NCBI GenBank assembly: GCA_903937385.1
Contig: CAIZZF010000029.1
Coordinates: 1 to 64,000, forward strand
Direction: 5' to 3'
Length of the DNA: 64,000 nt
Origin: an uncultured Holophagaceae bacterium
GTDB taxonomy: Bacteria; Acidobacteriota; Holophagae; Holophagales; Holophagaceae
Shown: positions 1 to 64,000 of the stretch, one piece after another
How the letters are laid out: each line of letters begins with the position of its first letter
Position numbering within the stretch: the first letter of the stretch is position 1
Notes under the pieces: model-generated
Told to the model about the DNA's origin: nothing
What the model saw: the letters and a program-made list of their open reading frames with translations, nothing else
Database searches by the model: none
Program-made: the position numbers and the translations under genes

Positions 1-455
1 GCGGCGTGGGCGATGCCCGTGCCCGGCACGGTCTGCTGCACACCCGAGGCCTGCACCAGGGTGGGCGTGATCACGGCCACCGGCGGCGGCGGCAGGATCG
101 TCACCGTGGCGCTGGCGGTGTAGCGCGCATCGTTGTTCCAGAGGGCCACGACCTGGCACTGGCCCTGCGTCGTGGCGGCTGTGAACAGGCCCGCCGGGGT
201 GATGCTGCCGCCCGTGGTTGGCTGCACGGACCAGGTGATCCCGGTGCCCGAGGGCGAGTTGGCGGAGAACTGCAGGGTCTGGCCCGGCGCCACCGAGGCC
301 ACGCTCGGCGTGATGGCCAGCACCAGATTGACGGTGGGCACCTGGGCACCGTCACTGCCGCCGCGGCAGCCCAGGCCGGCCAGCAGCAGAGCGGCGGTAG
401 CGGCGGCCACGAGGAGGCGCGCAGAGAGGCCGAAGCCGGGGATGGTCATCGTCAT
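1..455 (-). CDS. Lipoprotein with Ig-like repeats, cut by window edge
   Basis: The reading frame is open from an ATG at 455 (a second ATG lies at 449) to the left edge, so only the first 151 or so residues are visible. A hydrophobic signal segment (residues 13-28) ends in LLLAGLGC with Cys30, a near-canonical lipobox, so this is probably an outer-membrane or periplasmic lipoprotein. After it comes a bacterial Ig-like (BIG2-type) sandwich: a TPSVASVAPGQTLQFSA stretch, then ITWSVQP, GGSITPAGLFTA and a YTASATVTI strand. Such domains usually occur in large surface or adhesion proteins. A proline run (ILPPPPVAVITP) begins a second unit. The lipobox core is repeated in the lipoprotein at 33249-33662. 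Function is unknown; the fold call is from pattern recognition. Confidence 0.75.
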   Translation of the reverse strand, partial: MTMTIPGFGLSARLLVAAATAALLLAGLGCRGGSDGAQVPTVNLVLAITPSVASVAPGQTLQFSANSPSGTGITWSVQPTTGGSITPAGLFTAATTQGQCQVVALWNNDARYTASATVTILPPPPVAVITPTLVQASGVQQTVPGTGIAHA

Positions 456-813
456 GCCCCTGGAGGCGCCAGGGTGGGCGGGGTCAAAGAGCGCATGGAA
501 TCCTCAGCAGGAAATTCAGGGGACCACCCCGAACAACCCCCTTCGGCCCTTGCCTCAGGAGGTTCCTGATGAAGATATCGTCTAGATTAATTTTTGTTCA
601 AATGTTGTTTTATATAAATTTATGTTATTTTTCACATTATTAAATATAGTTTGCAAATTTGACACAATTTCACACGCCACACCCGCAGCGGAAAGGACAG
701 AGGCGCACATTCGCCGAGCCGGAACCTGGGTTTTGGCCGAACCTCGCCTCGGCCGTCCAAGCCCACCAGCCAGACCCGGAGGAGGCCGCTGGCCAGGGGC
801 GGAAAGCCGGTGG
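456..813. other. Intergenic region with an AT-rich island
   Basis: This 358-base gap lies between the end of the 157-residue minus-strand gene and the start of the lipoprotein. Its middle (about 580-690) is strikingly AT-rich for this genome, with runs such as TTTATATAAATTTATG. It probably holds the promoter of the lipoprotein gene on the minus strand. The 120 bases next to the lipoprotein start are GC-rich leader sequence in which I recognise no riboswitch. Open frames across the gap have low-complexity, arginine- and proline-rich translations and are not credible genes. Confidence 0.5.
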
Positions 814-1287
814 CTAGGCTTCGCTCACGGCCTCGAGGGCAGCCTGGCAGAGGCGGCGGATGCCGGGCAGCAGGTCGGCGTTCTCCAGGCCCTTCTCGCT
901 GAGCCACTGGCCGCCGGGTGGCGGGGGCGGCAGCAGGTCCTCGGGGGCCTTGGTGTGGAGCAGGTGGCTGAGGTAGAGGCGCTGCTGGCCTTCGAGGCCT
1001 TCGAGCCGCAGCAGCCAGGGAGTCGGCAGGCGGCTGGTGCGCTCGTCGAAGACCACGGGCAGCCTCGAGTTGTCCACGAAGCGGAAGGGCATGCCCCAGG
1101 CCGCCTCGATCTGGGCGTTCAGCAAGGCCGTGGGAAGGAAGCCCGGGGACCAGGGGATCTGGGCGGGCATCAGCAGACCACGGTGGGGACTGTGGGGCGA
1201 GGGCACCAGCAGCACAAAGGGCGTCTGCCGGCCATGGACCAGGATCCCTTCGATGAAGGTCGTCAGGTGGACCCGGCCCTCGGCCAC
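814..1287 (-). CDS. Hypothetical protein, 157 aa
   Basis: I do not recognise the family. The start is a GTG at 1287, chosen because AAGGGAGGT sits just upstream at good spacing. The protein has no signal peptide or membrane segment. It begins with a predicted beta-rich part (GRVHLTTFIEGILVHG, PFVLLVPSP) and has a proline run (LLPPPPPGG) at about residues 118-126, followed by a helical C-terminus (GIRRLCQAALEAV). It starts 31 bases after the proS stop on the same strand, so it is probably the last gene of a yqeY-proS operon. It might adopt a Nudix-like or small alpha/beta fold, but no Nudix box is visible. Confidence 0.7.
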   Translation of the reverse strand: MAEGRVHLTTFIEGILVHGRQTPFVLLVPSPHSPHRGLLMPAQIPWSPGFLPTALLNAQIEAAWGMPFRFVDNSRLPVVFDERTSRLPTPWLLRLEGLEGQQRLYLSHLLHTKAPEDLLPPPPPGGQWLSEKGLENADLLPGIRRLCQAALEAVSEA

Positions 1288-1318
1288 TAGGACCTCCCTT
1301 CCAATTGGAGGTGAGCCA

Positions 1319-3157
1319 TCAGCGCCCTCCTGCGGTTTCCAGCTCCAGCAGGAGGCGGTCCCGGGCCACGCAGACTTCGCCCACGGCGGCCTCGGGCTTG
1401 AACTTCACGACGACCTTGGTGCGCCGGTCGCGCAGCTCGATGATGCCGTCCTTCAGGCCCTTGGCGCCGACGGTCAGGCGCAAGGGGATGCCCAGCAGGT
1501 CCGCGTCCTTGAACTTGGCGCCGGGGCTGAGGCCCTCGCGGTCGTCATGCAGCACCTCGAAGCCCGCGTCCTCCAGCTCCTGCTCCACCTGGTTGGCCAC
1601 GCCCGCGACCTCGGGGCTGGCGGGGTCCAGGCAGACGATCTGCACCTGGTAGGGCGCGATGGGCCAGGGCCAGATGATGCCGTCGGCATCGTAGTTCTGC
1701 TCGATGGCCGCGGCCACGGTGCGGGTGATGCCGATGCCGTAGCAGCCCATGACCATGGGGTTCTCCTTGCCCTGCTCGTCGAGGAACGTGCAGGACATGG
1801 CCTTCGAATACTTGATGCCGAGCTTGAAGACCTGCCCCACCTCGATGCCACGGAAGGCCTGGTAGTGCCCCTTGCCGCAGCGGGTGCAGGCGTCGCCTTC
1901 GGCGGCCATGCGCAGGTCCACGAAGGTGCAGCCCGGCAGGTCCCGGGCCGGGTCCAGGCCGAAGTGGTGGTAGTCAGTGCGGTTCGCGCCGCAGGTGAGG
2001 TTGACCGCGCCCTCGAGGCTGCGGTCCACCAGCAGGCGGACACCCGCCAGCCCCACGGGACCCATGAAGCCGGTCTTCGCGCCGGTGAGGGCCTCGGCCT
2101 CATCCAGGGGCAGCAGCTCAAGCTCCGCGGCGGCCACGAAGTTCTTGACCTTCACGGGATTGACCTCGTGGTCGCCCCGCAGCACGGCGCCCACCAGCTT
2201 CGCGGCGCCATTGGGGTAGGTCACGCGGTAGAGGAAGAACTTGCTGGTCTGCGCGAGCGGCATCCCGTCATGCTCCCCATCCTTCATCCCCGCCGCCTGC
2301 TCCACCTGGCCAACGACGCCAGGAGTACAGAAGTGATCTTTTTGAAGCTCTTTGCTATCTCCGAAATTGCCGACAGGCAATTTCGGAGCCTCGGTCTTCT
2401 CGATGTTGCTGGTGTAGTCACACCCGTCGCAGCTGAGGATGGCGTCCTCGCCGCTGCCCGCCAGCACGTGGAACTCGTGGGTGAAGCTGCCGCCAATGGC
2501 GCCGCTGTCCGCCTCGACGGGCCGGAACTTCACGCCCAGGCGGCCGAAGATGCGCTTGTAGGCGTTGAACATGGCCCAGTATTCACGGTCGGCGCAGGCG
2601 TCATCCACGTGGAAGGAGTAGCCGTCCTTCATCGTGAACTCGCGGCCCCGCATCAGGCCGAAGCGGGGGCGCCGCTCGTCCCGGAACTTGGTCTGGATCT
2701 GGAACAGGTTCATGGGCAGCTGCTTGTAGCTGCGCACGTTCCTGCGGACGATGTCGGTGATCACTTCCTCGTGGGTGGGGCCGAGGCAGAAGTTGAAGAA
2801 GTCGCGCTCGTCCGGCTGCTCGCCCCGCGCGCGGCGCTCGGCCAGCTCGGCCTTGGCCTTGCGGTCGCAGAAGCGCAGCAGCTCATCGCCGTAGAACTTC
2901 CAGCGCCCGCTCTCCTGCCACAGCTCCGCGGGCAGCACGGCAGGCATGAGCAGCTCCTGGCAGCCGTCCTTGGCCAGCTCCTCGCGGACGATCTCCTCGA
3001 ACTTCCGGATGCTGCGGAAGGCCAGAGGCAGGTAGCTGTAGATGCCGGCGGCCACCTTCTGGATCATGCCGGCCCGCATCATGAGCTGTTGGCTCACCAC
3101 ATCGGCATCGCGCGGCGTCTCGCGGAGGGTCTGGATCAGGAGCTTGGACTGCTTCAT
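1319..3157 (-). CDS. proS: Prolyl-tRNA synthetase
   Basis: Class II aminoacyl-tRNA synthetase that charges tRNA-Pro with proline in the cytoplasm. The 612-residue protein is a bacterial-type ProRS, longer than the usual 570 or so. Motif 1 lies around residues 35-60. Motif 2 is at 158-178 (FRDERRPRFGLMRGREF). Motif 3 includes CYGIGITRT. The YbaK-like editing domain between motifs 2 and 3 clears mischarged Ala-tRNA-Pro (VGAVLRGDHEVNPVK). Residues 256-280, at the start of the editing insertion, are encoded by AT-rich DNA holding a perfect palindrome (2359-2388), which looks like an in-frame insertion. The gene follows yqeY by 40 bases on the same strand. The ATG at 3157 matches the family start. 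Confidence 0.97.
   Translation of the reverse strand: MKQSKLLIQTLRETPRDADVVSQQLMMRAGMIQKVAAGIYSYLPLAFRSIRKFEEIVREELAKDGCQELLMPAVLPAELWQESGRWKFYGDELLRFCDRKAKAELAERRARGEQPDERDFFNFCLGPTHEEVITDIVRRNVRSYKQLPMNLFQIQTKFRDERRPRFGLMRGREFTMKDGYSFHVDDACADREYWAMFNAYKRIFGRLGVKFRPVEADSGAIGGSFTHEFHVLAGSGEDAILSCDGCDYTSNIEKTEAPKLPVGNFGDSKELQKDHFCTPGVVGQVEQAAGMKDGEHDGMPLAQTSKFFLYRVTYPNGAAKLVGAVLRGDHEVNPVKVKNFVAAAELELLPLDEAEALTGAKTGFMGPVGLAGVRLLVDRSLEGAVNLTCGANRTDYHHFGLDPARDLPGCTFVDLRMAAEGDACTRCGKGHYQAFRGIEVGQVFKLGIKYSKAMSCTFLDEQGKENPMVMGCYGIGITRTVAAAIEQNYDADGIIWPWPIAPYQVQIVCLDPASPEVAGVANQVEQELEDAGFEVLHDDREGLSPGAKFKDADLLGIPLRLTVGAKGLKDGIIELRDRRTKVVVKFKPEAAVGEVCVARDRLLLELETAGGR
2359..2388. repeat. Perfect palindrome inside proS
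   Basis: CTCCGAAATTGCC and GGCAATTTCGGAG form a 13-base perfect inverted repeat around a 4-base loop, wholly inside proS. The DNA from about 2310 to 2390 is clearly richer in A+T than the rest of the gene and encodes residues 256-280 in frame. No other copy is visible in the window. Confidence 0.8.
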
Positions 3158-3197
3158 GGGGGCCTCGAACCTTCAAGTCTAGCCCAGGAGGCCGGAA

Positions 3198-3647
3198 TCA
3201 GCCGAGCAGGCTCTGCACCAGCCCGCTCGCGAGCTTGCCGTCGTAGGCGCCGCCATGGGCCGCCTGGAGGGACTTCATCACCAGCCCCAGGTCCTTCTTC
3301 GTGGCAGCCCCAGTCTGGGCGATAGCGGCCTTCACCGCGGCCTCCAGCTCGGCGCCCTCCAGCATCGCCGGCAGGTAAGGCTTCAGGTATTCAAGCTCCG
3401 CCCGCTCCTGGTTGGCCCGCTCGATCTGGCCCACCTTCTCGAACTGGGAGACGCTGTCCTCCCGGGACTTCACCAGGCGCTTGATCACCGCCAGCCCATC
3501 GGCTTCCGTCAGGGTCCCCTGCGGTCCCAGGCCCTTGGCCACGGCCTCGTTCTTGTAGGCGGCCAGGGCCATGCGTAGCACTCCGGTCCGGGCAGCATCC
3601 CGGGCCAGCATCGAGGTCTTAAGTTCAGATTGCAGACGATTGAGCAT
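3198..3647 (-). CDS. yqeY: GatB/YqeY domain protein
   Basis: A 149-residue YqeY-family protein that resembles the C-terminal tRNA-binding tail domain of GatB. Family features visible are the N-terminal helix LQSELKTSMLARDAARTGVLRM, split here by LRMALAAYKNEAV, the KRLVKSREDSVSQFEKVG segment, the LEYLKPYLPAML motif, and a C-terminal GAATKKDLGLVMKSL helix. The role is not firmly known in bacteria, although the family is associated with tRNA-dependent amidation or tRNA binding. The position directly upstream of proS, 40 bases away on the same strand, fits a translation operon. The start ATG at 3647 gives full family length. Confidence 0.92.
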   Translation of the reverse strand: MLNRLQSELKTSMLARDAARTGVLRMALAAYKNEAVAKGLGPQGTLTEADGLAVIKRLVKSREDSVSQFEKVGQIERANQERAELEYLKPYLPAMLEGAELEAAVKAAIAQTGAATKKDLGLVMKSLQAAHGGAYDGKLASGLVQSLLG

Positions 3648-3766
3648 GGAATTCTCCGATCAGAACCCCTCATGGTGACCTTTAAGTCGTGCTTCCTCAA
3701 TGCTAAAAATCATGATCCGGGAGATTCCGACCGAAACAGGTTCGAACCAAACTGCCCGGGGCCCCC

Positions 3767-4228
3767 ATGAACGTCGCCTTTATCAACCCCTTCATCGAGG
3801 CCACCCTCCGCAGCCTGGAGATGATGGCGGGCATTGAAGCCGAGCGGTCCGGTCTGGCCGTGAAGGAAGACCTGATCACCACCTTCGACCTGTCAGCCAT
3901 CATCGGCATCACCGGCGACACCTCCGGCTCCATCATCCTGAGCTTCCCCGTGGGTCTGGCCTGCCGCATCGCCAGCAACATGCTCATGGAAGAGATCACC
4001 GAGCTGAACCAGAGCGTCGAAGACGCCATCGGCGAGATCGGAAACATCGTGGTGGGTGATGCCCGCCGTCTGCTCATCCAGGACGGGTTCAGCCTCTCCA
4101 TCACCGTCCCCACGGTGGTGGTGGGTGAGGGCTACCGCATCAGCCGAACGGGTGATATCCCCTGCATCGCCATCCCATTCACCACCAAGTTCGGCGAGTT
4201 CGAAGTGAACGTGGGCCTGAAGACCTAG
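3767..4228 (+). CDS. cheX: CheX-like chemotaxis phosphatase
   Basis: A 153-residue protein of the CheC/CheX/FliY phosphatase superfamily, which dephosphorylates CheY-P. The signature E-x2-N is present as Glu90 and Asn93 in DAIGEIGNIVVGDAR, with the usual preceding membrane-like core (IIGITGDTSGSIILSFP) and a C-terminal beta portion. One signature motif is present, as in CheX, rather than the two of CheC. No other chemotaxis gene lies nearby, so its partner response regulator is unknown. It is transcribed towards the ferredoxin gene, and a strong bidirectional hairpin at 4341-4380 separates the two. The ATG at 3767 follows an upstream gap of about 120 bases. Confidence 0.88.
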   Translation: MNVAFINPFIEATLRSLEMMAGIEAERSGLAVKEDLITTFDLSAIIGITGDTSGSIILSFPVGLACRIASNMLMEEITELNQSVEDAIGEIGNIVVGDARRLLIQDGFSLSITVPTVVVGEGYRISRTGDIPCIAIPFTTKFGEFEVNVGLKT

Positions 4229-4241
4229 GGCTTTGCTGAAA

Positions 4242-4272
4242 GCTATCGGCTGTCGGCTGTCAGCTATCGGCT
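4242..4272. repeat. GCTRTCR heptad tandem array, copy 1
   Basis: Four consecutive 7-base units (GCTATCG, GCTGTCG, GCTGTCA, GCTATCG) followed by GCT lie just after the cheX stop codon. The same heptad recurs at 17966-18136. I see no open frame or known motif here. Confidence 0.8.
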
Positions 4273-4340
4273 TGAAGCAATTTTCGGATAGGCGGTTGGT
4301 TCCAGCCTCGGACTTTCGGAGCCGAGCCTGCCACTCCAAA

Positions 4341-4380
4341 CGCAAAGGACGGGGCACCCAAGGGTGCCCCGTCCTTTGCG
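4341..4380. terminator. Bidirectional hairpin between cheX and ferredoxin
   Basis: CGCAAAGGACGGGGCACCC and its exact 19-base reverse complement are separated by AA. The hairpin lies between the 3' ends of two convergent genes. T-tracts on both sides are poor, so it is a probable rather than certain rho-independent terminator. Confidence 0.75.
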
Positions 4381-4396
4381 AAAGGTCTGAGTGGGC

Positions 4397-4651
4397 TCAG
4401 GCCTTGTCGAACTTGATCACTTCCACGGGGCAGCTGGCGGCGGCGGCCTCGATGGCGGCCTCCAGGTCCGTGCCGTAGCTGCCGGACAGGGCGCTCTGCT
4501 CGTCGCGGTTCTCGGAGTCCACGCCGTCCTCGCGCACGGAGCCGTTGACGTTGCAGCTGCTGTCGGTGACGTGGAACACGTCGGGGCACTCGGCCTCGCA
4601 GGCGTTGCACACGATGCAGCCTTCTTCGATCCAGACTTTGGTGATGGCCAT
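4397..4651 (-). CDS. 4Fe-4S ferredoxin
   Basis: An 84-residue ferredoxin. Cluster ligands are visible in CIVCNACEAECP (Cys12, Cys15, Cys18, plus Cys22), with a further cysteine in the C-terminal SCPVEVI motif. The arrangement C-x2-C-x2-C with a distant CP is that of single [4Fe-4S] ferredoxins. An acidic insert of about 30 residues (SVREDGVDSENRDEQSALS) lies between the halves. It is a small soluble electron carrier and a candidate partner for the Kor oxidoreductase at 25-28 kb (inference). The ATG at 4651 has AGGAG upstream at normal spacing. Confidence 0.93.
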   Translation of the reverse strand: MAITKVWIEEGCIVCNACEAECPDVFHVTDSSCNVNGSVREDGVDSENRDEQSALSGSYGTDLEAAIEAAAASCPVEVIKFDKA

Positions 4652-4784
4652 GATGGTCTCCTAGAGATGCATGGGGGGCCCTGCTTCGGGCGGATTCTCT
4701 AAGCTAGCATCGCCCCCCGTCCGGACCAAGCATCGCCTCGCCTCCCCGGCCGTGGGAGACTGGAGTTGTGACGGAGGTCCGCCC

Positions 4785-5699
4785 ATGAGCCTGCAGGAAA
4801 CGGGAATCCTGGCCCGGATCAGGACCAGGCTGCCCGGCGGCGGCAGCCTCCTGGACGACTGCGGGGCCCTGCCCCCGCCCCCGCCCGGGCAGACCCTGCT
4901 GGTCACCACGGACCTCATGGAGTCCGGTCAGCATTTCCGGCTCGACTGGCACCCCGCGGACCTGCTGGCCCGGAAACTGCTCGCGGTGAACCTCTCGGAC
5001 CTCGACGCCTCCGGCGCCCGCCCCTTCGGCTACACCCTCACCCTGGCCCTGGGGCCGGAGCTCACCGAGGCCTGGCTTGACACCTTCCTGGAAGGCCTGG
5101 CCGAGGCCAGCCGGGAAGCCGCTGTCCAGGTTTTAGGCGGAGACACCGTGGGTCGTCCCTCGGGCCTGGGCCTGGGCCTCACGGCCTTCGGCTTCGCGAC
5201 CCGGTGGCTGCGGCGCGACGGCCTCCAGGCCGGTGACCGCCTGTACGTGGACCAGCGGCCCGGCGCCAGCCTGCGGGGCCTGCGCAAGCTGCAGGCGGGC
5301 CAGCGCTGGGATCCGGCACAGCCCGACCCGGACCTGGCGGCCCACCTGGCTCCCCGGCCGCATCTGGGCCTCGGGCTCCAGCTGGCCGCCTTGCCCGAGG
5401 TGCACGCCTGCCTCGACCTCTCCGATGGGCTCAGCCGGGACCTCCGGAACCTGGCCGAGGCCTCGGGCCTCAGCATCCTGGTGGCAGGCGACCTGGATGA
5501 GGACGCCCTGCGCGGCGGGGAGGACTACGCCCGCTGCTTCGGCAGCTCCCTGCCCCAGGCGGACCTGGAGCAGCGGCTGGGGATGGCCCTGGTGGCCGTG
5601 GGCTCAGCCCTGCCCCGCGGGGAAGCGCCGCTGCTGGCCTATGATGGAGGTTTGCTCCGGCCCCTGCCGGACCTCAGCTTCGATCACTTCCACCCATGA
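4785..5699 (+). CDS. thiL: Thiamine-monophosphate kinase
   Basis: ThiL phosphorylates thiamine monophosphate to thiamine diphosphate with ATP, the last step of TPP synthesis. The 304-residue protein shows the family motifs in order: LLDDCGAL (Mg/ATP), TTDLMESGQHF, LLAVNLSDLDASGA, LGGDTVG, LDLSDGLSRDL and RGGEDYARCF. The start at 4785 is preferred to an upstream in-frame ATG because GGAGGT sits 6 bases before it and the protein then begins near the first motif. The stop overlaps the next gene by ATGA, so it heads a thiL-DUF2062-ybaB-recR run. I see no TPP riboswitch upstream. TPP is also the cofactor of KorB in this window. Confidence 0.95.
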   Translation: MSLQETGILARIRTRLPGGGSLLDDCGALPPPPPGQTLLVTTDLMESGQHFRLDWHPADLLARKLLAVNLSDLDASGARPFGYTLTLALGPELTEAWLDTFLEGLAEASREAAVQVLGGDTVGRPSGLGLGLTAFGFATRWLRRDGLQAGDRLYVDQRPGASLRGLRKLQAGQRWDPAQPDPDLAAHLAPRPHLGLGLQLAALPEVHACLDLSDGLSRDLRNLAEASGLSILVAGDLDEDALRGGEDYARCFGSSLPQADLEQRLGMALVAVGSALPRGEAPLLAYDGGLLRPLPDLSFDHFHP

Positions 5700-6268
5700 C
5701 GACCCCCCTCGAGAATCCCAGCCCCGCGGTGCCAGCTCCCTCGGGGCTCTGGGGACGCCTGAAGGCCCACATCCTGCACCCGGAGCTGAGCCCCGAGCAG
5801 GTGGCCTGGAGCTTCGCCCTGGGCCTTTCCATCGCCTGGAACCCCCTGCTGGGGCTGCACACGGCTCTGATGTTCGCGTTCTGCCTCATCTTCCGGCGCC
5901 TGCACCGGCCCCTCCTGATCATGGCCATGCTGGTCAACAACCCCTGGACCCTGGTCCCCATGGCCACCGCCAGCGTCTGGATCGGCAACCTGGTGCGGGG
6001 GCGCTTTGACAGCGGCAACCTGGCCCGGATCGAGTGGCACCAGATCGGCTGGCGCAGCTTCGTCACGTGGTCAGGCTTCGAGGCCATGACCACCATGCTC
6101 AGGCCCGTCCTGAAGTCCTACCTGATCGGCGGAACCCTGTGCACCCTTCTGGCCCTGCCTGTCGGATACTTCTTCATGCTGTGGCTGGCGAGGCGCCTGC
6201 GACGCATCCACTGGCCGCACCTCCACCACCCCCTCCCGCACCCCCACGACCCCCCTTCCGGAGACTGA
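5696..6268 (+). CDS. DUF2062 membrane protein
   Basis: A 190-residue integral membrane protein of the DUF2062 (COG3216) family. The diagnostic stretch SPEQVAWSFALGLSIAWNP, followed by LGLHTAL, is at residues 32-57. Three or so hydrophobic helices follow (about residues 60-85, 90-105 and 140-165). The tail is histidine- and proline-rich (HWPHLHHPLPHPHDPP). The family function is unproven, although members often sit near lipid or glycan genes. The start codon overlaps the thiL stop in an ATGA, indicating translational coupling, and ybaB follows 4 bases after the stop. Confidence 0.88.
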   Translation: MTTPLENPSPAVPAPSGLWGRLKAHILHPELSPEQVAWSFALGLSIAWNPLLGLHTALMFAFCLIFRRLHRPLLIMAMLVNNPWTLVPMATASVWIGNLVRGRFDSGNLARIEWHQIGWRSFVTWSGFEAMTTMLRPVLKSYLIGGTLCTLLALPVGYFFMLWLARRLRRIHWPHLHHPLPHPHDPPSGD

Positions 6269-6272
6269 TGCC

Positions 6273-6575
6273 ATGGACATGCGCTTCCTCATGAAACAGG
6301 CCCAGCAGATGCAGGCGAAGCTCGCCGAGGCCCAGGCCAACCTGCGCGTGGAGGGCACCGCCGGCGGTGAATTGGTCAAGGTCACCCTGAACGGCTCCAA
6401 GGAGCTGATGGGGGTCTCCATCGCCAAGGACGCCATGGACCCGGAGGATCCCTCCATGCTGGAGGACCTGCTGCTGGCGGCCTTCCGCGATGCAGGGACC
6501 AAGGTGGACGAGACCATGAAGAAGCAGATGGGCGGCATGGGCGCCGGCCTCAACCTGCCGGGCCTGGGGCTCTAG
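6273..6575 (+). CDS. ybaB: YbaB/EbfC nucleoid-associated protein
   Basis: A 100-residue YbaB/EbfC family DNA-binding protein. The N-terminal coiled-coil helix MKQAQQMQAKLAEAQANL, the central GTAGGELVKVTLNGSKEL strand region and the methionine- and glycine-rich tail (KKQMGGMGAGLNLPG) are typical. It binds DNA as a dimer. ybaB is commonly adjacent to recR, as it is here with recR starting 23 bases downstream. That supports membership of a recombination/DNA-maintenance unit within the larger operon. Confidence 0.95.
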   Translation: MDMRFLMKQAQQMQAKLAEAQANLRVEGTAGGELVKVTLNGSKELMGVSIAKDAMDPEDPSMLEDLLLAAFRDAGTKVDETMKKQMGGMGAGLNLPGLGL

Positions 6576-6598
6576 GTGACTGCGCAGGAGCACTCCGC

Positions 6599-7195
6599 AT
6601 GAGGCTGCCGCCGCCCCTGGAGGCCGTGGTGGAGAGCCTCCAGAAGCTGCCGGGGGTGGGCTCGAAGTCTGCCCAGCGCATGGCCCTGCACCTGCTCAAG
6701 GAGGGGCCCGAGGCCATGGCCCACATGGCGCACCTGCTGCAGCAGGCCGCCGAGAAGGTGGGCTTCTGCCAGGTCTGCGGCGCCTTCACAGACCAGCCGA
6801 TCTGCCCCATCTGCCAGGATCCCCGCCGGGATCCCGTCAGCCTCGTCATCGTGGCCGAGGCCTCCAACGTGCTCAGCTTCGAGCGCAGCGGCCACTTCCG
6901 GGGCCGCTATCACGTGCTGGGCGGGCTCATCTCGCCCCTGCGCGGCGTAGGCCCTGACCAGCTCCGCATCCGCGAGCTGCTCAAGCGCCTGGAGGACGGC
7001 GCCATCAAGGAAGTGATCCTGGCCACCAACCCCACCGTGGACGGTGAGGCCACCGCCAGCTGGCTGGCCCGCATGCTGGAGCCCATCGGCCTGCGCGTCA
7101 CCCGCATCGGCCTGGGCCTGCCCATCGGCAGCGACCTCGAATACGCCGACGAGCTCACCCTCGACCGCGCCATGGAAGGCCGCCGGCTGGTCTGA
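6599..7195 (+). CDS. recR: Recombination mediator RecR
   Basis: RecR works with RecO and RecF to load RecA on gapped DNA. The 198-residue protein shows the N-terminal helix-hairpin-helix (LQKLPGVGSKSAQRMALHLL), the zinc finger CQVCGAFTDQPICPIC at about residues 57-72, the TOPRIM domain (VIVAEASNVLSFE to EVILATNPTVDGEATA) and the C-terminal Walker B-like YADELTLDRAM segment. Length is normal for the family. It is the last gene of the thiL-DUF2062-ybaB-recR run and is followed by a repeat hairpin with a T-tract. Confidence 0.97.
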   Translation: MRLPPPLEAVVESLQKLPGVGSKSAQRMALHLLKEGPEAMAHMAHLLQQAAEKVGFCQVCGAFTDQPICPICQDPRRDPVSLVIVAEASNVLSFERSGHFRGRYHVLGGLISPLRGVGPDQLRIRELLKRLEDGAIKEVILATNPTVDGEATASWLARMLEPIGLRVTRIGLGLPIGSDLEYADELTLDRAMEGRRLV

Positions 7196-7216
7196 GGGCG
7201 GGGTGAGAGCAGAAAC

Positions 7217-7312
7217 AACTCTCGCGGAGGGGCGCAGAGATTGCGGGGGTTGCAGAGAAAAGGATCCTTCCTCTGCGAACCTCTGCTTTCTCGTCTTTTC
7301 TCTGCGAGAGTT
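7217..7312. repeat. CTCTGCG-type hairpin repeat, copy 1
   Basis: The outer arms AACTCTCGC (7217-7225) and GCGAGAGTT (7304-7312) are exact reverse complements, and inner GCAGAG/CTCTGC words repeat between them. Seven T residues follow on the plus strand, so the element could end recR transcription. Related sequence occurs at 19262, 28699 and 33043. Confidence 0.75.
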
Positions 7313-7329
7313 TTTTTATAGCCCGTTCC

Positions 7330-7611
7330 TCAGTACCGCACGCTGACGTCGCCGTTGGCCCAGGTCTGGCAGGCAAGGCGCTGGTCGGGGGTGGCGCGGA
7401 GGGCTTGCAGGACGCGGGCTTCGGCGGCGCCCTTTTCACTGAGGTGCTCGGCGCCTTCGACCACGGTGACCAGACAGGTGCCGCAGCGGGCGTGGCCGCC
7501 GCAGCGGTGGTTGAGTTGCACACCAGCACTGGCGCTGGCGGCCAGCAGGGCGGTCTCCCGCTCGCATTCGGCAGTGCCGGGGGTCTTGCCTTCAAAGCGG
7601 ACGCTGATCAT
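7330..7611 (-). CDS. 2Fe-2S ferredoxin
   Basis: A 93-residue plant/adrenodoxin-type [2Fe-2S] ferredoxin. The ligand loop RCGGHARCGTC gives C-x5-C-x2-C, and the fourth cysteine is in RLACQTW near residue 82. The fold pattern (beta strand, LLAASASAGVQLNHRCGG, TCLVTVVEGAEHLSE) matches the family. Its redox partner is not identifiable here. It is monocistronic: recR ends convergently upstream of it in coordinates and the photolyase gene lies behind. The ATG at 7611 gives the usual short N-terminal strand MISVRFEG. Confidence 0.92.
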   Translation of the reverse strand: MISVRFEGKTPGTAECERETALLAASASAGVQLNHRCGGHARCGTCLVTVVEGAEHLSEKGAAEARVLQALRATPDQRLACQTWANGDVSVRY

Positions 7612-7668
7612 GAACTACCTGTAAGTCATAAAAGCAGAAGGGACAGGAACTTCCGATCTCCAACTGTA

Positions 7669-9072
7669 TCAGGCCTCCGGGCGCGCCAGATGGTCTTTTG
7701 CTGTGGCCAGGAACCGGGCCCTGGCCAAGGCGTGGTCCACGATGGGGCCAGGGTAGTCGAGGCACCGCCGCAGGGCCTCCGGCACCTTCCAGGGCTCGTG
7801 GACCAGGCTGGCCGGCAGCGCCGCCAGCTCCGGCACCCAGCGCTTCACGTAGGCACCCTCGGGATCGAACTTCAGCCCCTGGGCCACGGGGTTGAAGATG
7901 CGGAACCAGGGCTGGGCATCGCAGCCGCAGCCCGCGCTCCACTGCCAGCCGGCGTTGTTCGGGGCCCAGTCGCCATCCGTGAGCCAGCGCAGGTAGTGAG
8001 CCTCGCCCCGCCGGTAGTCGAGCAGCAGGTGCTTGGTCAGGAAGCTGGCGGCCACCATGCGGGCCCGGTTGTGCACGAAGCCCTCCGCCAGCAGCTGCCG
8101 AGCCGCGGCGTCCACCACCGGGTAGCCGGTGCGGCCTTCGGTCCAGGCCCGCCAGGTGGCTTCGTCCTCCCGCCAGGGGAAGCCCGTGAAGCCCGCCCGG
8201 AAGGGGCGCTCCAGCAGCTCCGGCCACTCCGCCAGCAGGTGGTGGCTGAACTCCCGCCACAGGAGCTCATTGAGGAAGGGGCGGGCCACATCGCTGGCTG
8301 CGGCAGCGGCCTGCCAGACCGTGCGCACGGACAGCGTCCCGAACTTGAGGTCGGCGCCCAGGCGCGAGGTGCCCGGCCGGTCCATGCGGTCACGGTCGCC
8401 GCCGTAGCCCGCGAGAGGCCCCTGGACAAAGGCCTTCAGCCGCGCCCGGGCGGCCTTCTCCCCGCCGGCCTGCACCATCGGATTGTGGTCGAGACCCAGC
8501 TCCTGCAGCGAGGGCACCGGGACCCCCACCTGGGGCAGATCCGCGGGCCAGGGCGGCAGCACACGGGGGGCGGGCCGGGCGGGACCTGGCTCCAGCCGCA
8601 TGGTGCAGGCCCGGCTGAAGGGCGTGAACACCCGGAACATGGCACCCTGCCCGTTCCGCACGCTGCCCGGCGGCAGCAGCGTCGTGCCCTCGAAGAGCCG
8701 GAAGGCGATGCCCTCCCGCGCCAGCGCAGCGGCGATACGACGGTCCCGCTCCTCGGCGAAGGGCTCCACCCAGCGGTGGGCCAGCACCTGGTCCACCTTC
8801 CACAGCGCAGCCAGCCGGGCGACGACCTCGACACTGCGCCCGGGGACCACCTGCAGGCGCGAGCCCAGGTGGGCGAGGTTGGCCTCCAGAGCCACCAGCG
8901 ATTCCCGCAGGAACTGCAAGCGGTGGGGCAGCTCCCGGGCCCGGGCGGGGTCGAAGAAGTAGGGGTCCAGCACAAACAGCGGGAGCACCTCGCCCGCGAC
9001 CGCAGCCTCGGCCAGTGGCCCGTGATCCGCCACCCTCAGGTCCTTGCCGCGAAACCACACCAATGAGCGCAT
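7669..9072 (-). CDS. phrB: Deoxyribodipyrimidine photolyase
   Basis: A 467-residue cryptochrome/photolyase family protein that repairs UV-induced pyrimidine dimers using light and FADH-. The N-terminal antenna Rossmann domain starts SLVWFRGKDLRVADH. The FAD-binding C-terminal domain shows TSRLGADLKFGTLSVR, LLWREFSHHLL, GRTGYPVVDAAARQL, HNRARMVAASFLTKHL, GDWAPNNAGWQWSAG and AQPWFRIFNP, all class I CPD photolyase signatures. The electron-transfer tryptophans fall in these motifs. The ATG at 9072 is the natural start. It is divergent from amtB across 123 bases. Confidence 0.96.
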   Translation of the reverse strand: MRSLVWFRGKDLRVADHGPLAEAAVAGEVLPLFVLDPYFFDPARARELPHRLQFLRESLVALEANLAHLGSRLQVVPGRSVEVVARLAALWKVDQVLAHRWVEPFAEERDRRIAAALAREGIAFRLFEGTTLLPPGSVRNGQGAMFRVFTPFSRACTMRLEPGPARPAPRVLPPWPADLPQVGVPVPSLQELGLDHNPMVQAGGEKAARARLKAFVQGPLAGYGGDRDRMDRPGTSRLGADLKFGTLSVRTVWQAAAAASDVARPFLNELLWREFSHHLLAEWPELLERPFRAGFTGFPWREDEATWRAWTEGRTGYPVVDAAARQLLAEGFVHNRARMVAASFLTKHLLLDYRRGEAHYLRWLTDGDWAPNNAGWQWSAGCGCDAQPWFRIFNPVAQGLKFDPEGAYVKRWVPELAALPASLVHEPWKVPEALRRCLDYPGPIVDHALARARFLATAKDHLARPEA

Positions 9073-9123
9073 GGCTCGAGATTAGCGCGGCGCGGACGCC
9101 GATAAACCTGTCCCGACGCGGAC

Positions 9124-9152
9124 TTGGAAAATCGTTGGTTGCGTGCGACAAT
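9124..9152 (+). promoter_or_regulatory. Candidate sigma-70 promoter for amtB
   Basis: TTGGAA and GACAAT are spaced by 17 bases upstream of amtB, each matching four of six consensus bases. No sigma-54 -24/-12 element with correct spacing is visible, although such promoters are common for amtB in other bacteria. Confidence 0.35.
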
Positions 9153-9195
9153 ATCCCTTTCCAACCCTTTCCGTTCCAGCACCACGGAGACTGAA

Positions 9196-10521
9196 ATGAC
9201 CTGGAAGCGTTGCCTGGGCCTCGCGGCCGCCTGCGCCGTGGCGCACCCCCTCCTGGCACAGGGCACCGCCGCCCCGGTCAACGACTCCGGCGCCACCGCC
9301 TGGATGCTCACCTCCACGACCCTGGTGCTGCTCATGGTACCGGGCCTGGCGATGTTCTACGGCGGCCTGGTGCGCACCAAGAACGTCCTCGGCACCATGA
9401 TGCACTCCTACGCGGCCATGGCCGTGGTGGGCGTGCTCTGGGCGGTGGTGGGCTACGCGCTCAGCTTCGGCCCCAACGCCCTGGGCGGCCTCATCGGCTG
9501 GGACTCGAAGCTCTTCCTCCTGCGCGGCATCGACCACACCATCCTGCCCGCCGGAATTCCGGAATACGCCTTCGCCATGTTCCAGGGCAAGTTCGCCATC
9601 ATCACGCCCGCGCTCATCGCCGGGGCCGTGGCGGAGCGCATCTCCTTCCGGGGCTGGCTGGCCTTCATCACGCTGTGGGTCCTCTTCGTTTACTGCCCGC
9701 TCTGTCACTGGGTGTGGGCGCCCGACGGCTACTTCTTCAATCTGGGGGCCAAGGGCGCCATCGACTTCGCCGGCGGCACAGTGGTGCACATCTCCTCTGG
9801 CGCGGGTGGCCTGGCCCTGGCCCTGTTCCTCGGCGCGCGCCACGGCTACCCCAAGACTGCCATGGCGCCCAACAACCTGACCTTCACCCTGCTGGGCGCG
9901 GGCCTGCTGTGGGTGGGCTGGTTCGGCTTCAACGCCGGCTCTTCCGTGGCCTCGAACCTCGAGACTGCCCGAGCCCTCACGGTCACCCAGGTGGCCGCGG
10001 CCACCGGCGCCCTCACCTGGATCCTCATCGAGACCATCCGCGACGACAAGGCCACGAGCCTGGGCATGGCCTCGGGCATCCTGGCAGGCCTGGTCGTGAT
10101 CACCCCCGCCGCGGGCGTGGTCCAGGTGGGCGGGGCCATCGCCCTGGGCGCCATCGCCGCCTGCTGCTGCTACGGCATGATCCTGCTCAAGAACCGCCTG
10201 GGCTACGACGACTCCCTGGACGCCTTCGGCATCCACGGCACCGGCGGCATCGTGGGCGCCCTGGGCCTCACCTTCTTCATCCGCGACGCCTGGTGGGTGG
10301 AGGCGGGCGCCAAGGTGCCGGGCTGGGGCATCCTCTCCCAGCTCCGCGTGCAGGGCTTTGCCGTGCTCTGCACGATCGGGTTCTCCGTGGTGATGACGCT
10401 GATCATCGCTGCCCTGGTGCAGAAGCTCATCGGCTTCCGGGTCTCGGAGGCCGTCGAGAAGACGGGCCTCGACCACGAGCTCCACGGCGAACGGGCCTAC
10501 GGCCTGAACAACCTGAACTGA
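9196..10521 (+). CDS. amtB: Ammonium transporter
   Basis: A 441-residue AmtB/Mep/Rh ammonium channel. It has a cleavable N-terminal signal sequence (MTWKRCLGLAAACAVAHPLLAQ), as in E. coli AmtB, followed by about eleven membrane helices. Signatures visible include LVLLMVPGLAMFYGGLVRTKN, FALIAGA-type ALIAGAVAERI, DFAGGTVVHISSGAGGLA with the first pore histidine, and DAFGIHGTGGIVGALGL with the second. The ATG at 9196 is chosen over an upstream in-frame ATG (9124) because the latter adds 24 hydrophilic residues before the signal peptide. The glnK gene follows after 12 bases, the classical amtB-glnK operon. Confidence 0.97.
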   Translation: MTWKRCLGLAAACAVAHPLLAQGTAAPVNDSGATAWMLTSTTLVLLMVPGLAMFYGGLVRTKNVLGTMMHSYAAMAVVGVLWAVVGYALSFGPNALGGLIGWDSKLFLLRGIDHTILPAGIPEYAFAMFQGKFAIITPALIAGAVAERISFRGWLAFITLWVLFVYCPLCHWVWAPDGYFFNLGAKGAIDFAGGTVVHISSGAGGLALALFLGARHGYPKTAMAPNNLTFTLLGAGLLWVGWFGFNAGSSVASNLETARALTVTQVAAATGALTWILIETIRDDKATSLGMASGILAGLVVITPAAGVVQVGGAIALGAIAACCCYGMILLKNRLGYDDSLDAFGIHGTGGIVGALGLTFFIRDAWWVEAGAKVPGWGILSQLRVQGFAVLCTIGFSVVMTLIIAALVQKLIGFRVSEAVEKTGLDHELHGERAYGLNNLN

Positions 10522-10533
10522 TCTGGGATCCCC

Positions 10534-10875
10534 ATGAAACTCATCACCGCCATCATCCCTGAAGAGAAGCTGGACGAGGTCCGCGAGGCCCTCATCGACG
10601 CCGAGATCGAGCGCATCACCGTGCTGCGCGTGAGCGGCCACGGCCGGCAGCAGGAGATCACGATCCAGCGCGGCAAGAAGGTCGTGCCCAACCTCATCCC
10701 CAAGGTCCAGATCACCATCGCCTGCAACGACGCCTTCGAGGACATCACAGTGGACACCATCATCCGCACCGCCCGGCACGGCGAGGGTCAGGTGGGTGAC
10801 GGCAAGATCTTCGTCCAGGACCTCCAGGACTGCATCCGCATCCGCACCGGCGAGCGCGGCGGCCAGGCGATCTGA
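10534..10875 (+). CDS. glnK: PII nitrogen regulatory protein
   Basis: A 113-residue PII protein, the 2-oxoglutarate/ATP sensor that blocks AmtB under nitrogen excess. Family sequence is clear: KLDEVREAL, VDTIIRTARHGEGQVGDGKIFV, and the C-terminal IRIRTGERG. The T-loop (about residues 37-57, GRQQEITIQRGKKVV then PNLIPK) contains no tyrosine. Alignment by eye with E. coli GlnB puts Gln45 and Val50 at the positions of Tyr46 and Tyr51. The loop is one residue shorter. Tyr51 uridylylation by GlnD is therefore impossible, and control must rest on effector binding alone or another modification. Coupling to amtB supports the GlnK role. Confidence 0.94.
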   Translation: MKLITAIIPEEKLDEVREALIDAEIERITVLRVSGHGRQQEITIQRGKKVVPNLIPKVQITIACNDAFEDITVDTIIRTARHGEGQVGDGKIFVQDLQDCIRIRTGERGGQAI

Positions 10876-10884
10876 GGCCGATTT

Positions 10885-11397
10885 TCAGTCCTCGTCGCCG
10901 CTGACCAGGGCCAGCCGCCAGAGGGTGGACGGATCCGGGTGGAGCAGCCAGTCGGAGACCACAGGCCTTCGGGTCCAGGCGCCCATCTCCAGCTCCTGGT
11001 CCAGCTGTCCGGCGCTCCAGCCGGCATAACCCAGATACAGGCGGTAGCGGGCCAGGGGATCGCCCAGGAGGGCCTCCAGCAGGTCCTTGCGGTGGCTCAC
11101 GAAGTGGGTGAGGTCCACCACCGTGTCCTCATCTTCGGGCAGGCCGCCCTGCACCATCAGGATGCCCCGCTGGGGGTCCACAGGCCCCCCGCGCCAGGCG
11201 ATGGCCTCGTCGGCCCCCCGGTAGGCCATGTCGCCCTCGTTCGAGACCTGCTCCAGTGTCAGGGGCAGCGGGCGGTTCAGGATGATGCCCAGGGCGCCAT
11301 CCTCATCGTGCTCCACCACCAGGATGACCGTGTGGAGGAAGTTGGGGTCCAGCAGCGAGGGGCTGGCCACGAGGAGGCAGGGGGCTTCGTACGACAT
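10885..11397 (-). CDS. yqgE: YqgE/AlgH family protein
   Basis: A 170-residue UPF0301 (YqgE/AlgH) protein. Diagnostic segments are CLLVASPSLLDPNFLHTVIL, EHDEDGALGIILNRPLP, RGGPVDPQRGILMV and a C-terminal YAGWSAGQLDQELEMGAW. Biochemical function is not established; in Pseudomonas AlgH has been tied to alginate regulation. I take the ATG at 11397 (MSYEAPCLLVASPS) because family members start there, and the upstream in-frame start adds hydrophobic residues without a better ribosome-binding site. It converges on glnK with 9 bases between stops and diverges from the membrane protein gene at 11441. Confidence 0.93.
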   Translation of the reverse strand: MSYEAPCLLVASPSLLDPNFLHTVILVVEHDEDGALGIILNRPLPLTLEQVSNEGDMAYRGADEAIAWRGGPVDPQRGILMVQGGLPEDEDTVVDLTHFVSHRKDLLEALLGDPLARYRLYLGYAGWSAGQLDQELEMGAWTRRPVVSDWLLHPDPSTLWRLALVSGDED

Positions 11398-11440
11398 GAT
11401 GCCGATGATGATAGCCCACCACACCCGCTAGGCTGGAGGG

Positions 11441-12178
11441 ATGCGCACACCCCCCCCCTCCCACCTGGGTGCCCTTCTCGAAGGGTATAAACTCCTGCGC
11501 CGCCACCCAGCCATGGCGCTGGGCCTGGCCCTGCTGGCCATGGTCCTGGCCCAGCTCGCACCCGCCCTGGAACTCGCCGCAGGCGTGGGCCCCAGCCTGA
11601 TCTTCCAGCCGATCTTCGGCTTCACCGCCCTGCTGCCCCTGGAGATGTATTTCATCCCCCGCCTTCAGGCCCAGCTGGATGCCGAGGTGCTCAACCTGCC
11701 CGGGAACCCCGCCGCGGGCTGGCAGGGCCTGTTCGACCAGCGCTGGGTAATGACCTTCCTCACCCGCCTGGGCGTGAGTGTGGCCGTGGGGCTCGGCCTG
11801 CTGCTGTTCATCATCCCCGGCATCGTGGTCCTGACCCTCTTCGGCTGGGCGCCCATGCGCATGCTGCTCCGCGGGGAAGGCCTTGTGGCGGCCCTCAAGG
11901 GGAGCCAGGCCGCCATGACCCGCAACTGGCCCCGCATCGTCCAGGCGGTGCTGGCGCTGCTCCTCGTGGCCCTGACCTACCAGATGGCCGCGAGCTGGGC
12001 CATGGACCGCCTGCTGCCCGCCATGGATCCTGAACTCGGGCCCGGCGCCCTGCTGCGTCTGAAGCACCCGGCCTTCTGGTTCTTCAACTTCCTGGGAGGC
12101 CTACTCAACCTCTGGATCAGCTGCTCCCTGCTGGCGCTCTACCACCGCCTCGAAGCCCTGGTGGCCGCGCCGAGCTGA
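11441..12178 (+). CDS. Hypothetical multi-pass membrane protein
   Basis: A 245-residue membrane protein that I cannot place in a named family. Hydrophobic helices are seen at about residues 24-45 (AMALGLALLAMVLAQLAPAL), 50-70, 108-132 (VAVGLGLLLFIIPGIVVLTL), 163-185 and 210-235. The pattern GEGLVAALKGSQAAMTRNW between helices resembles the loop of DUF975- or glycerophosphoryl-diester-phosphodiesterase-type membrane domains, where an amphipathic segment precedes a helix. A role in membrane organisation is possible but not shown. It is divergent from yqgE and followed by a hairpin repeat. Confidence 0.75.
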   Translation: MRTPPPSHLGALLEGYKLLRRHPAMALGLALLAMVLAQLAPALELAAGVGPSLIFQPIFGFTALLPLEMYFIPRLQAQLDAEVLNLPGNPAAGWQGLFDQRWVMTFLTRLGVSVAVGLGLLLFIIPGIVVLTLFGWAPMRMLLRGEGLVAALKGSQAAMTRNWPRIVQAVLALLLVALTYQMAASWAMDRLLPAMDPELGPGALLRLKHPAFWFFNFLGGLLNLWISCSLLALYHRLEALVAAPS

Positions 12179-12251
12179 GTCATTCCAACGGCCGTGACAG
12201 CTCCTTGGCCTGATCTCAAAGTGCAATTAAGAGAGGGCAAAAAGCTTTGCC

Positions 12252-12312
12252 ATCAAGGCACCAAGAAAGGCAGCAGACCCTTCTTGGCAGTTCTTGGTGT
12301 CTTGGTGGTGAT
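12252..12312. repeat. CACCAAG-type hairpin repeat
   Basis: The left arm ATCAAGGCACCAAGAAAGGC and a right arm containing CTTGGTGTCTTGGTGGTGAT are imperfect reverse complements. The element fills the gap between two convergent genes. The word GTCTTGGTGCC recurs inside the repeat locus near 33200. Confidence 0.7.
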
Positions 12313-12338
12313 CTTTCCTCTTTGATAGCGGATCGGGA

Positions 12339-12554
12339 TCAGTCTTCGTCCAGGAAGTAGCCAGGATCGTCGAGCTCCACCAGCTCGCCGGTGGCCAGGC
12401 GCTGCTGCTGGTCGGCGCTCAGGGCAACCTCCTGCCAGCGCGGGTCGCTGCGGCCATTGAAGAAGTGGGCCGAGGCCTCGGCCTCGTCGAAGGCCTGCCG
12501 GCTGCGCCAGAGGTGCACCCAGCCCACGTGGTTGACGCGCGCCCAGACCCTCAC
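12339..12554 (-). CDS. Hypothetical protein, 71 aa, coupled to mogA
   Basis: A short unrecognised protein read from a GTG at 12554 that shares GTGA with the mogA stop, a typical translational-coupling overlap. The sequence is hydrophilic and plausible as a real protein: VWARVNHVGWVHLWRSR, then a DEAEASAHFFNGRSDPRW segment and an acidic C-terminus (ELVELDDPGYFLDED). No cysteine pair, signal or membrane segment is present. Tight coupling to mogA suggests co-expression, but nothing in the protein indicates molybdenum chemistry. Confidence 0.65.
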   Translation of the reverse strand: MRVWARVNHVGWVHLWRSRQAFDEAEASAHFFNGRSDPRWQEVALSADQQQRLATGELVELDDPGYFLDED

Positions 12555-13036
12555 GTGCAGGGCCCCCCGGCGTTGCTCTCCTTGCGCAGAACCCCCACGG
12601 CGTGGGCCAGCAGGGGCCAGGCCAGCTGGATCTGCTCCAGGGCCGCCGCGGGCCGCCCGGACAGGTTCAGGATCACCGTGTGGCCGGCGATGCCGCAGAC
12701 GGCCCGGCTGGCGAAGGCAAGGGGGTGGCCGCCCCGAGCCCGGATGAGCTCGCAGATGCCGGGAGCCTCGCGCTCGATGACACCCCGGGTGGCCTCCGGG
12801 GTGGTGTCCCGGGTGCCGAACCCCGTGCCGCCGCAGGTGAGCACCAGCGGAGTGCCCGCCGCCACCTGGCGGCGCAGGTCCTGCTCCAGCTGATCCGGCT
12901 CGTCGGGCAGCAGCACCGCGGTCACGGTCTGGACCCCCTGCCCCTTGAGCCACTCCGCCAGCAGGGGCGTGGACTGGTCCTGGTAGTCGCCACGGGAGGC
13001 CCGGTCGGACAGGGTGATCAGGTGCACGTGCTCCAT
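12551..13036 (-). CDS. mogA: Molybdopterin adenylyltransferase-like protein
   Basis: A 161-residue MogA/MoaB family protein. The MPT-binding signature is present as TCGGTGFGTRDTTPEAT, followed by ICELIRARGGHPLAFASRAVCGIAG and the NLSGRPAAALEQI helix. MogA adenylylates molybdopterin before molybdenum insertion; the RDTTPEAT form favours MogA over E. coli-type MoaB. The ATG at 13036 has GGAGG upstream. Longer open frame upstream is antisense to purK and not credible. It is divergent from purK, and its stop overlaps the downstream 71-residue gene. No other molybdenum cofactor gene is in the window. Confidence 0.9.
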   Translation of the reverse strand: MEHVHLITLSDRASRGDYQDQSTPLLAEWLKGQGVQTVTAVLLPDEPDQLEQDLRRQVAAGTPLVLTCGGTGFGTRDTTPEATRGVIEREAPGICELIRARGGHPLAFASRAVCGIAGHTVILNLSGRPAAALEQIQLAWPLLAHAVGVLRKESNAGGPCT

Positions 13037-13084
13037 GCAGAGGCCTCCGTTCGTCGTTCTGTTCCGAGAATGCCACAATGATTC

Positions 13085-14239
13085 ATGGCCGATGCCCCGA
13101 AGTCCACCCCCATCCGCCCCGGTGCCGCCCTGGGCCTGCTCGGCGGCGGCCAGCTGGGCCGCATGTTCACCCTGGCCGCCCGCAACCTGGGCTTCCGCGT
13201 CCACGCCCTGGACCCGGGCCACGACTGCCCCGCGGGGCAGGTGGCGGATCTGGAGATCCGGGCCGCCTACAACGATGTCTATGCCGCCAAGGCGCTGGCC
13301 CGGGGCGTGGACGTGGTCACCGTCGAGTTCGAGAACATTCCCGCGGAGACCCTGGCGGCGGTGGCGGGCCTGCGCCCCATGCACCCGGCGGCGAGCGTGC
13401 TCCACACGGTGCAGCACCGCCTGCGAGAAAAGACCTTTCTGGCAGAGCATGGCTTCCCCGTGACCCCCTTCCGCTCCATCGACAGCCTGACGGACCTCCG
13501 GGCCGCCGCGGCCGACCTGGGCCTGCCCGCCGTGCTCAAGACCGCCAGCTTCGGCTATGACGGCAAGGGGCAGCAGAAGCTCACCACTCCCGCGGACCTG
13601 GCCCCGGCCATCGCGGCCCTCGGTGCGCAGCAGGGCATCCTGGAGGCCTGGGTGCCCTTCGAGCTGGAGTGCAGCGTCATCTGCGCCCGCTCCGCCGCCG
13701 GGGAGTCCTGCGTCTGGCCCGTGGCCGAGAACGCCCACCGGAACCACATCCTGGACACCACCGTCTTCCCAGCCCGGATTCCGGATGCCGTGGCGGCGCA
13801 GGCCCAGGCCATGGCCCTGGAGATCGCCGCGGCCCTGGGCGTGGTTGGCATGCTCACGGTGGAGTTCTTCCTGAAGCCTGGCGGCGAGCTGCTGGTCAAT
13901 GAGCTGGCGCCGCGCCCCCACAACAGCGGCCACGCCACCATCGACGCCTGCGTCACCAGCCAGTTCGAGCAGCAGGTGCGCGCCGTCTGCGGCCTGCCCC
14001 TGGGTGATACGTCCCTGCTGCGGCCCGCGGCCATGGCCAACCTGCTGGGGGACCTCTGGCCCGCCACCGGCGAGCCGCCCTGGGAGCGGATCCTCGCCCA
14101 CCGGGATGTGAAGCTGCACCTCTACGGCAAGCTCGAAGCCCGCCCCGGGCGCAAGATGGGCCACCTCACCGCCCTGGCCGATACCCCCGAAGCCGCCCTG
14201 ACGAAGGTCCTCGCGGCCCGAGAGGCCCTGAAGGGCTGA
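13085..14239 (+). CDS. purK: N5-carboxyaminoimidazole ribonucleotide synthase
   Basis: ATP-grasp enzyme of purine synthesis that carboxylates aminoimidazole ribonucleotide with bicarbonate and ATP. The 384-residue protein opens with the PurK fingerprint LGLLGGGQLGRMFTLAARN, continues with VTVEFENIPAETL, the ATP-grasp LKTASFGYDGKGQ, VPFELECSVICARS, NELAPRPHNSGH and ASVTSQFEQ-like CVTSQFEQQVRAVCGLPLG. Length is normal. purE is not adjacent, which is unusual because purEK pairs are common. It is divergent from mogA and its 3' end faces a long repeat-filled gap. Confidence 0.97.
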   Translation: MADAPKSTPIRPGAALGLLGGGQLGRMFTLAARNLGFRVHALDPGHDCPAGQVADLEIRAAYNDVYAAKALARGVDVVTVEFENIPAETLAAVAGLRPMHPAASVLHTVQHRLREKTFLAEHGFPVTPFRSIDSLTDLRAAAADLGLPAVLKTASFGYDGKGQQKLTTPADLAPAIAALGAQQGILEAWVPFELECSVICARSAAGESCVWPVAENAHRNHILDTTVFPARIPDAVAAQAQAMALEIAAALGVVGMLTVEFFLKPGGELLVNELAPRPHNSGHATIDACVTSQFEQQVRAVCGLPLGDTSLLRPAAMANLLGDLWPATGEPPWERILAHRDVKLHLYGKLEARPGRKMGHLTALADTPEAALTKVLAAREALKG

Positions 14240-14402
14240 GGTTGCAGGCCAGCGTTCTGAAGCGGAAAACGAGGTTCAGCGCGATTTGGCGTGGGGATTG
14301 GGGCCAAGGCACCCCGTTCTCGTCCTCCTTTGCCCGGGCCTCGAAGACAGGGACCCCGCTCCAGAGGCAAGGGCCAGAAACAAAATAGACCGGTGAGTAA
14401 CA

Positions 14403-14611
14403 GTGAGGAACGGTGAGCCTGCCACAAGCTGACAGCTCTTTCGGCTCATCCGGAATTTCAGGGAAGAACCACGACACGCCAACCCCACCCCTGGGTTTTC
14501 TCCGCACGTTCTGGCAATAGCAACCACGAGCTGGATGAATCCATGAAGAGCGGGCATTCCCTGAAACCCCGGAAGAACGGTTCGTTCTCACCGGCCCTCA
14601 CCGTTCCTCAC
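14403..14611. repeat. Outer inverted repeat GTGAGGAACGGTGAG
   Basis: GTGAGGAACGGTGAG at 14403-14417 and its exact reverse complement at 14597-14611 bracket the inner element. Related words (CGGTGAGTAACA on the left, CTCACCGGCC on the right) extend the symmetry. A T-run follows at about 14624. Confidence 0.75.
14449..14573. repeat. MITE-like element with TCCGG terminal repeats, copy 1
   Basis: TCCGGAATTTCAGGGAA (14449-14465) and TTCCCTGAAACCCCGGA (14557-14573) are terminal inverted repeats matching at 14 of 17 positions. The 125-base element includes ACACGCCAACCCCACCCC and CACGAGCTGGATGAATCC. A second copy, on the other strand, is at 32979-33223. No coding capacity is seen. Confidence 0.75.
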
Positions 14612-14670
14612 GGGTTATTCAGCTTTTTTTATTCCAGACCACGCGCCGCCGCCTTCACGGAATGAGCGTT

Positions 14671-15414
14671 CTAGGAGTCCCACCCAGTGAAGGCATCGGC
14701 GACTTCGGCGACGAGGCCCACGAGGCCGGCGGCGGTGAGCCAGTGGCCGGTGGTCTGCAGCCGCTGGCTGAACTCATAGGACGAGGCGGGATGCTCGGAG
14801 GTCGGCACGGCGGCCCGCCGAGCCTCCTTCAGGTCCTCGAGCTCCCGCTCCCGGGCGCGGTCCAGTCCGCCGCCGGCGATGAAGGCCAGGATGCGGCGGA
14901 GCTCGTCCTGGTCAAACCAGAGCCCGTGGCCCTTGCAGACGTCGAGGATCACGCCGGAGCGCTTCGCGTAGTTCACCCGGTTCATGAACTGGCGGCAGAC
15001 GGGACAGGGCCGATACTTCACGGCCTCCATCCCGGTTGTGGGCGGCGTGGCCGGAGCGGGCAGCATGCCCAGCACGGCGCCCTGGCGCTCGCGGCTGGCG
15101 CCCAGCTGCTCGAACATGGCCCGGTCCAGCCAAAGCCCGCCGCACGCGCTGCAGGCCTGGGCCTCCAGCTCGCCAACCCGGGCCGCCGAGAGGGCGCTGG
15201 CGCAGGCGGGACAGGGGGCTCCATCCAGCGTGGCGGCCGCGCGCGCCACCAGCGCCGTGCCGCAGGCTGGGCAGTGGGTGGCGGAGAGAGGTGCCAGGGC
15301 AAAGCAGGCCGGGCAGGCCACCGAGGCCAGCTGGGCGTGGCAGTAAGGGCACTGCGGGGCCTCCTGAGACACGGAAGCGCTACAGCCCGAGCAGCGGATG
15401 ACCCGGGCCTCCAT
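14671..15414 (-). CDS. Zinc-ribbon protein with zf-TFIIB-like domains
   Basis: A 247-residue soluble protein with many CxxC knuckles. Two N-terminal zinc ribbons (CSGCSASVSQEAPQCPYC and CPACFALAPLSATHCPAC) are followed by two zf-TFIIB-like modules: CPACASALSAARVGELEAQ then CSACGGLWLDRAMFEQLG at about residues 68-103, and CPVCRQFMNRVNY to GHGLWFDQDELRRIL at about 137-172. The C-terminus has a hydrophobic helix (WLTAAGLVGLVAEVADAF). Function is unknown; such proteins are thought to bind metal or nucleic acid. Its start overlaps the upstream lipoprotein stop by one base (TGATG), so the two are co-translated. Confidence 0.85.
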   Translation of the reverse strand: MEARVIRCSGCSASVSQEAPQCPYCHAQLASVACPACFALAPLSATHCPACGTALVARAAATLDGAPCPACASALSAARVGELEAQACSACGGLWLDRAMFEQLGASRERQGAVLGMLPAPATPPTTGMEAVKYRPCPVCRQFMNRVNYAKRSGVILDVCKGHGLWFDQDELRRILAFIAGGGLDRARERELEDLKEARRAAVPTSEHPASSYEFSQRLQTTGHWLTAAGLVGLVAEVADAFTGWDS

Positions 15415-16238
15415 CAGTTCGGCTTGGGCTCAGGCACGGAGCCGGGAGCTGGCGGGGGGGGGATCACGGCGGGCGGGGGTGGCGGCGGGGCCGTGGGCGC
15501 CGGGGTGGGCGGCTCTGCGGACCGGGACCCGGACTCACCCGCCGGGGAGGCGGCTCCGTAGAAGCGCTGATCAGTGCCCCGGAGCAGGTGGAAGTAGGCA
15601 GACAGCTTCTGGACCACCACCCGGGCGAAGCCCTTGGCCTCCTCCTCACGAATTCGACCATCATCGTCGCGGGAGCCCCACGGCAGGGGATCCATGGCCT
15701 CCACCACCTCAGAGGGATCGATGGATTCCGTCCACAGGGGTTCGGGGTTCCCTGGCTGCATGAGGCGCACCTGGGCGCTCACGGCCTGCGGGCGGTAGCC
15801 CAGCCGATACTGGGTGCGGTCCTGGTGGGCGGCGGCATGGGTGCCGGCCCACAGGCCCCAGAAGAGGCCGTCCATCATGCCCCAGCCACGGTTGCCTGAG
15901 GCGGCGCTGAGCGCTCCGATGGCCACGCCCGTGGCCACGCCGATGGCAGCGGGGCTGGGCTGACCCGGTGCCGCCGTGATGCGGATGTCCACCTGGAGGT
16001 TGGCGGCGCCCGGTGGAGGCGTCACGCCCTCGGGCACCACCACCAGCCGGGTGGCCAGCCGGGCCCGCAGGGCCGAGGCATATTCCGACTGGAAGCCATC
16101 GCGGTCAGAGATGGAGGCCGGCAGGCTCACGCTGACTCTCACGGGGGTGGGCCGCTGCCGGAAGGCTTCGACCTCGGGCCGGGTGCACCCCAGGACCAGC
16201 AGGATGGGGGCGACAAGGAACCAGAGTGGGCGACGCAT
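15414..16238 (-). CDS. Proline-rich lipoprotein
   Basis: A 274-residue predicted lipoprotein. The signal peptide MRRPLWFLVAPILLVLGC ends in a lipobox LVLGC with Cys18. The body has alternating strands (VRVSVSLPASISDRDGFQ, NLQVDIRITAAPG), a glycine-rich hydrophobic stretch (AAIGVATGVAIGALSAASG) that may contact the membrane, and a tail of about 45 residues dominated by Pro, Ala and Glu (PAPTAPPPPPPAVIPPPP). The motif Y-R-L-G-Y-R-P-Q-A followed by V-x-AQVRLM resembles DUF4136-type lipoproteins, but I cannot name the family with certainty. It is the first gene of a two-gene unit with the zinc-ribbon protein. Confidence 0.8.
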   Translation of the reverse strand: MRRPLWFLVAPILLVLGCTRPEVEAFRQRPTPVRVSVSLPASISDRDGFQSEYASALRARLATRLVVVPEGVTPPPGAANLQVDIRITAAPGQPSPAAIGVATGVAIGALSAASGNRGWGMMDGLFWGLWAGTHAAAHQDRTQYRLGYRPQAVSAQVRLMQPGNPEPLWTESIDPSEVVEAMDPLPWGSRDDDGRIREEEAKGFARVVVQKLSAYFHLLRGTDQRFYGAASPAGESGSRSAEPPTPAPTAPPPPPPAVIPPPPAPGSVPEPKPN

Positions 16239-16267
16239 GGGAAACCTCCAGGAGCATGAGTGCTTCC

Positions 16268-16314
16268 GGGCACAGTGTGGTGCCCGTACCGGGACCCTGT
16301 CCAGGCTCCCGGTA
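16268..16314 (+). promoter_or_regulatory. Two short hairpins upstream of aroF
   Basis: GGGCAC/GTGCCC (16268-16285) and TACCGGGA/TCCCGGTA (16287-16314) are perfect inverted repeats in the 101-base gap before aroF. A TAGAAT sequence at 16313-16318 could be a -10 box. They could be an operator or leader hairpin; nothing here identifies the regulator. Confidence 0.35.
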
Positions 16315-16339
16315 GAATAGGCGCTCCCCCGAGGCCCTC

Positions 16340-17371
16340 ATGCTCATCCTCATGGAATCCGGCGCCACCCAGGATCAGGTCGGGGAAGTATTGTCCCTCC
16401 TGGAGGCCACCGGCATCCGCTGCCAGGTCAACCAGACGCCGGAAGCCCTGAGCATCGTCGCGCCCAACGCCTCCAAGGCCCTGAAGCCGGATCGCATCGA
16501 GCCCATGGCCGGTGTGCGCCGGGTGGTGCCCATCACCAGCCCCTACAAGCTGGCCAGCGCGGACGCCGTGGCCGGACGCACGGTGGTGGACGTGCGCGGG
16601 GTCGGCATCGGCGGACCAGAGCTGGCCATTGTGGGCGGTCCCTGCGGCGTGGAAAGCCGTGAGCAGCTCTTCGCGGTGGCCCGCTACATCGCCGACGCCG
16701 GGGGGGGGCTCCTGCGGGCCGGCGCCTACAAGCCCCGCACCAGCCCCTACGCTTTCCAGGGCCTGGGACTCGAGGGACTGGACCTGCTGGCAGCGGTGCG
16801 CGCGGAGTTCGACCTGGGCATCGTCACCGAGGCCACGGAGGTGGAGACCTTCGACGCCGTGGAGCGCTGTGCGGACATGGTGCAGATCGGCGCTCGCAAC
16901 ATGCAGAACTTCGCCCTCCTGCGCCGCGCCGGCCGCTGCGGCAAGCCCGTCCTGCTCAAGCGGGGCCCCTCCGCGACCCTGGAGGAGTGGCTCTACGCCG
17001 CAGAATACGTGCTGGGCGAGGGCAACCGGAACGTGGTGCTCTGCGAGCGGGGCATCCGCACCTGGTCGGACCATGCCCGCAACACGCTCGACGTCAGCGT
17101 GGTGCCCGCGGCGAAGGCCCTCACGCACCTGCCCGTGATGGTAGACCCCAGCCACGCCACGGGCCGCCGGGACCTGGTGATCCCCTGTGGACTCGCCGGT
17201 GTGGCCGCGGGCGCCGACGGCCTGCTGGTCGAGACCCACTGCCACCCGGAGAAGGCCCTCAGCGACGGCCCCCAGGCCCTGCTGCCCTCGGACTACCTCC
17301 GGCTGGTGGAGCAGGCCCGGGCCCTGCACCGGGTGATCCAGGCCCCGACCCCCGCCGGCCTCCGGCTGTAG
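16340..17371 (+). CDS. aroF: DAHP synthase (3-deoxy-7-phosphoheptulonate synthase)
   Basis: First enzyme of the shikimate pathway, joining phosphoenolpyruvate and erythrose 4-phosphate. The 343-residue protein is the short type I-beta form related to KDO-8-P synthase. An N-terminal ferredoxin-like regulatory domain (residues 1-70, starting MLILMESGATQDQVGEVL) precedes the TIM barrel. Signatures are GGPCGVESREQL, RAGAYKPRTSPYAFQGLG, IVTEATEV, QIGARNMQNFALL, LLKRGPSAT, CERGIRT, DPSHATGRR and VETHCHPEKALSDGPQ. The N-terminal domain in Thermotoga-type enzymes mediates feedback inhibition by Tyr or Phe. It stands alone, divergent from the lipoprotein gene, with secG 60 bases downstream. Confidence 0.96.
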   Translation: MLILMESGATQDQVGEVLSLLEATGIRCQVNQTPEALSIVAPNASKALKPDRIEPMAGVRRVVPITSPYKLASADAVAGRTVVDVRGVGIGGPELAIVGGPCGVESREQLFAVARYIADAGGGLLRAGAYKPRTSPYAFQGLGLEGLDLLAAVRAEFDLGIVTEATEVETFDAVERCADMVQIGARNMQNFALLRRAGRCGKPVLLKRGPSATLEEWLYAAEYVLGEGNRNVVLCERGIRTWSDHARNTLDVSVVPAAKALTHLPVMVDPSHATGRRDLVIPCGLAGVAAGADGLLVETHCHPEKALSDGPQALLPSDYLRLVEQARALHRVIQAPTPAGLRL

Positions 17372-17431
17372 GCCAATCTGGGTTACCCCGAAGGGGCCTT
17401 TTCGTGGCAGACTAGGTGGTTCGGAGTTTCC

Positions 17432-17782
17432 ATGAATGGCCTTGCCCTCGCCCTCTTGATCCTGTTCGGTGCCCTCCTAATCGGCGGCATCCTGCTTCAG
17501 CCCGGCACCAAGGGCGGCCTCGGCGCCTCCTTCGGCGGCGGCGGCGCCAACTCCGCCTTCGGTGCGCAGGGCGCCACGCCCTTCCTCTCCAAGGCCACCT
17601 ACTGGTTGGCCGCGGGCTTCCTTGGCACCACCCTCTTCATCGAAGTCCTGATCATCCGCCAGAGCCGCTCCGTCCTCGACAAGACCACCGACAAGGCCCC
17701 CGTCACCGCCCCGGCTCCCGCAGTGCCGGTATCGGCCCCGGTTCCGGTGCCTGCTCCCACCCACACGCCCTCAAAGAAGTAG
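17432..17782 (+). CDS. secG: Preprotein translocase subunit SecG
   Basis: A 116-residue SecG, the small membrane subunit of the SecYEG channel. Two membrane helices are visible (residues 3-22, LALALLILFGALLIGGILLQ, written here as LALALLILFG then ALLIGGILLQ; and about 56-74, YWLAAGFLGTTLFIEVLI), separated by the glycine-rich GGLGASFGGGGANSAFG and FLSKATYW motifs typical of SecG. The C-terminal tail is Pro, Ala and Val rich (APAPAVPVSAPVPVPAP). A tRNA-Leu gene lies 60 bases downstream, an arrangement often seen with secG. The ATG at 17432 has GGAG upstream. Confidence 0.95.
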   Translation: MNGLALALLILFGALLIGGILLQPGTKGGLGASFGGGGANSAFGAQGATPFLSKATYWLAAGFLGTTLFIEVLIIRQSRSVLDKTTDKAPVTAPAPAVPVSAPVPVPAPTHTPSKK

Positions 17783-17842
17783 TCCCGCAAGACCGGTCAT
17801 TGACCGCGTCCGACCTTTGCGAGACACTAGGCGTTCCTCGTT

Positions 17843-17928
17843 GCCCGCGTGGTGAAATTGGTAGACACGCCATCTTGAGGGGGTGGTGGCCACAAGCCGT
17901 AGCAGTTCGAGTCTGCTCGCGGGCACCA
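17843..17928 (+). tRNA. tRNA-Leu(GAG)
   Basis: The acceptor stem GCCCGCG pairs with CGCGGGC, followed by discriminator A and an encoded CCA at 17926-17928. The D-arm (GTGAAATTGGTAGACAC) and the long variable arm are of the leucine type. The anticodon stem CCATC/GGTGG encloses TTGAGGG, giving anticodon GAG, which reads CTC and CTT. The T-arm contains AGTTCGAGTCT. Total length is 86 bases. Confidence 0.97.
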
Positions 17929-17930
17929 AA

Positions 17931-17963
17931 GAAAAAGAGCGCCGGAAACGGCGCTTTTTCTTT
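17931..17963 (+). terminator. Rho-independent terminator after tRNA-Leu
   Basis: GCGCCG and CGGCGC enclose a GAAA loop. The stem extends through an A-rich left arm and a TTTTTCTTT right arm, directly after the tRNA 3' end. Confidence 0.9.
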
Positions 17964-17965
17964 GG

Positions 17966-18136
17966 GCTGTCGGCGATCAGCTGTCAGCTGTCAGAGAAGG
18001 ATCAGCTTCTGGCGCCGGGGTTGTCCGGGGCGCGCGATGACTGGCGGCTGTCGGCTGTCAGCGAAGGATCCCCTCCGGGCGCCGAGGTGATCCAGGGCCT
18101 GCTTTGGCCGACAGCTGACAGCCGATAGCTGATAGC
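17966..18136. repeat. GCTRTCR heptad arrays, copies 2-4
   Basis: Three arrays of the same 7-base unit occur here: 17966-17994 (plus orientation, with one variant GCGATCA unit), 18047-18061 (plus) and 18108-18136 (reverse orientation). The segments after the first two arrays are partly repeated as well, sharing GAAGGATC and GGCGCCG. Opposite orientations at the ends allow a large stem-loop. The region has no gene and ends 10 bases before mutY. Confidence 0.75.
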
Positions 18137-18145
18137 TTCTCCCCC

Positions 18146-19237
18146 ATGCCCTTGCCTGCCGCAGTGGACTTTCTCGCGCCCCTCGCGCCCTGGTTCGACG
18201 GGGTTCGGCGGGATCTGCCCTGGCGGGCGCAGGACCTGGATGCGCCGCACGCGGACCCCTACGCCGTGCTGGTCTCGGAGCTGATGCTGCAGCAGACGCA
18301 GGTGGCCACGGTGGTGCCCTACTTCCTCCGCTGGCTGGACCGCTTTCCCACGCCCCAGGCCCTGGCGGCGGCGGACGAGGACTCGGTCCACAAGGCCTGG
18401 GAGGGCCTGGGCTATTATCGGCGGGCCCGCTTCCTGAAGGCGGCGGCAACGGTGGTGGCCGCCCAGGGCTGGCCCAAGGACCTGGCGGGTCTGGCGGACC
18501 TGCCGGGCCTCGGTCCCTACACCGCTGCGGCGGTGGGCGCCCTCGCCTTCCAGTGGCCCACGCCCGCCCTGGACGGCAACGCCTTCCGCGTCCTCGCCCG
18601 GCTGCTGCTGATCGAGGGCGAGCCCCGTGAGCGGGCCGCGGAGCTGCGGGAGTGGCTTCCCCCAGCCCTGCGCGCCCACGGCCCCTCCCGCCTGACCCAG
18701 TCCCTCATGGAGCTGGGCGCCACCACCTGCCAAGCCACGCCGGCCTGCGGCCGCTGCCCCCTGGCGGACCGCTGCGCAGCTCTCCGGCAGGACCGCACCC
18801 GCGAGATCCCGCCGGTGGCCAAGCGGGCCCAGCAGCATACGGCCGAGCTCTGGCTGCTGGCCCTGGAGGCCGAGGGGCGCTTCCTGCTCCACCCGCCCGC
18901 AGCCAAGGGCCTCCTGGCGGGTCTCTGGCGCTGGCCCACCCTGGACGCCACCGCCCTGCCCGGGACCGCAGGCCCCGCGTCAACGCTGCGGGCCTGGCCC
19001 GGCTGGACCCAGGTCTACACCCACCGCCGCGAGGCGGTCAGCCCCCTGCACTTTCAGCGGGAGCCGTCCTTCCCGGCCCCCAAGGGCCTGCTGTGGGTTC
19101 CCCACGCGGAGCTGGGCGCTCTGCCCCTCGGGAAGCGCGACCAGCGCCTCCGCGACCTGCTGGCGACCCCAGGAGCCCGTCCCCTCACTGCCCCCGAGCC
19201 CGCAGCTCTGCTCCGAGCGCTGGGCGCTGCGGATTGA
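18146..19237 (+). CDS. mutY: A/G-specific adenine glycosylase
   Basis: MutY removes adenine mispaired with 8-oxoguanine. The 363-residue protein shows the helix-hairpin-helix LADLPGLGPYTAAAVGALAF with the catalytic aspartate region PALDGNAFRVLARL, the family segment LMLQQTQVATVVPYF, and an iron-sulphur motif CQATPACGRCPLADRC. The first ligand spacing is C-x5-C, one residue shorter than the usual C-x6-C. The C-terminal Nudix-like 8-oxoG recognition domain covers about residues 230-345 (AEGRFLLHPPAAKGLLAGLW and VYTHRREAVSPLHF). The ATG at 18146 is at the expected family position. It is preceded by heptad repeats and probably has its own promoter. Confidence 0.95.
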   Translation: MPLPAAVDFLAPLAPWFDGVRRDLPWRAQDLDAPHADPYAVLVSELMLQQTQVATVVPYFLRWLDRFPTPQALAAADEDSVHKAWEGLGYYRRARFLKAAATVVAAQGWPKDLAGLADLPGLGPYTAAAVGALAFQWPTPALDGNAFRVLARLLLIEGEPRERAAELREWLPPALRAHGPSRLTQSLMELGATTCQATPACGRCPLADRCAALRQDRTREIPPVAKRAQQHTAELWLLALEAEGRFLLHPPAAKGLLAGLWRWPTLDATALPGTAGPASTLRAWPGWTQVYTHRREAVSPLHFQREPSFPAPKGLLWVPHAELGALPLGKRDQRLRDLLATPGARPLTAPEPAALLRALGAAD

Positions 19238-19533
19238 TGGAAATGCAGATAAGAATCTGACCGCAGAGGACTGCCGAGGAGCGGAGGGAAGCGGAGAAAA
19301 GCAGGGGGATTTCTTTCGCCGCTTTCCTCCGCCCCTCTGCCACCTCCGCGTTCACAACTCACAGACGCACGGACAGCCACAACCCCCATCCGCGGACGGC
19401 ATTCGCGATTTATCCTTGTATTTCAAGGCTTTTCGGGGGATGATAGCTGTTTGGGCCCCTCCCGGCTGGCGCTTTTCGCCAAATTGAGACTGCCATTCGG
19501 CACACTCGCGCAGGGAAAGCCCCGGGAGCTACC
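19238..19533. other. Intergenic region with hairpin repeat upstream of helicase
   Basis: The 296-base gap between mutY and the DEAD-box gene holds a CTCTGCG-type hairpin repeat (19262-19350). The remaining 180 bases probably contain the helicase promoter and 5' leader. Long leaders are common for cold-inducible RNA helicases, but I identify no defined element. Confidence 0.55.
19262..19350. repeat. CTCTGCG-type hairpin repeat, copy 2
   Basis: A left arm containing CGCAGAGGACTGCCGAGGAG and a right arm containing CCTCCGCCCCTCTGCCACC are imperfect reverse complements with AGCGGAG/CTTTCC words near the loop. The left arm is nearly identical to the left arm of the copy at 28699. Confidence 0.75.
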
Positions 19534-21186
19534 TTGAACGACCTGACTTTTGCAGCCCTAGGCTGCAGCGAAGCGCTGCTGGCCGCCCTGGCCAAGCGCG
19601 GTTTCGAAACCCCCATGGCCGTCCAGGCCCAGACCATCCGCCCCGGCATCGAAGGCCGCGACCTGCTGGTGCAGAGCCGCACGGGCTCCGGCAAGACCCT
19701 GGCCTACGGCCTGCCCCTGCTGCAGCGCCTCTCCGACGAACGGCATACCCAGGCCCTGGTCCTCCTGCCCACCCGCGAGCTGGCCCAGCAGGTCGCCGCC
19801 GAGTTGCACACCCTGGTCCCCAAGCTGCCCATCGCCCTGCTGGTCGGTGGCGTGAGCTACCCCCCGCAGCTGCGCTCCCTGAGCCTCGGCGCCCAGGTGG
19901 TTGTGGGCACCCCCGGCCGTGTCATGGATCATCTCCAGCGCGGCACCCTGGACCTCAGCCGCGTCAGCATGATCGTCCTGGATGAGTGCGACGAGATGCT
20001 GAACATGGGCTTTCTCGAAGACGTGGAGACCATCCTGGCCAAGGTGCCCGCGGGACCGCAGACCTACCTGTTCTCGGCCACCCTGCCCGCCCCCATCGCC
20101 AAGCTGGCGAAGCGCTTCCTGAAGGATCCCGTGCAGATCCAGCTGGCCGAGGCCGGTGAGCACGCCATGCACGCCGACATCGCCCACACCCCCGTGCAGG
20201 TGCCGGACCACCAGCATGTGCGCGCCCTCGTGAACCTGCTGCTGAAAGACGAGCCCAGCGCGGCGCTGATCTTCACCAAGACCAAGGCTCAGAGCGAGGA
20301 AGTCGCCGAGGAGCTGACCGTCTCCGGCCTGCCCGCGGCCTTCCTCCACGGCGACCTCGCCCAGGCCACCCGCACCCGCATCCTGGGCCAGTTCAAGGAA
20401 GGGAAGCTGCGCTACCTCGTGGCCACGGACGTGGCGGCCCGGGGCCTCGACATCGGCGGTCTGCCCCTCGTCGTGCACATGGGCATCCCCACGCAGCTGG
20501 AGAGCTACATCCACCGTAGCGGCCGCACGGGCCGCGCCGGGGCCAAGGGCAGCAGCCTCGCTCTGGTCAACCTCAAGGAGAGCCGCATCCTGATGGCCTG
20601 GAGCCGCCGCGGCGGCCTCAAGCTGGACTGGCGCGCCATTCCCACCACGGCCGAGATCCGCGAGACCCAGGCCGCCCGCCTGATCGAGGGCATCACCGGA
20701 TCGGCCAGTGCCGCCACCCTGGCCCAGGCCCGCCAGCTGCTCAAGGACACGGATCCCGAGCATCTGGTCGCCGGCCTGCTGGGCCTGGTCCTGGCCGACC
20801 AGTCCGCGGGCTTCGAGCTGGCTGTCGAGGCCGACCGCAAGCCCAAGGCCCGCTTCGACAACCCCCGCGAGCGCAAGGAGGGCAGTCCCCGCCCCCAGCG
20901 CACCTATGCCGAGCGCACCGCCGCCCCGCGCACCGACGGGCCGCCCTCCAAGACCCGGCCCGACGGCAGCTTCAAGCCCCGCACCGAGCTCGACGCGAAG
21001 CCCCGCGCGCCCTACGCCAAGCCCAAGACCGAGGGCGGGGACAAGCCGCCGCGCAAGGTCTGGGAGGACCGCACCGCCCCCAAGACCGCCGCCTCGGACA
21101 CCCCCCGCCCCTGGAAGAAGCCCACCGCGAAGCCCGCCAGCAAGTTTGCTGACGACCGGCCCGTGAAGGTGTGGAAGAAGAAGTAG
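19534..21186 (+). CDS. DEAD-box ATP-dependent RNA helicase
   Basis: A 550-residue RNA helicase. Motifs in order: Q motif (TPMAVQAQTI), Walker A SRTGSGKT, PTRELAQQ, GTPGRVMDHL, motif II VLDECDEML (DECD rather than DEAD), SATLPAP, IFTKTKAQSEEV, ATDVAARGLDI and HRSGRTGRAG. After the two RecA domains comes a linker (residues 375-430) and a long basic, low-complexity tail rich in Lys, Pro, Arg and Ala with repeated KPR/KTRPDGS-like patches that likely binds RNA. The start is TTG at 19534 with GGGAG upstream; no ATG lies before the Q motif. A strong terminator follows. Confidence 0.94.
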   Translation: MNDLTFAALGCSEALLAALAKRGFETPMAVQAQTIRPGIEGRDLLVQSRTGSGKTLAYGLPLLQRLSDERHTQALVLLPTRELAQQVAAELHTLVPKLPIALLVGGVSYPPQLRSLSLGAQVVVGTPGRVMDHLQRGTLDLSRVSMIVLDECDEMLNMGFLEDVETILAKVPAGPQTYLFSATLPAPIAKLAKRFLKDPVQIQLAEAGEHAMHADIAHTPVQVPDHQHVRALVNLLLKDEPSAALIFTKTKAQSEEVAEELTVSGLPAAFLHGDLAQATRTRILGQFKEGKLRYLVATDVAARGLDIGGLPLVVHMGIPTQLESYIHRSGRTGRAGAKGSSLALVNLKESRILMAWSRRGGLKLDWRAIPTTAEIRETQAARLIEGITGSASAATLAQARQLLKDTDPEHLVAGLLGLVLADQSAGFELAVEADRKPKARFDNPRERKEGSPRPQRTYAERTAAPRTDGPPSKTRPDGSFKPRTELDAKPRAPYAKPKTEGGDKPPRKVWEDRTAPKTAASDTPRPWKKPTAKPASKFADDRPVKVWKKK

Positions 21187-21194
21187 CCGTTTCT

Positions 21195-21240
21195 ATTTCC
21201 AAAACAAAGGGCGCCCTTCGGCGCCCTTTGTCTTGGAAAT
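21195..21240 (+). terminator. Rho-independent terminator after helicase
   Basis: Two 21-base arms (21195-21215 and 21220-21240) match at 20 of 21 positions around a 4-base loop; the core is AAAGGGCGCC/GGCGCCCTTT. It lies 8 bases after the helicase stop. Its core is nearly the same as that of the hairpin at 21747-21778. Confidence 0.9.
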
Positions 21241-21260
21241 ACCTCAGAGCAACGGACCGC

Positions 21261-21455
21261 TCAGCGGCTCGCCTGGGCATTGAACCCGGCAGACTTCAGC
21301 TTACGGGCCAGGCCTTCATCGACCGGAATGATGAAGTCCACCTCAGCCGGGGCATAGAGCCGATGGTTCAGATCCATGATCCTCAGAGGACCCACGGGAG
21401 GCACCACGAGACAGGCAGGGTAGAGGTAGATGCTGTCTTGAGGCTGGAAGAGCAT
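21261..21455 (-). CDS. Hypothetical protein, 64 aa
   Basis: A small unrecognised protein starting at ATG 21455 with AGGAG 7 bases upstream; an upstream in-frame ATG at 21476 is less well placed. Sequence features: MLFQPQDSIYLYPACLVVPP, then GPLRIMDLNHRLYAPAE, VDFIIPVDEGLARKLKSAGF. No signal peptide, cysteine cluster or membrane helix is seen. The upstream DNA is AT-rich and may hold its promoter. It is isolated between two near-identical terminators (21195-21240 and 21747-21778), so it forms its own transcription unit. Confidence 0.65.
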   Translation of the reverse strand: MLFQPQDSIYLYPACLVVPPVGPLRIMDLNHRLYAPAEVDFIIPVDEGLARKLKSAGFNAQASR

Positions 21456-21783
21456 GGTGGCTCCTTTCACCGATATCATCGAATAACATCTCCGATTAGT
21501 TCACTTACGTTTTATTTATTACCCATTTCCAGGTAACGAGGCGCCCAAAGGTTCCTTTGCTCAGGGTTTACAGGAGCCTTGCTACCGACGCTCCCTTCCC
21601 ACTGCCTAACTCTAAATATGGACGAGAAGGGGGACCCGGCCGGATTTAAATTCTGGACAAAAGGGGTCAGCGTTACCGTCGATGACTGCATCACCGACTG
21701 GTCCTCACATCGATGGCCATAAGCCACCGCGTGACGGCTTAGAAAAAGCCAAGGGCGCCATTCGGCGCCCTTGGCTTGGAAGC
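21456..21783. other. 328-base gap between small gene and PBP gene
   Basis: Bases 21480-21540 are AT-rich and probably carry the promoter of the small gene. Bases 21600-21700 contain CCGGCCGGATTTAAATTCTGG and ACAAAAGGGGTCAG, which do not resemble the neighbouring genes and could be a remnant of a mobile element. The 3' end is the PBP terminator. A 91-codon open frame on the minus strand covers the area but runs through the terminator and has no family resemblance. Confidence 0.45.
21741..21778 (-). terminator. Rho-independent terminator after PBP gene
   Basis: AAGCCAAGGGCGCC and GGCGCCCTTGGCTT form a perfect 14-base stem around ATTC. On the minus strand it is followed by TTTTTCTA. It lies 5 bases past the PBP stop. 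Confidence 0.92.
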
Positions 21784-24267
21784 TCACCCATTCGGATCCG
21801 CCGCATTCAGATCCAGGGGCTTCGCCTCCGGGACCGCTGGAGGCCGGCCCCAGATGCGGTTCTCCGAGGGCAGGCTGTTGGCCTTGTCCCGGGCCTCTCG
21901 GATCTGGCGGATGGTGTCCGCGTCGCTACCGGAGCGGGGCACGGTACCTGGCTTGAAGGCGAGGCGGATCACCCGGTCGCTGGTGGAGGAGGAGGCCAGC
22001 AGGCCCGTGTAGCGGTCGATGTCCGCCCACTCCATGCCTTCGGGCGCCTTGAAGTCTTCCCGCTCGGTGGTGGGCAGCGCCACCTTCATGAAGTCGATCC
22101 AGATGGGCAGCGCCACCTTGGCGCCGTCCGCACCCTTGAAGATCATCTTCTTCTCATCGAGCCCCACCCAGACGCCGCAAACGACCTTGGTGGAGAAGCC
22201 GATGAACCAGCCGTCCGTGTGCTCGTCCGTGGTGCCGGTCTTGCCGGCGACGGGCCACTGCAGCTCGGCGCCGGCGCGGGCGCCGGTGCCCGCATTGGCA
22301 ACGCCCTGGAGGCACTGGATGAGCTGGAAGGTGCTCTGGGGATCCAGCACCTGCTCGGAGGCGGTGCTGCCGTGGCTCTCCAGCACCTTGCCGGTGCGGT
22401 CCGTGACCTTCTTGATGAAGAAGGGGGCGGGCGACTGCAGGCCGCCGTTGGCAATGGTGGCGTAGCCGCGCACCATTTCCCGCAGGGTCAGGTCCGCGGA
22501 ACCCAGAGCCATGCTGGGATAGGGCGGGATGGTGCCGGTGAGGCCGCACTTCCGGGCGAAGTCGATGACGTTGAGGACGCCCGTCTCCTCGAGGGTGCGC
22601 ACCGCCGGGACGTTGCGCGAGTCCCGCAGGGCCTCCCACAGGATGATCGGCCCCCAGAAGTCGCGCTCGTAGTTGCGCGGCTCGTAGGGCTTCACGCCGG
22701 CCCGCAGCGGCTTGAACTCCGAGCTGCCGTCCGGGTGGGTCACCGTGAGGAAGTCCACGGTGTCCAGGAAGCGCGTGGGCACATCCTGGAGCATGGTGGC
22801 GGGGGTTTTGCCGGCAGTGAGGGCCGCGCCGTAGACGTAGGCCTTCATGGTCGAGCCCACCTGCCGGAGGGCCTGGGTGGAGCGGTTGAACTTGGAGCGG
22901 TTGAAGTCGTAGCCGCCCACCATGGCGCGGATCTCGCCGGTGAGGGGATCCACCGCCATGAGGGCGCCTTCCACCTGGGGATCCTGATCCAGCTCGAGGC
23001 TTTTCGGCGTCCCGTCCTGGGCGGTCTTGATGCTGAACTGCGGCGCTGCGCCCCGGGGCAGCAGCTTCTGGATGTCCTTGCCGGCCCAGGCGAAGGCAGC
23101 CTCGGGCACTTCGAGCTCCGTCTTGCCGATGCGCACCAGGGCCTTGCCGCCCTTCCAGCCGAGGATCACTCCGCGCACGCTGTCGCCGTTCTCGAAGTAG
23201 CGCTTCCAGCCGTTCAGCTGGGTCGTCTCGGGATCGCCCACGAACTGCACGGCCTCCTTGCGGAAGCCCCGGCGGCGGTCGACGGCCTTGAGGCCCACCC
23301 GGACAGCCTCGTTGGCGGTCTCCTGCCACAGGCTGTTCACGGTGGTCGTGACCTCCAGGCCGCCGTTCAGGGCCTGATCACGGCCGTATTTCTCGTAGAG
23401 GTACTTGCGGACCTCCTCCACCACGTAGGGCGCGATCGCTTCTTCCCGGGCGTTCTCGCGGGCGAGGCGGATGGGCTTCTCGATGAGGGGCCCGGCCTCG
23501 GCGGCCTTGAGGTAGTCCTCCTTGACCATGCGGATCAGCACGTGGTTCCGGCGGGACTTGGCTGCGGCCCGGGCCTTGGGATCCGGATTGTAGGGGTTGT
23601 ACCAGTTGGGATTCTGGACCAAGCCCGCCAGCAGGGCGCACTCTTCCACATTGAGCTGCGGGGCGCTCTTGCCGAAGTAGAACTCCGCCGCGGCCTCGAT
23701 GCCATAGCGGCCGCCGCCGAAGTAGACCTCGTTGGCGTACATCTCCATGATCTGCTTCTTGGAGTAGGCCTTCTCCAGCTTGCGGGCCAGGATGATCTCT
23801 TTCAGCTTGCGGTCCAGTCGCTTCTGCCGCTTGGCGGTCACGGTGCGGATCAGCTGCATGGTGAGGGTGGAGGCCCCCTCCCGCCGCCGGCCGAAGCTGG
23901 TGACGAAATTCCAGCCGGAGCGTGCGAAGCCCCGGGGTGAGATACCGCTGTGGTCCCAGAAGTCCGTATCCTCTGTCGCCACCAGCGCATTGACGAAGGC
24001 CTTGGGGATGTCGCCGTAGGGGATCACCACCCGGTGCTCCTCGGCGAAGATCCCGATCACGTTGCCGCTCTGATCGAGGACCTTGGTGATGGTCTTCGGC
24101 ACCCGCAGGGCGAACAGGGTCAGGAAGCTGTCGGCATCGCGGGACAGCACGGACCAGGACACCGCCAGACCGAGGGCACCCAAGGCCGAGAGGGCGACCA
24201 GGAGCAGGAGACCGCGGCGGAGCCAGCGTCGGGCCGGCTGAGAGAGGGATGCCAATTTTGAGACCAT
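21784..24267 (-). CDS. mrcA: Class A penicillin-binding protein (PBP1a type)
   Basis: An 827-residue bifunctional peptidoglycan synthase. The N-terminal cytoplasmic tail and membrane anchor (RRWLRRGLLLLVALSALGAL) precede the glycosyltransferase domain with its catalytic Glu in ATEDTDFWDHSGI, the GGRRREGASTLTMQL-type GASTLTMQLIRT motif and the RKLKEIILARKLE block. The transpeptidase domain has SxxK as GSTMK, SxN as SRN and KTGT in VAGKTGTTDEHTDGW. Between them lies an OB-like insertion (VRGVILGWKGGKALVRIG). The ATG at 24267 begins MVSKLASLSQ just before the anchor; upstream open frame is antisense to nadK. It is divergent from nadK. Confidence 0.95.
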   Translation of the reverse strand: MVSKLASLSQPARRWLRRGLLLLVALSALGALGLAVSWSVLSRDADSFLTLFALRVPKTITKVLDQSGNVIGIFAEEHRVVIPYGDIPKAFVNALVATEDTDFWDHSGISPRGFARSGWNFVTSFGRRREGASTLTMQLIRTVTAKRQKRLDRKLKEIILARKLEKAYSKKQIMEMYANEVYFGGGRYGIEAAAEFYFGKSAPQLNVEECALLAGLVQNPNWYNPYNPDPKARAAAKSRRNHVLIRMVKEDYLKAAEAGPLIEKPIRLARENAREEAIAPYVVEEVRKYLYEKYGRDQALNGGLEVTTTVNSLWQETANEAVRVGLKAVDRRRGFRKEAVQFVGDPETTQLNGWKRYFENGDSVRGVILGWKGGKALVRIGKTELEVPEAAFAWAGKDIQKLLPRGAAPQFSIKTAQDGTPKSLELDQDPQVEGALMAVDPLTGEIRAMVGGYDFNRSKFNRSTQALRQVGSTMKAYVYGAALTAGKTPATMLQDVPTRFLDTVDFLTVTHPDGSSEFKPLRAGVKPYEPRNYERDFWGPIILWEALRDSRNVPAVRTLEETGVLNVIDFARKCGLTGTIPPYPSMALGSADLTLREMVRGYATIANGGLQSPAPFFIKKVTDRTGKVLESHGSTASEQVLDPQSTFQLIQCLQGVANAGTGARAGAELQWPVAGKTGTTDEHTDGWFIGFSTKVVCGVWVGLDEKKMIFKGADGAKVALPIWIDFMKVALPTTEREDFKAPEGMEWADIDRYTGLLASSSTSDRVIRLAFKPGTVPRSGSDADTIRQIREARDKANSLPSENRIWGRPPAVPEAKPLDLNAADPNG

Positions 24268-24306
24268 GTGATCAAGGATAGCGTTGGATGCGGCTAGAGT
24301 GTGGGC

Positions 24307-25185
24307 ATGCTCCAGCGACTGATTCTCGTGGCCAAGGTCAAATCCCCGCACCTGGCCTCCACCCTGAGGGACGCCCTGCCGAAGTTCCTGCAGGCCGGCT
24401 GGGAGATCGTCGGCGAGCCCGGCATCGAGGAGGCCTGGTCCCTCGCAGGCCTGGAACCGTCCCGGCTGCGCGTAGACCCAGACCTGGGCTCCGGCCAGCC
24501 CCCGGCGGACCTCTGCCTGGTCCTCGGCGGCGACGGCACGCTGCTCTACGCGGCCCGCCGGGTGGGCCTGCGCGGCACCCCCATCCTGGGCATCAACCTC
24601 GGCTCCCTGGGCTTCCTCACCGCCCACCCCGTATCCGGCGCTGTGGAGGCCGTGGAGGCCTTCCTGGCGGGCCGCCTCGTACCCGATGTGCGCCCCATGC
24701 TGGAGGCCGAGCTCTGGCGGAACGGCTCCCGCCTGGCCCGCCAGCCCGTGCTCAACGACGCCGTGCTGGCCAAGGGCGCCCTGGCCCGGATCATGGACAT
24801 GCGCCTGCGGGTGGGCGACCAGGATGCGGGCCCCATGAAGGCCGACGGCCTCATCGTCGCCACGCCGACGGGGTCCACGGCCTATGCCCTGTCCGCGGGC
24901 GGGCCCATCATGCACCCCAGCCTGGAGGCCTTCGTCATCGCCCCCATCTGTCCGCACACCCTGACCCTGCGCCCCTCGGTGGTGCCGGCCCGGTGGCCCA
25001 TCAGCATCACCCTCATGGACGCCGAGGACGCGCACCTCACCCTGGACGGCCAGGTGGGCCACCGAGTGCTGCCCGGCGACGAGGTGCGGCTCTACCAGGC
25101 CGACAGCCGCATCACCCTCCTCCAGCAGCCCGGCCTGGACTTCTTCGCCCTCCTCCAGCAGAAGCTGCACTGGGGCGACCGGTAG
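24307..25185 (+). CDS. nadK: NAD kinase
   Basis: NadK phosphorylates NAD to NADP. The 292-residue protein has the LVLGGDGTLLYAARR signature (GGDGT at about residues 74-78), LGINLGSLGFLT, LNDAVLAKG, ADGLIVATPTGSTAYALSAGG and HPSLEAFVIAPICPHTLTLRP, the complete family series. Start choice is between GTG 24301 and ATG 24307; I prefer the ATG, which gives MLQRLILVAKVK. The upstream PBP gene is divergent with only 39 bases between starts, so both promoters overlap in this short gap. Confidence 0.96.
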   Translation: MLQRLILVAKVKSPHLASTLRDALPKFLQAGWEIVGEPGIEEAWSLAGLEPSRLRVDPDLGSGQPPADLCLVLGGDGTLLYAARRVGLRGTPILGINLGSLGFLTAHPVSGAVEAVEAFLAGRLVPDVRPMLEAELWRNGSRLARQPVLNDAVLAKGALARIMDMRLRVGDQDAGPMKADGLIVATPTGSTAYALSAGGPIMHPSLEAFVIAPICPHTLTLRPSVVPARWPISITLMDAEDAHLTLDGQVGHRVLPGDEVRLYQADSRITLLQQPGLDFFALLQQKLHWGDR

Positions 25186-25375
25186 GACCTGGGCGACTCA
25201 GGGGGCCCCCTCCGCAGGTCAAGCCGAAGACAGGCACAGACCGCCCCGCCTGGGGTGGGTTCTGCGCCCATCGGTCGGCGGTGGTCTGCGTCGATGGCCG
25301 CTTGTGATCCCAGACACACGGAACGGGCTCGACACTTCAGCGCAAGAGGGACCAAAGTCCCGCCGCGGAGGCCCC

Positions 25376-26772
25376 ATGGCCCTCAAAGAACGACCCAAAC
25401 CCTTCCTGTTGCCGGAGTATTGCAAGGGCTGCGGCCGCTGCATCGACGCCTGCGCCAAGGACTGCATCACCGCCGGCCACCAGATCAACCCCCTCACGGG
25501 TCTGGTTCCTGTCGAGCTTGATCTGACCAACTGCAACGCCTGCGGTCTCTGCATGGACGCCTGCCCCGAGCCCTACGGCCTGCGGCCCGCCCACGAGGGT
25601 CCCATTCCGAAGTTCGAGCTGGAGGATCCCGCCAAGCTCTACGGCGTGAAGCCCAGCGACGCCCCCGAGCCCCAGGATGTCCCCTCGGTGGTGCTGCCCC
25701 TGCCGCGCACCGAGCCCCTGGTCATCAAGGGCACCTACGCCTCGGCCATCGGCGCCATCCTCGCCGGCTGCCGCCACGTCTACGGCTACCCCATCACCCC
25801 GTCCACCGAGGGCGCCGAGCTCATGGCGAAGTTCCTGCCCAAGCTGGACGGCACCTTCCTCCAGGCGGTCAGCGAAGTCGCCGCCGTGAACATGATGTAC
25901 GGCACCGCCGGCGCGGGCCTGCCCACCATGACCTTCACCTCCTCGCCGGGCTTCAGCCTGATGCTGGAAGGCGTGTCCTACATGATCGGCTCGGAGCTGC
26001 CCGGCGTCTTCGTGGACGTCATGCGTGGCGGGCCGGGCCTGGGCAACATCGCCCCCGAGCAGTCGGACATCAAGCTGGCCTGCCACGGCCTGGGCCACGG
26101 CAACACCCAGGCCCTGGTGCTGGCGCCCTCCACGCCCCAGGAGATGCTGGACCTCACGATCCTGGCCTTCGAGCTGAGCTTCAAATACCGCAACCCGGTG
26201 GTCATCCTGAGCGACGGCTACCTGGGCCAGATGACCGGCAAGGTGCAGCTGCCGGAGACCCTGCTGAAGCCTGGCGTGCCCCAGTGGGCGGTCTACGGCG
26301 ACGCCCTGCACCGCAAGAACCTCATCTCCTCGATCTTCCTCACGGAGACCGACCTCGAGGCCCACAACGTCCACCTGAATGCCAAGTACGAGGCCATGAA
26401 GGCGGAGGTCCGCTCCGAGTCCTTCCGCTGCGAGGACGCCGACGTGATCCTGATCGCCTGCAACACCCCGGCCCGCACCGCCAAGGGCGCCGTGCAGGAG
26501 CTTCGCCACCAGGGCATCAAGGCGGGCCTGTTCCGGCCCATCACGCTCTGGCCCTTCCCTATCGAGGCTCTGAAGGCGGCTCTCCAAGGCGCCGAGCGCC
26601 TGATCGTGGTCGAGGCCAGCGCCGGCCAGCTGGAGAACGAAGTCCGCCTGGCCCTCAGCAAGGCCGGGGTCCGGGACTACCCGGAGATTGAATCCGTGCG
26701 CCGCATGGGCGGCATCCTGCCCCAGCAGGACGAAATCCTGGCCCGGGTGCTGGGCAGGAAAGAGGTGCTCGC

Positions 26773-26776
<4 letters not shown>
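25376..26776 (+). CDS. korA: 2-oxoacid:ferredoxin oxidoreductase, ferredoxin-alpha fusion (KorD-KorA)
   Basis: A 466-residue fusion. Residues 1-75 are a two-cluster ferredoxin domain with CKGCGRCIDACAKDC and CNACGLCMDACPEP, equivalent to the small KorD/VorD subunit. The rest is the alpha subunit: GTYASAIGAILAGCRHVYGYPITPSTEGAE, written in parts as YPITPSTEGAELMAKFLP, then QAVSEVAAVNMMYGTAGAG, DVMRGGPGLGN and RNPVVILSDGYLGQM. With KorBC it oxidises a 2-oxoacid to acyl-CoA and CO2, reducing ferredoxin. The substrate (2-oxoglutarate or branched 2-oxoacids) cannot be told from sequence. ATG 25376 has GGAGG upstream. It overlaps the next gene by ATGA. Confidence 0.93.
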
Positions 26777-28203
<1,427 letters not shown>

Positions 28204-28593
28204 TCAATCCGCCTTGCGCGTGAGCTTCAGGCCGCCGCTGGCGAGAGGGGAGGTCCAGTTGCCCTCCATGGCTGTTCCGTCCTCGGAGAGGGTGGCCTCG
28301 AAGTCCATGGTGGGTTCCGGGAACTCGATCTTCTGACCCTTCACCTTGGCCTTGGTGAAGGTGTCCTTGAAGTCCCCCACGGCCGTTCCGAACCAGACAG
28401 AGCTGCCCTTGAGGACGTTGCCAGTGGCGGCCTCGACCTTCACGACCAGCTTGCCGCCCATGTCGGCATAGCTCCACCTGCCTTCCCAGGTGCCGACCAG
28501 TTTGGCGGCGGTGGCCGCATCATCGGCATGAGCCATAGGTGCCAGGGCCACCAGGCACGCCGCCAGGGGAAGGAATCGCAGGGTCTTGAACAT
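28204..28593 (-). CDS. Secreted hypothetical protein, 129 aa
   Basis: A small exported protein with a clear signal peptide (MFKTLRFLPLAACLVALAPMAHA, cleavage near residue 23, given here as MFKTLRFLPLAACLVALAPM then AHA). The mature part reads as a beta-rich lipocalin-like or DUF domain: LVGTWEGRWSYADMGG, LVVKVEAATGNVLKGS, KIEFPEPTMDFEATLSEDG and MEGNWTSPLASGGLKLTR. The repeated G-T-W/G-N-W pattern is typical of small beta-barrel extracytoplasmic proteins. Function is unknown. I choose the ATG at 28593 because upstream codons add a Cys- and Arg-rich stretch before the signal peptide. It is downstream of a hairpin repeat. Confidence 0.8.
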   Translation of the reverse strand: MFKTLRFLPLAACLVALAPMAHADDAATAAKLVGTWEGRWSYADMGGKLVVKVEAATGNVLKGSSVWFGTAVGDFKDTFTKAKVKGQKIEFPEPTMDFEATLSEDGTAMEGNWTSPLASGGLKLTRKAD

Positions 28594-28698
28594 GGACACC
28601 CCCAAAGGCCGACAGCGGCAACCCCGTCCGGCTCGCCGCTGATGGTAGCAACCCCAGCAACAGGCGGCCAGCATCGAGGCATCAAAAAGAAGAGCTGA

Positions 28699-28789
28699 AC
28701 GCAGAGGACTACCGAGGAGCGGAGGAGAGCTGGAAAAACCTTCTATTGCAGTTCTCCGCTTTCCTCCGCGCCTCGGCCTTCCTCAGCGT
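28699..28789. repeat. CTCTGCG-type hairpin repeat, copy 3
   Basis: A left arm containing ACGCAGAGGACTACCGAGGA and a right arm containing CCTCCGCGCCTCGGCCTTCC are imperfect reverse complements over about 36 bases. It closely matches copy 2 at 19262. It sits between truB (downstream end) and the secreted-protein start, both on the minus strand. Confidence 0.78.
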
Positions 28790-28826
28790 GATCTGTTTTT
28801 TTGCCCTGACTCTTCAAGCCATGACC

Positions 28827-29723
28827 CTACAGCCCGCCGCGCAGGTTGGCGAAGGTGCGCAGGCCTTCTTCGGTGGTCCGGAGCAGGGCCACGAGGCGGC
28901 CCTGGTGCAGGGCGCGGAGGGGGGCGCCGGGATCCGGGAAGCCCTCGGGGAGGATCCAGGTGGGCGGCAGGAACTCGCCCAGGGGAATGGCGCGGCCGTG
29001 GGCCAGGTGCTCGGCCTCGGCGTCGCTGAGCTCCCGCACGGGGCACCAGGGCACCAGGTCCGCACCCGTGAGGAGGCGCTCCTGGCCCTCGCCGGGGTCG
29101 GTCCAGGGTCCGATGGCGGTGCGCCGCAGGGCCGCCAGGTGGGCGCCACAGCCAAGGGTCCGGCCCAGGTCCCGGGCGAGGCTGCGCACGTAATAGCCGC
29201 CCCGGCAGGTGAGCTCCAGGGTGCTGGAGCGGGGCAGGTCATGGGCCAGCCAGCGGGCCGAGAGCAGGAAGACCCGGCAGGGCTTCATGATCACTTCCTC
29301 GCCCCGGTGGGCCTTCTTGTAGGCCGCCTCGCCGTCGATCTTCTTGGCGCTGGTGGTGGGCGGCACCTGCTCGGTCCAGCCCAGGAGCGGCGCCAGGGCC
29401 GCATCCAGCTGCTCCGGCGTGAGGTGCGAGGCATCGCCGGTCAGCACGGGGAGGCCCTGGAGGTCGCAGGTGTCCGTCTCCAAGCCCCAGTGGACCTCGG
29501 CGAGGTAGGTCTTCGGCAGGGGATGCATGAGGTCCATGAGGCGCGTCGCCTGGCCCGCGAGCACCAGCAGGAGGCCCTCGGCGAAGGGATCCAGGGTGCC
29601 GCCGTGGCCCAGGGCCAGCTTCTTCTGGCCGGCCTCGAAGGCCCGCCGCTTGAAGTCCCGCACCGCGTCAAAGCTGCTGCGGCCCACGGCCTTGTGGACG
29701 AGGTGGATGCCCGACTCGACCAT
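28827..29723 (-). CDS. truB: tRNA pseudouridine-55 synthase
   Basis: TruB makes pseudouridine 55 in the T-loop of tRNAs. The 298-residue protein shows motif II GHGGTLDPFAEGLLLV with the catalytic Asp, KTYLAEVHWGLETDTCD, PPTTSAKKIDGEAAYKKAHRG, and RGGYYVRSLARDLGRTLG. The C-terminal part has a short PUA-like or family-specific tail ending in FANLRGGL. The start codon follows the rbfA stop immediately, so rbfA-truB is a tight pair, a common arrangement in the nusA-infB operon; infB is not present in the window. Confidence 0.96.
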   Translation of the reverse strand: MVESGIHLVHKAVGRSSFDAVRDFKRRAFEAGQKKLALGHGGTLDPFAEGLLLVLAGQATRLMDLMHPLPKTYLAEVHWGLETDTCDLQGLPVLTGDASHLTPEQLDAALAPLLGWTEQVPPTTSAKKIDGEAAYKKAHRGEEVIMKPCRVFLLSARWLAHDLPRSSTLELTCRGGYYVRSLARDLGRTLGCGAHLAALRRTAIGPWTDPGEGQERLLTGADLVPWCPVRELSDAEAEHLAHGRAIPLGEFLPPTWILPEGFPDPGAPLRALHQGRLVALLRTTEEGLRTFANLRGGL

Positions 29724-30143
29724 TCAGGCGTCCGGCTTTCCGGCGGCCTCGGGATCCTCGGGTTCCTCGGGCTCTGGAGGCCGCGCGGCGCGCTCCTTCT
29801 CGAGCTCCGCCAGGATGGTCTCCAGGTGGTTGCCCTCCTCCAGCGTGCCATCGGGGAAGAACCGTAGTTCAGGCACCCGCTTCATCTTCAGGCGCGCAGC
29901 CAGCTGGGTGCGGAGGAACCCCGCCGCCCGGCCCAGGGCCTTGCGGGTGAGGCCGTTCTGGGCCTCCTGGTCACCGCCGTTGGGGGGCAGCACCGTGAAA
30001 TAGACCCGGGCGATGCTGCGGTCCGCCGTCAGGCGCACGGCCGTGACGGTGAGGAAGCCCAGCTCCGGGTCGCGAAGCTCACGCTGGATCAGGTTCGACA
30101 ACAGGAAGTGGACTTGGTCTTCAAGGTGTTCAGGGCGCAGCAT
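29724..30143 (-). CDS. rbfA: Ribosome-binding factor A
   Basis: RbfA binds the 30S subunit and assists 16S rRNA maturation. The 139-residue protein has the KH-like fold sequence HLEDQVHFLLSNLIQRELRD, PELGFLTVTAVRLTADRSIA, RVYFTVLP and a helix LRTQLAARLKMKRVPELRFF, with the conserved RVPELRF motif. The C-terminal 30 residues are acidic and proline-rich (PPEPEEPEDPEAAGKP), an extension not always present. It is directly followed by truB. The ATG at 30143 starts MLRPEHLEDQ. Confidence 0.96.
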   Translation of the reverse strand: MLRPEHLEDQVHFLLSNLIQRELRDPELGFLTVTAVRLTADRSIARVYFTVLPPNGGDQEAQNGLTRKALGRAAGFLRTQLAARLKMKRVPELRFFPDGTLEEGNHLETILAELEKERAARPPEPEEPEDPEAAGKPDA

Positions 30144-30246
30144 GGGTTTCCTTTGGAGTTTCTATTGTAGCCGAGCCAACCGCCGCACTTTCGGATGCCG
30201 CGGTAGGCCCCTGCCCTGGATACTCTGGGGTTTTCAGGGATGTCCA

Positions 30247-30996
30247 TTGGCCGACTGGTTCGAGGAGTGGTTTGACGAGGACTATGCCGAGCTCTATGCC
30301 CACCGGGACACCACGGAAGCCCGCCGGGCGGTGGAGCTGGCCCTGCGGGTCGCGCCGGAGCTGGCCGCGGGCCCCGTGGTGGACCTGGGCTGCGGCTCGG
30401 GCCGGCACCTGGAGGTGCTGCGCGGGGTGAACCCGCAGGCCTTCGGCATGGATCTCTCCAGGGCCCTGCTGGGCCTGGCCCCCGCCGAGCTGCGCCCCTG
30501 GCTGCTGCGTGGGGACATGCGGGCCCTGCCCCTCCAGCCCGGCGTCCTCAGCGGCATCTGCCTCTGGTTCACGCCCTTCGGCTACTTCGGGGATCAGGAG
30601 AACCGGTCCCTGCTGCAGCACCTCGCGGGCCTGCTGCGCCCCGGCGGCGTCTTGCTGCTGGACTATCTGAACGCGGATCTGGTGGAGCGGACCCTGGTCC
30701 CCGAGGACACCGCCGAGCGCAAGGGCACCCGCATCCGGAGCTGCCGGAGCATCGAAGGCAACCGCCTCATGAAGCGCCTGACCCTCACGCGTTTGGCCAC
30801 CGGCGAGGTCCGCGAGGCTCTGGAGAGTGTCCAGCTCTACCACCCCGCGGAGCTACAGGAGCTGGCCCGCGCTGCGGGGCTGCGGGTCCGGACCATCCTG
30901 GGCAACTACACCGGCGAGTCCTTCACGAGCGACAGCCCCCGCTGGATCGGTGTTTTCCAGCGGCATGGCACTGCCGATCTTCTTGAGTCAAACTGA
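30247..30996 (+). CDS. SAM-dependent methyltransferase
   Basis: A 249-residue class I methyltransferase of unknown substrate. The SAM-binding motif I is VVDLGCGSGRHLEVL at about residues 43-57; acidic motif II GMDLSRALL, motif III-like RGDMRALPLQPG and LRPGGVLLLDYLN follow. The N-terminal WFEEWFDEDYAELYAHRD is a recurrent opening in a family of small methyltransferases encoded next to diverse genes. The start is TTG at 30247; upstream open frame is antisense to rbfA. pgk begins 25 bases downstream, so the two may be cotranscribed. Confidence 0.85.
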   Translation: MADWFEEWFDEDYAELYAHRDTTEARRAVELALRVAPELAAGPVVDLGCGSGRHLEVLRGVNPQAFGMDLSRALLGLAPAELRPWLLRGDMRALPLQPGVLSGICLWFTPFGYFGDQENRSLLQHLAGLLRPGGVLLLDYLNADLVERTLVPEDTAERKGTRIRSCRSIEGNRLMKRLTLTRLATGEVREALESVQLYHPAELQELARAAGLRVRTILGNYTGESFTSDSPRWIGVFQRHGTADLLESN

Positions 30997-31021
30997 AAGA
31001 CTGCAAGCACAAGGAGCAGCC

Positions 31022-32218
<1,197 letters not shown>

Positions 32219-32226
32219 GGTCTGCC

Positions 32227-32961
32227 ATGCGCTGCGTCGTCGCCAACTGGAAGATGAACCTGCAGTCCGAGGAGGCCCAGGCCTTCTGCGAGGATCTGCT
32301 CCTGCACATCGCCCCGGAGCCCCAGGCCGAGGTCGGCATCGCGCCCCCCTTCACGCTGCTCTCCCTGGTCAGTGGCCTCGTGCGGCCCAAGGGCCTGCAC
32401 GTGTTCGGGCAGAACGGCCACGCCGAGGACAAGGGCGCCTTCACGGGTGAGATCTCCATGCCCCAGCTGCGGGACGTGGGCTGCTCGGGCGTGCTGCTGG
32501 GCCACAGCGAGCGCCGCCAGTTCTTCGGCGAGACCGACGCGGCCCTGGCCAAGAAGATCAAGGCCGCCTGGCAGTGGGACCTGCTGCCCCTGCTCTGCAT
32601 CGGCGAGACCCTGGCCCAGCGCGATGCCGGCGAGACCCTGGCCGTACTTGGCCAGCAGCTGTCAATCCTCAGCCAGACGGGCCCCGGCCCCCTCTGGGTG
32701 GCCTACGAGCCCGTCTGGGCCATCGGCACCGGCCGCCGGGCCGAGGCCCCCCAGGTCCTCGAGGCCCACGGCTTCATCCGCGCCGAGCTCGCCCGGCACG
32801 GGGCCTGCACCGACTACGAGGTGCCCATCCTCTACGGTGGCAGCGTGACCCCCGAGAGCTTCCCCGAGCTGCTGAACATCCCCGAGGTGGCCGGCGGCCT
32901 CGTCGGCGGCGCCAGCCTCGACCCCCATAAGTTTGCCGCCCTCGTCAAGCAGGCCGGCTGA
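32227..32961 (+). CDS. tpiA: Triosephosphate isomerase
   Basis: Interconverts dihydroxyacetone phosphate and glyceraldehyde 3-phosphate. The 244-residue TIM barrel has the N-terminal VVANWKMNL with the catalytic Lys, GHSERRQFFGE with the catalytic His, AYEPVWAIGTGR with the catalytic Glu, and the phosphate loop LYGGSVTPES followed by GGLVGGASLDP. The ATG at 32227 is chosen because GAGG lies upstream and the protein then starts MRCVVANWK; an in-frame GTG at 32215 is alternative. It is followed by a repeat-filled convergent gap. Confidence 0.97.
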   Translation: MRCVVANWKMNLQSEEAQAFCEDLLLHIAPEPQAEVGIAPPFTLLSLVSGLVRPKGLHVFGQNGHAEDKGAFTGEISMPQLRDVGCSGVLLGHSERRQFFGETDAALAKKIKAAWQWDLLPLLCIGETLAQRDAGETLAVLGQQLSILSQTGPGPLWVAYEPVWAIGTGRRAEAPQVLEAHGFIRAELARHGACTDYEVPILYGGSVTPESFPELLNIPEVAGGLVGGASLDPHKFAALVKQAG

Positions 32962-32978
32962 ACTGACTTTTTGGCTCT

Positions 32979-33223
32979 TCTGGGATTTCGGGGAAGGCCA
33001 TCTCTCCGCGGATTCATCCAGCTCGTGGGGGAAGACCAACCCCTCTCGCAGAGGGCGCGGAGAGGGCTGAGGTTCGCAGAGCACAGCGGGTAACCCGCAA
33101 CCCTCAGCGCTCCTCCGCTCCCCTCGTCCTTTCTCTGCGAGAGTGGTTGCTTTCCCCTGAGCGTGCCGAGAACACCCAGGGGGTGGGGTTGGCGTGTCTT
33201 GGTGCCTTCCCTGAAATCCCGGA
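32979..33223. repeat. MITE-like element with TCCGG terminal repeats, copy 2 (interrupted)
   Basis: The ends TCTGGGATTTCGGGGAAGG (32979-32997) and CCTTCCCTGAAATCCCGGA (33205-33223) are inverted repeats matching at 16 of 19 positions. Read on the minus strand it aligns with copy 1 at 14449-14573, sharing TTTCAGGGAAG, ACACGCCAACCCCACCCC and CACGAGCTGGATGAATCC. It is about 120 bases longer because a second hairpin (33027-33157) lies in its middle. Confidence 0.78.
33027..33157. repeat. CTCTGCG-type hairpin repeat, copy 4, nested
   Basis: CTCTCGCAGAG (33043-33053) and CTCTGCGAGAG (33133-33143) are perfect 11-base inverted repeats. Weaker symmetry (GGGGAAG-CCAACC outside left, GGTTGCTTTCCCC outside right) extends to 33027 and 33157. 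It interrupts the TCCGG element at a point that is continuous in copy 1. Confidence 0.75.
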
Positions 33224-33248
33224 TGAACCTTTGTCTAGGCCCCCGAGC

Positions 33249-33662
33249 TCAGCGGCGGACCCAGGCCAGGACCCAGAGCACGCCAAGGAGCGCCATGGCG
33301 TCGCGCTCGTCGGGGTCCATGCGCTGGTTCCGCTGGGACAGCTCTTCCGGGCCGGGGCCCCGCATCACCACCCGGTGCGTCTCCCGGGCGGGATCCTCCA
33401 GAAGCACCCAGTCCGGGGCCGTGCGGCCCACCACCGCGGCCCCGATGCGCGGGGCGCCTGCCTTCCAGCGCACCTCCAGCGGCTCCCACTGGCCGGCGTT
33501 CATCACGCGCCAGGAGCCCTCGGCGGGGAGCGCGGCCAGGTCCAGCACCGCGTCACGGTCCAGGAAGCGCACCACCAGCCGCGCCTGGGGTGGAACGATC
33601 GGTTCGGGTTTCCGGCAGCCGAGGCCCGCCAGCAGAAGGAACACCACCAGGAGCCACCGCAT
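33249..33662 (-). CDS. Hypothetical lipoprotein, 137 aa
   Basis: A small predicted lipoprotein: MRWLLVVFLLLAGLGC gives a signal peptide and Cys16, the same LLLAGLGC core as the lipoprotein at the left edge. The mature part is beta-like (QARLVVRFLDRDAVLDLAAL, GSWRVMNAGQWEPLEVRWK) and ends with a hydrophobic segment (AMALLGVLWVLAWVRR) that could be a second membrane anchor. I do not recognise the family. It lies 65 bases after the amidase stop on the same strand and may be the last gene of that unit. Confidence 0.72.
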   Translation of the reverse strand: MRWLLVVFLLLAGLGCRKPEPIVPPQARLVVRFLDRDAVLDLAALPAEGSWRVMNAGQWEPLEVRWKAGAPRIGAAVVGRTAPDWVLLEDPARETHRVVMRGPGPEELSQRNQRMDPDERDAMALLGVLWVLAWVRR

Positions 33663-33727
33663 CGGATCCTCCGCCTTTCATTCTGGTGTCTTTTCAGGCA
33701 CGCGAAAGGTGCGTTCCAGGGGGAGCG

Positions 33728-35392
33728 CTATTTCCGGTAGTAGGCCCGGATCGCGTCCACCACGGCCCCCGCGTAGCGCTCCCGGAACCCGGGGTCCCTC
33801 AGGTTGGCGGCGTCCTCTTCGTTGGTGAGGTTTGCCACTTCGATGAGCACCTTGGTGGCGCCGGTGCTGTAGCGGATGACCGCCGGCACCCACTTCCCGC
33901 CGCTCCGGTGGATGACGTTCCGGATGGGGCGATTGGCGTGGATGGGGATGCGGTCCTGCTCCAGGGCCTTCAGCAGGGCCTCGGAGAACTGGCGGCTGCG
34001 CGCCTCGCCCTGCAGCTTCTCCTTGCCCGAGAAGGTGACCCGGCCTGAGCGCTTGCCTTCGGCCACGTTCCCGGTCGAACGGCCGCCCAGCCCGAAGCTG
34101 GAGGGCACCAGGGCCGCGCCGGGCACGTAGATCATCGTGCCCCGGGCTGAGGGGTGCAGGCTGTCGGCGTGGAAGCTCAGGAAGAGGGTCTTCTGGGCAT
34201 CGCCGTTGGCCTTCCGGAAGCTGGCGAAGCGGTCATTGGACAGCACCCAGCGCAGGTGGACGCTCACCGCCGAGGGGCTCTCCCCGTCCACTGCGAAGGG
34301 CGGCGTGGTGAGGATCTCCGCCGCGCGGCTGGGGGTGCGGATCTCTTCGCGGTTGCGGAAGCCAAGCCCCGGGTAGCGGATGGTGCTGCTCACCTGGGCA
34401 TCCGTCTCCTGCTCCAGGAGGCGACGCACCCGCATGGAGATGTCGTAGACGAAGTCGGATTCCCAGATGCCGTTGGCCCGGGCGCCGGGATCCACGCCGC
34501 CGTGGCCCGCGTCGAGGACGATGCAGACGCCCTTGAGCTTGGGCCCCGCGTCCACGCGGACCGTGCGCCGCACCTCGGCGCGGACCTCCCGCTCCTCGGC
34601 GAGCTCGGAGCTGCCCTCGGACTGGAAGGGGTCAGCCAGGTAGGCGAGCGGGATCTTGATGAGCTGGCCGGGCTGGATGCTGCGGACGTCCTCGATGCCG
34701 CTGCGGCGGGCGATGAGGTCCGCCAGCTCGCTCACGCCCTTGGGGTCCACGCGGTCGGTGTAGCGGATGACCACGCTCGAATAGAGAGCCTCGCCCTTGC
34801 GGAGGCGGTAGGCCGCGTACTTCCCGAGACCATCCTCACCGAAGGAGAGCAGCGCACGGTAGGCCGCCACACGGGCCTCGTCGTCGAGGGCGTCCTCGGG
34901 CTGGGAGCGGTCCGGGGTCCGGCCGGGGCCGCCAAGATCCGCCGAGAGCAGGCTCCGCGGGATGCGCCAGAGGTCCCCCTCCCGCAGCTTCTCGGGCAGT
35001 TCGGGGTTCTCCGCCATGAGCCGGTCGTAGTTCTGGCCGTGCCCGGTGAAGAGGGCTGCGAGGGTCCACACGGACTCGACCTCGGGGTGACTGACCCGGT
35101 GCCGGACCTCGTCCTGGCGCCACTGGTCCTGGGGGAACAGGGCCGCCAGGGACCACCGCTTGCCCTCGGGACTCAGGGCCTCGAAGGCGACCCAGCCGCT
35201 GGCGTCCGCGCCCTTCGCCAGGAAGGCCCGGGGCAGTGCCTTGCCTTCGACACTCAGGCCCCGGCGGAACTGGAGCCGCAGGAGGATGGGGCGGCCCTCG
35301 GGGGTGCGGGCCTGGGCCAGCACGGGCGGGGGTTCCTGCACCGCGGGAGCGGCGAACAGGGCGGGCAGGAACAGGAGGCTCAGGCCTCCCAC
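33728..35392 (-). CDS. N-acetylmuramoyl-L-alanine amidase with LysM-like region
   Basis: Amidase_3 family cell-wall hydrolase that cleaves the lactyl-peptide bond. The catalytic domain (about residues 280-554) has zinc ligands in LDAGHGGVDPGARANG, the Glu of IWESDFVYDIS, the His of LFLSFHADS and the catalytic Glu in KVLIEVANLTNEEDA. Upstream are two LysM-like segments (LMAENPELPEKLREGDLWRI and LADLIARRSGIEDVRSIQPG). The start is uncertain: GTG 35392 gives a hydrophobic leader GGLSLLFLPALFAAPA but few positive charges, and overlaps the upstream gene by 13 bases. Probably periplasmic, for cell separation or recycling. Confidence 0.88.
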   Translation of the reverse strand: MGGLSLLFLPALFAAPAVQEPPPVLAQARTPEGRPILLRLQFRRGLSVEGKALPRAFLAKGADASGWVAFEALSPEGKRWSLAALFPQDQWRQDEVRHRVSHPEVESVWTLAALFTGHGQNYDRLMAENPELPEKLREGDLWRIPRSLLSADLGGPGRTPDRSQPEDALDDEARVAAYRALLSFGEDGLGKYAAYRLRKGEALYSSVVIRYTDRVDPKGVSELADLIARRSGIEDVRSIQPGQLIKIPLAYLADPFQSEGSSELAEEREVRAEVRRTVRVDAGPKLKGVCIVLDAGHGGVDPGARANGIWESDFVYDISMRVRRLLEQETDAQVSSTIRYPGLGFRNREEIRTPSRAAEILTTPPFAVDGESPSAVSVHLRWVLSNDRFASFRKANGDAQKTLFLSFHADSLHPSARGTMIYVPGAALVPSSFGLGGRSTGNVAEGKRSGRVTFSGKEKLQGEARSRQFSEALLKALEQDRIPIHANRPIRNVIHRSGGKWVPAVIRYSTGATKVLIEVANLTNEEDAANLRDPGFRERYAGAVVDAIRAYYRK

Positions 35393-35940
35393 GGCGCGTC
35401 GCTTCCGGCCTCGTCCGCAGCCAGGGCTTCCCCAGAGCGTCCGGCCAGGACCCAGGCCCGCAGCTGTTCCTGCAGGGCGGCGGGGTCCCCGGAGCGCTCC
35501 CGGAGGAACAGCTTCAGGCGGCGCTCCAGGTGGCCGGCGCCCTCCTCCAAGAGGAAGAGCCGGTCGTGGAGCCGCTCGTGGGGGGCCTTGCCGGTGCTGG
35601 CGGGCAGCTTCAGCGTGCCCATGTCGAGGGTGGCCGCGTTGATGGTGAACACCCACTCCAGGTCTCCCGAGAGGATCCGGAGCTTCATCTTCGCCGGGCG
35701 CATGCCACGGCTGAGGGCTTCGAAGGCCTCGCGGCTCTCGGAAGGATTGCCCTTGCGCAGGGAGATCTCTTTCACCTCGCCGCGCTCGGAGGCCAGCTGG
35801 ATGGCGTCATCCACGAAGCAGCCGGAGCCGTCGCCATCCTCGCCGCTGGCGCCGCCTTCGGTCATGCTGCGCATCCACAGCCAGAGGAGGAATTCCTCCC
35901 CCAGGAAGCGGCCCTGTTCCAATAGCTCTAGAGGCTTCAC
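35380..35940 (-). CDS. Hypothetical protein, possible C-terminal partner of RdgC-like protein
   Basis: A 186-residue soluble protein starting with GTG at 35940, two bases past the upstream stop. The opening LLEQGRFLGEEFLLWLWMRS is followed by an acidic insertion and the segment GCFVDDAIQLASERGEVKEI, then RPAKMKLRILSGDLEWVFTI and ATLDMGTLKLPA. By eye this resembles the C-terminal half of proteobacterial RdgC (EEAELKSLLED to LKLALDWQQRIQFV and DDGSLKRLKF). The upstream gene resembles the N-terminal half. Together they would be a split RdgC. The reading is tentative. Confidence 0.6.
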   Translation of the reverse strand: MKPLELLEQGRFLGEEFLLWLWMRSMTEGGASGEDGDGSGCFVDDAIQLASERGEVKEISLRKGNPSESREAFEALSRGMRPAKMKLRILSGDLEWVFTINAATLDMGTLKLPASTGKAPHERLHDRLFLLEEGAGHLERRLKLFLRERSGDPAALQEQLRAWVLAGRSGEALAADEAGSDAPWEA

Positions 35941-35941
35941 C

Positions 35942-36553
35942 TCAGGCCTCCTCGAGTTCGAGATCCAGCGGATCCAGGGCCATCAACGCTTCCACGGACA
36001 GGTCCGGACAGAGCCGGCCCGACAGCACCAGGGGCGCCAGGGGATGGATCTCGCAGCCGAAGGACTTGATGAACAGGCTCGACAGCACGCCCTGCGCCTT
36101 CGCGGAGGACGCGGTGGTCCAGAGGATGCCGCCCTTCAGGTCCCAGGCCACCTCGATGACCTTGGGGGTGGGCAGGACCTTGCGCAGCAGCTCGACCTTC
36201 ACTTCATCCGCGAGGGAGATCCGGGCCTCCTTGCCGACGAAGGTGAGGTCGCGCTCCTTCTGCAGAGCCTGGAGCCGCAGGTCCACATGGGCCTTCAGCA
36301 GCATGGACGGCACGCGCCGCGTGTCGATGCGCAGGGCGAAGACCGCGAACCGCTCCTGGCTGACCCAGTTCTCATCCGGGGGCGTGATCAGCGGATTCCG
36401 CCAGTCGCACCAGCCCACGCGCTCTTCCTCGAGCCCGTCCATGAAGGGGCGGAACTGGTCCTGCTCCAGGCCGGCCTGCAGGTCCTTCTCATCCGGCACC
36501 GGCCCCATGACCAGAAAGCGTTTAAGGGACACCGTCCCCTGCAGGATGCTCAT
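35942..36553 (-). CDS. RdgC-like recombination-associated protein
   Basis: A 203-residue protein related to RdgC, which in proteobacteria binds double-stranded DNA as a ring and restrains RecA. Supporting segments: VSLKRFLVMGPVP, ERVGWCDWRNPL (RdgC GWVPP-like position), RFAVFALRIDTRRVPSMLLK, FVGKEARISLADEVKVELLR, VLPTPKVIEVAWDLKGGILW and TTASSAKAQGVLSSLF with the conserved ASAK-type motif. It lacks the usual C-terminal third, which may be supplied by the next gene. The ATG at 36553 overlaps the PP2C stop (ATGA), so it is co-translated with the phosphatase. Confidence 0.72.
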   Translation of the reverse strand: MSILQGTVSLKRFLVMGPVPDEKDLQAGLEQDQFRPFMDGLEEERVGWCDWRNPLITPPDENWVSQERFAVFALRIDTRRVPSMLLKAHVDLRLQALQKERDLTFVGKEARISLADEVKVELLRKVLPTPKVIEVAWDLKGGILWTTASSAKAQGVLSSLFIKSFGCEIHPLAPLVLSGRLCPDLSVEALMALDPLDLELEEA

Positions 36554-37470
36554 GATGCACCGCCCTTGAAAAATGCACGGAACCGGTCCCAGAACCCGCG
36601 CTCGACCCGGTCGGGATCCAGGGGCTTGAGGCCTGTGGGCTCGCCCGGTTTCGGAAGCGGCAGAGCCGGATCCTGGAACAAGAGCAGAACGCCCGTGATG
36701 TTGTCCCGGCCACCCGAATCAAGGGCCGCCTCCACCAGCAGCTCGAGGCCCCGCTGGGGCGTTGCGCCCCGGCTCAGCAGGGCGAGCAGCTGGTGGTTGG
36801 GCACCTCACCATGGAGGCCGTCGGAGCAGAGGAGCAGCTGATCCCCGCGGCGCAGGGGCAGCCGGGCCACCCCCACCCGCAGCGCCTGGGGCGAGCCCAG
36901 GGCCTGGGTGATCATGTTGCGCTGGGGATGGACACGAGCCTGCTCGAGCGTGAGGGTGCCCTGGGCCACGAGGTCGTTGACCAGAGTCTGGTCTTCGGTG
37001 AGCTGATGCAGCTGGCCTCCCCGCACGAGGTAGGCCCGGGAGTCGCCGACCTGGGCGAGGTAGGCGCAGCCGTTCCAGAGCACAGCGGCCGTGAGGGTCG
37101 AGCCCATGCCCCGCACGGTGCGGTCGTCGTCGGAGTAGCGCAGCACCGCAGCACTGGCCTGCGTGACAGCCGTCCGGAGGGCATGGATCAGCTGCAGTTC
37201 CTGTCGGCCACCAACTCCCAGCTGACCCCAGTGGCCGAAGAGAAAGAGCGAGACCGCAGCCAGGCCTTCATGGCTGGCTACCTCGCCCGCCGCAGCGCCG
37301 CCCATGCCATCCGCCACCGCCACGAGCAGGCCCGGCTCGCCCACCTTCAGGGGGCGGACGGGGCCATTGAGGATGGGCTCATCGCCATCCAGCGCGCTCA
37401 CCAGGTAAGCGTCCTCGTTGTTCTTCCGGACCTTGCCCGGATGCGTGATGGCGGCGTAGTCGATGAGCAT
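36550..37470 (-). CDS. PP2C-type serine/threonine protein phosphatase
   Basis: A 306-residue PPM/PP2C phosphatase. Metal and catalytic motifs: HPGKVRKNNEDAYLVSAL, LVAVADGMGGAAAGEVAS, GMGSTLTAAVLW, AQVGDSRAYLVRGG, LLCSDGLHGEV and SGGRDNITGVLLLF. It dephosphorylates Ser/Thr-phosphorylated proteins; no Hanks-type kinase is in the window. I start at ATG 37470 (MLIDYAAITHPGK), since the longer TTG start at 37515 adds a non-conserved proline-rich leader. The C-terminal 50 residues are a proline-rich linker and basic helix (FWDRFRAFFKGG). It heads a unit with the RdgC-like pair and the amidase. Confidence 0.93.
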   Translation of the reverse strand: MLIDYAAITHPGKVRKNNEDAYLVSALDGDEPILNGPVRPLKVGEPGLLVAVADGMGGAAAGEVASHEGLAAVSLFLFGHWGQLGVGGRQELQLIHALRTAVTQASAAVLRYSDDDRTVRGMGSTLTAAVLWNGCAYLAQVGDSRAYLVRGGQLHQLTEDQTLVNDLVAQGTLTLEQARVHPQRNMITQALGSPQALRVGVARLPLRRGDQLLLCSDGLHGEVPNHQLLALLSRGATPQRGLELLVEAALDSGGRDNITGVLLLFQDPALPLPKPGEPTGLKPLDPDRVERGFWDRFRAFFKGGAS

Positions 37471-37558
37471 GGCGCAGGAAGGCCCCGGGGATTGGGCTGG
37501 TTGGGGGGACGTCAAGGAGGCCCTTTCCGTTCATCATAGCGGGAGGAGACTCAAATCC

Positions 37559-38428
37559 ATGACCGAAGGCCCCCTCGCGATTCTCGGACCCGGCACCCTG
37601 GGACTCTCCCTGGCCCAGTGGGCCGCGGAGTGTGGCCTGGAGACCCGCCTGCTGGGTCGGGATCACCGGCACGCCGAGGCGGGACGCCTGGCGATCCAGC
37701 GCCGCTGGGACCAGGCTGCCGCCAAGGGGCGCCTGAGCCCTGAGGCGCGCCGGGACGCGGAAGACCGCCTCTCGGCCCACCCCTTTGCCCCGGAGGCCCT
37801 GGAGGGTGTCAGCGCCTTCCTGGAGGCCCTTCCCGAGGACCCAGGCCTCAAGGGCCCTGCCCTGGCCCGCGCCGCCGGCTGGGCGGCCCCGGAGCTCCTG
37901 CTGCTCTCCGGGACCTCCTCCCTGCGGATTTCCAGCCTGGCCCTGGCCGCGGGGCTGCCGGACCGCCTCGTGGGCTTCCACCTCTTCGTGCCCGTGCCCC
38001 GGATGGCCGTCGTGGAGATGGGCGTGGCGCCCGGCACCCCGGAGCGGCTGGTGGCGCGGACCCGCGCCCTGGGCCACGCCCTCCGCAAGCGGGTCGTGCA
38101 GGTCCGGGACCAGCCGGGCTTCGCAGCGGCACGCATGGCCCTTGCCCAGGGCCTCGAGGCCATGCGGCTGCTGGAGGATGGCGTGGCCTCGGCGGAGGAC
38201 CTGGACGCCCTTATGACGCTCGGCTACGGCCATCCCGTGGGTCCCCTGGAGCTGTCGGACCGGATCGGACTGGACCTCCGCCTGCGGATCGCCGAGGGGC
38301 TGGCAGAGTCGGGCGAGGAGCGCTTCCGGCCCCCCGGGATCCTGGTGTCCAAGGCCGCAGAAGGCTCGCTCGGACTCAAGCGCGGCGGCGGCTTCTTCCC
38401 GTGGGATGCCCAGGGGAGGCGCGCATGA
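37559..38428 (+). CDS. 3-hydroxyacyl-CoA dehydrogenase
   Basis: A 289-residue short-form hydroxyacyl-CoA (hydroxybutyryl-CoA) dehydrogenase acting in beta-oxidation or butyrate-type metabolism with NAD(P). The Rossmann motif is LAILGPGTLGLSLAQWA at about residues 6-22. The catalytic region is LVGFHLFVPVPRMAVVEMG (His-Pro position altered to F-x-P-V-P), then RDQPGFAAARMALAQGLEA, and the C-terminal domain shows LMTLGYGHPVGPLELSDRIGLD. The ATG at 37559 follows GGGAGGAG. Its stop overlaps a 50-residue membrane protein gene (ATGA). The window thiolase at 53.6 kb could act in the same route. Confidence 0.88.
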   Translation: MTEGPLAILGPGTLGLSLAQWAAECGLETRLLGRDHRHAEAGRLAIQRRWDQAAAKGRLSPEARRDAEDRLSAHPFAPEALEGVSAFLEALPEDPGLKGPALARAAGWAAPELLLLSGTSSLRISSLALAAGLPDRLVGFHLFVPVPRMAVVEMGVAPGTPERLVARTRALGHALRKRVVQVRDQPGFAAARMALAQGLEAMRLLEDGVASAEDLDALMTLGYGHPVGPLELSDRIGLDLRLRIAEGLAESGEERFRPPGILVSKAAEGSLGLKRGGGFFPWDAQGRRA

Positions 38429-38577
38429 CCAACCTCCAGCTGGTCCTCGCAGCCGCCGTGACCCTCTTCGTGATCTATGTCGCATATCAGCTCGGAAAGG
38501 TGCTGCTGCGGGTCTTCGTCGGCCTCGCCGCCCTGGCTCTGTTAAGCTGGGTGCTCTGGAAATTCTTCCTGTCCTGA
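38425..38577 (+). CDS. Small membrane protein, 50 aa
   Basis: A 50-codon frame starting in the ATGA overlap with the dehydrogenase stop. The product is almost wholly hydrophobic: LQLVLAAAVTLFVIYVAYQL then a GKVLLRVF hinge and VGLAALALLSWVLWKFFL, consistent with a helical hairpin of two membrane segments. The coupling, in-frame hydrophobic pattern and clean stop make it a likely real gene. Its function is unknown. The zinc-ribbon gene follows after 24 bases, so three genes appear co-transcribed. Confidence 0.7.
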   Translation: MTNLQLVLAAAVTLFVIYVAYQLGKVLLRVFVGLAALALLSWVLWKFFLS

Positions 38578-38601
38578 CCCCAGCCTTCTCGAGGAGCAAG
38601 C

Positions 38602-38802
38602 ATGGCCGCCATCTCCTGCACCCACTGCGGCGCCGATCTGACCGCCCCCCAGAGCGTGCGCATCGCCGAGTACCACTTTGGACACATGGAGAAGGTGGAC
38701 GAGGATCCGGGCTTCAAGTACCACATGGAGCAGTCCGACAACTTCACCCTGCTCTGTAACAGCTGCAAGCGCCTGGTGCGCACCCTGCCCATCGCCAAGT
38801 AG
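38602..38802 (+). CDS. Small zinc-ribbon-like protein, 66 aa
   Basis: A 66-residue protein with two CxxC knuckles: CTHCGADL at residues 6-13 and LLCNSCKRLV near residues 50-59, spaced as a zinc ribbon with a 40-residue insert (YHFGHMEKVDEDPGFKYHME). The ATG at 38602 has GAGGAGC upstream. Function unknown; such small ribbons often bind nucleic acid or ribosomes. It is the last gene before a strong bidirectional terminator shared with pilQ. Confidence 0.75.
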   Translation: MAAISCTHCGADLTAPQSVRIAEYHFGHMEKVDEDPGFKYHMEQSDNFTLLCNSCKRLVRTLPIAK

Positions 38803-38812
38803 TTTCCCTTTT

Positions 38813-38859
38813 CCCACCCATAAAAACGGCCCCGATTCGGGGCCGTTTTTATGGGTGGG
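38813..38859. terminator. Bidirectional terminator between zinc-ribbon gene and pilQ
   Basis: Two 21-base arms form a perfect stem around GATTC. The core CCCATAAAAACGGCCCC reads with an A-run on one strand and a T-run on the other, suited to ending transcription from both sides. It separates convergent genes. Confidence 0.93.
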
Positions 38860-38866
38860 ATCCCGC

Positions 38867-41011
38867 CTACTGGCGGAGAATCCGAGGAGTGATGAAGATC
38901 AGCAGCTCCGCGTTCTTCTCTTGCTTCGTGTCCTTGCGGAAGAGGAAGCCGATGATCGGCAGCTTTGCCAGGAAGGGCACACCGGCAGTACCTACGGTGG
39001 AGTTGGTGATGTAGACGCCACCCAGCACGGCCGTTCCGCCGTCCCGGACCAACATCTGCGTCTCCAGAGCCTTCCGGAGGATGGTGGGGGTGCCGTTTAC
39101 GGTGCGGCTGAAGTCGGCCTCGGCCTTCTCCAGCTTGATGTCCATGATGATGGTGCCCTCGTTGGTGATCTGGGGCGTGACATCCAGCTGCAGGTTCGCA
39201 TCGATGAACGACACGGTGATGGCGCCGCCCTGGGCTCCGCCCTGCTGGGTCGGATAGGGGATCTTCTCGCCGCTCAGGATGGTGGCCTTCTTGTTGTTCT
39301 GGGTCACGATCTTGGGTGAGGACACGATCTTCACGGTGCCTTCGCTCTCCAGGGCCTGCAGGACCGCGTTGATGCTGAAGCGGTTGCTGAGGAAGGAGAG
39401 CCAGAGCTGACCGGCGGGAGCAGCGAGGGAGGTCACCCCGTCCATGCCCGGAGCCCAGCCAACGGCACCTTGCTGGCCGGAGGCCGGCCTGCTGAGGCCC
39501 GTGGTGCCATTCCAGAAGGGAGCCGTGGTGCCCACCCAGGGAGCGGTGCTGGAGGAGCCACTGCTGGAGGTGCCACCGCTCAGGGCCACATCACCATTGT
39601 TGGAGGTGGGCCACTTGACGCCAAACTGGCGCTGCCAGTCCTTGTTGGCCTCGACCACCCGGGCTTCGATCTGCACCTGCTGGATCTGCACGTCGAGAGT
39701 CTGGATGAGGTCTTCGATGACTGGCAGCCGCTGGGGCAGGTCGGTGATGATCAGGGTGTTGGTGCGCTCATCCAGGATGGCGGAGCCGCGCTTGGAGAGC
39801 ATGTCCTTGAGAATCCTCTGGACATCGCCAACCTTCGCGTAGGACAGGGGTCGGGTGACGGTCTGCAGCTCACCGGCCAGGGCCTTGATCTCGTCCAGCT
39901 TCTTGCGCTCTTCCTCTTCCCGCTGAAGCTTGTCCACCTTGGCGACGCGGAGCACGCCATTCTGGATCTCCTTGCCCAGACCCGAGTTCTTGAGGACGAC
40001 ATCAAGCACCTGGTCCCAGGGGGTGTCCGTGAACTTGAAGCCGGCGCTGCCCTGCACCTCAGGGTCCATGACCAGGTTGAGCTTGCCGGTGTCCGCGAGG
40101 ATCCGAATGAAATCGCGGATCTCGGTGTTCTGCAGATCGATGGTGATCTTGGACCCGGAATACTTGGTCTGGCTCTCACCCAGGGTGCGGCTCGAGGACC
40201 GACTCGGGGCGGCAGCTCGGGGCTTCTCCGGCTCGGGGACCTGCACCGCGTCCGGAGTAGCGACCGGCAGGGCCGTGACCGCGGCCACCTGAGGCAGCAG
40301 CTGGAAGGCTCCGCCGACGGAGGGGAGTGGCGCCAGGGGCTTCAGGGCAACCACCTTCGGCTCGGCGACGACAGGAGCCACCGGCACGGTCACGATCGGC
40401 GGCGCGACTTCGGCAACTTCAACGGGGGCAGGCTTGGGCAAGACCACAGGAGCAGGGGCGGGTGCTGGAGCCGCCTCAAAGGATGCCAGCAGCGAGACCA
40501 CCTCGGAGGCGGTCGGGGCTGACACAGGAGCCTGGGGACGGCTGGTGGGCTCAAAGCGGGCCTGCACGCGGCCTTCACCGGGGGTCAGGAGCAGCTGGAC
40601 GCCATCGGCCGTGAGTTCCACGACAACCTGGGTGCCGGGAGCGACCTCGAGGACCATCCGGGTCACCGGCTTCGGTTCCGGTGTGAACTGAGCGAGCCGC
40701 ACCTTATGGATCAGGGGGTGCGTCAGCAGGTTCAGATCCTGCCGGGTCACTGCGGTGCCCCGGTCGACACCGGGCAGGTCGACCACCACCCGGGCCGGGT
40801 TCGGCAGCACCTGGACGCCGGGCTTGGCGATCAGGCCGGCCACGCGGAGCAGGACCCTGGCCCCGTCCCGGTCGGCCTCAAGTGCAGCGGACATCAGGGT
40901 GGCCTTGCGGACGGCCGTCTCCAGGGCGGGCGATGCATGGAGGGATCCCGGGTGGATCCCCGCCAGGACCACGCCCCCTGCCACCAGCAAGGAACTCAGG
41001 CGAGCATTCAT
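38867..41011 (-). CDS. pilQ: Type IV pilus secretin PilQ
   Basis: A 714-residue outer-membrane secretin through which the pilus emerges. The signal peptide (SSLLVAGGVVLAGIHPGSLHA) is followed by an AMIN domain (about 40-140, VLLRVAGLIAKPGVQVLPNP), a long Pro/Val/Ala-rich linker (150-290), STN and N-domains (ITIDLQNTEIRDFIRILADT; LSYAKVGDVQRILKDMLS; NTLIITDLPQRLPVIEDLIQ), a Ser/Gly-rich loop and the secretin core (VQIEARVVEANKDWQRQFGV; VSSPKIVTQNNKKATILSGE; VRDGGTAVLGGVYITN; PIIGFLFRKDTKQEKNAELL). Last gene of pilMNOPQ; the start overlaps pilP by ATGA. Confidence 0.96.
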   Translation of the reverse strand: MNARLSSLLVAGGVVLAGIHPGSLHASPALETAVRKATLMSAALEADRDGARVLLRVAGLIAKPGVQVLPNPARVVVDLPGVDRGTAVTRQDLNLLTHPLIHKVRLAQFTPEPKPVTRMVLEVAPGTQVVVELTADGVQLLLTPGEGRVQARFEPTSRPQAPVSAPTASEVVSLLASFEAAPAPAPAPVVLPKPAPVEVAEVAPPIVTVPVAPVVAEPKVVALKPLAPLPSVGGAFQLLPQVAAVTALPVATPDAVQVPEPEKPRAAAPSRSSSRTLGESQTKYSGSKITIDLQNTEIRDFIRILADTGKLNLVMDPEVQGSAGFKFTDTPWDQVLDVVLKNSGLGKEIQNGVLRVAKVDKLQREEEERKKLDEIKALAGELQTVTRPLSYAKVGDVQRILKDMLSKRGSAILDERTNTLIITDLPQRLPVIEDLIQTLDVQIQQVQIEARVVEANKDWQRQFGVKWPTSNNGDVALSGGTSSSGSSSTAPWVGTTAPFWNGTTGLSRPASGQQGAVGWAPGMDGVTSLAAPAGQLWLSFLSNRFSINAVLQALESEGTVKIVSSPKIVTQNNKKATILSGEKIPYPTQQGGAQGGAITVSFIDANLQLDVTPQITNEGTIIMDIKLEKAEADFSRTVNGTPTILRKALETQMLVRDGGTAVLGGVYITNSTVGTAGVPFLAKLPIIGFLFRKDTKQEKNAELLIFITPRILRQ

Positions 41012-41451
41012 CGTTTACCCTCCTCACGCTTGAACGTCTTCGTGACCGTACGGAAGACCGAACGGTTGGTCGTATTCAATTCCCACTGATGGAAGCTGAT
41101 TGACTTGTCAGTGATGGCGGTAATCTCGGCATCCCGGAACCGGTGACCGACAGGCAGCCAGCGGACGTTGCCACGGCTGTCCGAGATGATCGCGAAGCTC
41201 TTGCCGTCCTTGCGGATCATGCCCTTGACTGCCACGTCGTCCAGGATGTCCTGGGCATCAACGGGCCGATCATCTCGCGGAGCAGAAAAGGGGTCCCGCA
41301 GCATGGTGGGCTTGTAGGGCGTGGCCTTGATGATGCCCACATCCTCGACAGGTGCCGCAGCAGGGGCGGGAACCGGCACGGGTCCCCCAGGAGCCTGGGC
41401 AAGCAGGACGGAGCAAAAGAGCAGGGTGAGGGGGAGGGTTCGTCGAGTCAT
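41008..41451 (-). CDS. pilP: Type IV pilus assembly lipoprotein-like protein PilP
   Basis: A 147-residue PilP, which links the PilNO inner-membrane complex to the PilQ secretin. A hydrophobic signal (MTRRTLPLTLLFCSVLLAQ) is followed by a Pro/Ala-rich linker, the conserved YKPTMLRDPFSAP motif, and the beta domain VAVKGMIRKDGKSFAIISDS, RGNVRWLPVGHRFRDAEI. Unlike many PilPs there is no canonical lipobox; Cys14 lies in LLFCSV. The ATG at 41451 is taken as the start because it begins the signal peptide; a longer frame overlaps pilO. The stop overlaps pilQ. Confidence 0.92.
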   Translation of the reverse strand: MTRRTLPLTLLFCSVLLAQAPGGPVPVPAPAAAPVEDVGIIKATPYKPTMLRDPFSAPRDDRPVDAQDILDDVAVKGMIRKDGKSFAIISDSRGNVRWLPVGHRFRDAEITAITDKSISFHQWELNTTNRSVFRTVTKTFKREEGKR

Positions 41452-41459
41452 AGGCGGCC

Positions 41460-42068
41460 TCAGTCCTCCTTCTTGCCAGCAGGGGCCGGGGCCGCTGCGG
41501 GCTTCTTGGCAGGTTCTACCGGGGGAGGTTCCGGATTGTAGACGAATGCACTGATGGTGCACTTCACCGTGGCTGGATAGAGCGTGCGGTTGTCGGTCTT
41601 CCGGAGGAACTCGATGTTGGAGACGTTGATGATCTTGTCATAGCCCGAGATCAGAGAGGCAAACTGACCGAACGAGTGATAACCCACCCGGAACTCGAAC
41701 TCCACCGGCTTCTCGGTGTAGTAGGCGTCCTTGCGCTCAGGCTTCAGGGAGAAGGCGACCTGGTCGATACCCGCATCGTCGGCGAGTTTCTTGATGCGGT
41801 AGGGGATCTCGCCGTAGTCCGTGTCGGACGGCATGATCTTGATCAGCTCCTCGATCCGCTTGTCCTGCTTGGCCACCTCTTCCCGCAGCTTTTCATAGCT
41901 CGCCTTCAGGAGCTTGCCCTTGTCCACCTGGGCCTGGAGGCTGCTGTTCTCGGCATGGAGGGCCTCGAGGTCAGTCCGCTTCCCGCCGAGATAGAAATAG
42001 ACCAAGCCGGCCAGAATGATGCCTGCCAGTGCGCCCAGACCAATCTGTTTCTGAAGTTGGGGATTCAT
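41460..42068 (-). CDS. pilO: Type IV pilus inner-membrane protein PilO
   Basis: A 202-residue PilO. One membrane helix (IGLGALAGIILAGLVYFYLG, residues 9-28) is followed by a coiled-coil (LEALHAENSSLQAQVDKGKL, KLREEVAKQDKRIEEL) and a ferredoxin-like periplasmic domain with the conserved PYRIKKLADDAGIDQVAF and YHSFGQFASLISGYDKIINV segments. The tail is Pro/Ala/Lys-rich (PPPVEPAKKPAAAPAPAGKK). It heterodimerises with PilN. pilN ends 8 bases upstream and pilP starts 8 bases downstream. Confidence 0.95.
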   Translation of the reverse strand: MNPQLQKQIGLGALAGIILAGLVYFYLGGKRTDLEALHAENSSLQAQVDKGKLLKASYEKLREEVAKQDKRIEELIKIMPSDTDYGEIPYRIKKLADDAGIDQVAFSLKPERKDAYYTEKPVEFEFRVGYHSFGQFASLISGYDKIINVSNIEFLRKTDNRTLYPATVKCTISAFVYNPEPPPVEPAKKPAAAPAPAGKKED

Positions 42069-42076
42069 GGCCTACC

Positions 42077-42676
42077 TCAGACGGCGTTCTGGAGTTCGAA
42101 GGAGATGGTGAATTCGAAGGCGCCGTTGGCCCCCCGTTTCGCGCCCGGGTAGGCGATCTTCTTGAACCAGCGGGTCCGGGACTGCAGGTTGCCATAGAAG
42201 GCATTGATGGCCTCGAAGTTGCGGCCTTCCCCTTCGATGGTGACGAGCGAACCCTTCTGGGCGACCCGCTTGAACCACACATCATCCGGCAGGCTGTTGG
42301 CCAGCTCCTCAAGGAAGTGCACCGGGAGGTATTGCTGACGCTTCAGGGTGGTCATCACCTCTTCCTTCTTCTGAAGGCCTTCCTTCTTGTCCCTGAACTT
42401 CTTTTCGAGGGCGATATAGGGCTCGTACTGCTTGCGGTCAATTTCCAGCTCGGCCTTCTTCCGCTCCGCCTTGGTGACCTCGTTGTTCAGCCAGAGGAAG
42501 TAGATGCCACCCAGGGCGGTAAAGGCCAGCCCCACCACCACGCCAGCGATGGGCAGGCTGGAGCGGCTGCTGCCTTCACCGGTGTAGATCTGGGCCGGCT
42601 CCGCCGCGCCCTTGTCACTGCCTTTCTTTGCCCCGGACTGGGCCAGCGCGTCACCGAGCAGGTTGATCTTGATCAT
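42077..42676 (-). CDS. pilN: Type IV pilus inner-membrane protein PilN
   Basis: A 199-residue PilN. The cytoplasmic N-terminus MIKINLLGDAL carries the conserved INLL motif that binds PilM. A membrane helix (SLPIAGVVVGLAFTALGGIY, near residue 40-60) is followed by a coiled-coil (EVTKAERKKAELEIDRKQYE) and a periplasmic ferredoxin-like domain with LPDDVWFKRVAQKGSLVTIE and FYGNLQSRTRWFKKIAYPG. Its ATG overlaps the pilM stop (ATGA). The residues between INLL and the membrane helix are longer than usual (AKKGSDKGAAEPAQIYTGEG). Confidence 0.95.
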   Translation of the reverse strand: MIKINLLGDALAQSGAKKGSDKGAAEPAQIYTGEGSSRSSLPIAGVVVGLAFTALGGIYFLWLNNEVTKAERKKAELEIDRKQYEPYIALEKKFRDKKEGLQKKEEVMTTLKRQQYLPVHFLEELANSLPDDVWFKRVAQKGSLVTIEGEGRNFEAINAFYGNLQSRTRWFKKIAYPGAKRGANGAFEFTISFELQNAV

Positions 42677-43755
42677 CGGTCCCCCACTTGGCGCATGGCC
42701 AGCCCGACAACGACCGCCGCCGCGCCGCCGATGTCTCGGACCGTCACGGGATCCTCGGTCCGTCCATCAACCTCGATCAGCGCGAAGGGATTGAACCGTT
42801 CCACCGCCACGCGCAACCGGTCACCGAGGATCTCCAGCAGCCCATAGGACATGGAACCCCCGCCACTGACCATGACCCTGTCCAGGCGGTCCACCTTGAA
42901 GCTGCTCTTGAAGAAGTCGAGGGTCCGGGTCAGTTCGTCCGCAAAGGCATCAGAGACGGCGTTGATGGAAGGATGGACCTCCTCCGGCTCGCGCCCTTCG
43001 GCGGCCTGATTTCGCTTCAGGAGCTCGGCCGCTTCCCGGCTCACCCCCCAGTCCTCCATGAGCTTCTCTGAGTAGCGGCTGCTGCCCCAGGCCATGTCCC
43101 GCCAGAAGACCGACTTCCCACCCACCATCATGGTCAGGTTGGTGAAGGTCGCCCCCATGTTCACCAGGGCCACCACCTCATCCCGGTTCTCACCCGAGTT
43201 GTTGATTTCATAGGAATTCTGAATGGCAAAGACATCGACGTCCACGACCTTGGGCACACAACCGGCCTGGGCCACACAACTGACGTAAGCCTCGAGCTTG
43301 TCCTTCCGGCAGGCCACCAGGACCACATCCATGTTGCCTTCAGCCGCACGCTCCTCGATCAGGTAGTAATCGAGCGCGTAGGAGTCCAGCCCCTGTCCGG
43401 CGGGGAAAAAGCTTTCTGCTTCCCAGCGGACGGACTCGGCCAGCTCAGCCTGGCTCATGAGCGGAAAGGTAACCTTTTTCACCATCACCTGCTGGCCTGA
43501 GACGGAGATGGCGACCTCTTTGGCCTTGATCTTCTGTTCCACAAGCACCTGACGGATAGCCGACGCCACTGCGTTGCTGTCCATGATGTCGCCGTCCACG
43601 ATGGCATCAGGTGGAAGGGGTGCCAGGCCCAATTTCTGAAGCCGGTAGCGGGCATTGGCGCCCTTGCCGACCAGTTGGAGCTCGCAGACCTTGACCGAAC
43701 TTGATCCAATATCCAAGCCGACAAGGCTCTTGGTTTTGCTACCGAAAAGGCCCAC
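42673..43755 (-). CDS. pilM: Type IV pilus assembly ATPase-like protein PilM
   Basis: A 360-residue actin-like cytoplasmic protein that binds the PilN tail and ATP. Family motifs: SLVGLDIGSSSVKVCELQ (phosphate 1), DIMDSNAVASAIRQVL, AISVSGQQVMVKKVTFPLM, RWEAESFFPAGQGLDSYAL, DYYLIEERAAEGNMDVVLVA, ALVNMGATFTNLTMMVGGK and VMVSGGGSMSYGLLEIL. The start is GTG at 43755 (MGLFGSKTKSL) with TGAGG upstream; an in-frame GTG at 43767 adds four residues. First gene of pilMNOPQ. Pilin, PilB and PilT are not in the window. Confidence 0.95.
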   Translation of the reverse strand: MGLFGSKTKSLVGLDIGSSSVKVCELQLVGKGANARYRLQKLGLAPLPPDAIVDGDIMDSNAVASAIRQVLVEQKIKAKEVAISVSGQQVMVKKVTFPLMSQAELAESVRWEAESFFPAGQGLDSYALDYYLIEERAAEGNMDVVLVACRKDKLEAYVSCVAQAGCVPKVVDVDVFAIQNSYEINNSGENRDEVVALVNMGATFTNLTMMVGGKSVFWRDMAWGSSRYSEKLMEDWGVSREAAELLKRNQAAEGREPEEVHPSINAVSDAFADELTRTLDFFKSSFKVDRLDRVMVSGGGSMSYGLLEILGDRLRVAVERFNPFALIEVDGRTEDPVTVRDIGGAAAVVVGLAMRQVGDR

Positions 43756-43838
43756 CGTATGCCTCACTAGGAGAAATAAACTATAAGGGAAGGGTAGCGT
43801 CGGAATGAACTAGGTCAAGGCTAACTGTTGTTAATAGA

Positions 43839-44606
43839 TCACACTTCCTCAGGATCAAGCCCTACAAGAATCACGGTGATATTGTCATCGCCCCCATGCT
43901 CTCTGGCTACCAATATCAATGATTCTACAGCACTTTGAAGGTCCTTCGAGGTCCTGACGATCTCCCAGATCTGCTTATCGGCGATCATTCCCGACAGCCC
44001 GTCCGAGCAAAGCAAGAGTCGCTCCGAACCGGAGAGCTCGAACTCCTGGACCTCCACATCCAGGTCGCCGCCGTTGCCGAGGGCCTGGGTGATGACGTTT
44101 CGGAAAGGGTGGACCCGGGCCTCCGCAGGCGTGAGGATCCCGTTGGCCACCTGCTCCGCGACCCAGCTGTGATCCCGGGTCACCTGCCGGATGCCCTCGG
44201 GCCCGAGGATGTAGGCACGGCTGTCCCCCACATGGGCGAGAGTCACCCGGGCGCCGTGAAGAAGACCCGCAACGACCGTTGATCCCATGGTCTCCCGCTC
44301 GGGGTTGCGCCGGATGTCCTCGGCGATGGCCTGATCGGAGAGCAGGAAAGAGACCTTGAGCCGGTTCCCATCGTAGGTCAGGGAGGGATCGTATTCCACG
44401 GGCCAGGTCCGGTCCTTCTCGAGCGTCTCGCCCACAAACCGCCCGACGGTCTCCACGACGATCTGGCTTGCCACCTCTCCCGCGGCATGGCCACCGAGTC
44501 CATCGGCCACCACGAAGAGCCCCAGGGCGGGGTCAGACAGCAGGCTGTCCTCGTTGTGTTTGCGGACACAACCGACATCAGTGACACCTGCAGCGATAAT
44601 TCCCAT
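43839..44606 (-). CDS. PP2C-type serine/threonine protein phosphatase
   Basis: A 255-residue PP2C/Stp phosphatase. Motifs: TDVGCVRKHNEDSLLSDP, LFVVADGLGGHAAGEVAS, MGSTVVAGLLHG, AHVGDSRAYILGPEG, LLLCSDGLSGMI and GGDDNITVILVGLDPEE. It is compact, lacking the extensions of the phosphatase at 36550, and these two share only the general family pattern. The ATG at 44606 (MGIIAAGVTDVG) has AAGGG upstream. It starts 2 bases after the J-domain gene stop, so the two form a unit. pilM begins 84 bases downstream; a link to pilus control is possible only by proximity. Confidence 0.94.
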   Translation of the reverse strand: MGIIAAGVTDVGCVRKHNEDSLLSDPALGLFVVADGLGGHAAGEVASQIVVETVGRFVGETLEKDRTWPVEYDPSLTYDGNRLKVSFLLSDQAIAEDIRRNPERETMGSTVVAGLLHGARVTLAHVGDSRAYILGPEGIRQVTRDHSWVAEQVANGILTPAEARVHPFRNVITQALGNGGDLDVEVQEFELSGSERLLLCSDGLSGMIADKQIWEIVRTSKDLQSAVESLILVAREHGGDDNITVILVGLDPEEV

Positions 44607-44608
44607 GA

Positions 44609-45319
44609 TCAACCCTTCCCCGTCAATCGGCCCCAAAGGCTCTTGAGTTGATCAACGGCACTCAGGGGGCCCTCGGGAGCCCCCCCCTTCTGCTTGGAGC
44701 CAGGGGCAGCCGCCCCCCCTTTGGCACGCCGATCAAGGGCGCGGAGCTTCGCATGGTTGGGAGCGATCTCCCGGGCCAGCTGGAGGTGGCCCTGGGCCCT
44801 GGCGGCAAGTCCAAGGGTCTGGAAGTGCTGAGCCAGACGGATGTGGCAGTCGACATCCCGGGGGGCCAGCCGGACGGCTGTCTCCAGGGCTTTCACGACG
44901 GCGCGGAGGTCCCCGCCCTCCTGCTCCAGGATGGAGGCCAGCAGGGCGTGATACTGAGGCTTGGTGCCATCGAGCCGGATCGCATAGTGGATGAGGGCAC
45001 GGGCCTGATCCACCTTGCCCTCGTCGAAGGCCGTCTTGGCCATGGCGGCCCAGTCCTCTGGCGTCCGCTCCTGCGCCAGCTCCGCCTCCGGGGCGGCGGT
45101 TTGCCCCTTGGGCAGCTGCTGCTGGAGCAAAAGCCGCCGGGCCGGATCTTTCAGCGTGCTGAAGGCTTCCGCCAGTTCCCGGAACCGCACCTCCGCCTCG
45201 GCCTTCTCTGCTCCCGTGAACCGGTCTGGATGCCAGCGCTTGGCCAGCCGGTGGTAGGCGGCTTTGATGTCCTCGGCCGAAGCATCAGGGGGGACTTCCA
45301 GGACGTTGAAAGGATTCAT
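44609..45319 (-). CDS. J-domain protein with TPR repeats
   Basis: A 236-residue protein with an N-terminal DnaJ domain (residues 1-65; helix II YHRLAKRWHPDRF with His30-Pro31-Asp32 needed to stimulate DnaK). The remainder has TPR-like helices: PEDWAAMAKTAFDEGKVDQA, RALIHYAIRLDGTKPQYHAL, VVKALETAVRLAPRDVDCHI and RAQGHLQLAREIAPNHAKLR. The tail is basic and Gly/Lys-rich. It probably targets DnaK to a specific client through the TPRs. Coupled to the PP2C gene. The ATG at 45319 is canonical. Confidence 0.9.
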   Translation of the reverse strand: MNPFNVLEVPPDASAEDIKAAYHRLAKRWHPDRFTGAEKAEAEVRFRELAEAFSTLKDPARRLLLQQQLPKGQTAAPEAELAQERTPEDWAAMAKTAFDEGKVDQARALIHYAIRLDGTKPQYHALLASILEQEGGDLRAVVKALETAVRLAPRDVDCHIRLAQHFQTLGLAARAQGHLQLAREIAPNHAKLRALDRRAKGGAAAPGSKQKGGAPEGPLSAVDQLKSLWGRLTGKG

Positions 45320-45508
45320 CGGATTCCAGAATGTACCAAAAAACCGGCACCGGGGAGGGGGCGGAGACCAGGGGGCTTGAGCAGAGGATCTTAACTCAAT
45401 TTCAGTCTCTAGGTGGACCTACATGCTTCGGCCGGTGGAAAACCGGTGCCCCCGGACTGGAAGGGATAGCGTCGAAGTGGCACAGTAGAAGGCTCTGGAG
45501 GAGTGCGC

Positions 45509-46963
45509 ATGGGGTTGGGCATGGCGGTGGACTGGCGCGAAGGCCTGGATGCCGGCGACCTCTCCTCCGAAGCCCTGGTCCGGGCCTCCTTTGAGCGCAT
45601 GGCCCGCCTGGATGGCCAGCTGAATGCGGTCCTTTCGACCGAGGAAGGCCTGAGTCTCAGCCTCGCGCGCCAGGCGGATCGCCGGCTGCGGGCCGGAGAG
45701 CGCTCCTCGGTCCTCGGCCTGCCGGTGGTCCTCAAGGACAACCTGAACTGGACCGGGCTGCCCATGTCCTGCGGTTCCCGGGTGCTCGGGGGCTACCGGG
45801 CTCCCTATGACGCCACGGTGGTGCGTCGCCTGCTGGAAGCGGGGGCGGTGCCCGTGGCCAAGGCCAACATGGACGAGTTCGCCATGGGTTCCAGCGGCGA
45901 ATACAGCGCCTTCGGGCCGACGCGCAACCCCTGGGACACCAGCCGGGTGCCCGGCGGCAGCAGCAGCGGCTCCATCGTGGCCGTCTCGGCTGGCTACGCG
46001 CCCCTGGCCCTGGGCAGCGACACCGGCGGCTCGGTCCGGCTGCCCGCCTCCTTCTGCAACGTGACTGCGCTCAAGCCCACCTACGGTGTCCTCAGCCGCT
46101 ACGGACTCACCGCCATGGCCTCCAGCCTGGATCAGGTGGGCCCGGTGGCTGCCAGCGCCGCGGACATCGCCCTGGCCCTCCAGCCCATGGCGGGCCGGGA
46201 CCCCCTCGACAGCACCTCCATGGACCTCCCCGGCCGGGAGCGCCTCTTTCCGCTCGGCCCGGCCCAGCTCAAGGGTCTCCGCATCGGCGTGCCCGTGGAC
46301 TACTTCGGCGAGGGCCTGGAGGCCGGCTCCCGCCAGCTCCTGGAGGCCGCCCTTCAGGTCTTCGCCGATCAGGGCGCCGAGCTCCGCGAGGTCCGACTGC
46401 CCCACACCCGCTTCGCCATCGACACCTACTACCTGCTCTGCACCAGCGAGGTCTCCAGCAACCTGAGCCGCTTCGACGGGGTCCGTTTCGGGCACCGGGT
46501 TGAGGCCGGAACGCTGCCCGGCATGATCTCCGAATCCCGGGACGCCGGACTCGGTGACGAGGTGAAGCGCCGGATCCTGCTTGGTACCTTCTGCCTTTCC
46601 AAGGGCTACTACGACGCCTTCTACCTGAAGGCCCTCAAGGCCCGCACCCTCATCACCCGGGACTTTGATGAGGCCTTCGCCTCCGTGGACCTGCTCGCGA
46701 CCCCTGTCAGCCCTGGGGTGGCCTTCCCCTTCGGCGCCCGCACCACGGATCCCTTGGCCATGTATCTGGCCGACGCCTACACCGTGCCCGCCTCCCTGGC
46801 CGGCCTGCCCTGTCTTTCCATGCCCGCGGGACTCACCGCGGGTCTGCCCGTCGGCATCCAACTCATTGGGCCAGCCCTTTCGGATGTCAAGCTGCTGGAG
46901 GCGGCCCATGCCTTCCAGTCCCTCACCCGCCACCACCTCCAGACCCCTCCCCTGCCTGCCTAG
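45509..46963 (+). CDS. gatA: Glutamyl-tRNA(Gln) amidotransferase subunit A-type amidase
   Basis: A 484-residue amidase-signature enzyme close to GatA, which releases ammonia from glutamine for Glu-tRNA(Gln) amidation. The Ser-Ser-Lys triad is seen in LPVVLKDNLNWTG (Lys), RVPGGSSSGSIVAVSAG and LGSDTGGSVRLPASFC. GatA-type context includes YDATVVRRLLEAGAVPVAKA, NMDEFAMGSSGEYSAFG and KPTYGVLSRYGLTAMASSLD. The C-terminal SMPAGLTAGLPVGIQLIGPA is also typical. I take ATG 45509, downstream of GGAGGAG; nearby GTG 45503 and ATG 45521 are alternatives. gatB and gatC are not in the window. Confidence 0.92.
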   Translation: MGLGMAVDWREGLDAGDLSSEALVRASFERMARLDGQLNAVLSTEEGLSLSLARQADRRLRAGERSSVLGLPVVLKDNLNWTGLPMSCGSRVLGGYRAPYDATVVRRLLEAGAVPVAKANMDEFAMGSSGEYSAFGPTRNPWDTSRVPGGSSSGSIVAVSAGYAPLALGSDTGGSVRLPASFCNVTALKPTYGVLSRYGLTAMASSLDQVGPVAASAADIALALQPMAGRDPLDSTSMDLPGRERLFPLGPAQLKGLRIGVPVDYFGEGLEAGSRQLLEAALQVFADQGAELREVRLPHTRFAIDTYYLLCTSEVSSNLSRFDGVRFGHRVEAGTLPGMISESRDAGLGDEVKRRILLGTFCLSKGYYDAFYLKALKARTLITRDFDEAFASVDLLATPVSPGVAFPFGARTTDPLAMYLADAYTVPASLAGLPCLSMPAGLTAGLPVGIQLIGPALSDVKLLEAAHAFQSLTRHHLQTPPLPA

Positions 46964-46972
46964 GAGCACCCC

Positions 46973-48301
46973 ATGGCCTTCGACGTTGTCATGCCCCAGA
47001 TGGGCGAGAGCATTGCTGAAGCCACGGTGCTCAAGTGGCACAAGCAGGCGGGCGACGCCATCGTGAAGGACGAGACCCTCTACGAGATCAGCACGGACAA
47101 GGTCGATGCCGAGATCCCCGCCCCGGCCACGGGGACGCTCCTGGAGATCCTGGTGGACGTGAACATCACGGTGCCCGTGGGCACGGTGGTGGCCCGCATC
47201 GGGGACGCCTCCGAGAAACCCTCTGGCGCAGGGGCGCCCACCCTCGCACCAGCGGTAGCACCCACCGCCGCCGCTGCTCCGGTCCAGCAGGGAGGTATCG
47301 AGGACGCCAACAGCCTGGAGGACCGCCTCCGCACCAAGAGCAGCCCGCTGGTGCGGGAGATGGCACGCCAGCATGGACTGGATCTCAGCCGAATCCAGGG
47401 GACCGGGCAGGCCGGTCGGGTCACGCGGGAAGACCTGGAGGCCCACCTGGCCGGCCAGACCGCTGCGGCAACAGCCCCCACCGGCATCGCGCCCATCCTG
47501 CCCGCGGTGCATGATCCCTCCGCACCGACCATGGGGCTTCTTCCCGCCCTGGCCGTGCCACCGGCCCCTGCCCTGCCCGCCTTCGCCCCGGGTGAGCGGG
47601 TGAAGGTGGAGCCCATGAGCCGCATGCGGAAGGTCATCGCCGACGGGATGCTCGCCAGCCGCCGGACCTCGGCCCACGTCTACACGGTCTTCGAGATCGA
47701 CATGACCCGGGTCGCGCAGCTGCGCAACAAGCACAAGCAGGCCTTCGAGGCCCAGTTCGGCACCAAGCTCAGCTTCCTGCCCTTCGTGATGATGGCGGCC
47801 TGCAAGGCGCTGCGGGCCTATCCCGTCGTCAACGCCTCCGTGGACGGCGACAACATCGTCTACAAGCAGGACATCAACCTCGGCATCGCCGTGAGCCTGG
47901 ACTGGGGCCTCATCGTGCCCGTGGTGCGCAACGCTGACATGATGAACCTGGGCGGACTGGCCCGCAGCCTCAATGACCTGGCCGAGCGCGCCCGCACCAA
48001 GCAGCTCAAGCCCGACGAGATCAGCGGCGGCACCTTCACCATCACCAATCCCGGTGTCTACGGGGACACCTTCGGCCTGCCCATCATCAACCAGCCCCAG
48101 GTGGCCATCCAGGGCGTGGGCGCCATCGTAAAGCGGCCGGTGGTGGTCACCGGCCCCGACGGCACGGACTTCATCGCCATCCGGCAGATGATGTTCAGCA
48201 GCCTGGGCTTCGACCACCGCATCATCGACGGCGCCACCGGCGACCTGTTCATGGCCTTTGTTAAAAAGGAACTGGAGAACTCCACCTTCGGGCTGGAGTA
48301 G
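46973..48301 (+). CDS. Dihydrolipoamide acyltransferase (E2 of 2-oxoacid dehydrogenase)
   Basis: A 442-residue E2 core enzyme transferring acyl groups from lipoate to CoA. Domains: lipoyl domain (residues 1-76) with the lipoylated Lys in EISTDKVDAEIPAPATG; Ala/Pro-rich linker; peripheral subunit-binding domain at about 125-165 (SSPLVREMARQHGLDLSRIQ, GTGQAGRVTREDLEAHL); second linker; catalytic domain from residue 210 with RMRKVIADGMLASRRTSAHV and the active-site LGFDHRIIDGATGD. It could belong to pyruvate, branched-chain or 2-oxoglutarate dehydrogenase; E1 and E3 are not adjacent. It starts 9 bases after gatA. Confidence 0.93.
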   Translation: MAFDVVMPQMGESIAEATVLKWHKQAGDAIVKDETLYEISTDKVDAEIPAPATGTLLEILVDVNITVPVGTVVARIGDASEKPSGAGAPTLAPAVAPTAAAAPVQQGGIEDANSLEDRLRTKSSPLVREMARQHGLDLSRIQGTGQAGRVTREDLEAHLAGQTAAATAPTGIAPILPAVHDPSAPTMGLLPALAVPPAPALPAFAPGERVKVEPMSRMRKVIADGMLASRRTSAHVYTVFEIDMTRVAQLRNKHKQAFEAQFGTKLSFLPFVMMAACKALRAYPVVNASVDGDNIVYKQDINLGIAVSLDWGLIVPVVRNADMMNLGGLARSLNDLAERARTKQLKPDEISGGTFTITNPGVYGDTFGLPIINQPQVAIQGVGAIVKRPVVVTGPDGTDFIAIRQMMFSSLGFDHRIIDGATGDLFMAFVKKELENSTFGLE

Positions 48302-48313
48302 GCGCCAGCGTGC

Positions 48314-49675
48314 TCACCCGAAGCTGCTGGTCTCCCGGATCAGCTCGCGATACAGCGCATGCTCCCCCGTGAAGTGCAGCTGGATGAGGCCCGTGGGGCC
48401 GTTGCGGTGCTTGGCCACGATCAGCTCAGCCGTGTTGTCCGGCTCTTCGTTGGCGGACGGCATCATCTTCCGGTGGATGAAGGCCACCATGTCCGCGTCC
48501 TGCTCGATGGCGCCCGAGTCCCGCAGGTCGCTCAGCTGGGGCCGGCCGCCGGTGCGGTGCTCCACCTCGCGGTTGAGCTGGGAGAGCACGACCACGGGGA
48601 TGCCGAAGTCCTTGGCCATGATCTTCAGGCCGCGGCTGATCTCGCCGATGCGGACGGCCTCGTTCTGCTTGGCCCCGCGGCTGCCCTCGGGACTGCTGAT
48701 GAGCTGCAGGTAGTCCACGATCACGAACTCAACGCGGCGGTTGTTCTGGCTGCCCTGCTTCACGATCATGTTCTGGATGAGCGGCACGGTGATGGAGGCC
48801 TGATCGCAGATGTAGAGCGGCATCTGGACCAGCGCGTCGCGGCTCTCTAGTACTTTTTCCATCTGGCCCGAGGCCCGGCCGGACTGGAGGTCCTTCATGT
48901 TGGTCTGGCTCTGCGCCGCGAGTAGGCGCATGAAGACCTCCTCGTGGCTCATCTCGAGGCTGAAGAAGGCCCCGCAGTGGCCGCCCACCCGGGCCGCGTT
49001 GAGGACCCAGTTCAGGGCCAGGGCCGTCTTGCCGATGCCGGGCCGCGCCGCGAGGACGATGAGGTTGCCCGGCTGGAAGCCCTGAGTCAGGTCGTCGAAG
49101 CGGCTGAAGCCCACCCGGATGCCCGTGGAGAGGCGGCCTTCCATGCGGTCGGCCAGGCGCACCATGGCATCGTCGGCCACGGACTGGATGGACAGCAGGC
49201 CCTTGGTCTTGGCATCGCCCTGCGCAAGCTGGAACAGGCTCTGGGCCGTGAGGTCCACGAGCACTTCCGGTGCCTCGTCCTCCTCGGCCGCCTGGCGCAC
49301 CAGCTGGGCGCCAAGGTGGACCAGGCGGCGCAGCTTGGCCTTGCGGCGGATCACATCGGCCAGCACCTGGGGCCGCTCCACGTCCTCAGCCATGAGGATG
49401 TCGGTGAGACCCGTGAAGCCGCCCACCTTGTTCAGGCTGTCGTCCTGGTCGAGGGCATCCTTCAGGGTGAGGGAGTTCACCTCGACCTGGGCCTCGATCA
49501 GGGTCTTCAGCGCCCGGAAAACGGCCCGATGGGCGGGATGGACGAAGTCCTCTTCCGTGAGGGTGAACACGGCCTCACTGGCGATGAAGCCTGCGCCGGG
49601 GGCGCAGCAGGTCGCCAGGAACGACCGCTCAGCATCGATATCTTCCGGGAGTCGTTCCGGAAGCCAGTCCGCCAT
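48314..49675 (-). CDS. dnaB: Replicative DNA helicase
   Basis: A 453-residue DnaB hexameric helicase. The N-terminal helical domain (ERLPEDIDAERSFLATC; NSLTLKDALDQDDSLNKVGG) precedes the RecA-like domain with Walker A AARPGIGKTALALNWV, CGAFFSLEMSHEEVFMRLLA, Walker B VEFVIVDYLQLISSPEG, SRGLKIMAKDFGIPVVVLSQ-type motif H3, QLSDLRDSGAIEQDADMVAF and the arginine finger region LIVAKHRNGPTGLIQLHFTG. The ATG at 49675 is chosen for the GGAG upstream and the family N-terminus. It converges on the E2 gene and follows the large lipoprotein gene by 16 bases. Confidence 0.96.
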   Translation of the reverse strand: MADWLPERLPEDIDAERSFLATCCAPGAGFIASEAVFTLTEEDFVHPAHRAVFRALKTLIEAQVEVNSLTLKDALDQDDSLNKVGGFTGLTDILMAEDVERPQVLADVIRRKAKLRRLVHLGAQLVRQAAEEDEAPEVLVDLTAQSLFQLAQGDAKTKGLLSIQSVADDAMVRLADRMEGRLSTGIRVGFSRFDDLTQGFQPGNLIVLAARPGIGKTALALNWVLNAARVGGHCGAFFSLEMSHEEVFMRLLAAQSQTNMKDLQSGRASGQMEKVLESRDALVQMPLYICDQASITVPLIQNMIVKQGSQNNRRVEFVIVDYLQLISSPEGSRGAKQNEAVRIGEISRGLKIMAKDFGIPVVVLSQLNREVEHRTGGRPQLSDLRDSGAIEQDADMVAFIHRKMMPSANEEPDNTAELIVAKHRNGPTGLIQLHFTGEHALYRELIRETSSFG

Positions 49676-49691
49676 GTTCCACTCCTGCCGG

Positions 49692-52600
49692 TCAGAGTCC
49701 TGGAGGAGTGTAGCCGCCGCCGGTGACATCCACGAAGATCGGGTTGGTCACGGCGATGGGATACAGGCCCTTCATGATCTTGTTCCAGGGGGTTCCGGCC
49801 CGGTAGACGCCCGTGGTGCTCCGGGCGACACCGGCCTCCACCACCAGCCAGGCATCCTTGCCCACGGGCATGGGCACGGTGACCGTAGCGGTGCGGAGCC
49901 GGAAGTCCGTCGTGGAAGCCGTGAAGCTGCTCAGGGGCACCGGGATGGGCGTGCTCGAGCCGTTCACCACCACGCGCACCTCGTCCACGGGCACCCAGTC
50001 GGGCGCATAGAGGGAGATGCTCACGGACACGCTGGATACGGGACCGGACACGAGGCCCCCCGGTCCAACCCCGCTCACGGAGACATCCAGCATGGGACCG
50101 GTGGAGGCCACTGCGGCGCCGCTGCGGAGAGCCGAGAGCACGGGGGTGAGGGCGCCTTGGCTGAGCGTCGCCGTGCCGGTCTTCAGGTAGGTCCGGGCGA
50201 GACCCACAGGCGTGTCCAGGCTGTAGCGGGCTGAGGAGAGCCCCAGGCCCTTGGTGAAGGCCGTCGGTGCCTGCTGGTTCAGCAGGGCATACCAGTCGTC
50301 TCGAACGGCGGTGAATTCGGCCATCCAGGGCGTGGGGTTGGAGGAATCGAAGCCCTCGCCGCGCAGGAGCTCCAGAGCATCGAAGTCCCCGACGCGCTTG
50401 CCGAGCGAGGCCGGGCCGGTCGCGGTCCACCAGGCATTGACGCCGGTACCCAGGGCCACGGTGCGGCTGAAGCCGCGGACCGTGAACAAGCCGCCGGGGC
50501 CGCGGGGGCGATGGATGACGGTATAGCTGCCTTCGGCCTGGGTGATGAAGTCAGCCAGGTTCCAGCCCTTGGAAGGGCGTGCGCCACCATTCCGGTCCGT
50601 GCTGGGGGCAGGCGTGAAGAGGGCCGTGGCAAAGCCATCGCCGAGGGAGGAGCTGCGGGCGCCAACCACGAAGGGATCACTGCCGAGCGGAGCCCGCTGG
50701 GCGTCGCTGACCAGGAGGATGTTGTCGATCTCGGACCGGAACTCCGCCTGGAGTGCCGAGGGATCGCTGAGGGCGTCTTCTTCCGTGCGGGTGACGACCT
50801 GGACACCCTCGGCCACAGCGGAGGTGAGCAGCTCGCCGGGATTGAACCCGCCGGTGGTGACCTGGGTGGGGCCAGGCACGTCGAAGCTGGTCCAGCCCGT
50901 GGGCAGGGTGGGAGGCGTCACCACGAAAGCGTGGGCGGTGTCGGCCTGGCCCTCGAAGGCTTTGAGCGGCAGGGAGTCCAGGTGGGACAGGGGGCCCCGG
51001 CTGGCGTAGGCGAGGTAGTCCCCGGCGGGGAAGAACGCGGCGGTAGAGGCTGCCGTGGCTCCGAAGGTCGTGCCGAAGACCTGATTCCCAGCCGTGTACT
51101 GGTAGGCGCCGTAGTTCGCCCCGGCACTCAGCTTGCCTTTGAGGACCTCGTTGTAGGCGGTGGAGAGCCGCCGGATGCGCTGCATGTTGGGATCGGGGAC
51201 ACCGATGCCCTGCAGGGTGATGCGGAGCGGGTTGATGCCCCCGAACTCCAAGGTCCCGGACTGGCGGGCCGAAAACGTGTGGGAGGTCTGGAGCTGCCGG
51301 AGGATGTTTCCGGAAGCGTCAACGACCTGGTCCCGCTCGGGGCTGAGGACCTCCAGGACCTGCCAGTTCTGGGCCTTGGACGGCGTCACCGGGGTGGCAA
51401 GGGCGGGCCGGGTGGTGTCCAGGGAGTTGGTCCCCAGGTAGAGCGGCGAGCTCTGCTGGAGGCTGTTCCGGGCCGTGATTCGGTAGCGCTGGGACTGCCC
51501 ACTGGTGCCATCGGGGATGGCCGGGAGGAACATCCCGATGCTGGAGATGCCGGCGGCGATGTCGGCGGGTTCCCGCCACTCGACCCGCTCCAGGCGCCAG
51601 TTGGCGGGCTGGTTCGCCGGATTGGCCGGATCGGCCAGGTTGAAGGCCTGGCTCCCGGCATAGGTGTAGCGCTCGAACTTGAACTCCGCCTGGAGCGGTC
51701 CACCTCGGACCGCAGTCCCGGAGCTGGTGTAGGCCAGGTAGCCCACATCCTCGGTCCGGAAGCCGGCCCGGGCCTGGGTCATCAGTGTGAAGACCGTGGT
51801 GGTCTGGGCCGGCAGGGAACCGATATAGCTGGCCCCGCCGGTGATGTAGAGGCGGCGGCGGTAGCGCACGGACTGGCCCGCCGCGAGGTTCGTCACCGCA
51901 GGGCTGCCCACCACGAGCCGCCCCGGGAACTTCGGGCGATTCTCCGTGAGGGCCTGCTGGGGATCCGAGGCCACCAGGACTCCATCGACGTCCAGCGGCA
52001 GGATGCCCAGAGAGGCGTGGAAGTCACTGGTGTTGGCGGCGGATTCGGCGCCCATGAGACCGACCATGGGAGCCACCACACTGCTGGTCAGCGGGGCGGC
52101 GAAGTCCGAACCGGGGATCTCGACCCCCCAGGTGTTGAGTGGGGTGCCCGCGAAGGTGGAGACCGCAGGCACCACGAAGCGCAGGCCGCCTCCCCGCTGA
52201 GAGAGGTAGTCCCCAACGTTCCGCAGCAGCAGGGTGGCCCCGCTGCCATTGGTCAGCGTGGTCTCCAGGAGGAAGAAGGCATCGGCCTTGTTCAGCGTGA
52301 TCCGGTGGACCACCGACACGCCATTGACCCGACCCTGGGCGTCCTTGGCCGCGCCCAGCTTGCCCTTGGTGTCCAGCAAGCCGCCCTGCATCTCGAGGTA
52401 GACCGAGCCGCCATTCGAGGAGGGCGTGAAGCGGTCGATGACCACGGGCAGGTCCGGATCCTGATTGACCACCAGGCCCAGCCGCTCCACCAGGTCGGTG
52501 GGCATGGAGACGCGGTGGAAGCTCTGATCCAGGGAGATGGAACCCACATCCAGGATCGCGCCGCCCGAAGCCGCGCCCAGCTGACCCTCGCGGTCCCCGT

Positions 52601-52865
52601 AGACCGCGCCATCCACGGCGAGGTGGACGCTGTCATTGCCCAGATAGTAGTCGCCAGGACCGGCCGTAGCCTTCAGGCCCGAGACCCGGTCGCCACCGGC
52701 TGCCGCGATCTCTTCGACCACGACGTCAGGCCGGGAGATCCCGGTCGCCCGAAAGCACCCCATGCTGCCGGCAGCCAGGATCAGCGCGAGCGGCGCCAAG
52801 ACCCGGAGGGTTCCGGCTAGGTGAGTCCGGGAGAGGGAGACGGCGGGACGGAGGCGCATGATCAT
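49692..52865 (-). CDS. Large lipoprotein with degenerate PHP/CehA-like domain
   Basis: A 1057-residue exported protein. A long signal region (LAPLALILAAGSMGC) ends at a lipobox Cys. The N-terminal two-thirds is beta-rich with no family I can name (GPGDYYLGNDSVHLAVDGAV, YRRRLYITGGASYIGSLPAQ). The C-terminal 350 residues resemble the CehA/McbA branch of PHP metallohydrolases in order (GFNPGELLTSAVAEGVQVVT, YTVIHRPRGPGGLF, DFDALELLRGEGFDSS, DDWYALLNQ, ALRSGAAVASTGPMLDVSVS, YAPDWVPVDEVRVVVNGS), but the metal-binding HxH, DH and final DSH motifs are replaced. ATG 52865 is chosen; 52859 is possible. It is divergent from the SanA-like gene. Confidence 0.8.
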   Translation of the reverse strand: MIMRLRPAVSLSRTHLAGTLRVLAPLALILAAGSMGCFRATGISRPDVVVEEIAAAGGDRVSGLKATAGPGDYYLGNDSVHLAVDGAVYGDREGQLGAASGGAILDVGSISLDQSFHRVSMPTDLVERLGLVVNQDPDLPVVIDRFTPSSNGGSVYLEMQGGLLDTKGKLGAAKDAQGRVNGVSVVHRITLNKADAFFLLETTLTNGSGATLLLRNVGDYLSQRGGGLRFVVPAVSTFAGTPLNTWGVEIPGSDFAAPLTSSVVAPMVGLMGAESAANTSDFHASLGILPLDVDGVLVASDPQQALTENRPKFPGRLVVGSPAVTNLAAGQSVRYRRRLYITGGASYIGSLPAQTTTVFTLMTQARAGFRTEDVGYLAYTSSGTAVRGGPLQAEFKFERYTYAGSQAFNLADPANPANQPANWRLERVEWREPADIAAGISSIGMFLPAIPDGTSGQSQRYRITARNSLQQSSPLYLGTNSLDTTRPALATPVTPSKAQNWQVLEVLSPERDQVVDASGNILRQLQTSHTFSARQSGTLEFGGINPLRITLQGIGVPDPNMQRIRRLSTAYNEVLKGKLSAGANYGAYQYTAGNQVFGTTFGATAASTAAFFPAGDYLAYASRGPLSHLDSLPLKAFEGQADTAHAFVVTPPTLPTGWTSFDVPGPTQVTTGGFNPGELLTSAVAEGVQVVTRTEEDALSDPSALQAEFRSEIDNILLVSDAQRAPLGSDPFVVGARSSSLGDGFATALFTPAPSTDRNGGARPSKGWNLADFITQAEGSYTVIHRPRGPGGLFTVRGFSRTVALGTGVNAWWTATGPASLGKRVGDFDALELLRGEGFDSSNPTPWMAEFTAVRDDWYALLNQQAPTAFTKGLGLSSARYSLDTPVGLARTYLKTGTATLSQGALTPVLSALRSGAAVASTGPMLDVSVSGVGPGGLVSGPVSSVSVSISLYAPDWVPVDEVRVVVNGSSTPIPVPLSSFTASTTDFRLRTATVTVPMPVGKDAWLVVEAGVARSTTGVYRAGTPWNKIMKGLYPIAVTNPIFVDVTGGGYTPPGL

Positions 52866-52944
52866 CAACGGGTCTCGATGGAAGTCTCGAAAGGGAACGG
52901 AGGTCCGTGGGTCTTGGCGGACGAAAGGTCTATGCTAACTCACG

Positions 52945-53628
52945 ATGCCGATCTCCGCCTTCCTTCATCGCTGCTGGCAGCACCGGTGGCCCCTGATTCT
53001 GGTTCCAGCGATGGTCCTCCTCGGAGATCTGCTCTGGACTCTGGTTAGGTTCCCCGCGATGCACCATTTGCAGATCTACCCTGCCGACCGGTTGCCCGTG
53101 GTGGGAGGGCCGGTGCTGGTGCTCGGAGCCGGTGTCTATGGGGACGGGGAGCCCACGTCCATCCTGGAAGGACGGCTGCGCACCGCCCATGAGCTTTATC
53201 GGACCGGCAAGGTGCGCTGGTTCCTGGTGTCCGGGGACAACCGCCACCCCACCTACAACGAGCCCCAGGCCATGCGCCGCTGGCTGATCCGGCAGGGCGT
53301 TCCGCCCACGCACATCGTCAGCGACTACGCCGGACTGCGCACCTGGGACAGCCTCCGGCGTGCCCAGGTCGTGTTCGGCCAGCGTCAGGCGGTCGTCGTG
53401 ACCTCGGACTTCCACCTGCCCCGGGCGCTCTATCTGGCGGACCAGATCGGGCTCCAGGCCTGGGGTGTCCCCGCCCGGACCGATGATCGGCCCTGGGCGA
53501 GCCGGCTCCGCTTCTGGGGGCGGGAATACGTGGCCCGGCACCTGGCCCTCTGGAACGCCTGGTTTCCCCCGGATGCCCGCCTTGGCCCCCGGGAACCCAC
53601 CCCCGACGATTGGGATCCCGCCCGATGA
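52945..53628 (+). CDS. SanA/YdcF-like DUF218 protein
   Basis: A 227-residue DUF218 (SanA/ElyC) family protein. The N-terminus has a membrane anchor (WPLILVPAMVLLGDLLWTLV, residues 14-33). The DUF218 core shows PVLVLGAGVYGDGEPTSILE, GRLRTAHELYRTGKVRWFLV, SGDNRHPTYNEPQAMRRWL, VSDYAGLRTWDSLRRAQVVF and VVVTSDFHLPRALYLADQIG, the usual SGD, S-T-N/D-T-E and F-H-x-R-A motifs. SanA-like proteins affect envelope permeability; the catalytic role is unclear. Its stop overlaps the thiolase ATG (ATGA). Confidence 0.92.
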   Translation: MPISAFLHRCWQHRWPLILVPAMVLLGDLLWTLVRFPAMHHLQIYPADRLPVVGGPVLVLGAGVYGDGEPTSILEGRLRTAHELYRTGKVRWFLVSGDNRHPTYNEPQAMRRWLIRQGVPPTHIVSDYAGLRTWDSLRRAQVVFGQRQAVVVTSDFHLPRALYLADQIGLQAWGVPARTDDRPWASRLRFWGREYVARHLALWNAWFPPDARLGPREPTPDDWDPAR

Positions 53629-54767
53629 AGCCCGGGACCGAGGTGCTCATCCTGGCGGCCCGCCGGCTGCCCCAGGGCAGCTATGGCGGCAGCCTGGCGG
53701 GCCTGGGCGCCGTCCCGCTTGGCCAGACCGTGGTGGATGCCCTCACCGCGGATCCCTCCCTGCCCCACCCCGAGCGGCTGCTCTGGGGCATGGCCCGCAG
53801 CCACACCCAGGGGATGAACCCCGCCCGCACCCTGGCGCTCAGGGCCGGGCTGTCCCAGGACACCGCCGCCTTCACCGTCAACATGGCCTGCGGCTCAAGC
53901 CTCCAGACGGTCATCCTCGGCGCCCAGCAGCTGGCAGAGCCCGGCTCAGGCCCGGTGCTGGCCGGCGGCAGCGAGGCCATGTCGGACACCCCCCACCTGG
54001 TGCCGGGGCTGCGCTGGGGCTTTCGCCTGGGGCACCGCCAGCTGCCGGACGTCATGCACCAGGATGGCCTGCGCTGCCCGGTGACCGGTCTGCTCATGGG
54101 CGAGACCATCGAGCAGCTGGCCCGGAAGCGTGGGCTCACCCGGCTGGAGGCCGATGCCTGGGCCGCCGAGAGCCACCGGCGCGCCGCCGAGGCGGACTTC
54201 CAGGCCGAGCTGGTCGTGCATCCGGCCCTGGACCATGACGAGTGCGTCCGCCCCGAGGTGACCCCAGAACGGCTGGCCCACCTGGCCCCGGTCTTCGATC
54301 CCGAAGGCCAGGTCACCGCCGGCAATGCCTCGGCCCTCTCGGATGGGGCCGCAGCCCTGCTCCTGGGCCGGCGCGAGCACGCGGGTGACGCCAGGCCCCT
54401 GGCGCGGATCCTGGGCTGGAGCGAGGCCGGAGTGGCTCCCCTGGACATGGGCGAGGCCCCCGTGCCGGCGGTGCAGCGCCTGCTGGGCGCCCACGGGATG
54501 ACCGTGGCCGACATCGACCTCTGGGAGCTGAACGAGGCCTTCTCCACGCAGCTGCTGGTCTGCCAGCAGCTGCTGGGCCTCCCACCGGACCGCCTGAACG
54601 TGGCCGGGGGCGGGGTGGCGCTGGGGCACCCCATCGGCGCCACCGGCGCCCGCATCCTCTGCACCTTGGTCCATCAGCTGCGGCGGCGCGGCGGGGGCCT
54701 GGGCGTGGCCACCCTCGGCATCGGCGGCGGCCTGGGCCTCGCCCTGCTGATCGAGACCCTCCCCTAG
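53625..54767 (+). CDS. Thiolase-family protein lacking the second catalytic cysteine
   Basis: A 380-residue thiolase (acetyl-CoA acetyltransferase family). The nucleophile Cys89 is in VNMACGSSLQTVILGAQQL; NEAF-type ELNEAFSTQLLV and the His motif GGGVALGHPIGATGARI are intact. The C-terminal motif, normally C-x-G in LCIGGG, reads ATLGIGGGLG, so Gly365 replaces the cysteine that acts as base. The enzyme may use another base, be a non-canonical thiolase, or be inactive in condensation. It is translationally coupled to the SanA-like gene and converges on the acyltransferase-ligase gene. Confidence 0.88.
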   Translation: MKPGTEVLILAARRLPQGSYGGSLAGLGAVPLGQTVVDALTADPSLPHPERLLWGMARSHTQGMNPARTLALRAGLSQDTAAFTVNMACGSSLQTVILGAQQLAEPGSGPVLAGGSEAMSDTPHLVPGLRWGFRLGHRQLPDVMHQDGLRCPVTGLLMGETIEQLARKRGLTRLEADAWAAESHRRAAEADFQAELVVHPALDHDECVRPEVTPERLAHLAPVFDPEGQVTAGNASALSDGAAALLLGRREHAGDARPLARILGWSEAGVAPLDMGEAPVPAVQRLLGAHGMTVADIDLWELNEAFSTQLLVCQQLLGLPPDRLNVAGGGVALGHPIGATGARILCTLVHQLRRRGGGLGVATLGIGGGLGLALLIETLP

Positions 54768-54789
54768 GATCTGTTCTCAGGGCGGATGC

Positions 54790-57420
54790 CTAGGCCGGCG
54801 CCTCGCCCAGGAGCTCCTTCAGCGCCCGGTAGTTCGTCTTGCCAGTGCCCAGGGTGGGGATCTGGTCGATGTGGCGCACCACGCGGATGTTGTGCAGGGA
54901 CGACAACCCCGCCGCGCGAATGACGGCATTGGCATCGTCACGGCCGATCCCGGCCACGGAGAACAAGATCAGGTCCGGGTTGAGTTCCTCGGGCGAGGCT
55001 TCCACGGCCAGGACCGGCTCGGTCTCGTCATCGCCCTGGAAGCGGCGGGACAGGGCCTCCTCGATGGCGGGGAGGGAGACCATCTCGCCCCCCAGCTTCA
55101 CGAAGCGCTTGAGCCGGCCCGCGAACACGAGCACGCCGCGGTCCTGTCGCACCAGGTCTCCGGTGCGATACCAGGAGCTGCCTTCGAAGGTCTCGAAGGG
55201 GGAGTCCACATCGGGGTTGAGGTAGCCCCCGAAGATGCTGGGGCCCTTGACCAGCAGCATGCCGGGCTGGCCGGGCTCCACGCGGAGGCCGGTGTCCAGG
55301 TCCACGATGCACCACGTGACGGACAACAGCGGCTTCCCGATGCTGCCGGTGCGGGGATCCTCCTCACGGTTGACGGAGACCACGGGCGAACACTCGGTGA
55401 TGCCGTAGCCTTCGAGGACCGTGCAGCCGGACCAGCGTCGGGCGAGGGTCGCATAGATTGAGTCGGGACACTTCTCGGCGCCCGACACGACAACGCGGAG
55501 GGACTCCAGGTGGCGGTCTTCCGCCATGCGGAGGATGCCCCCGAGGAAGGTGGGCGTGCCCACCAGCATGGTGGCGTGGTAGGCCTCGATGATCCGGGCC
55601 AGCATGCGGCCTTCGGTGGGATTGGGGTGGTAGACCACCCGCAGCCCCAGCAGCAGCGGCAGGATCGTGGTGGTGGTGAGGCCGAAGGCGTGGAAGGGCG
55701 GCAGGCAGCCCATGACCCGCTCATCCTCCCGGAAGTGGAGGGCCTCAGCCGCGTCCCGGATGTTTGCCAGGATGTTGCCATGGCTCAGCGGCACAGCCTT
55801 GGGGTTGCTTTCGCTGCCGCTGGTGAACAGTACTGCCGCGGTGGCGGGGGCCTTCTCCGCCACCAGGGAGGCCCAGTTGAAGCGGGCCCGGAAGGCCGCC
55901 ATCAGCTTGGTCGGCAGGGAGATCTTCTTCCCGGCCTCGTCCAGCAGCAGCAGGCGGTCCTTCACGGCCGACAGGTCCACGCCCTGGGCATCCAGCCGGT
56001 TGACGAGGGTGGAGACGGTGATGACGTGCCGCACGCCCACCAGATCGAGCCCGAAGCCCATGCTCCGGGCGCCGGCGGTCCAGTTCACCAACACCGGCGT
56101 CTTGCCCGCGAAGAGCAGCGCCAGGTAGATGATGCTGGCCCCGCCCGAGGCCGGCAGCATCAGGCCCACGTGGGTGCCGTCCAGCCGCTCGAAGAGGGGT
56201 TTCAGCACCATGATCGCCGTGAGCACGTCCCGGTAGGTCTTCACGCCGCCCGCCTGGTCCGCCATCACCACGCGGCGCGGATCCCGCCGGGCCTGCTTGA
56301 GGAAGACCTCGGGAATGGTGTCGCCCTCGGGCATCTCGATGGGCAGGTCGGTGCGACTGTGGAACCAGGTCTGGGGCACGGCCTTCAGCTCACCCTGGCG
56401 CAGGGAGACCGCGGCGCCCGTGGCGGCCAGCAGTACATCCCCCACGGTCTGGAGGGAGGCTGGATCGCCGCAGGGATAGCCGTAGGCCCGCTGGATCCAC
56501 AGCTCAAGCTCGCGGTGGCCCAGGGCATCCAGGCCGAGGTCATTCACCAGCGTCTGGGCATCCTGGATGTCCGAGTGGCCCGTGACCGCCTGCAGGTGGT
56601 GGCGAACCGCGTCCCGCACCTGGGTGGGCACCGTGCGGGCGTTCCCCTCGACCCGGGGCCGGGGTGGCTCCGGCAGGGTGCGCGGGGCATGGTTCCGCCA
56701 GAATCGGTAGGGAACATAGGTGCGGGCGGTGGCCTCTCGGTTGAGCGCCGCTTCCAGGGCCTGGTTGAGGGCTGACCGGCCCTTGTCCAGGGGCAGCTCA
56801 CAGGCCTCCTCCAGCACCATGCGGACATCCCGGCGCGGCATGAAGAACAGGCCGTTCACGCCCAGGTAGAACACGCTCTTCAGCAGCTGGAGCCCCAGCC
56901 TCGGCCGCGTCCCTGCCGCGGCGCTGAAGCGGCTGCCCCAGAGGCCCTGCAGCCGCACCGTCACGACCCGTGCGCCGGGGGCCTGGCGGAGGATCGCCTC
57001 GACCACGCTGTTGTCGGAGTAGTCTTCGGTGCGCTGGCGGGCCAGCCGCCCACCGGGGAACAGCAGCAGGCTGCGGCCAGCGGCCAGCTGGGCGGCCAGC
57101 GTGGCCAGCTCGGCGTCCAGCGCAGGCCGGCACCGGTCGCCCAGGTCCGAAGGATCCGGCAGCGCCCGGGCGCCCAGCAGTCGGGCCAGCCAGCGCAGGG
57201 GCAGCGAGGCGGCATGGTCGCGGCCCGCCACCAGGATCGGCGCGAAGCGCGGCGCGAGCGTGGAGAGCAGCAGGAACGGGTCCACCAGGGTCGGGTGGTT
57301 GGCCACGAACAGCGTGCCTGGCCCCGGGCGGGGCGATAGTTCCTCGAATCCTTCGGCGCGCATCCGGTACCGCAGTCGCAGCAGAGGTCGGCCCAGGGCG
57401 AGAAACAGGGAGGCAATCAT
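54790..57420 (-). CDS. PlsC acyltransferase / ACP-like / acyl-AMP ligase fusion
   Basis: An 876-residue three-part protein reminiscent of Aas (acyltransferase plus acyl-ACP synthetase). Residues 1-230: PlsC domain with NHPTLVD (His42, Asp47) and FPGG. Residues 265-340: ACP-like domain (VRDAVRHHLQAVTGHSDIQD to LVNDLGLDALGHRELELWI) in which the phosphopantetheine serine of DSL is Ala299. Residues 365-876: AMP-binding ligase with AAVLFTSGSESNPKAVPLSH, EGYGITECSPVV, SSWYRTGDLVR and a C-terminal GTGKTNYRALKEL with the ligase lysine. It probably activates fatty acids and acylates lysophospholipids at the inner membrane. Confidence 0.9.
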   Translation of the reverse strand: MIASLFLALGRPLLRLRYRMRAEGFEELSPRPGPGTLFVANHPTLVDPFLLLSTLAPRFAPILVAGRDHAASLPLRWLARLLGARALPDPSDLGDRCRPALDAELATLAAQLAAGRSLLLFPGGRLARQRTEDYSDNSVVEAILRQAPGARVVTVRLQGLWGSRFSAAAGTRPRLGLQLLKSVFYLGVNGLFFMPRRDVRMVLEEACELPLDKGRSALNQALEAALNREATARTYVPYRFWRNHAPRTLPEPPRPRVEGNARTVPTQVRDAVRHHLQAVTGHSDIQDAQTLVNDLGLDALGHRELELWIQRAYGYPCGDPASLQTVGDVLLAATGAAVSLRQGELKAVPQTWFHSRTDLPIEMPEGDTIPEVFLKQARRDPRRVVMADQAGGVKTYRDVLTAIMVLKPLFERLDGTHVGLMLPASGGASIIYLALLFAGKTPVLVNWTAGARSMGFGLDLVGVRHVITVSTLVNRLDAQGVDLSAVKDRLLLLDEAGKKISLPTKLMAAFRARFNWASLVAEKAPATAAVLFTSGSESNPKAVPLSHGNILANIRDAAEALHFREDERVMGCLPPFHAFGLTTTTILPLLLGLRVVYHPNPTEGRMLARIIEAYHATMLVGTPTFLGGILRMAEDRHLESLRVVVSGAEKCPDSIYATLARRWSGCTVLEGYGITECSPVVSVNREEDPRTGSIGKPLLSVTWCIVDLDTGLRVEPGQPGMLLVKGPSIFGGYLNPDVDSPFETFEGSSWYRTGDLVRQDRGVLVFAGRLKRFVKLGGEMVSLPAIEEALSRRFQGDDETEPVLAVEASPEELNPDLILFSVAGIGRDDANAVIRAAGLSSLHNIRVVRHIDQIPTLGTGKTNYRALKELLGEAPA

Positions 57421-57550
57421 CGGGAAGTGTTACCTGCAGGCTGATGACGGGTGAGCGGGAATTGTAACGGGAAACACAGTCCCCTCCTAAACCTGTCCCG
57501 GGAGTTCTGCGAAGATGATGCAGGACCCAGCGGGGTCCTTCGAGGTTCCG

Positions 57551-58282
57551 ATGGCCGATTCGCCCCTGATCCAACTCACCGACATCACCAAGGTCTACCA
57601 GATGGGAGACATGGAGGTGCGGGCTCTGGATGGTGTCTCCATGGCCATCCAGCGCGGCGAGTACGTGGCGATCATGGGCCCTTCCGGCTCCGGGAAATCG
57701 ACCATGATGAACATCATCGGCTGTCTCGACACGCCCACCGCCGGCACCTACGAACTGAACGGCAAGCTGGCCTCGGCCATGAGCGACGACAACCTCGCCC
57801 AGATCCGGAACGAGGAGATCGGCTTCGTCTTCCAGACCTTCAACCTGCTGGCCCGCACGACCTCGCTGCAAAACGTGGAGCTGCCCCTCATCTACGCGGG
57901 CAAGACACCCCACCAGCGCCATGAGATGGCACAGCGCGCCCTGGAAAACGTCGGCCTCGGCACCCGCAGCGATCACATGCCCAACCAGCTCTCCGGTGGC
58001 CAGCGGCAGCGCGTGGCCATCGCCCGGGCTCTGGTGAACGAGCCCTCCATCCTGCTGGCGGACGAGCCCACAGGCGCCCTGGATTCCAAGACCAGCATCG
58101 AGATCATGGCCCTCTTCGAGGACCTCTACCAGAAGGGCAACACCATCATCCTCGTGACCCACGAGGAGGACATCGCCCGCCATGCCCACCGCATCGTGAA
58201 GCTCCGGGACGGCAAGATCATCCACGACGAACCCAACACCCCCATCACGCCCGAAGAGCACATGGCCCGCCTGAGCCTCTGA
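57551..58282 (+). CDS. ABC transporter ATP-binding protein (LolD/MacB type)
   Basis: A 243-residue ABC ATPase. Walker [20 protein letters not shown]-loop [20 protein letters not shown], signature [15 protein letters not shown], Walker [13 protein letters not shown] and the H-loop [14 protein letters not shown] are all present. The LD-P-T-G-T/Y region and [12 protein letters not shown] are typical of the LolD/MacB/FtsE cluster that drives mechanotransmission across the periplasm. The ATG at 57551 ([14 protein letters not shown]) has GAGG upstream; ATG 57515 would add 12 residues. No permease gene follows, so the partner must be elsewhere. Confidence 0.93.
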
Positions 58283-58313
58283 CAAGGAACCCTACTCGGG
58301 GTAGCATGGTCGG

Positions 58314-58985
58314 ATGCAGAGGCTCGTGCAAGGCATCCACCAGTTCCAGACCCAGATCTTCAGCAACCATCGGGAGCTGTTCGAGCGGCTGGACCAGAAT
58401 GAGCAGACGCCAGAGACGCTGTTCGTCACCTGCTCGGACTCGCGCATCAGCCCCAACCTGATCACGCAGACCCAGCCCGGCGAGCTCTTCATTCTGCGCA
58501 ACGTGGGCAACCTCATTCCGCCCTACGAGAGCATGGGCGGCATGGCCGCGGGCATCGAGTTCGCCGTGGCCTCCCTGAAGGTGAAGGACATCATCATCTG
58601 CGGCCACTCCAACTGCGGCGCCATGCGGGCGCTGCTGAACCCGGACGAGCTGGGTGAGCTGCCGGCCACCCGGGCCTGGCTGACCCACTGCCGCACCACG
58701 GAGCGGATCATGTGGGAAAGCTACGGCCACCTGAAGGGCAGCGACCTGCTCCACGCCACGGTGGAGGAGAACGTGCTCGTCCAGGTGGACAACCTTCGTA
58801 AGCACCCCTCCGTGGCGAAGGCCGTGGCCAACGGCATGCTCCACCTGCACGCCTGGGTCTACAAGATCGAGACCGGCGAGGTCTTCGCCTTCGACCCCGC
58901 CCGGGGGCAGTACACCTCGATCACCGGCACCCAGGGGCTGGATCCCCTCGACACCGACCACCGGGGTACGGACCTCACGATCTAG
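58314..58985 (+). CDS. Beta-class carbonic anhydrase
   Basis: A 223-residue beta-carbonic anhydrase that interconverts CO2 and bicarbonate. Zinc ligands are seen in VTCSDSRISP (Cys-x-Asp-x-Arg) and IICGHSNCGAMRAL (His-x2-Cys). RNVGNLIPPYE and AAGIEFAVASLKVKDIIICG are the neighbouring family motifs, and the C-terminal LHLHAWVYKIETGEVFAFD is typical. It stands 31 bases after the ABC ATPase on the same strand. It could supply bicarbonate to carboxylases such as PurK (inference). Its stop abuts era on the other strand. Confidence 0.96.
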   Translation: MQRLVQGIHQFQTQIFSNHRELFERLDQNEQTPETLFVTCSDSRISPNLITQTQPGELFILRNVGNLIPPYESMGGMAAGIEFAVASLKVKDIIICGHSNCGAMRALLNPDELGELPATRAWLTHCRTTERIMWESYGHLKGSDLLHATVEENVLVQVDNLRKHPSVAKAVANGMLHLHAWVYKIETGEVFAFDPARGQYTSITGTQGLDPLDTDHRGTDLTI

Positions 58986-58986
58986 C

Positions 58987-59898
58987 TCAGAGCTGCAGGC
59001 GGTCCAGGCGGTCCGGCCGGTCGCGCCAGCCCTCGTCCGCCTTCACGAACAGCTCCAGCCGCACGGGTCGCTGAAGCAGCTTCTTCAGCTCCCGCTGTGC
59101 ACTCTGGCGGATGTCCTTGATCATGGCGCCGCCACTGCCCAGCAGGATCTTCCGGTGCCCGTCGCGGTCCACCACGATCCGGGCGGCGATGAACACGCCG
59201 TCGGGGCCCATGTCTTCGGGATAGTCCGCCTCGCCTGGCTCAATCCACTGCTCGATGAGCACCGCGACGCCGTGGGGCACTTCCTCACGGGTCTTGCGCA
59301 GCACCTTCTCGCGGATGAACTCCGCCGCCAGGGAACGCTCGGTCTGGTCCGTGAAGACCTCCTCCGCGTAGGGCCAGCCCGGCTGGGTGGCATCCCGCTC
59401 CAGCAGCGTCCAGAGGGGCTCCAGGTTCAGGCCGGTCTTGGCGCCGATGGGCACGATCTCCTTGAAGGGGAGCAGGTCCTTGTAGGTGGCGATCTTCTCC
59501 AGCAGGCGGCCCTTGGAGAGCAGGTCGACCTTGTTCAGCAGCAGGTAGGTGGGCCGCTCCAGCCGGCGCAGCCGCTTGGCGAGCGCGTGCTCCCCAGTGC
59601 CCAGGTAGGCGTCGGCATCCACCACCCAGAGGACGATGTCGGCCTCCTCGAGGGCCTGCTCCACGTGGGCCATCATGCGCTCGTTGAGGGCGTGCTTCGG
59701 CAGGTGGATGCCCGGCGTGTCCAGGAAGGCCAGTTGGGTGTCGCCCCGGTCGATGACGCCCAGCACCCGGGTCCGGGTGGTCTGGGGGATCTGGCTGGTG
59801 GCCGCCAGCTTCTGCCCCAGCAGGGCGTTCAGCAGGGTGGACTTGCCGGCGTTGGGAAGACCGATGATGGCGAGGGTGGCGTGGTGGCGATCAGCCAC
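58987..59898 (-). CDS. era: GTPase Era
   Basis: A 303-residue Ras-like GTPase that binds 16S rRNA and assists 30S maturation. G1 IGLPNAGKSTLLNALLG, G2 QIPQTTRTRVLG, G3 LAFLDTPGIHLPKHAL, G4 LLLNKVDLLSKG and G5 SKTGLNL-like IGAKTGLNLEP are present, then a C-terminal KH domain (VAVLIEQWIEPGE; KILLGSGGAMIKDIRQSAQR). The start overlaps lpxA by 8 bases. It is the last gene of fabZ-lpxA-era and converges on the carbonic anhydrase with one base between. Confidence 0.97.
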   Translation of the reverse strand: MADRHHATLAIIGLPNAGKSTLLNALLGQKLAATSQIPQTTRTRVLGVIDRGDTQLAFLDTPGIHLPKHALNERMMAHVEQALEEADIVLWVVDADAYLGTGEHALAKRLRRLERPTYLLLNKVDLLSKGRLLEKIATYKDLLPFKEIVPIGAKTGLNLEPLWTLLERDATQPGWPYAEEVFTDQTERSLAAEFIREKVLRKTREEVPHGVAVLIEQWIEPGEADYPEDMGPDGVFIAARIVVDRDGHRKILLGSGGAMIKDIRQSAQRELKKLLQRPVRLELFVKADEGWRDRPDRLDRLQL

Positions 59899-60676
59899 GG
59901 TGCACGCCCCGCTTGGCTTCGCGGATGAACTGCAGCAGGTAGGCGACCTCGGCGATGTGTCCCACTTCCTTCTCAGCCTGAGCCAGCGCTTCGTCGCGCA
60001 GCAGCCCGGCGTGGAAGAGCAGCCGGTAGGCCCGCTTCAGCCCCTCGACCGTCTCGACCGGGAAGCCCTTGCGCTGGAGGCCGATGGTGTTCACGCCGTA
60101 GCTCTTGGTGTCCCGGGCGCCGGCGGTCTTCATGAAGGGCAGCACGTCCTGGGTGGCCACGGTGAAGCCGCCCATGAAGGCGTGGTGGCCCACCCGGCAG
60201 AACTGGTGGACCGCGGAGAAGGCGCCGATGTTGCAGCCGTCCCCAACCTCCACGTGTCCCGCGAGGGTGGCGGAGTTGGCGAAGATGTTCTTGCTGCCCA
60301 CGTGGCAGTCGTGCGCGATGTGGGAGCCGGTCATCAGGAAGTTGTCGTCGGCCAGGGTGGTGAGCCCGCCGCCGCCTTCGGTGCCCCGGTGCAGCGTGCA
60401 GCCTTCGCGGAGGACGTTGCGGTGGCCAATCTGCAGGCGGGTGGGCGCCCCCTTGAACTTGAGGTCCTGGGGACCCATGCCGAGGGTGGCGTGGGGGTAG
60501 ATGTCATTGTCCTCGCCCAGCTCCGTGTGGGGGCCGATGACGATGTGGCTGCGGAGCAGGGTGCGGGCACCGATGACGGCGTTGCCCTCGATGACGCAGA
60601 AGGGCCCCACCACCACGCCTTCGCCAAGGCAGGCTTCGGGACTGATGACACTGCTCGGGTGGACTTGTGCGCTCAT
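59891..60676 (-). CDS. lpxA: UDP-N-acetylglucosamine acyltransferase
   Basis: First enzyme of lipid A synthesis, adding a hydroxyacyl chain from ACP to UDP-GlcNAc. The 261-residue left-handed beta-helix protein shows hexapeptide repeats (VIGARTLLRSHIVIGPHTEL), HASLMGPQ-like HATLGMGPQDLKFKGAPTRL, the catalytic His in MTGSHIAHDCHVGSKN and HQFCRVGHHAFMGG, and the C-terminal helical domain VEGLKRAYRLLFHAGL. It indicates a lipopolysaccharide-bearing outer membrane. The start overlaps fabZ by ATGA and the stop overlaps era. Confidence 0.97.
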   Translation of the reverse strand: MSAQVHPSSVISPEACLGEGVVVGPFCVIEGNAVIGARTLLRSHIVIGPHTELGEDNDIYPHATLGMGPQDLKFKGAPTRLQIGHRNVLREGCTLHRGTEGGGGLTTLADDNFLMTGSHIAHDCHVGSKNIFANSATLAGHVEVGDGCNIGAFSAVHQFCRVGHHAFMGGFTVATQDVLPFMKTAGARDTKSYGVNTIGLQRKGFPVETVEGLKRAYRLLFHAGLLRDEALAQAEKEVGHIAEVAYLLQFIREAKRGVHRG

Positions 60677-61143
60677 TTCGACTCTCCCTCCGTCACATCC
60701 ATCAGCATGGACATGAACTCGGCCTCGGCGACCTTCTGGCCACCCACGAATGCCTCTCCGCGCATCTTGCAGATGCGGCCCTTGATCTGGAGCACCTTCA
60801 CTTCCATGACCAGCTGGTCGCCGGGCTGCACCGGCTTGCGGAACTTCACGTTGTCGATGCCCATGAAGTAGATCACCTTCGTGGCGCGGTCCTCGAACTC
60901 CCGCATGAGGAGGCAGCCGCCGGTCTGGGCCATGGCCTCCACGATGTAGACCCCCGGAAACACGGGGCGGCTAGGGAAGTGCCCCTGAAAGATCTCTTCG
61001 TTGTAGCTGACATTTTTCAGACCGCGGATCCAGACCTTGGGCTCGAAGTCCAGGATCCGGTCCACCAGCAGCAGCGGATAGCGGTGGGGCAGCAGATCCA
61101 TGATCCCCTGCAGATCGATGGTGCGCGGTTCACGTTCAGACAT
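60673..61143 (-). CDS. fabZ: 3-hydroxyacyl-ACP dehydratase
   Basis: FabZ removes water from 3-hydroxyacyl-ACP in fatty acid elongation, competing with LpxA for substrate. The 156-residue hot-dog protein shows LLPHRYPLLLVDRILDFE, the active-site FQGHFPSRPVFPGVYIVEAM with His and the conserved Glu, YFMGIDNVKFRKPVQPGDQL and RGEAFVGGQKVAEAEF. The ATG at 61143 has GGAG upstream. It begins a fabZ-lpxA-era cluster, with the HD-GYP gene 49 bases upstream. Confidence 0.97.
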   Translation of the reverse strand: MSEREPRTIDLQGIMDLLPHRYPLLLVDRILDFEPKVWIRGLKNVSYNEEIFQGHFPSRPVFPGVYIVEAMAQTGGCLLMREFEDRATKVIYFMGIDNVKFRKPVQPGDQLVMEVKVLQIKGRICKMRGEAFVGGQKVAEAEFMSMLMDVTEGESK

Positions 61144-61192
61144 GACAACTCCAATCTTTTAGCTTACCGGCTTCGGCGCTCCGCCTCCAGCC

Positions 61193-62905
61193 TCAGCTCC
61201 GAGTCGTTGTGCGCTCAAACACCCGCGCCTCGATGAAGAGGTCCAGCAGGGGACGATCAATGGCCCCGCCCCGGGCCTCCTCGTCGAGGATGGCGAGGCT
61301 GCGCTCCAGGGGTACCGCGGCCTTGTAGGGCCGGTCGCGGGCCGTCAGGGCGTCGAAGATGTCCGCGATGGCCATGGCCCGGCTCTGGATCGGGATCTCC
61401 GCGGCCCCGAGCTGGCGGGGATAGCCGTGGCCACTGAGCCGCTCGTGGTGGGCGTAGGCGATCGCGGGCACCCCGGCCAGATCCCGGGTCCACGGGATGC
61501 GCTCCAGGAACCGGAAGGTGTGGGTGACGTGGCTCTCGATCTCGAGGCGCTCCGCCTCCGAGAGGCTCCCGCGGCGGATCCGCAGGCTCGCGAGGTCGCT
61601 GGGCTCGACCAGGCCCCGGCGCTCGCCGCTCCAGTGTGTGAAGGAGAGGTCTTCGAGCAGCCCAAGCCCCTCGACCACTTCCTGGGCCAGCACCGTGGGC
61701 TCGTTGCTCTGGCTGACCAGGCGCATGAGGCGCTCGGTCTCCACCTGGCGGTCCCGCAGGGCCTGTTCCCAGCGCGCAGGATCAAAGGCCTGACCCCCCT
61801 TCCAGGCCAGGGCCAGCAGCTCAAGGCTCTCCTCCATCTCCCGCTGGCGGAGGCGCTGCAGGATGACCTCCAGCTGGCTGGGCTCCAGCTTCTTGGCCTT
61901 GACCAAGACCTGCTCCCGGACGCCCACCTTGCCGAAGTCGTGGAGCAGGCTGGCGTAGCGGAGCTCCCGCAGCTGGCGGTCCGTGAAGCGCAGGTCGCCG
62001 TAGGTGCCGTTGGGGGTGGCATTGACGGCCTCGGCGAGGCCCACCGTCAGGTCCGCCACCCGCCCCGAGTGCCCACTGGTGACCGGATCCCGGGACTCGA
62101 TGGCCTGCACCGAGGCCGCGACGAAGCCTTCGAACAGCAGCTCGATCTCCTGGCGCAGCTGGGCGTTCTTCACCGAGACCGCCGCCTGCCCCGCGAGACT
62201 CTGGGCCAGGGCCTGGTCCTCCGAGGTGAAGCAGCCCCCGTCTACGGAGTCCTCCTCCAGGCGATTCAGCAGCTGCAGCACCCCCAGGACCTGCCCTTCG
62301 GTGTCCTGCATGGGCACCACCAGCATTGATGCCGTGCGGTAGCCCGCCTGCCGGTCAAAGGCTTCGTTGAAGCGGTAGGGGGCCTCCGCCGGAATGTGAT
62401 ACACGTCCCGGATGTTGAGGGTCTCGGCCGTGAGGGCCACAAACCCGGCCAGGGTCTGCCGGGAGGCGGGCATCACGATGCGGTGGAAGGGCAGGCTCAC
62501 GCGGGCGTTCTGCGTGTGCGCGAAGAGCAGCTCCCGCTGGTCCGACTCCCCGGACAGCAGGTAGATGGAGCCGGCCTCGGCCTTGAGCAGCTCCCGGGCC
62601 TTGGTGAGGATCAGATCCAGCAGCCGGTCCAGGTTCTGCTCGGAGGCCAGCGCCCGGCCCACCTCGTGCAGGCGTTCCATGGACCGCCGGTCCTTGGCCC
62701 GCTCCCAGCCGGCCTTCAGCAGGGCCACTGCCGCATCCGCACCGGGCCAGGCATGGCAGGCGACGAAGGCGCCCTCCCCAGGCACGCCGATCACCACGTC
62801 GGCCGGCGCGCCCTCCTGGAAGACCAGGGCCCCACGCATCTCTCCTGCGATGCAGTCCAGGAGGGTGTTACGGTGCTTTGGGGGTACGGCTACGGTGAAT
62901 CGCAA
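61193..62905 (-). CDS. GAF and HD-GYP domain protein
   Basis: A protein of about 570 residues. The N-terminal 75 residues (LRFTVAVPPKHRNTLLDCIA) are of unknown fold. A GAF domain follows at about 80-250 (ERLHEVGRALASEQNLDRLL; AGSIYLLSGESDQRELLFAH; SMLVVPMQDTEGQVLGVLQL). The C-terminal HD-GYP domain has the metal-binding YASLLHDFGKVGV, HHERLSGHGYP and ADIFDALTARDRPYK motifs, so it is a likely cyclic-di-GMP phosphodiesterase. A 100-residue insert separates the two halves of the HD-GYP domain. The start is uncertain: TTG 62905 is favoured; ATG 62989 and ATG 62839 are alternatives. No partner diguanylate cyclase is in the window. Confidence 0.85.
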   Translation of the reverse strand: MRFTVAVPPKHRNTLLDCIAGEMRGALVFQEGAPADVVIGVPGEGAFVACHAWPGADAAVALLKAGWERAKDRRSMERLHEVGRALASEQNLDRLLDLILTKARELLKAEAGSIYLLSGESDQRELLFAHTQNARVSLPFHRIVMPASRQTLAGFVALTAETLNIRDVYHIPAEAPYRFNEAFDRQAGYRTASMLVVPMQDTEGQVLGVLQLLNRLEEDSVDGGCFTSEDQALAQSLAGQAAVSVKNAQLRQEIELLFEGFVAASVQAIESRDPVTSGHSGRVADLTVGLAEAVNATPNGTYGDLRFTDRQLRELRYASLLHDFGKVGVREQVLVKAKKLEPSQLEVILQRLRQREMEESLELLALAWKGGQAFDPARWEQALRDRQVETERLMRLVSQSNEPTVLAQEVVEGLGLLEDLSFTHWSGERRGLVEPSDLASLRIRRGSLSEAERLEIESHVTHTFRFLERIPWTRDLAGVPAIAYAHHERLSGHGYPRQLGAAEIPIQSRAMAIADIFDALTARDRPYKAAVPLERSLAILDEEARGGAIDRPLLDLFIEARVFERTTTRS

Positions 62906-64000
62906 GGCGGAATCAGGCTCCAAAAAGAGAGGGGTTCCGCCAGCATATCGGAATTCCCCAGCACCGACTGAAGGTTGGCGAGGGCCCATCGAGCGCCTCG
63001 CCTGGGGTGGCAAGGGCGTCGGCAGGGCCGAGGATGGCCGCCTGCTGCTGCTGGAGGCACCCCTCGCCCTCTTCCCCGGCGAGGTCGTCGAGGCCGATGT
63101 CATCTGGAAGGCCCGCCATGGCGAAGGCCGGGTCACCCGCTGGGTCACCCGGGATCCGCGGAGGGCTGAGGCCGCTTGTGCCGTAGCCGACCTCTGCGGC
63201 GGCTGTGAGCTCTGGGAGGCGGGCCGGCACGGTCCCGAGCTCAAGCGCCAGATGGTGGCAGACCTGCTGCGCCGCCAGCTGGGCGAAGACCAGCCCTGGA
63301 CCTGGCACCCTGCCCCGGAAGGCGCCCGCCGCCACCGGATCCAGCTGCACTGGGACGGTGCCTCCCTCGGCTACTTCCAGCGGCACAGCCACGCCCTGGT
63401 GCCGGTCACCACCTGCCCCGCCGCGGCGGATCCGCTGTCGAACGCCATCCCCCGGCTGCGGGAGGGCATCCTCGGCCAGGCCCTCACGACTCGCCCCGGT
63501 CGCTGGGAGCTGGCCACGGGCAGCCCCGCGGACCAGGTGTGGGCCACCGATGAGCGGAGCCGGACCTGGTCCCTCGAGCCCGATGGCTGGCACCGCGCCA
63601 CCGAGCCCATCCGCCACCAGCTGGGCGAGGCCGTGCTCTGCCACGAGCCCGGCGCCTTCTTCCAGGTGAGTCCGCCCTGGGCCGCCGAGGCCTTCGGGGG
63701 CCTGCTGCGGGACTGGAAGGTCCAGGGCGGCACGCTGTTCGACCTCTATGGCGGCGTGGGGCTGTTTTCCTCGCTGCTGGGCGACCGCTTCCAGAGCCGG
63801 GTGCTCGTGGAGTCCGGCACCGCGGCCGTGGCCTGGGCCCGGCGCAACCTGGAGGCTGCGGGCCTGCCCGCCGAGTGCCTGGTGGCCGACGTGGCCGAGT
63901 GGGTGCCGGAAGGCCTCGGTCAGCCCGGGGATGTGATCCTGCTGGACCCGCCCCGGGCGGGACTGGAGCCCACCCTCTGTGACCGGCTGGCCACCGCGGG
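62895..64000 (+). CDS. RlmD/TrmA-type rRNA or tRNA uracil-5-methyltransferase, cut by window edge
   Basis: The open frame runs to the right edge; about 368 residues are visible. An N-terminal TRAM-like part (PIERLAWGGKGVGRAEDGRL) is followed by the iron-sulphur ligands C-x5-C-x2-C in ACAVADLCGGCELW and a later Cys in VTTCPAA, then the methyltransferase core with FFQVSPPWAAEAFG, LFDLYGGVGLFSSLLGDRFQ, and VILLDPPRAGLEPTLCDRL. The catalytic Cys lies beyond the window. The start is unclear: no ATG, GTG or TTG precedes the TRAM part except GTG 62895, which overlaps the divergent HD-GYP start; an ATC at 62988 with GAGGG upstream is another option. Confidence 0.85.
   Translation, partial: MNRKAESGSKKRGVPPAYRNSPAPTEGWRGPIERLAWGGKGVGRAEDGRLLLLEAPLALFPGEVVEADVIWKARHGEGRVTRWVTRDPRRAEAACAVADLCGGCELWEAGRHGPELKRQMVADLLRRQLGEDQPWTWHPAPEGARRHRIQLHWDGASLGYFQRHSHALVPVTTCPAAADPLSNAIPRLREGILGQALTTRPGRWELATGSPADQVWATDERSRTWSLEPDGWHRATEPIRHQLGEAVLCHEPGAFFQVSPPWAAEAFGGLLRDWKVQGGTLFDLYGGVGLFSSLLGDRFQSRVLVESGTAAVAWARRNLEAAGLPAECLVADVAEWVPEGLGQPGDVILLDPPRAGLEPTLCDRLATA

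Follow-up and report, generated by a model that had tools for sequence, protein, structure and literature searches.

A miniature ISL3-type element carrying an inner hairpin, and a short copy of it nested in a third repeat family, in a Holophagaceae genome

The long intergenic repeat found in the window (the whole stretch of 64,000 nt that was analysed, part of the 3.68-Mb Holophagaceae assembly G000) belongs to the miniature inverted-repeat elements (MITEs), as a non-autonomous element of ISL3 type, and the hairpin in its interior is part of it. The whole element transposes and the hairpin travels along. Very likely, one joint explanation covers the repeat and its shorter relative in the window: an ISL3 MITE moved whole by a resident transposase, with the hairpin as fixed cargo and the short copy as a deletion derivative within a repeat of family C. 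Its assignment to the non-autonomous ISL3 elements is well supported; the type is already known and the 257-bp family is new within it. The following features are found in the window:

32973..33229, plus strand: complete miniature ISL3-type element with outer ends and inner hairpin (terminal arms, full-length profile match)
32973..32998, plus strand: left terminal inverted repeat GGCTCTTCTGGGATTTCGGGGAAGGC, same type as the left end GGTTCTTCCGGGATTTG of the ISL3 insertion sequence
33204..33229, minus strand: right terminal inverted repeat GGTTCATCCGGGATTTC... (minus-strand reading), same type as the right end GGTTCATCCGGGAATTC of the ISL3 insertion sequence
33028..33157, plus strand: inner GCAGAG hairpin in its true extent, with GGGGAAG..CAACC as left arm and GTGGTTGCTTTCCCC as right arm
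14443..14579, minus strand: element copy without most of the hairpin, 3' arm GTGGTTGCTATTGCC retained
14273..14649, plus strand: third repeat (family C, a further ISL3-type miniature element, right end truncated), host of the short copy
14435..14442, plus strand: left 8-bp target duplication GCTCTTTC within the family C repeat
14580..14587, plus strand: right 8-bp target duplication GTTCGTTC, 6/8 identical

The original prediction had described two copies that share internal words and terminal inverted repeats. Both are found in the sequence and recur genome-wide far beyond chance, but they extend over 32973-33229 and 14443-14579 rather than 32979-33223 and 14449-14573. A repeat search returned the outer arms of the long copy (32973-32998/33204-33229) as 26 nt with 85% complementarity and the inner arm pair (33029-33053/33133-33157) as 25 nt with 84%. 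The ends of the 257-bp family are of the ISL3 type, GGTTCWTCCGGGATTTC. The element is placed in the 3' intergenic region behind a gene read as triosephosphate isomerase (32215-32961), and its folding is 7.9 sd stabler than that of shuffled sequences. In 21 hairpin copies, 0 pairs were changed on both sides, so that a function as RNA is without covariation support. A search of the element against Rfam gave nothing at the gathering score, the sub-threshold matches being microRNA families and one viral stem-loop, and none of the papers covered by a literature search contained the decamer strings.

The 257-bp form is the normal form of the family, of which G000 holds a dozen and a half split copies or more and five congeners hold further ones; decayed copies may be missed in these counts, because they rest on similarity searches. 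The outer sequence occurs in G000 almost always as two halves that flank the same 115-base hairpin, and the copies in G037, G038, G039, G041 and G043 are likewise split by it. Among the 47 genomes of the genus that were searched, the composite is present in these five and in G000, and the others gave either no match or weak ones, for the most part with the hairpin. Beyond the window, matches in the genome reach E-values down to 1e-19 for the outer and 1e-52 for the inner sequence. The family is multicopy, short (250-299 bp) and devoid of a transposase gene of its own. One intergenic site has the element in one orientation in G000 (L050) and, at the orthologous position, in the opposite orientation in G037, G038 and G039 (L157, L166, L171), with an identical truncated right edge.

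Target sites were examined at 19 non-redundant sites, which remained from 27 full-length matches listed once orthologs and duplicates had been removed. Identity between the two flanks is highest at 8 bp (0.520 vs 0.327 permuted, z=4.28, p<=5e-5), with a secondary peak at 4 bp in the same permutation test. The flanks of the elements are 74-76% AT, compared with 32% AT for the window. At locus L055, where three relatives (G037, G038, G039) read GGCCGCTTACTTTTTTACGG, G000 reads TTACTTCT, the element and TTATTTCTTCACGG. In the same three genomes, the whole element is cleanly absent at the sites orthologous to L042 and L049, and it is also absent from the relatives compared at L038 and L041. Target-site duplications occur together with filled and empty orthologous sites, and the 8-bp duplications, the AT-rich flanks and the empty sites are marks of a transposing element. 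The copy at 32973 has no recognisable 8-bp duplication (2/8 identical), as is the case for several old copies, and its site is filled in G038 (L069) and G039 (L068) too. These copies without a duplication and the secondary peak at 4 bp count against the joint explanation. The proposal that a transposase-less repeat of this genome can move was correct; what moves is the whole 257-bp unit with its 8-bp duplications and not the hairpin by itself. The suggested comparison of orthologous loci did yield clean presence and absence, but for the whole element. At L042, L050, L056 and L235, miniature elements and one copy of an insertion sequence lie directly inside the T-tracts of apparent intrinsic terminators.

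The AT-rich 8-bp duplications and the GGYTCTTC ends point to ISL3. The ISL3 transposase domain PF01610 has four matches in G000, two of which represent the tips of copies that run off their contigs. On contig C5 lies an insertion sequence of 1333 bp (L133 924-2256) with a transposase ORF of 417 aa (L133 1000-2253), in which DDE_Tnp_ISL3 (E=6.4e-67), the ISL3 HTH and the zinc ribbon are found, i.e. three ISL3 Pfam domains. This insertion sequence and the window family agree at their left and right ends, the CTT vs CAT difference included. The terminal inverted repeats are common to the miniature element and an autonomous insertion sequence of the same genome, and the target duplications of the family are of the AT-rich 8-bp kind. 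Ends of the insertion sequence, 133-140 bp long and 100% identical, also lie at the tips of contigs C4, C11, C20, C21 and C22; the insertion sequence has thus multiplied recently. On contig C21 (L123 116-165), only eight T lie between its right end and a miniature element that begins with its own left end, as if one target duplication were common to both.

Judged by the match of their ends, the resident ISL3 transposase is probably the mover of the miniature element, acting in trans. It would cut at the element ends and move all 257 bp including the hairpin, with a preference for AT-rich intergenic targets at the 3' side of genes, for example the T-tracts of terminators. A trans-acting transposase with matching ends, for which a search had been proposed, was found, although of ISL3 rather than RAYT or IS200/IS605 type. 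A REP-like or IS200/IS605-type nature of the repeats, with a single-strand (Y1/RAYT) transposase as their mover, is extremely improbable: the elements are intergenic, palindromic, multicopy and transposase-less, as such a system would have it, but they have true terminal inverted repeats that match the ISL3 insertion sequence and they are flanked by 8-bp target duplications. Transposition by single-strand Y1 enzymes is not known to produce duplications of this kind.

The short copy had been interpreted as an empty site, into whose counterpart in the long copy the hairpin had inserted with a possible GTGG duplication. The junction AGCTCGTGGTTGCT is continuous in the short copy as claimed. The right boundary of the hairpin had been set too far inward: the inner stem runs about 15 bases past it, and GTGGTTGCTTTCCCC belongs to the hairpin. 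In nearly every full copy, GGGGAAGxxCAACCAC ahead of the hairpin pairs with GTGGTTGCTTTCCCC behind it at 8-13 of 15 positions (L150: 9/11; L152: 11/14). What had been taken for host sequence, GTGGTTGCT, is the 3' arm of the hairpin itself, and the short copy, which reads AGCTCGTGG TTGCTATTGCC, therefore retains half of the hairpin, with the left arm and the loop gone. Because the right arm GTGGTTGCTATTGCC is retained, a deletion is a better reading of this copy than an empty site. As a target duplication, GTGG was rejected, being a microhomology inside the hairpin arm: filled copies have the word to the left and to the right of the hairpin, and the short copy joins there. A one-step deletion between the two GTGG words accounts for the structure of the short copy, which, going by its arm and junction, is most likely an ordinary copy after hairpin loss at this microhomology.

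A search for the junction in seven genomes, with <=3 mismatches allowed, found the window copy as the sole uninterrupted one, plus one deletion in G038 (contig C23), so that presence of the hairpin is the rule. The hairpin-less copy in G038 has the join CTCGTGG|GTGGG, and the hairpin is kept at this place in G000, G039 and G037. A further hairpin-less remnant of 89 bp (G000:C3:34976-35064) has another breakpoint. These three different breakpoints among hairpin-less derivatives, together with the identity of GTGGTTGCT as hairpin arm, speak against the GCAGAG hairpin as an independently mobile unit that entered the outer repeat and duplicated GTGG on insertion, a scenario in which 14443-14579 would be an empty site and which is considered very unlikely. 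In its favour, the hairpin-less copy takes a marginal position in the tree of outer sequences. This tree, in which the long-loop copies are its neighbours, was set aside as proof of a deletion; being unrooted, it cannot on its own tell a deletion from an original absence of the hairpin. The tree is thereby also compatible with descent of the short copy from an old hairpin-less form, with a single capture of the hairpin by the ancestor of all other copies, ahead of the spread of the family, and no movement of the hairpin since. D-type elements in G036, G041 and G043, with the same ends and a different interior, fit such a history as well. It nevertheless appears very unlikely, given that the short copy holds the 3' arm of the hairpin spelt as in the long-loop subfamily (GCTATTGCC vs GCTTTTGCC in L123 and L124) and joins at the very GTGG word found on either side of the hairpin in filled copies. 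Under the preferred deletion reading, 14443-14579 would be an ordinary copy that transposed into the family C repeat and whose hairpin was deleted, sooner or later, between the GTGG direct repeats, half of the stem being left.

That one repeat of the window lies inside another was correctly recognised, but the true nest is the short copy within the family C repeat rather than the hairpin within the long copy. Family C is ~340 bp long when intact, has the ends GGTTCATCGCGGAATAGCGTG and shows perfect 8-bp duplications at L110 (AAAAGAAA) and L112 (CTTTTCTT); an insertion sequence with family C ends was found in G041 (L131). Most uninterrupted family C copies have a single GCTCTTTC at the place in question, and the window copy has GCTCTTTC and GTTCGTTC flanking the short element. 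Comparison of the flanks with eight uninterrupted family C copies gave a 9-base overlap, which was resolved as an 8-bp duplication. In G038 and G039, the site orthologous to 14273-14649 lacks the whole stack.

The GCAGAG hairpin family also occurs outside the outer element (L059, L062-L066 and positions 7219-7310 of the window). The copy at 7219-7310 (AACAACTCTCGCGGAG...CTCTGCGAGAGTT) has no ISL3-type ends. Most standalone hairpins have GTGGTT or a near variant beside GAGA, a further point for the deletion reading of the short copy. They are present at some and absent at other orthologous loci, and both this variation and their existence outside the element favour an independently moving hairpin; against it, no constant duplication is seen where standalone hairpins are variably present, and at L064 an inside deletion of the hairpin in G038/G039 has left half of it in place. 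Other hairpins, including some with GCCAAG or CACGAAG repeats, are seen where G000 has GCAGAG, namely in the G036 orthologs of L059 and L066 (L221, L225) and in the L062 orthologs L209-L211, as if hairpin types were swapped.

Between copies, the hairpin differs by 10.1% and the outer part by 19.3%. The idea that the hairpin is a younger insertion, based on this lower divergence, was rejected, as it is also less diverged at orthologous insertions (5.7%, 44/777, vs 12.0%, 130/1079; p=2e-6), i.e. at about half the rate and in 7 of 8 loci. Low divergence between copies is thus no sign of the later arrival that independent insertion would entail. The slower divergence may reflect selection, gene conversion between copies or mutational effects. 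Inner and outer pairwise distances correlate weakly (Mantel r=0.25, p=0.07), which is in line with an independent hairpin and counts against a purely joint history, since such a history would not predict the weakness. The preferred explanation takes the GCAGAG hairpin as fixed cargo of the element and not as a second transposon caught in mid-move.

The D-type elements (L181-L187) of G036, G041 and G043 combine the same ISL3 ends with internal GCAGAG arms, and perfect 8-bp duplications flank L183 (ACTTTTTT) and L184 (CAAAAAAA). The GCAGAG arms of these related miniature elements in congeners suggest that ISL3 ends and hairpins of this sort have long been associated. Hairpins of ~10-nt repeats are found in ISL3-type miniature elements as the GCAGAG type in two families and the GTGAGGAAC type in a third. 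It is conceivable, though doubtful at present, that the ISL3-type miniature elements of the genus, repeatedly equipped with ~10-nt-repeat hairpins, spread these through intergenic regions, and that selection then keeps the hairpin (e.g. as a two-way terminator) as the ends decay.

An apparent transposase-less mobile hairpin thereby becomes an ordinary, testable pair, an ISL3 insertion sequence with the miniature elements that go with it, hosted by a little-studied family of Acidobacteriota, and the short copy illustrates that a hairpin deletion can look like an empty site. Among known systems, ISPpu12a of the ISL3 family has inverted repeats of 24/21 and 8-bp direct repeats (PMC4133298). The window family resembles ISL3-family insertion sequences in its 8-bp duplications, GGYTCTTC-type ends and AT-rich targets, and differs from them in its length of 257 bp and the absence of a transposase gene. 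Bacterial MITEs include Correia elements, TIMEs and others (PMC4133298). With these, the family shares that it is short, multicopy, intergenic and non-coding, with ends that resemble those of a complete insertion sequence and strong folding of transcripts; unlike them, its core is a second, independently occurring hairpin family with ~10-nt repeats. The D-type elements have the same ISL3 ends and inner GCAGAG repeats as the window family, but their filler is another one, their length is 294-411 bp and their GCAGAG arms adjoin the ends.
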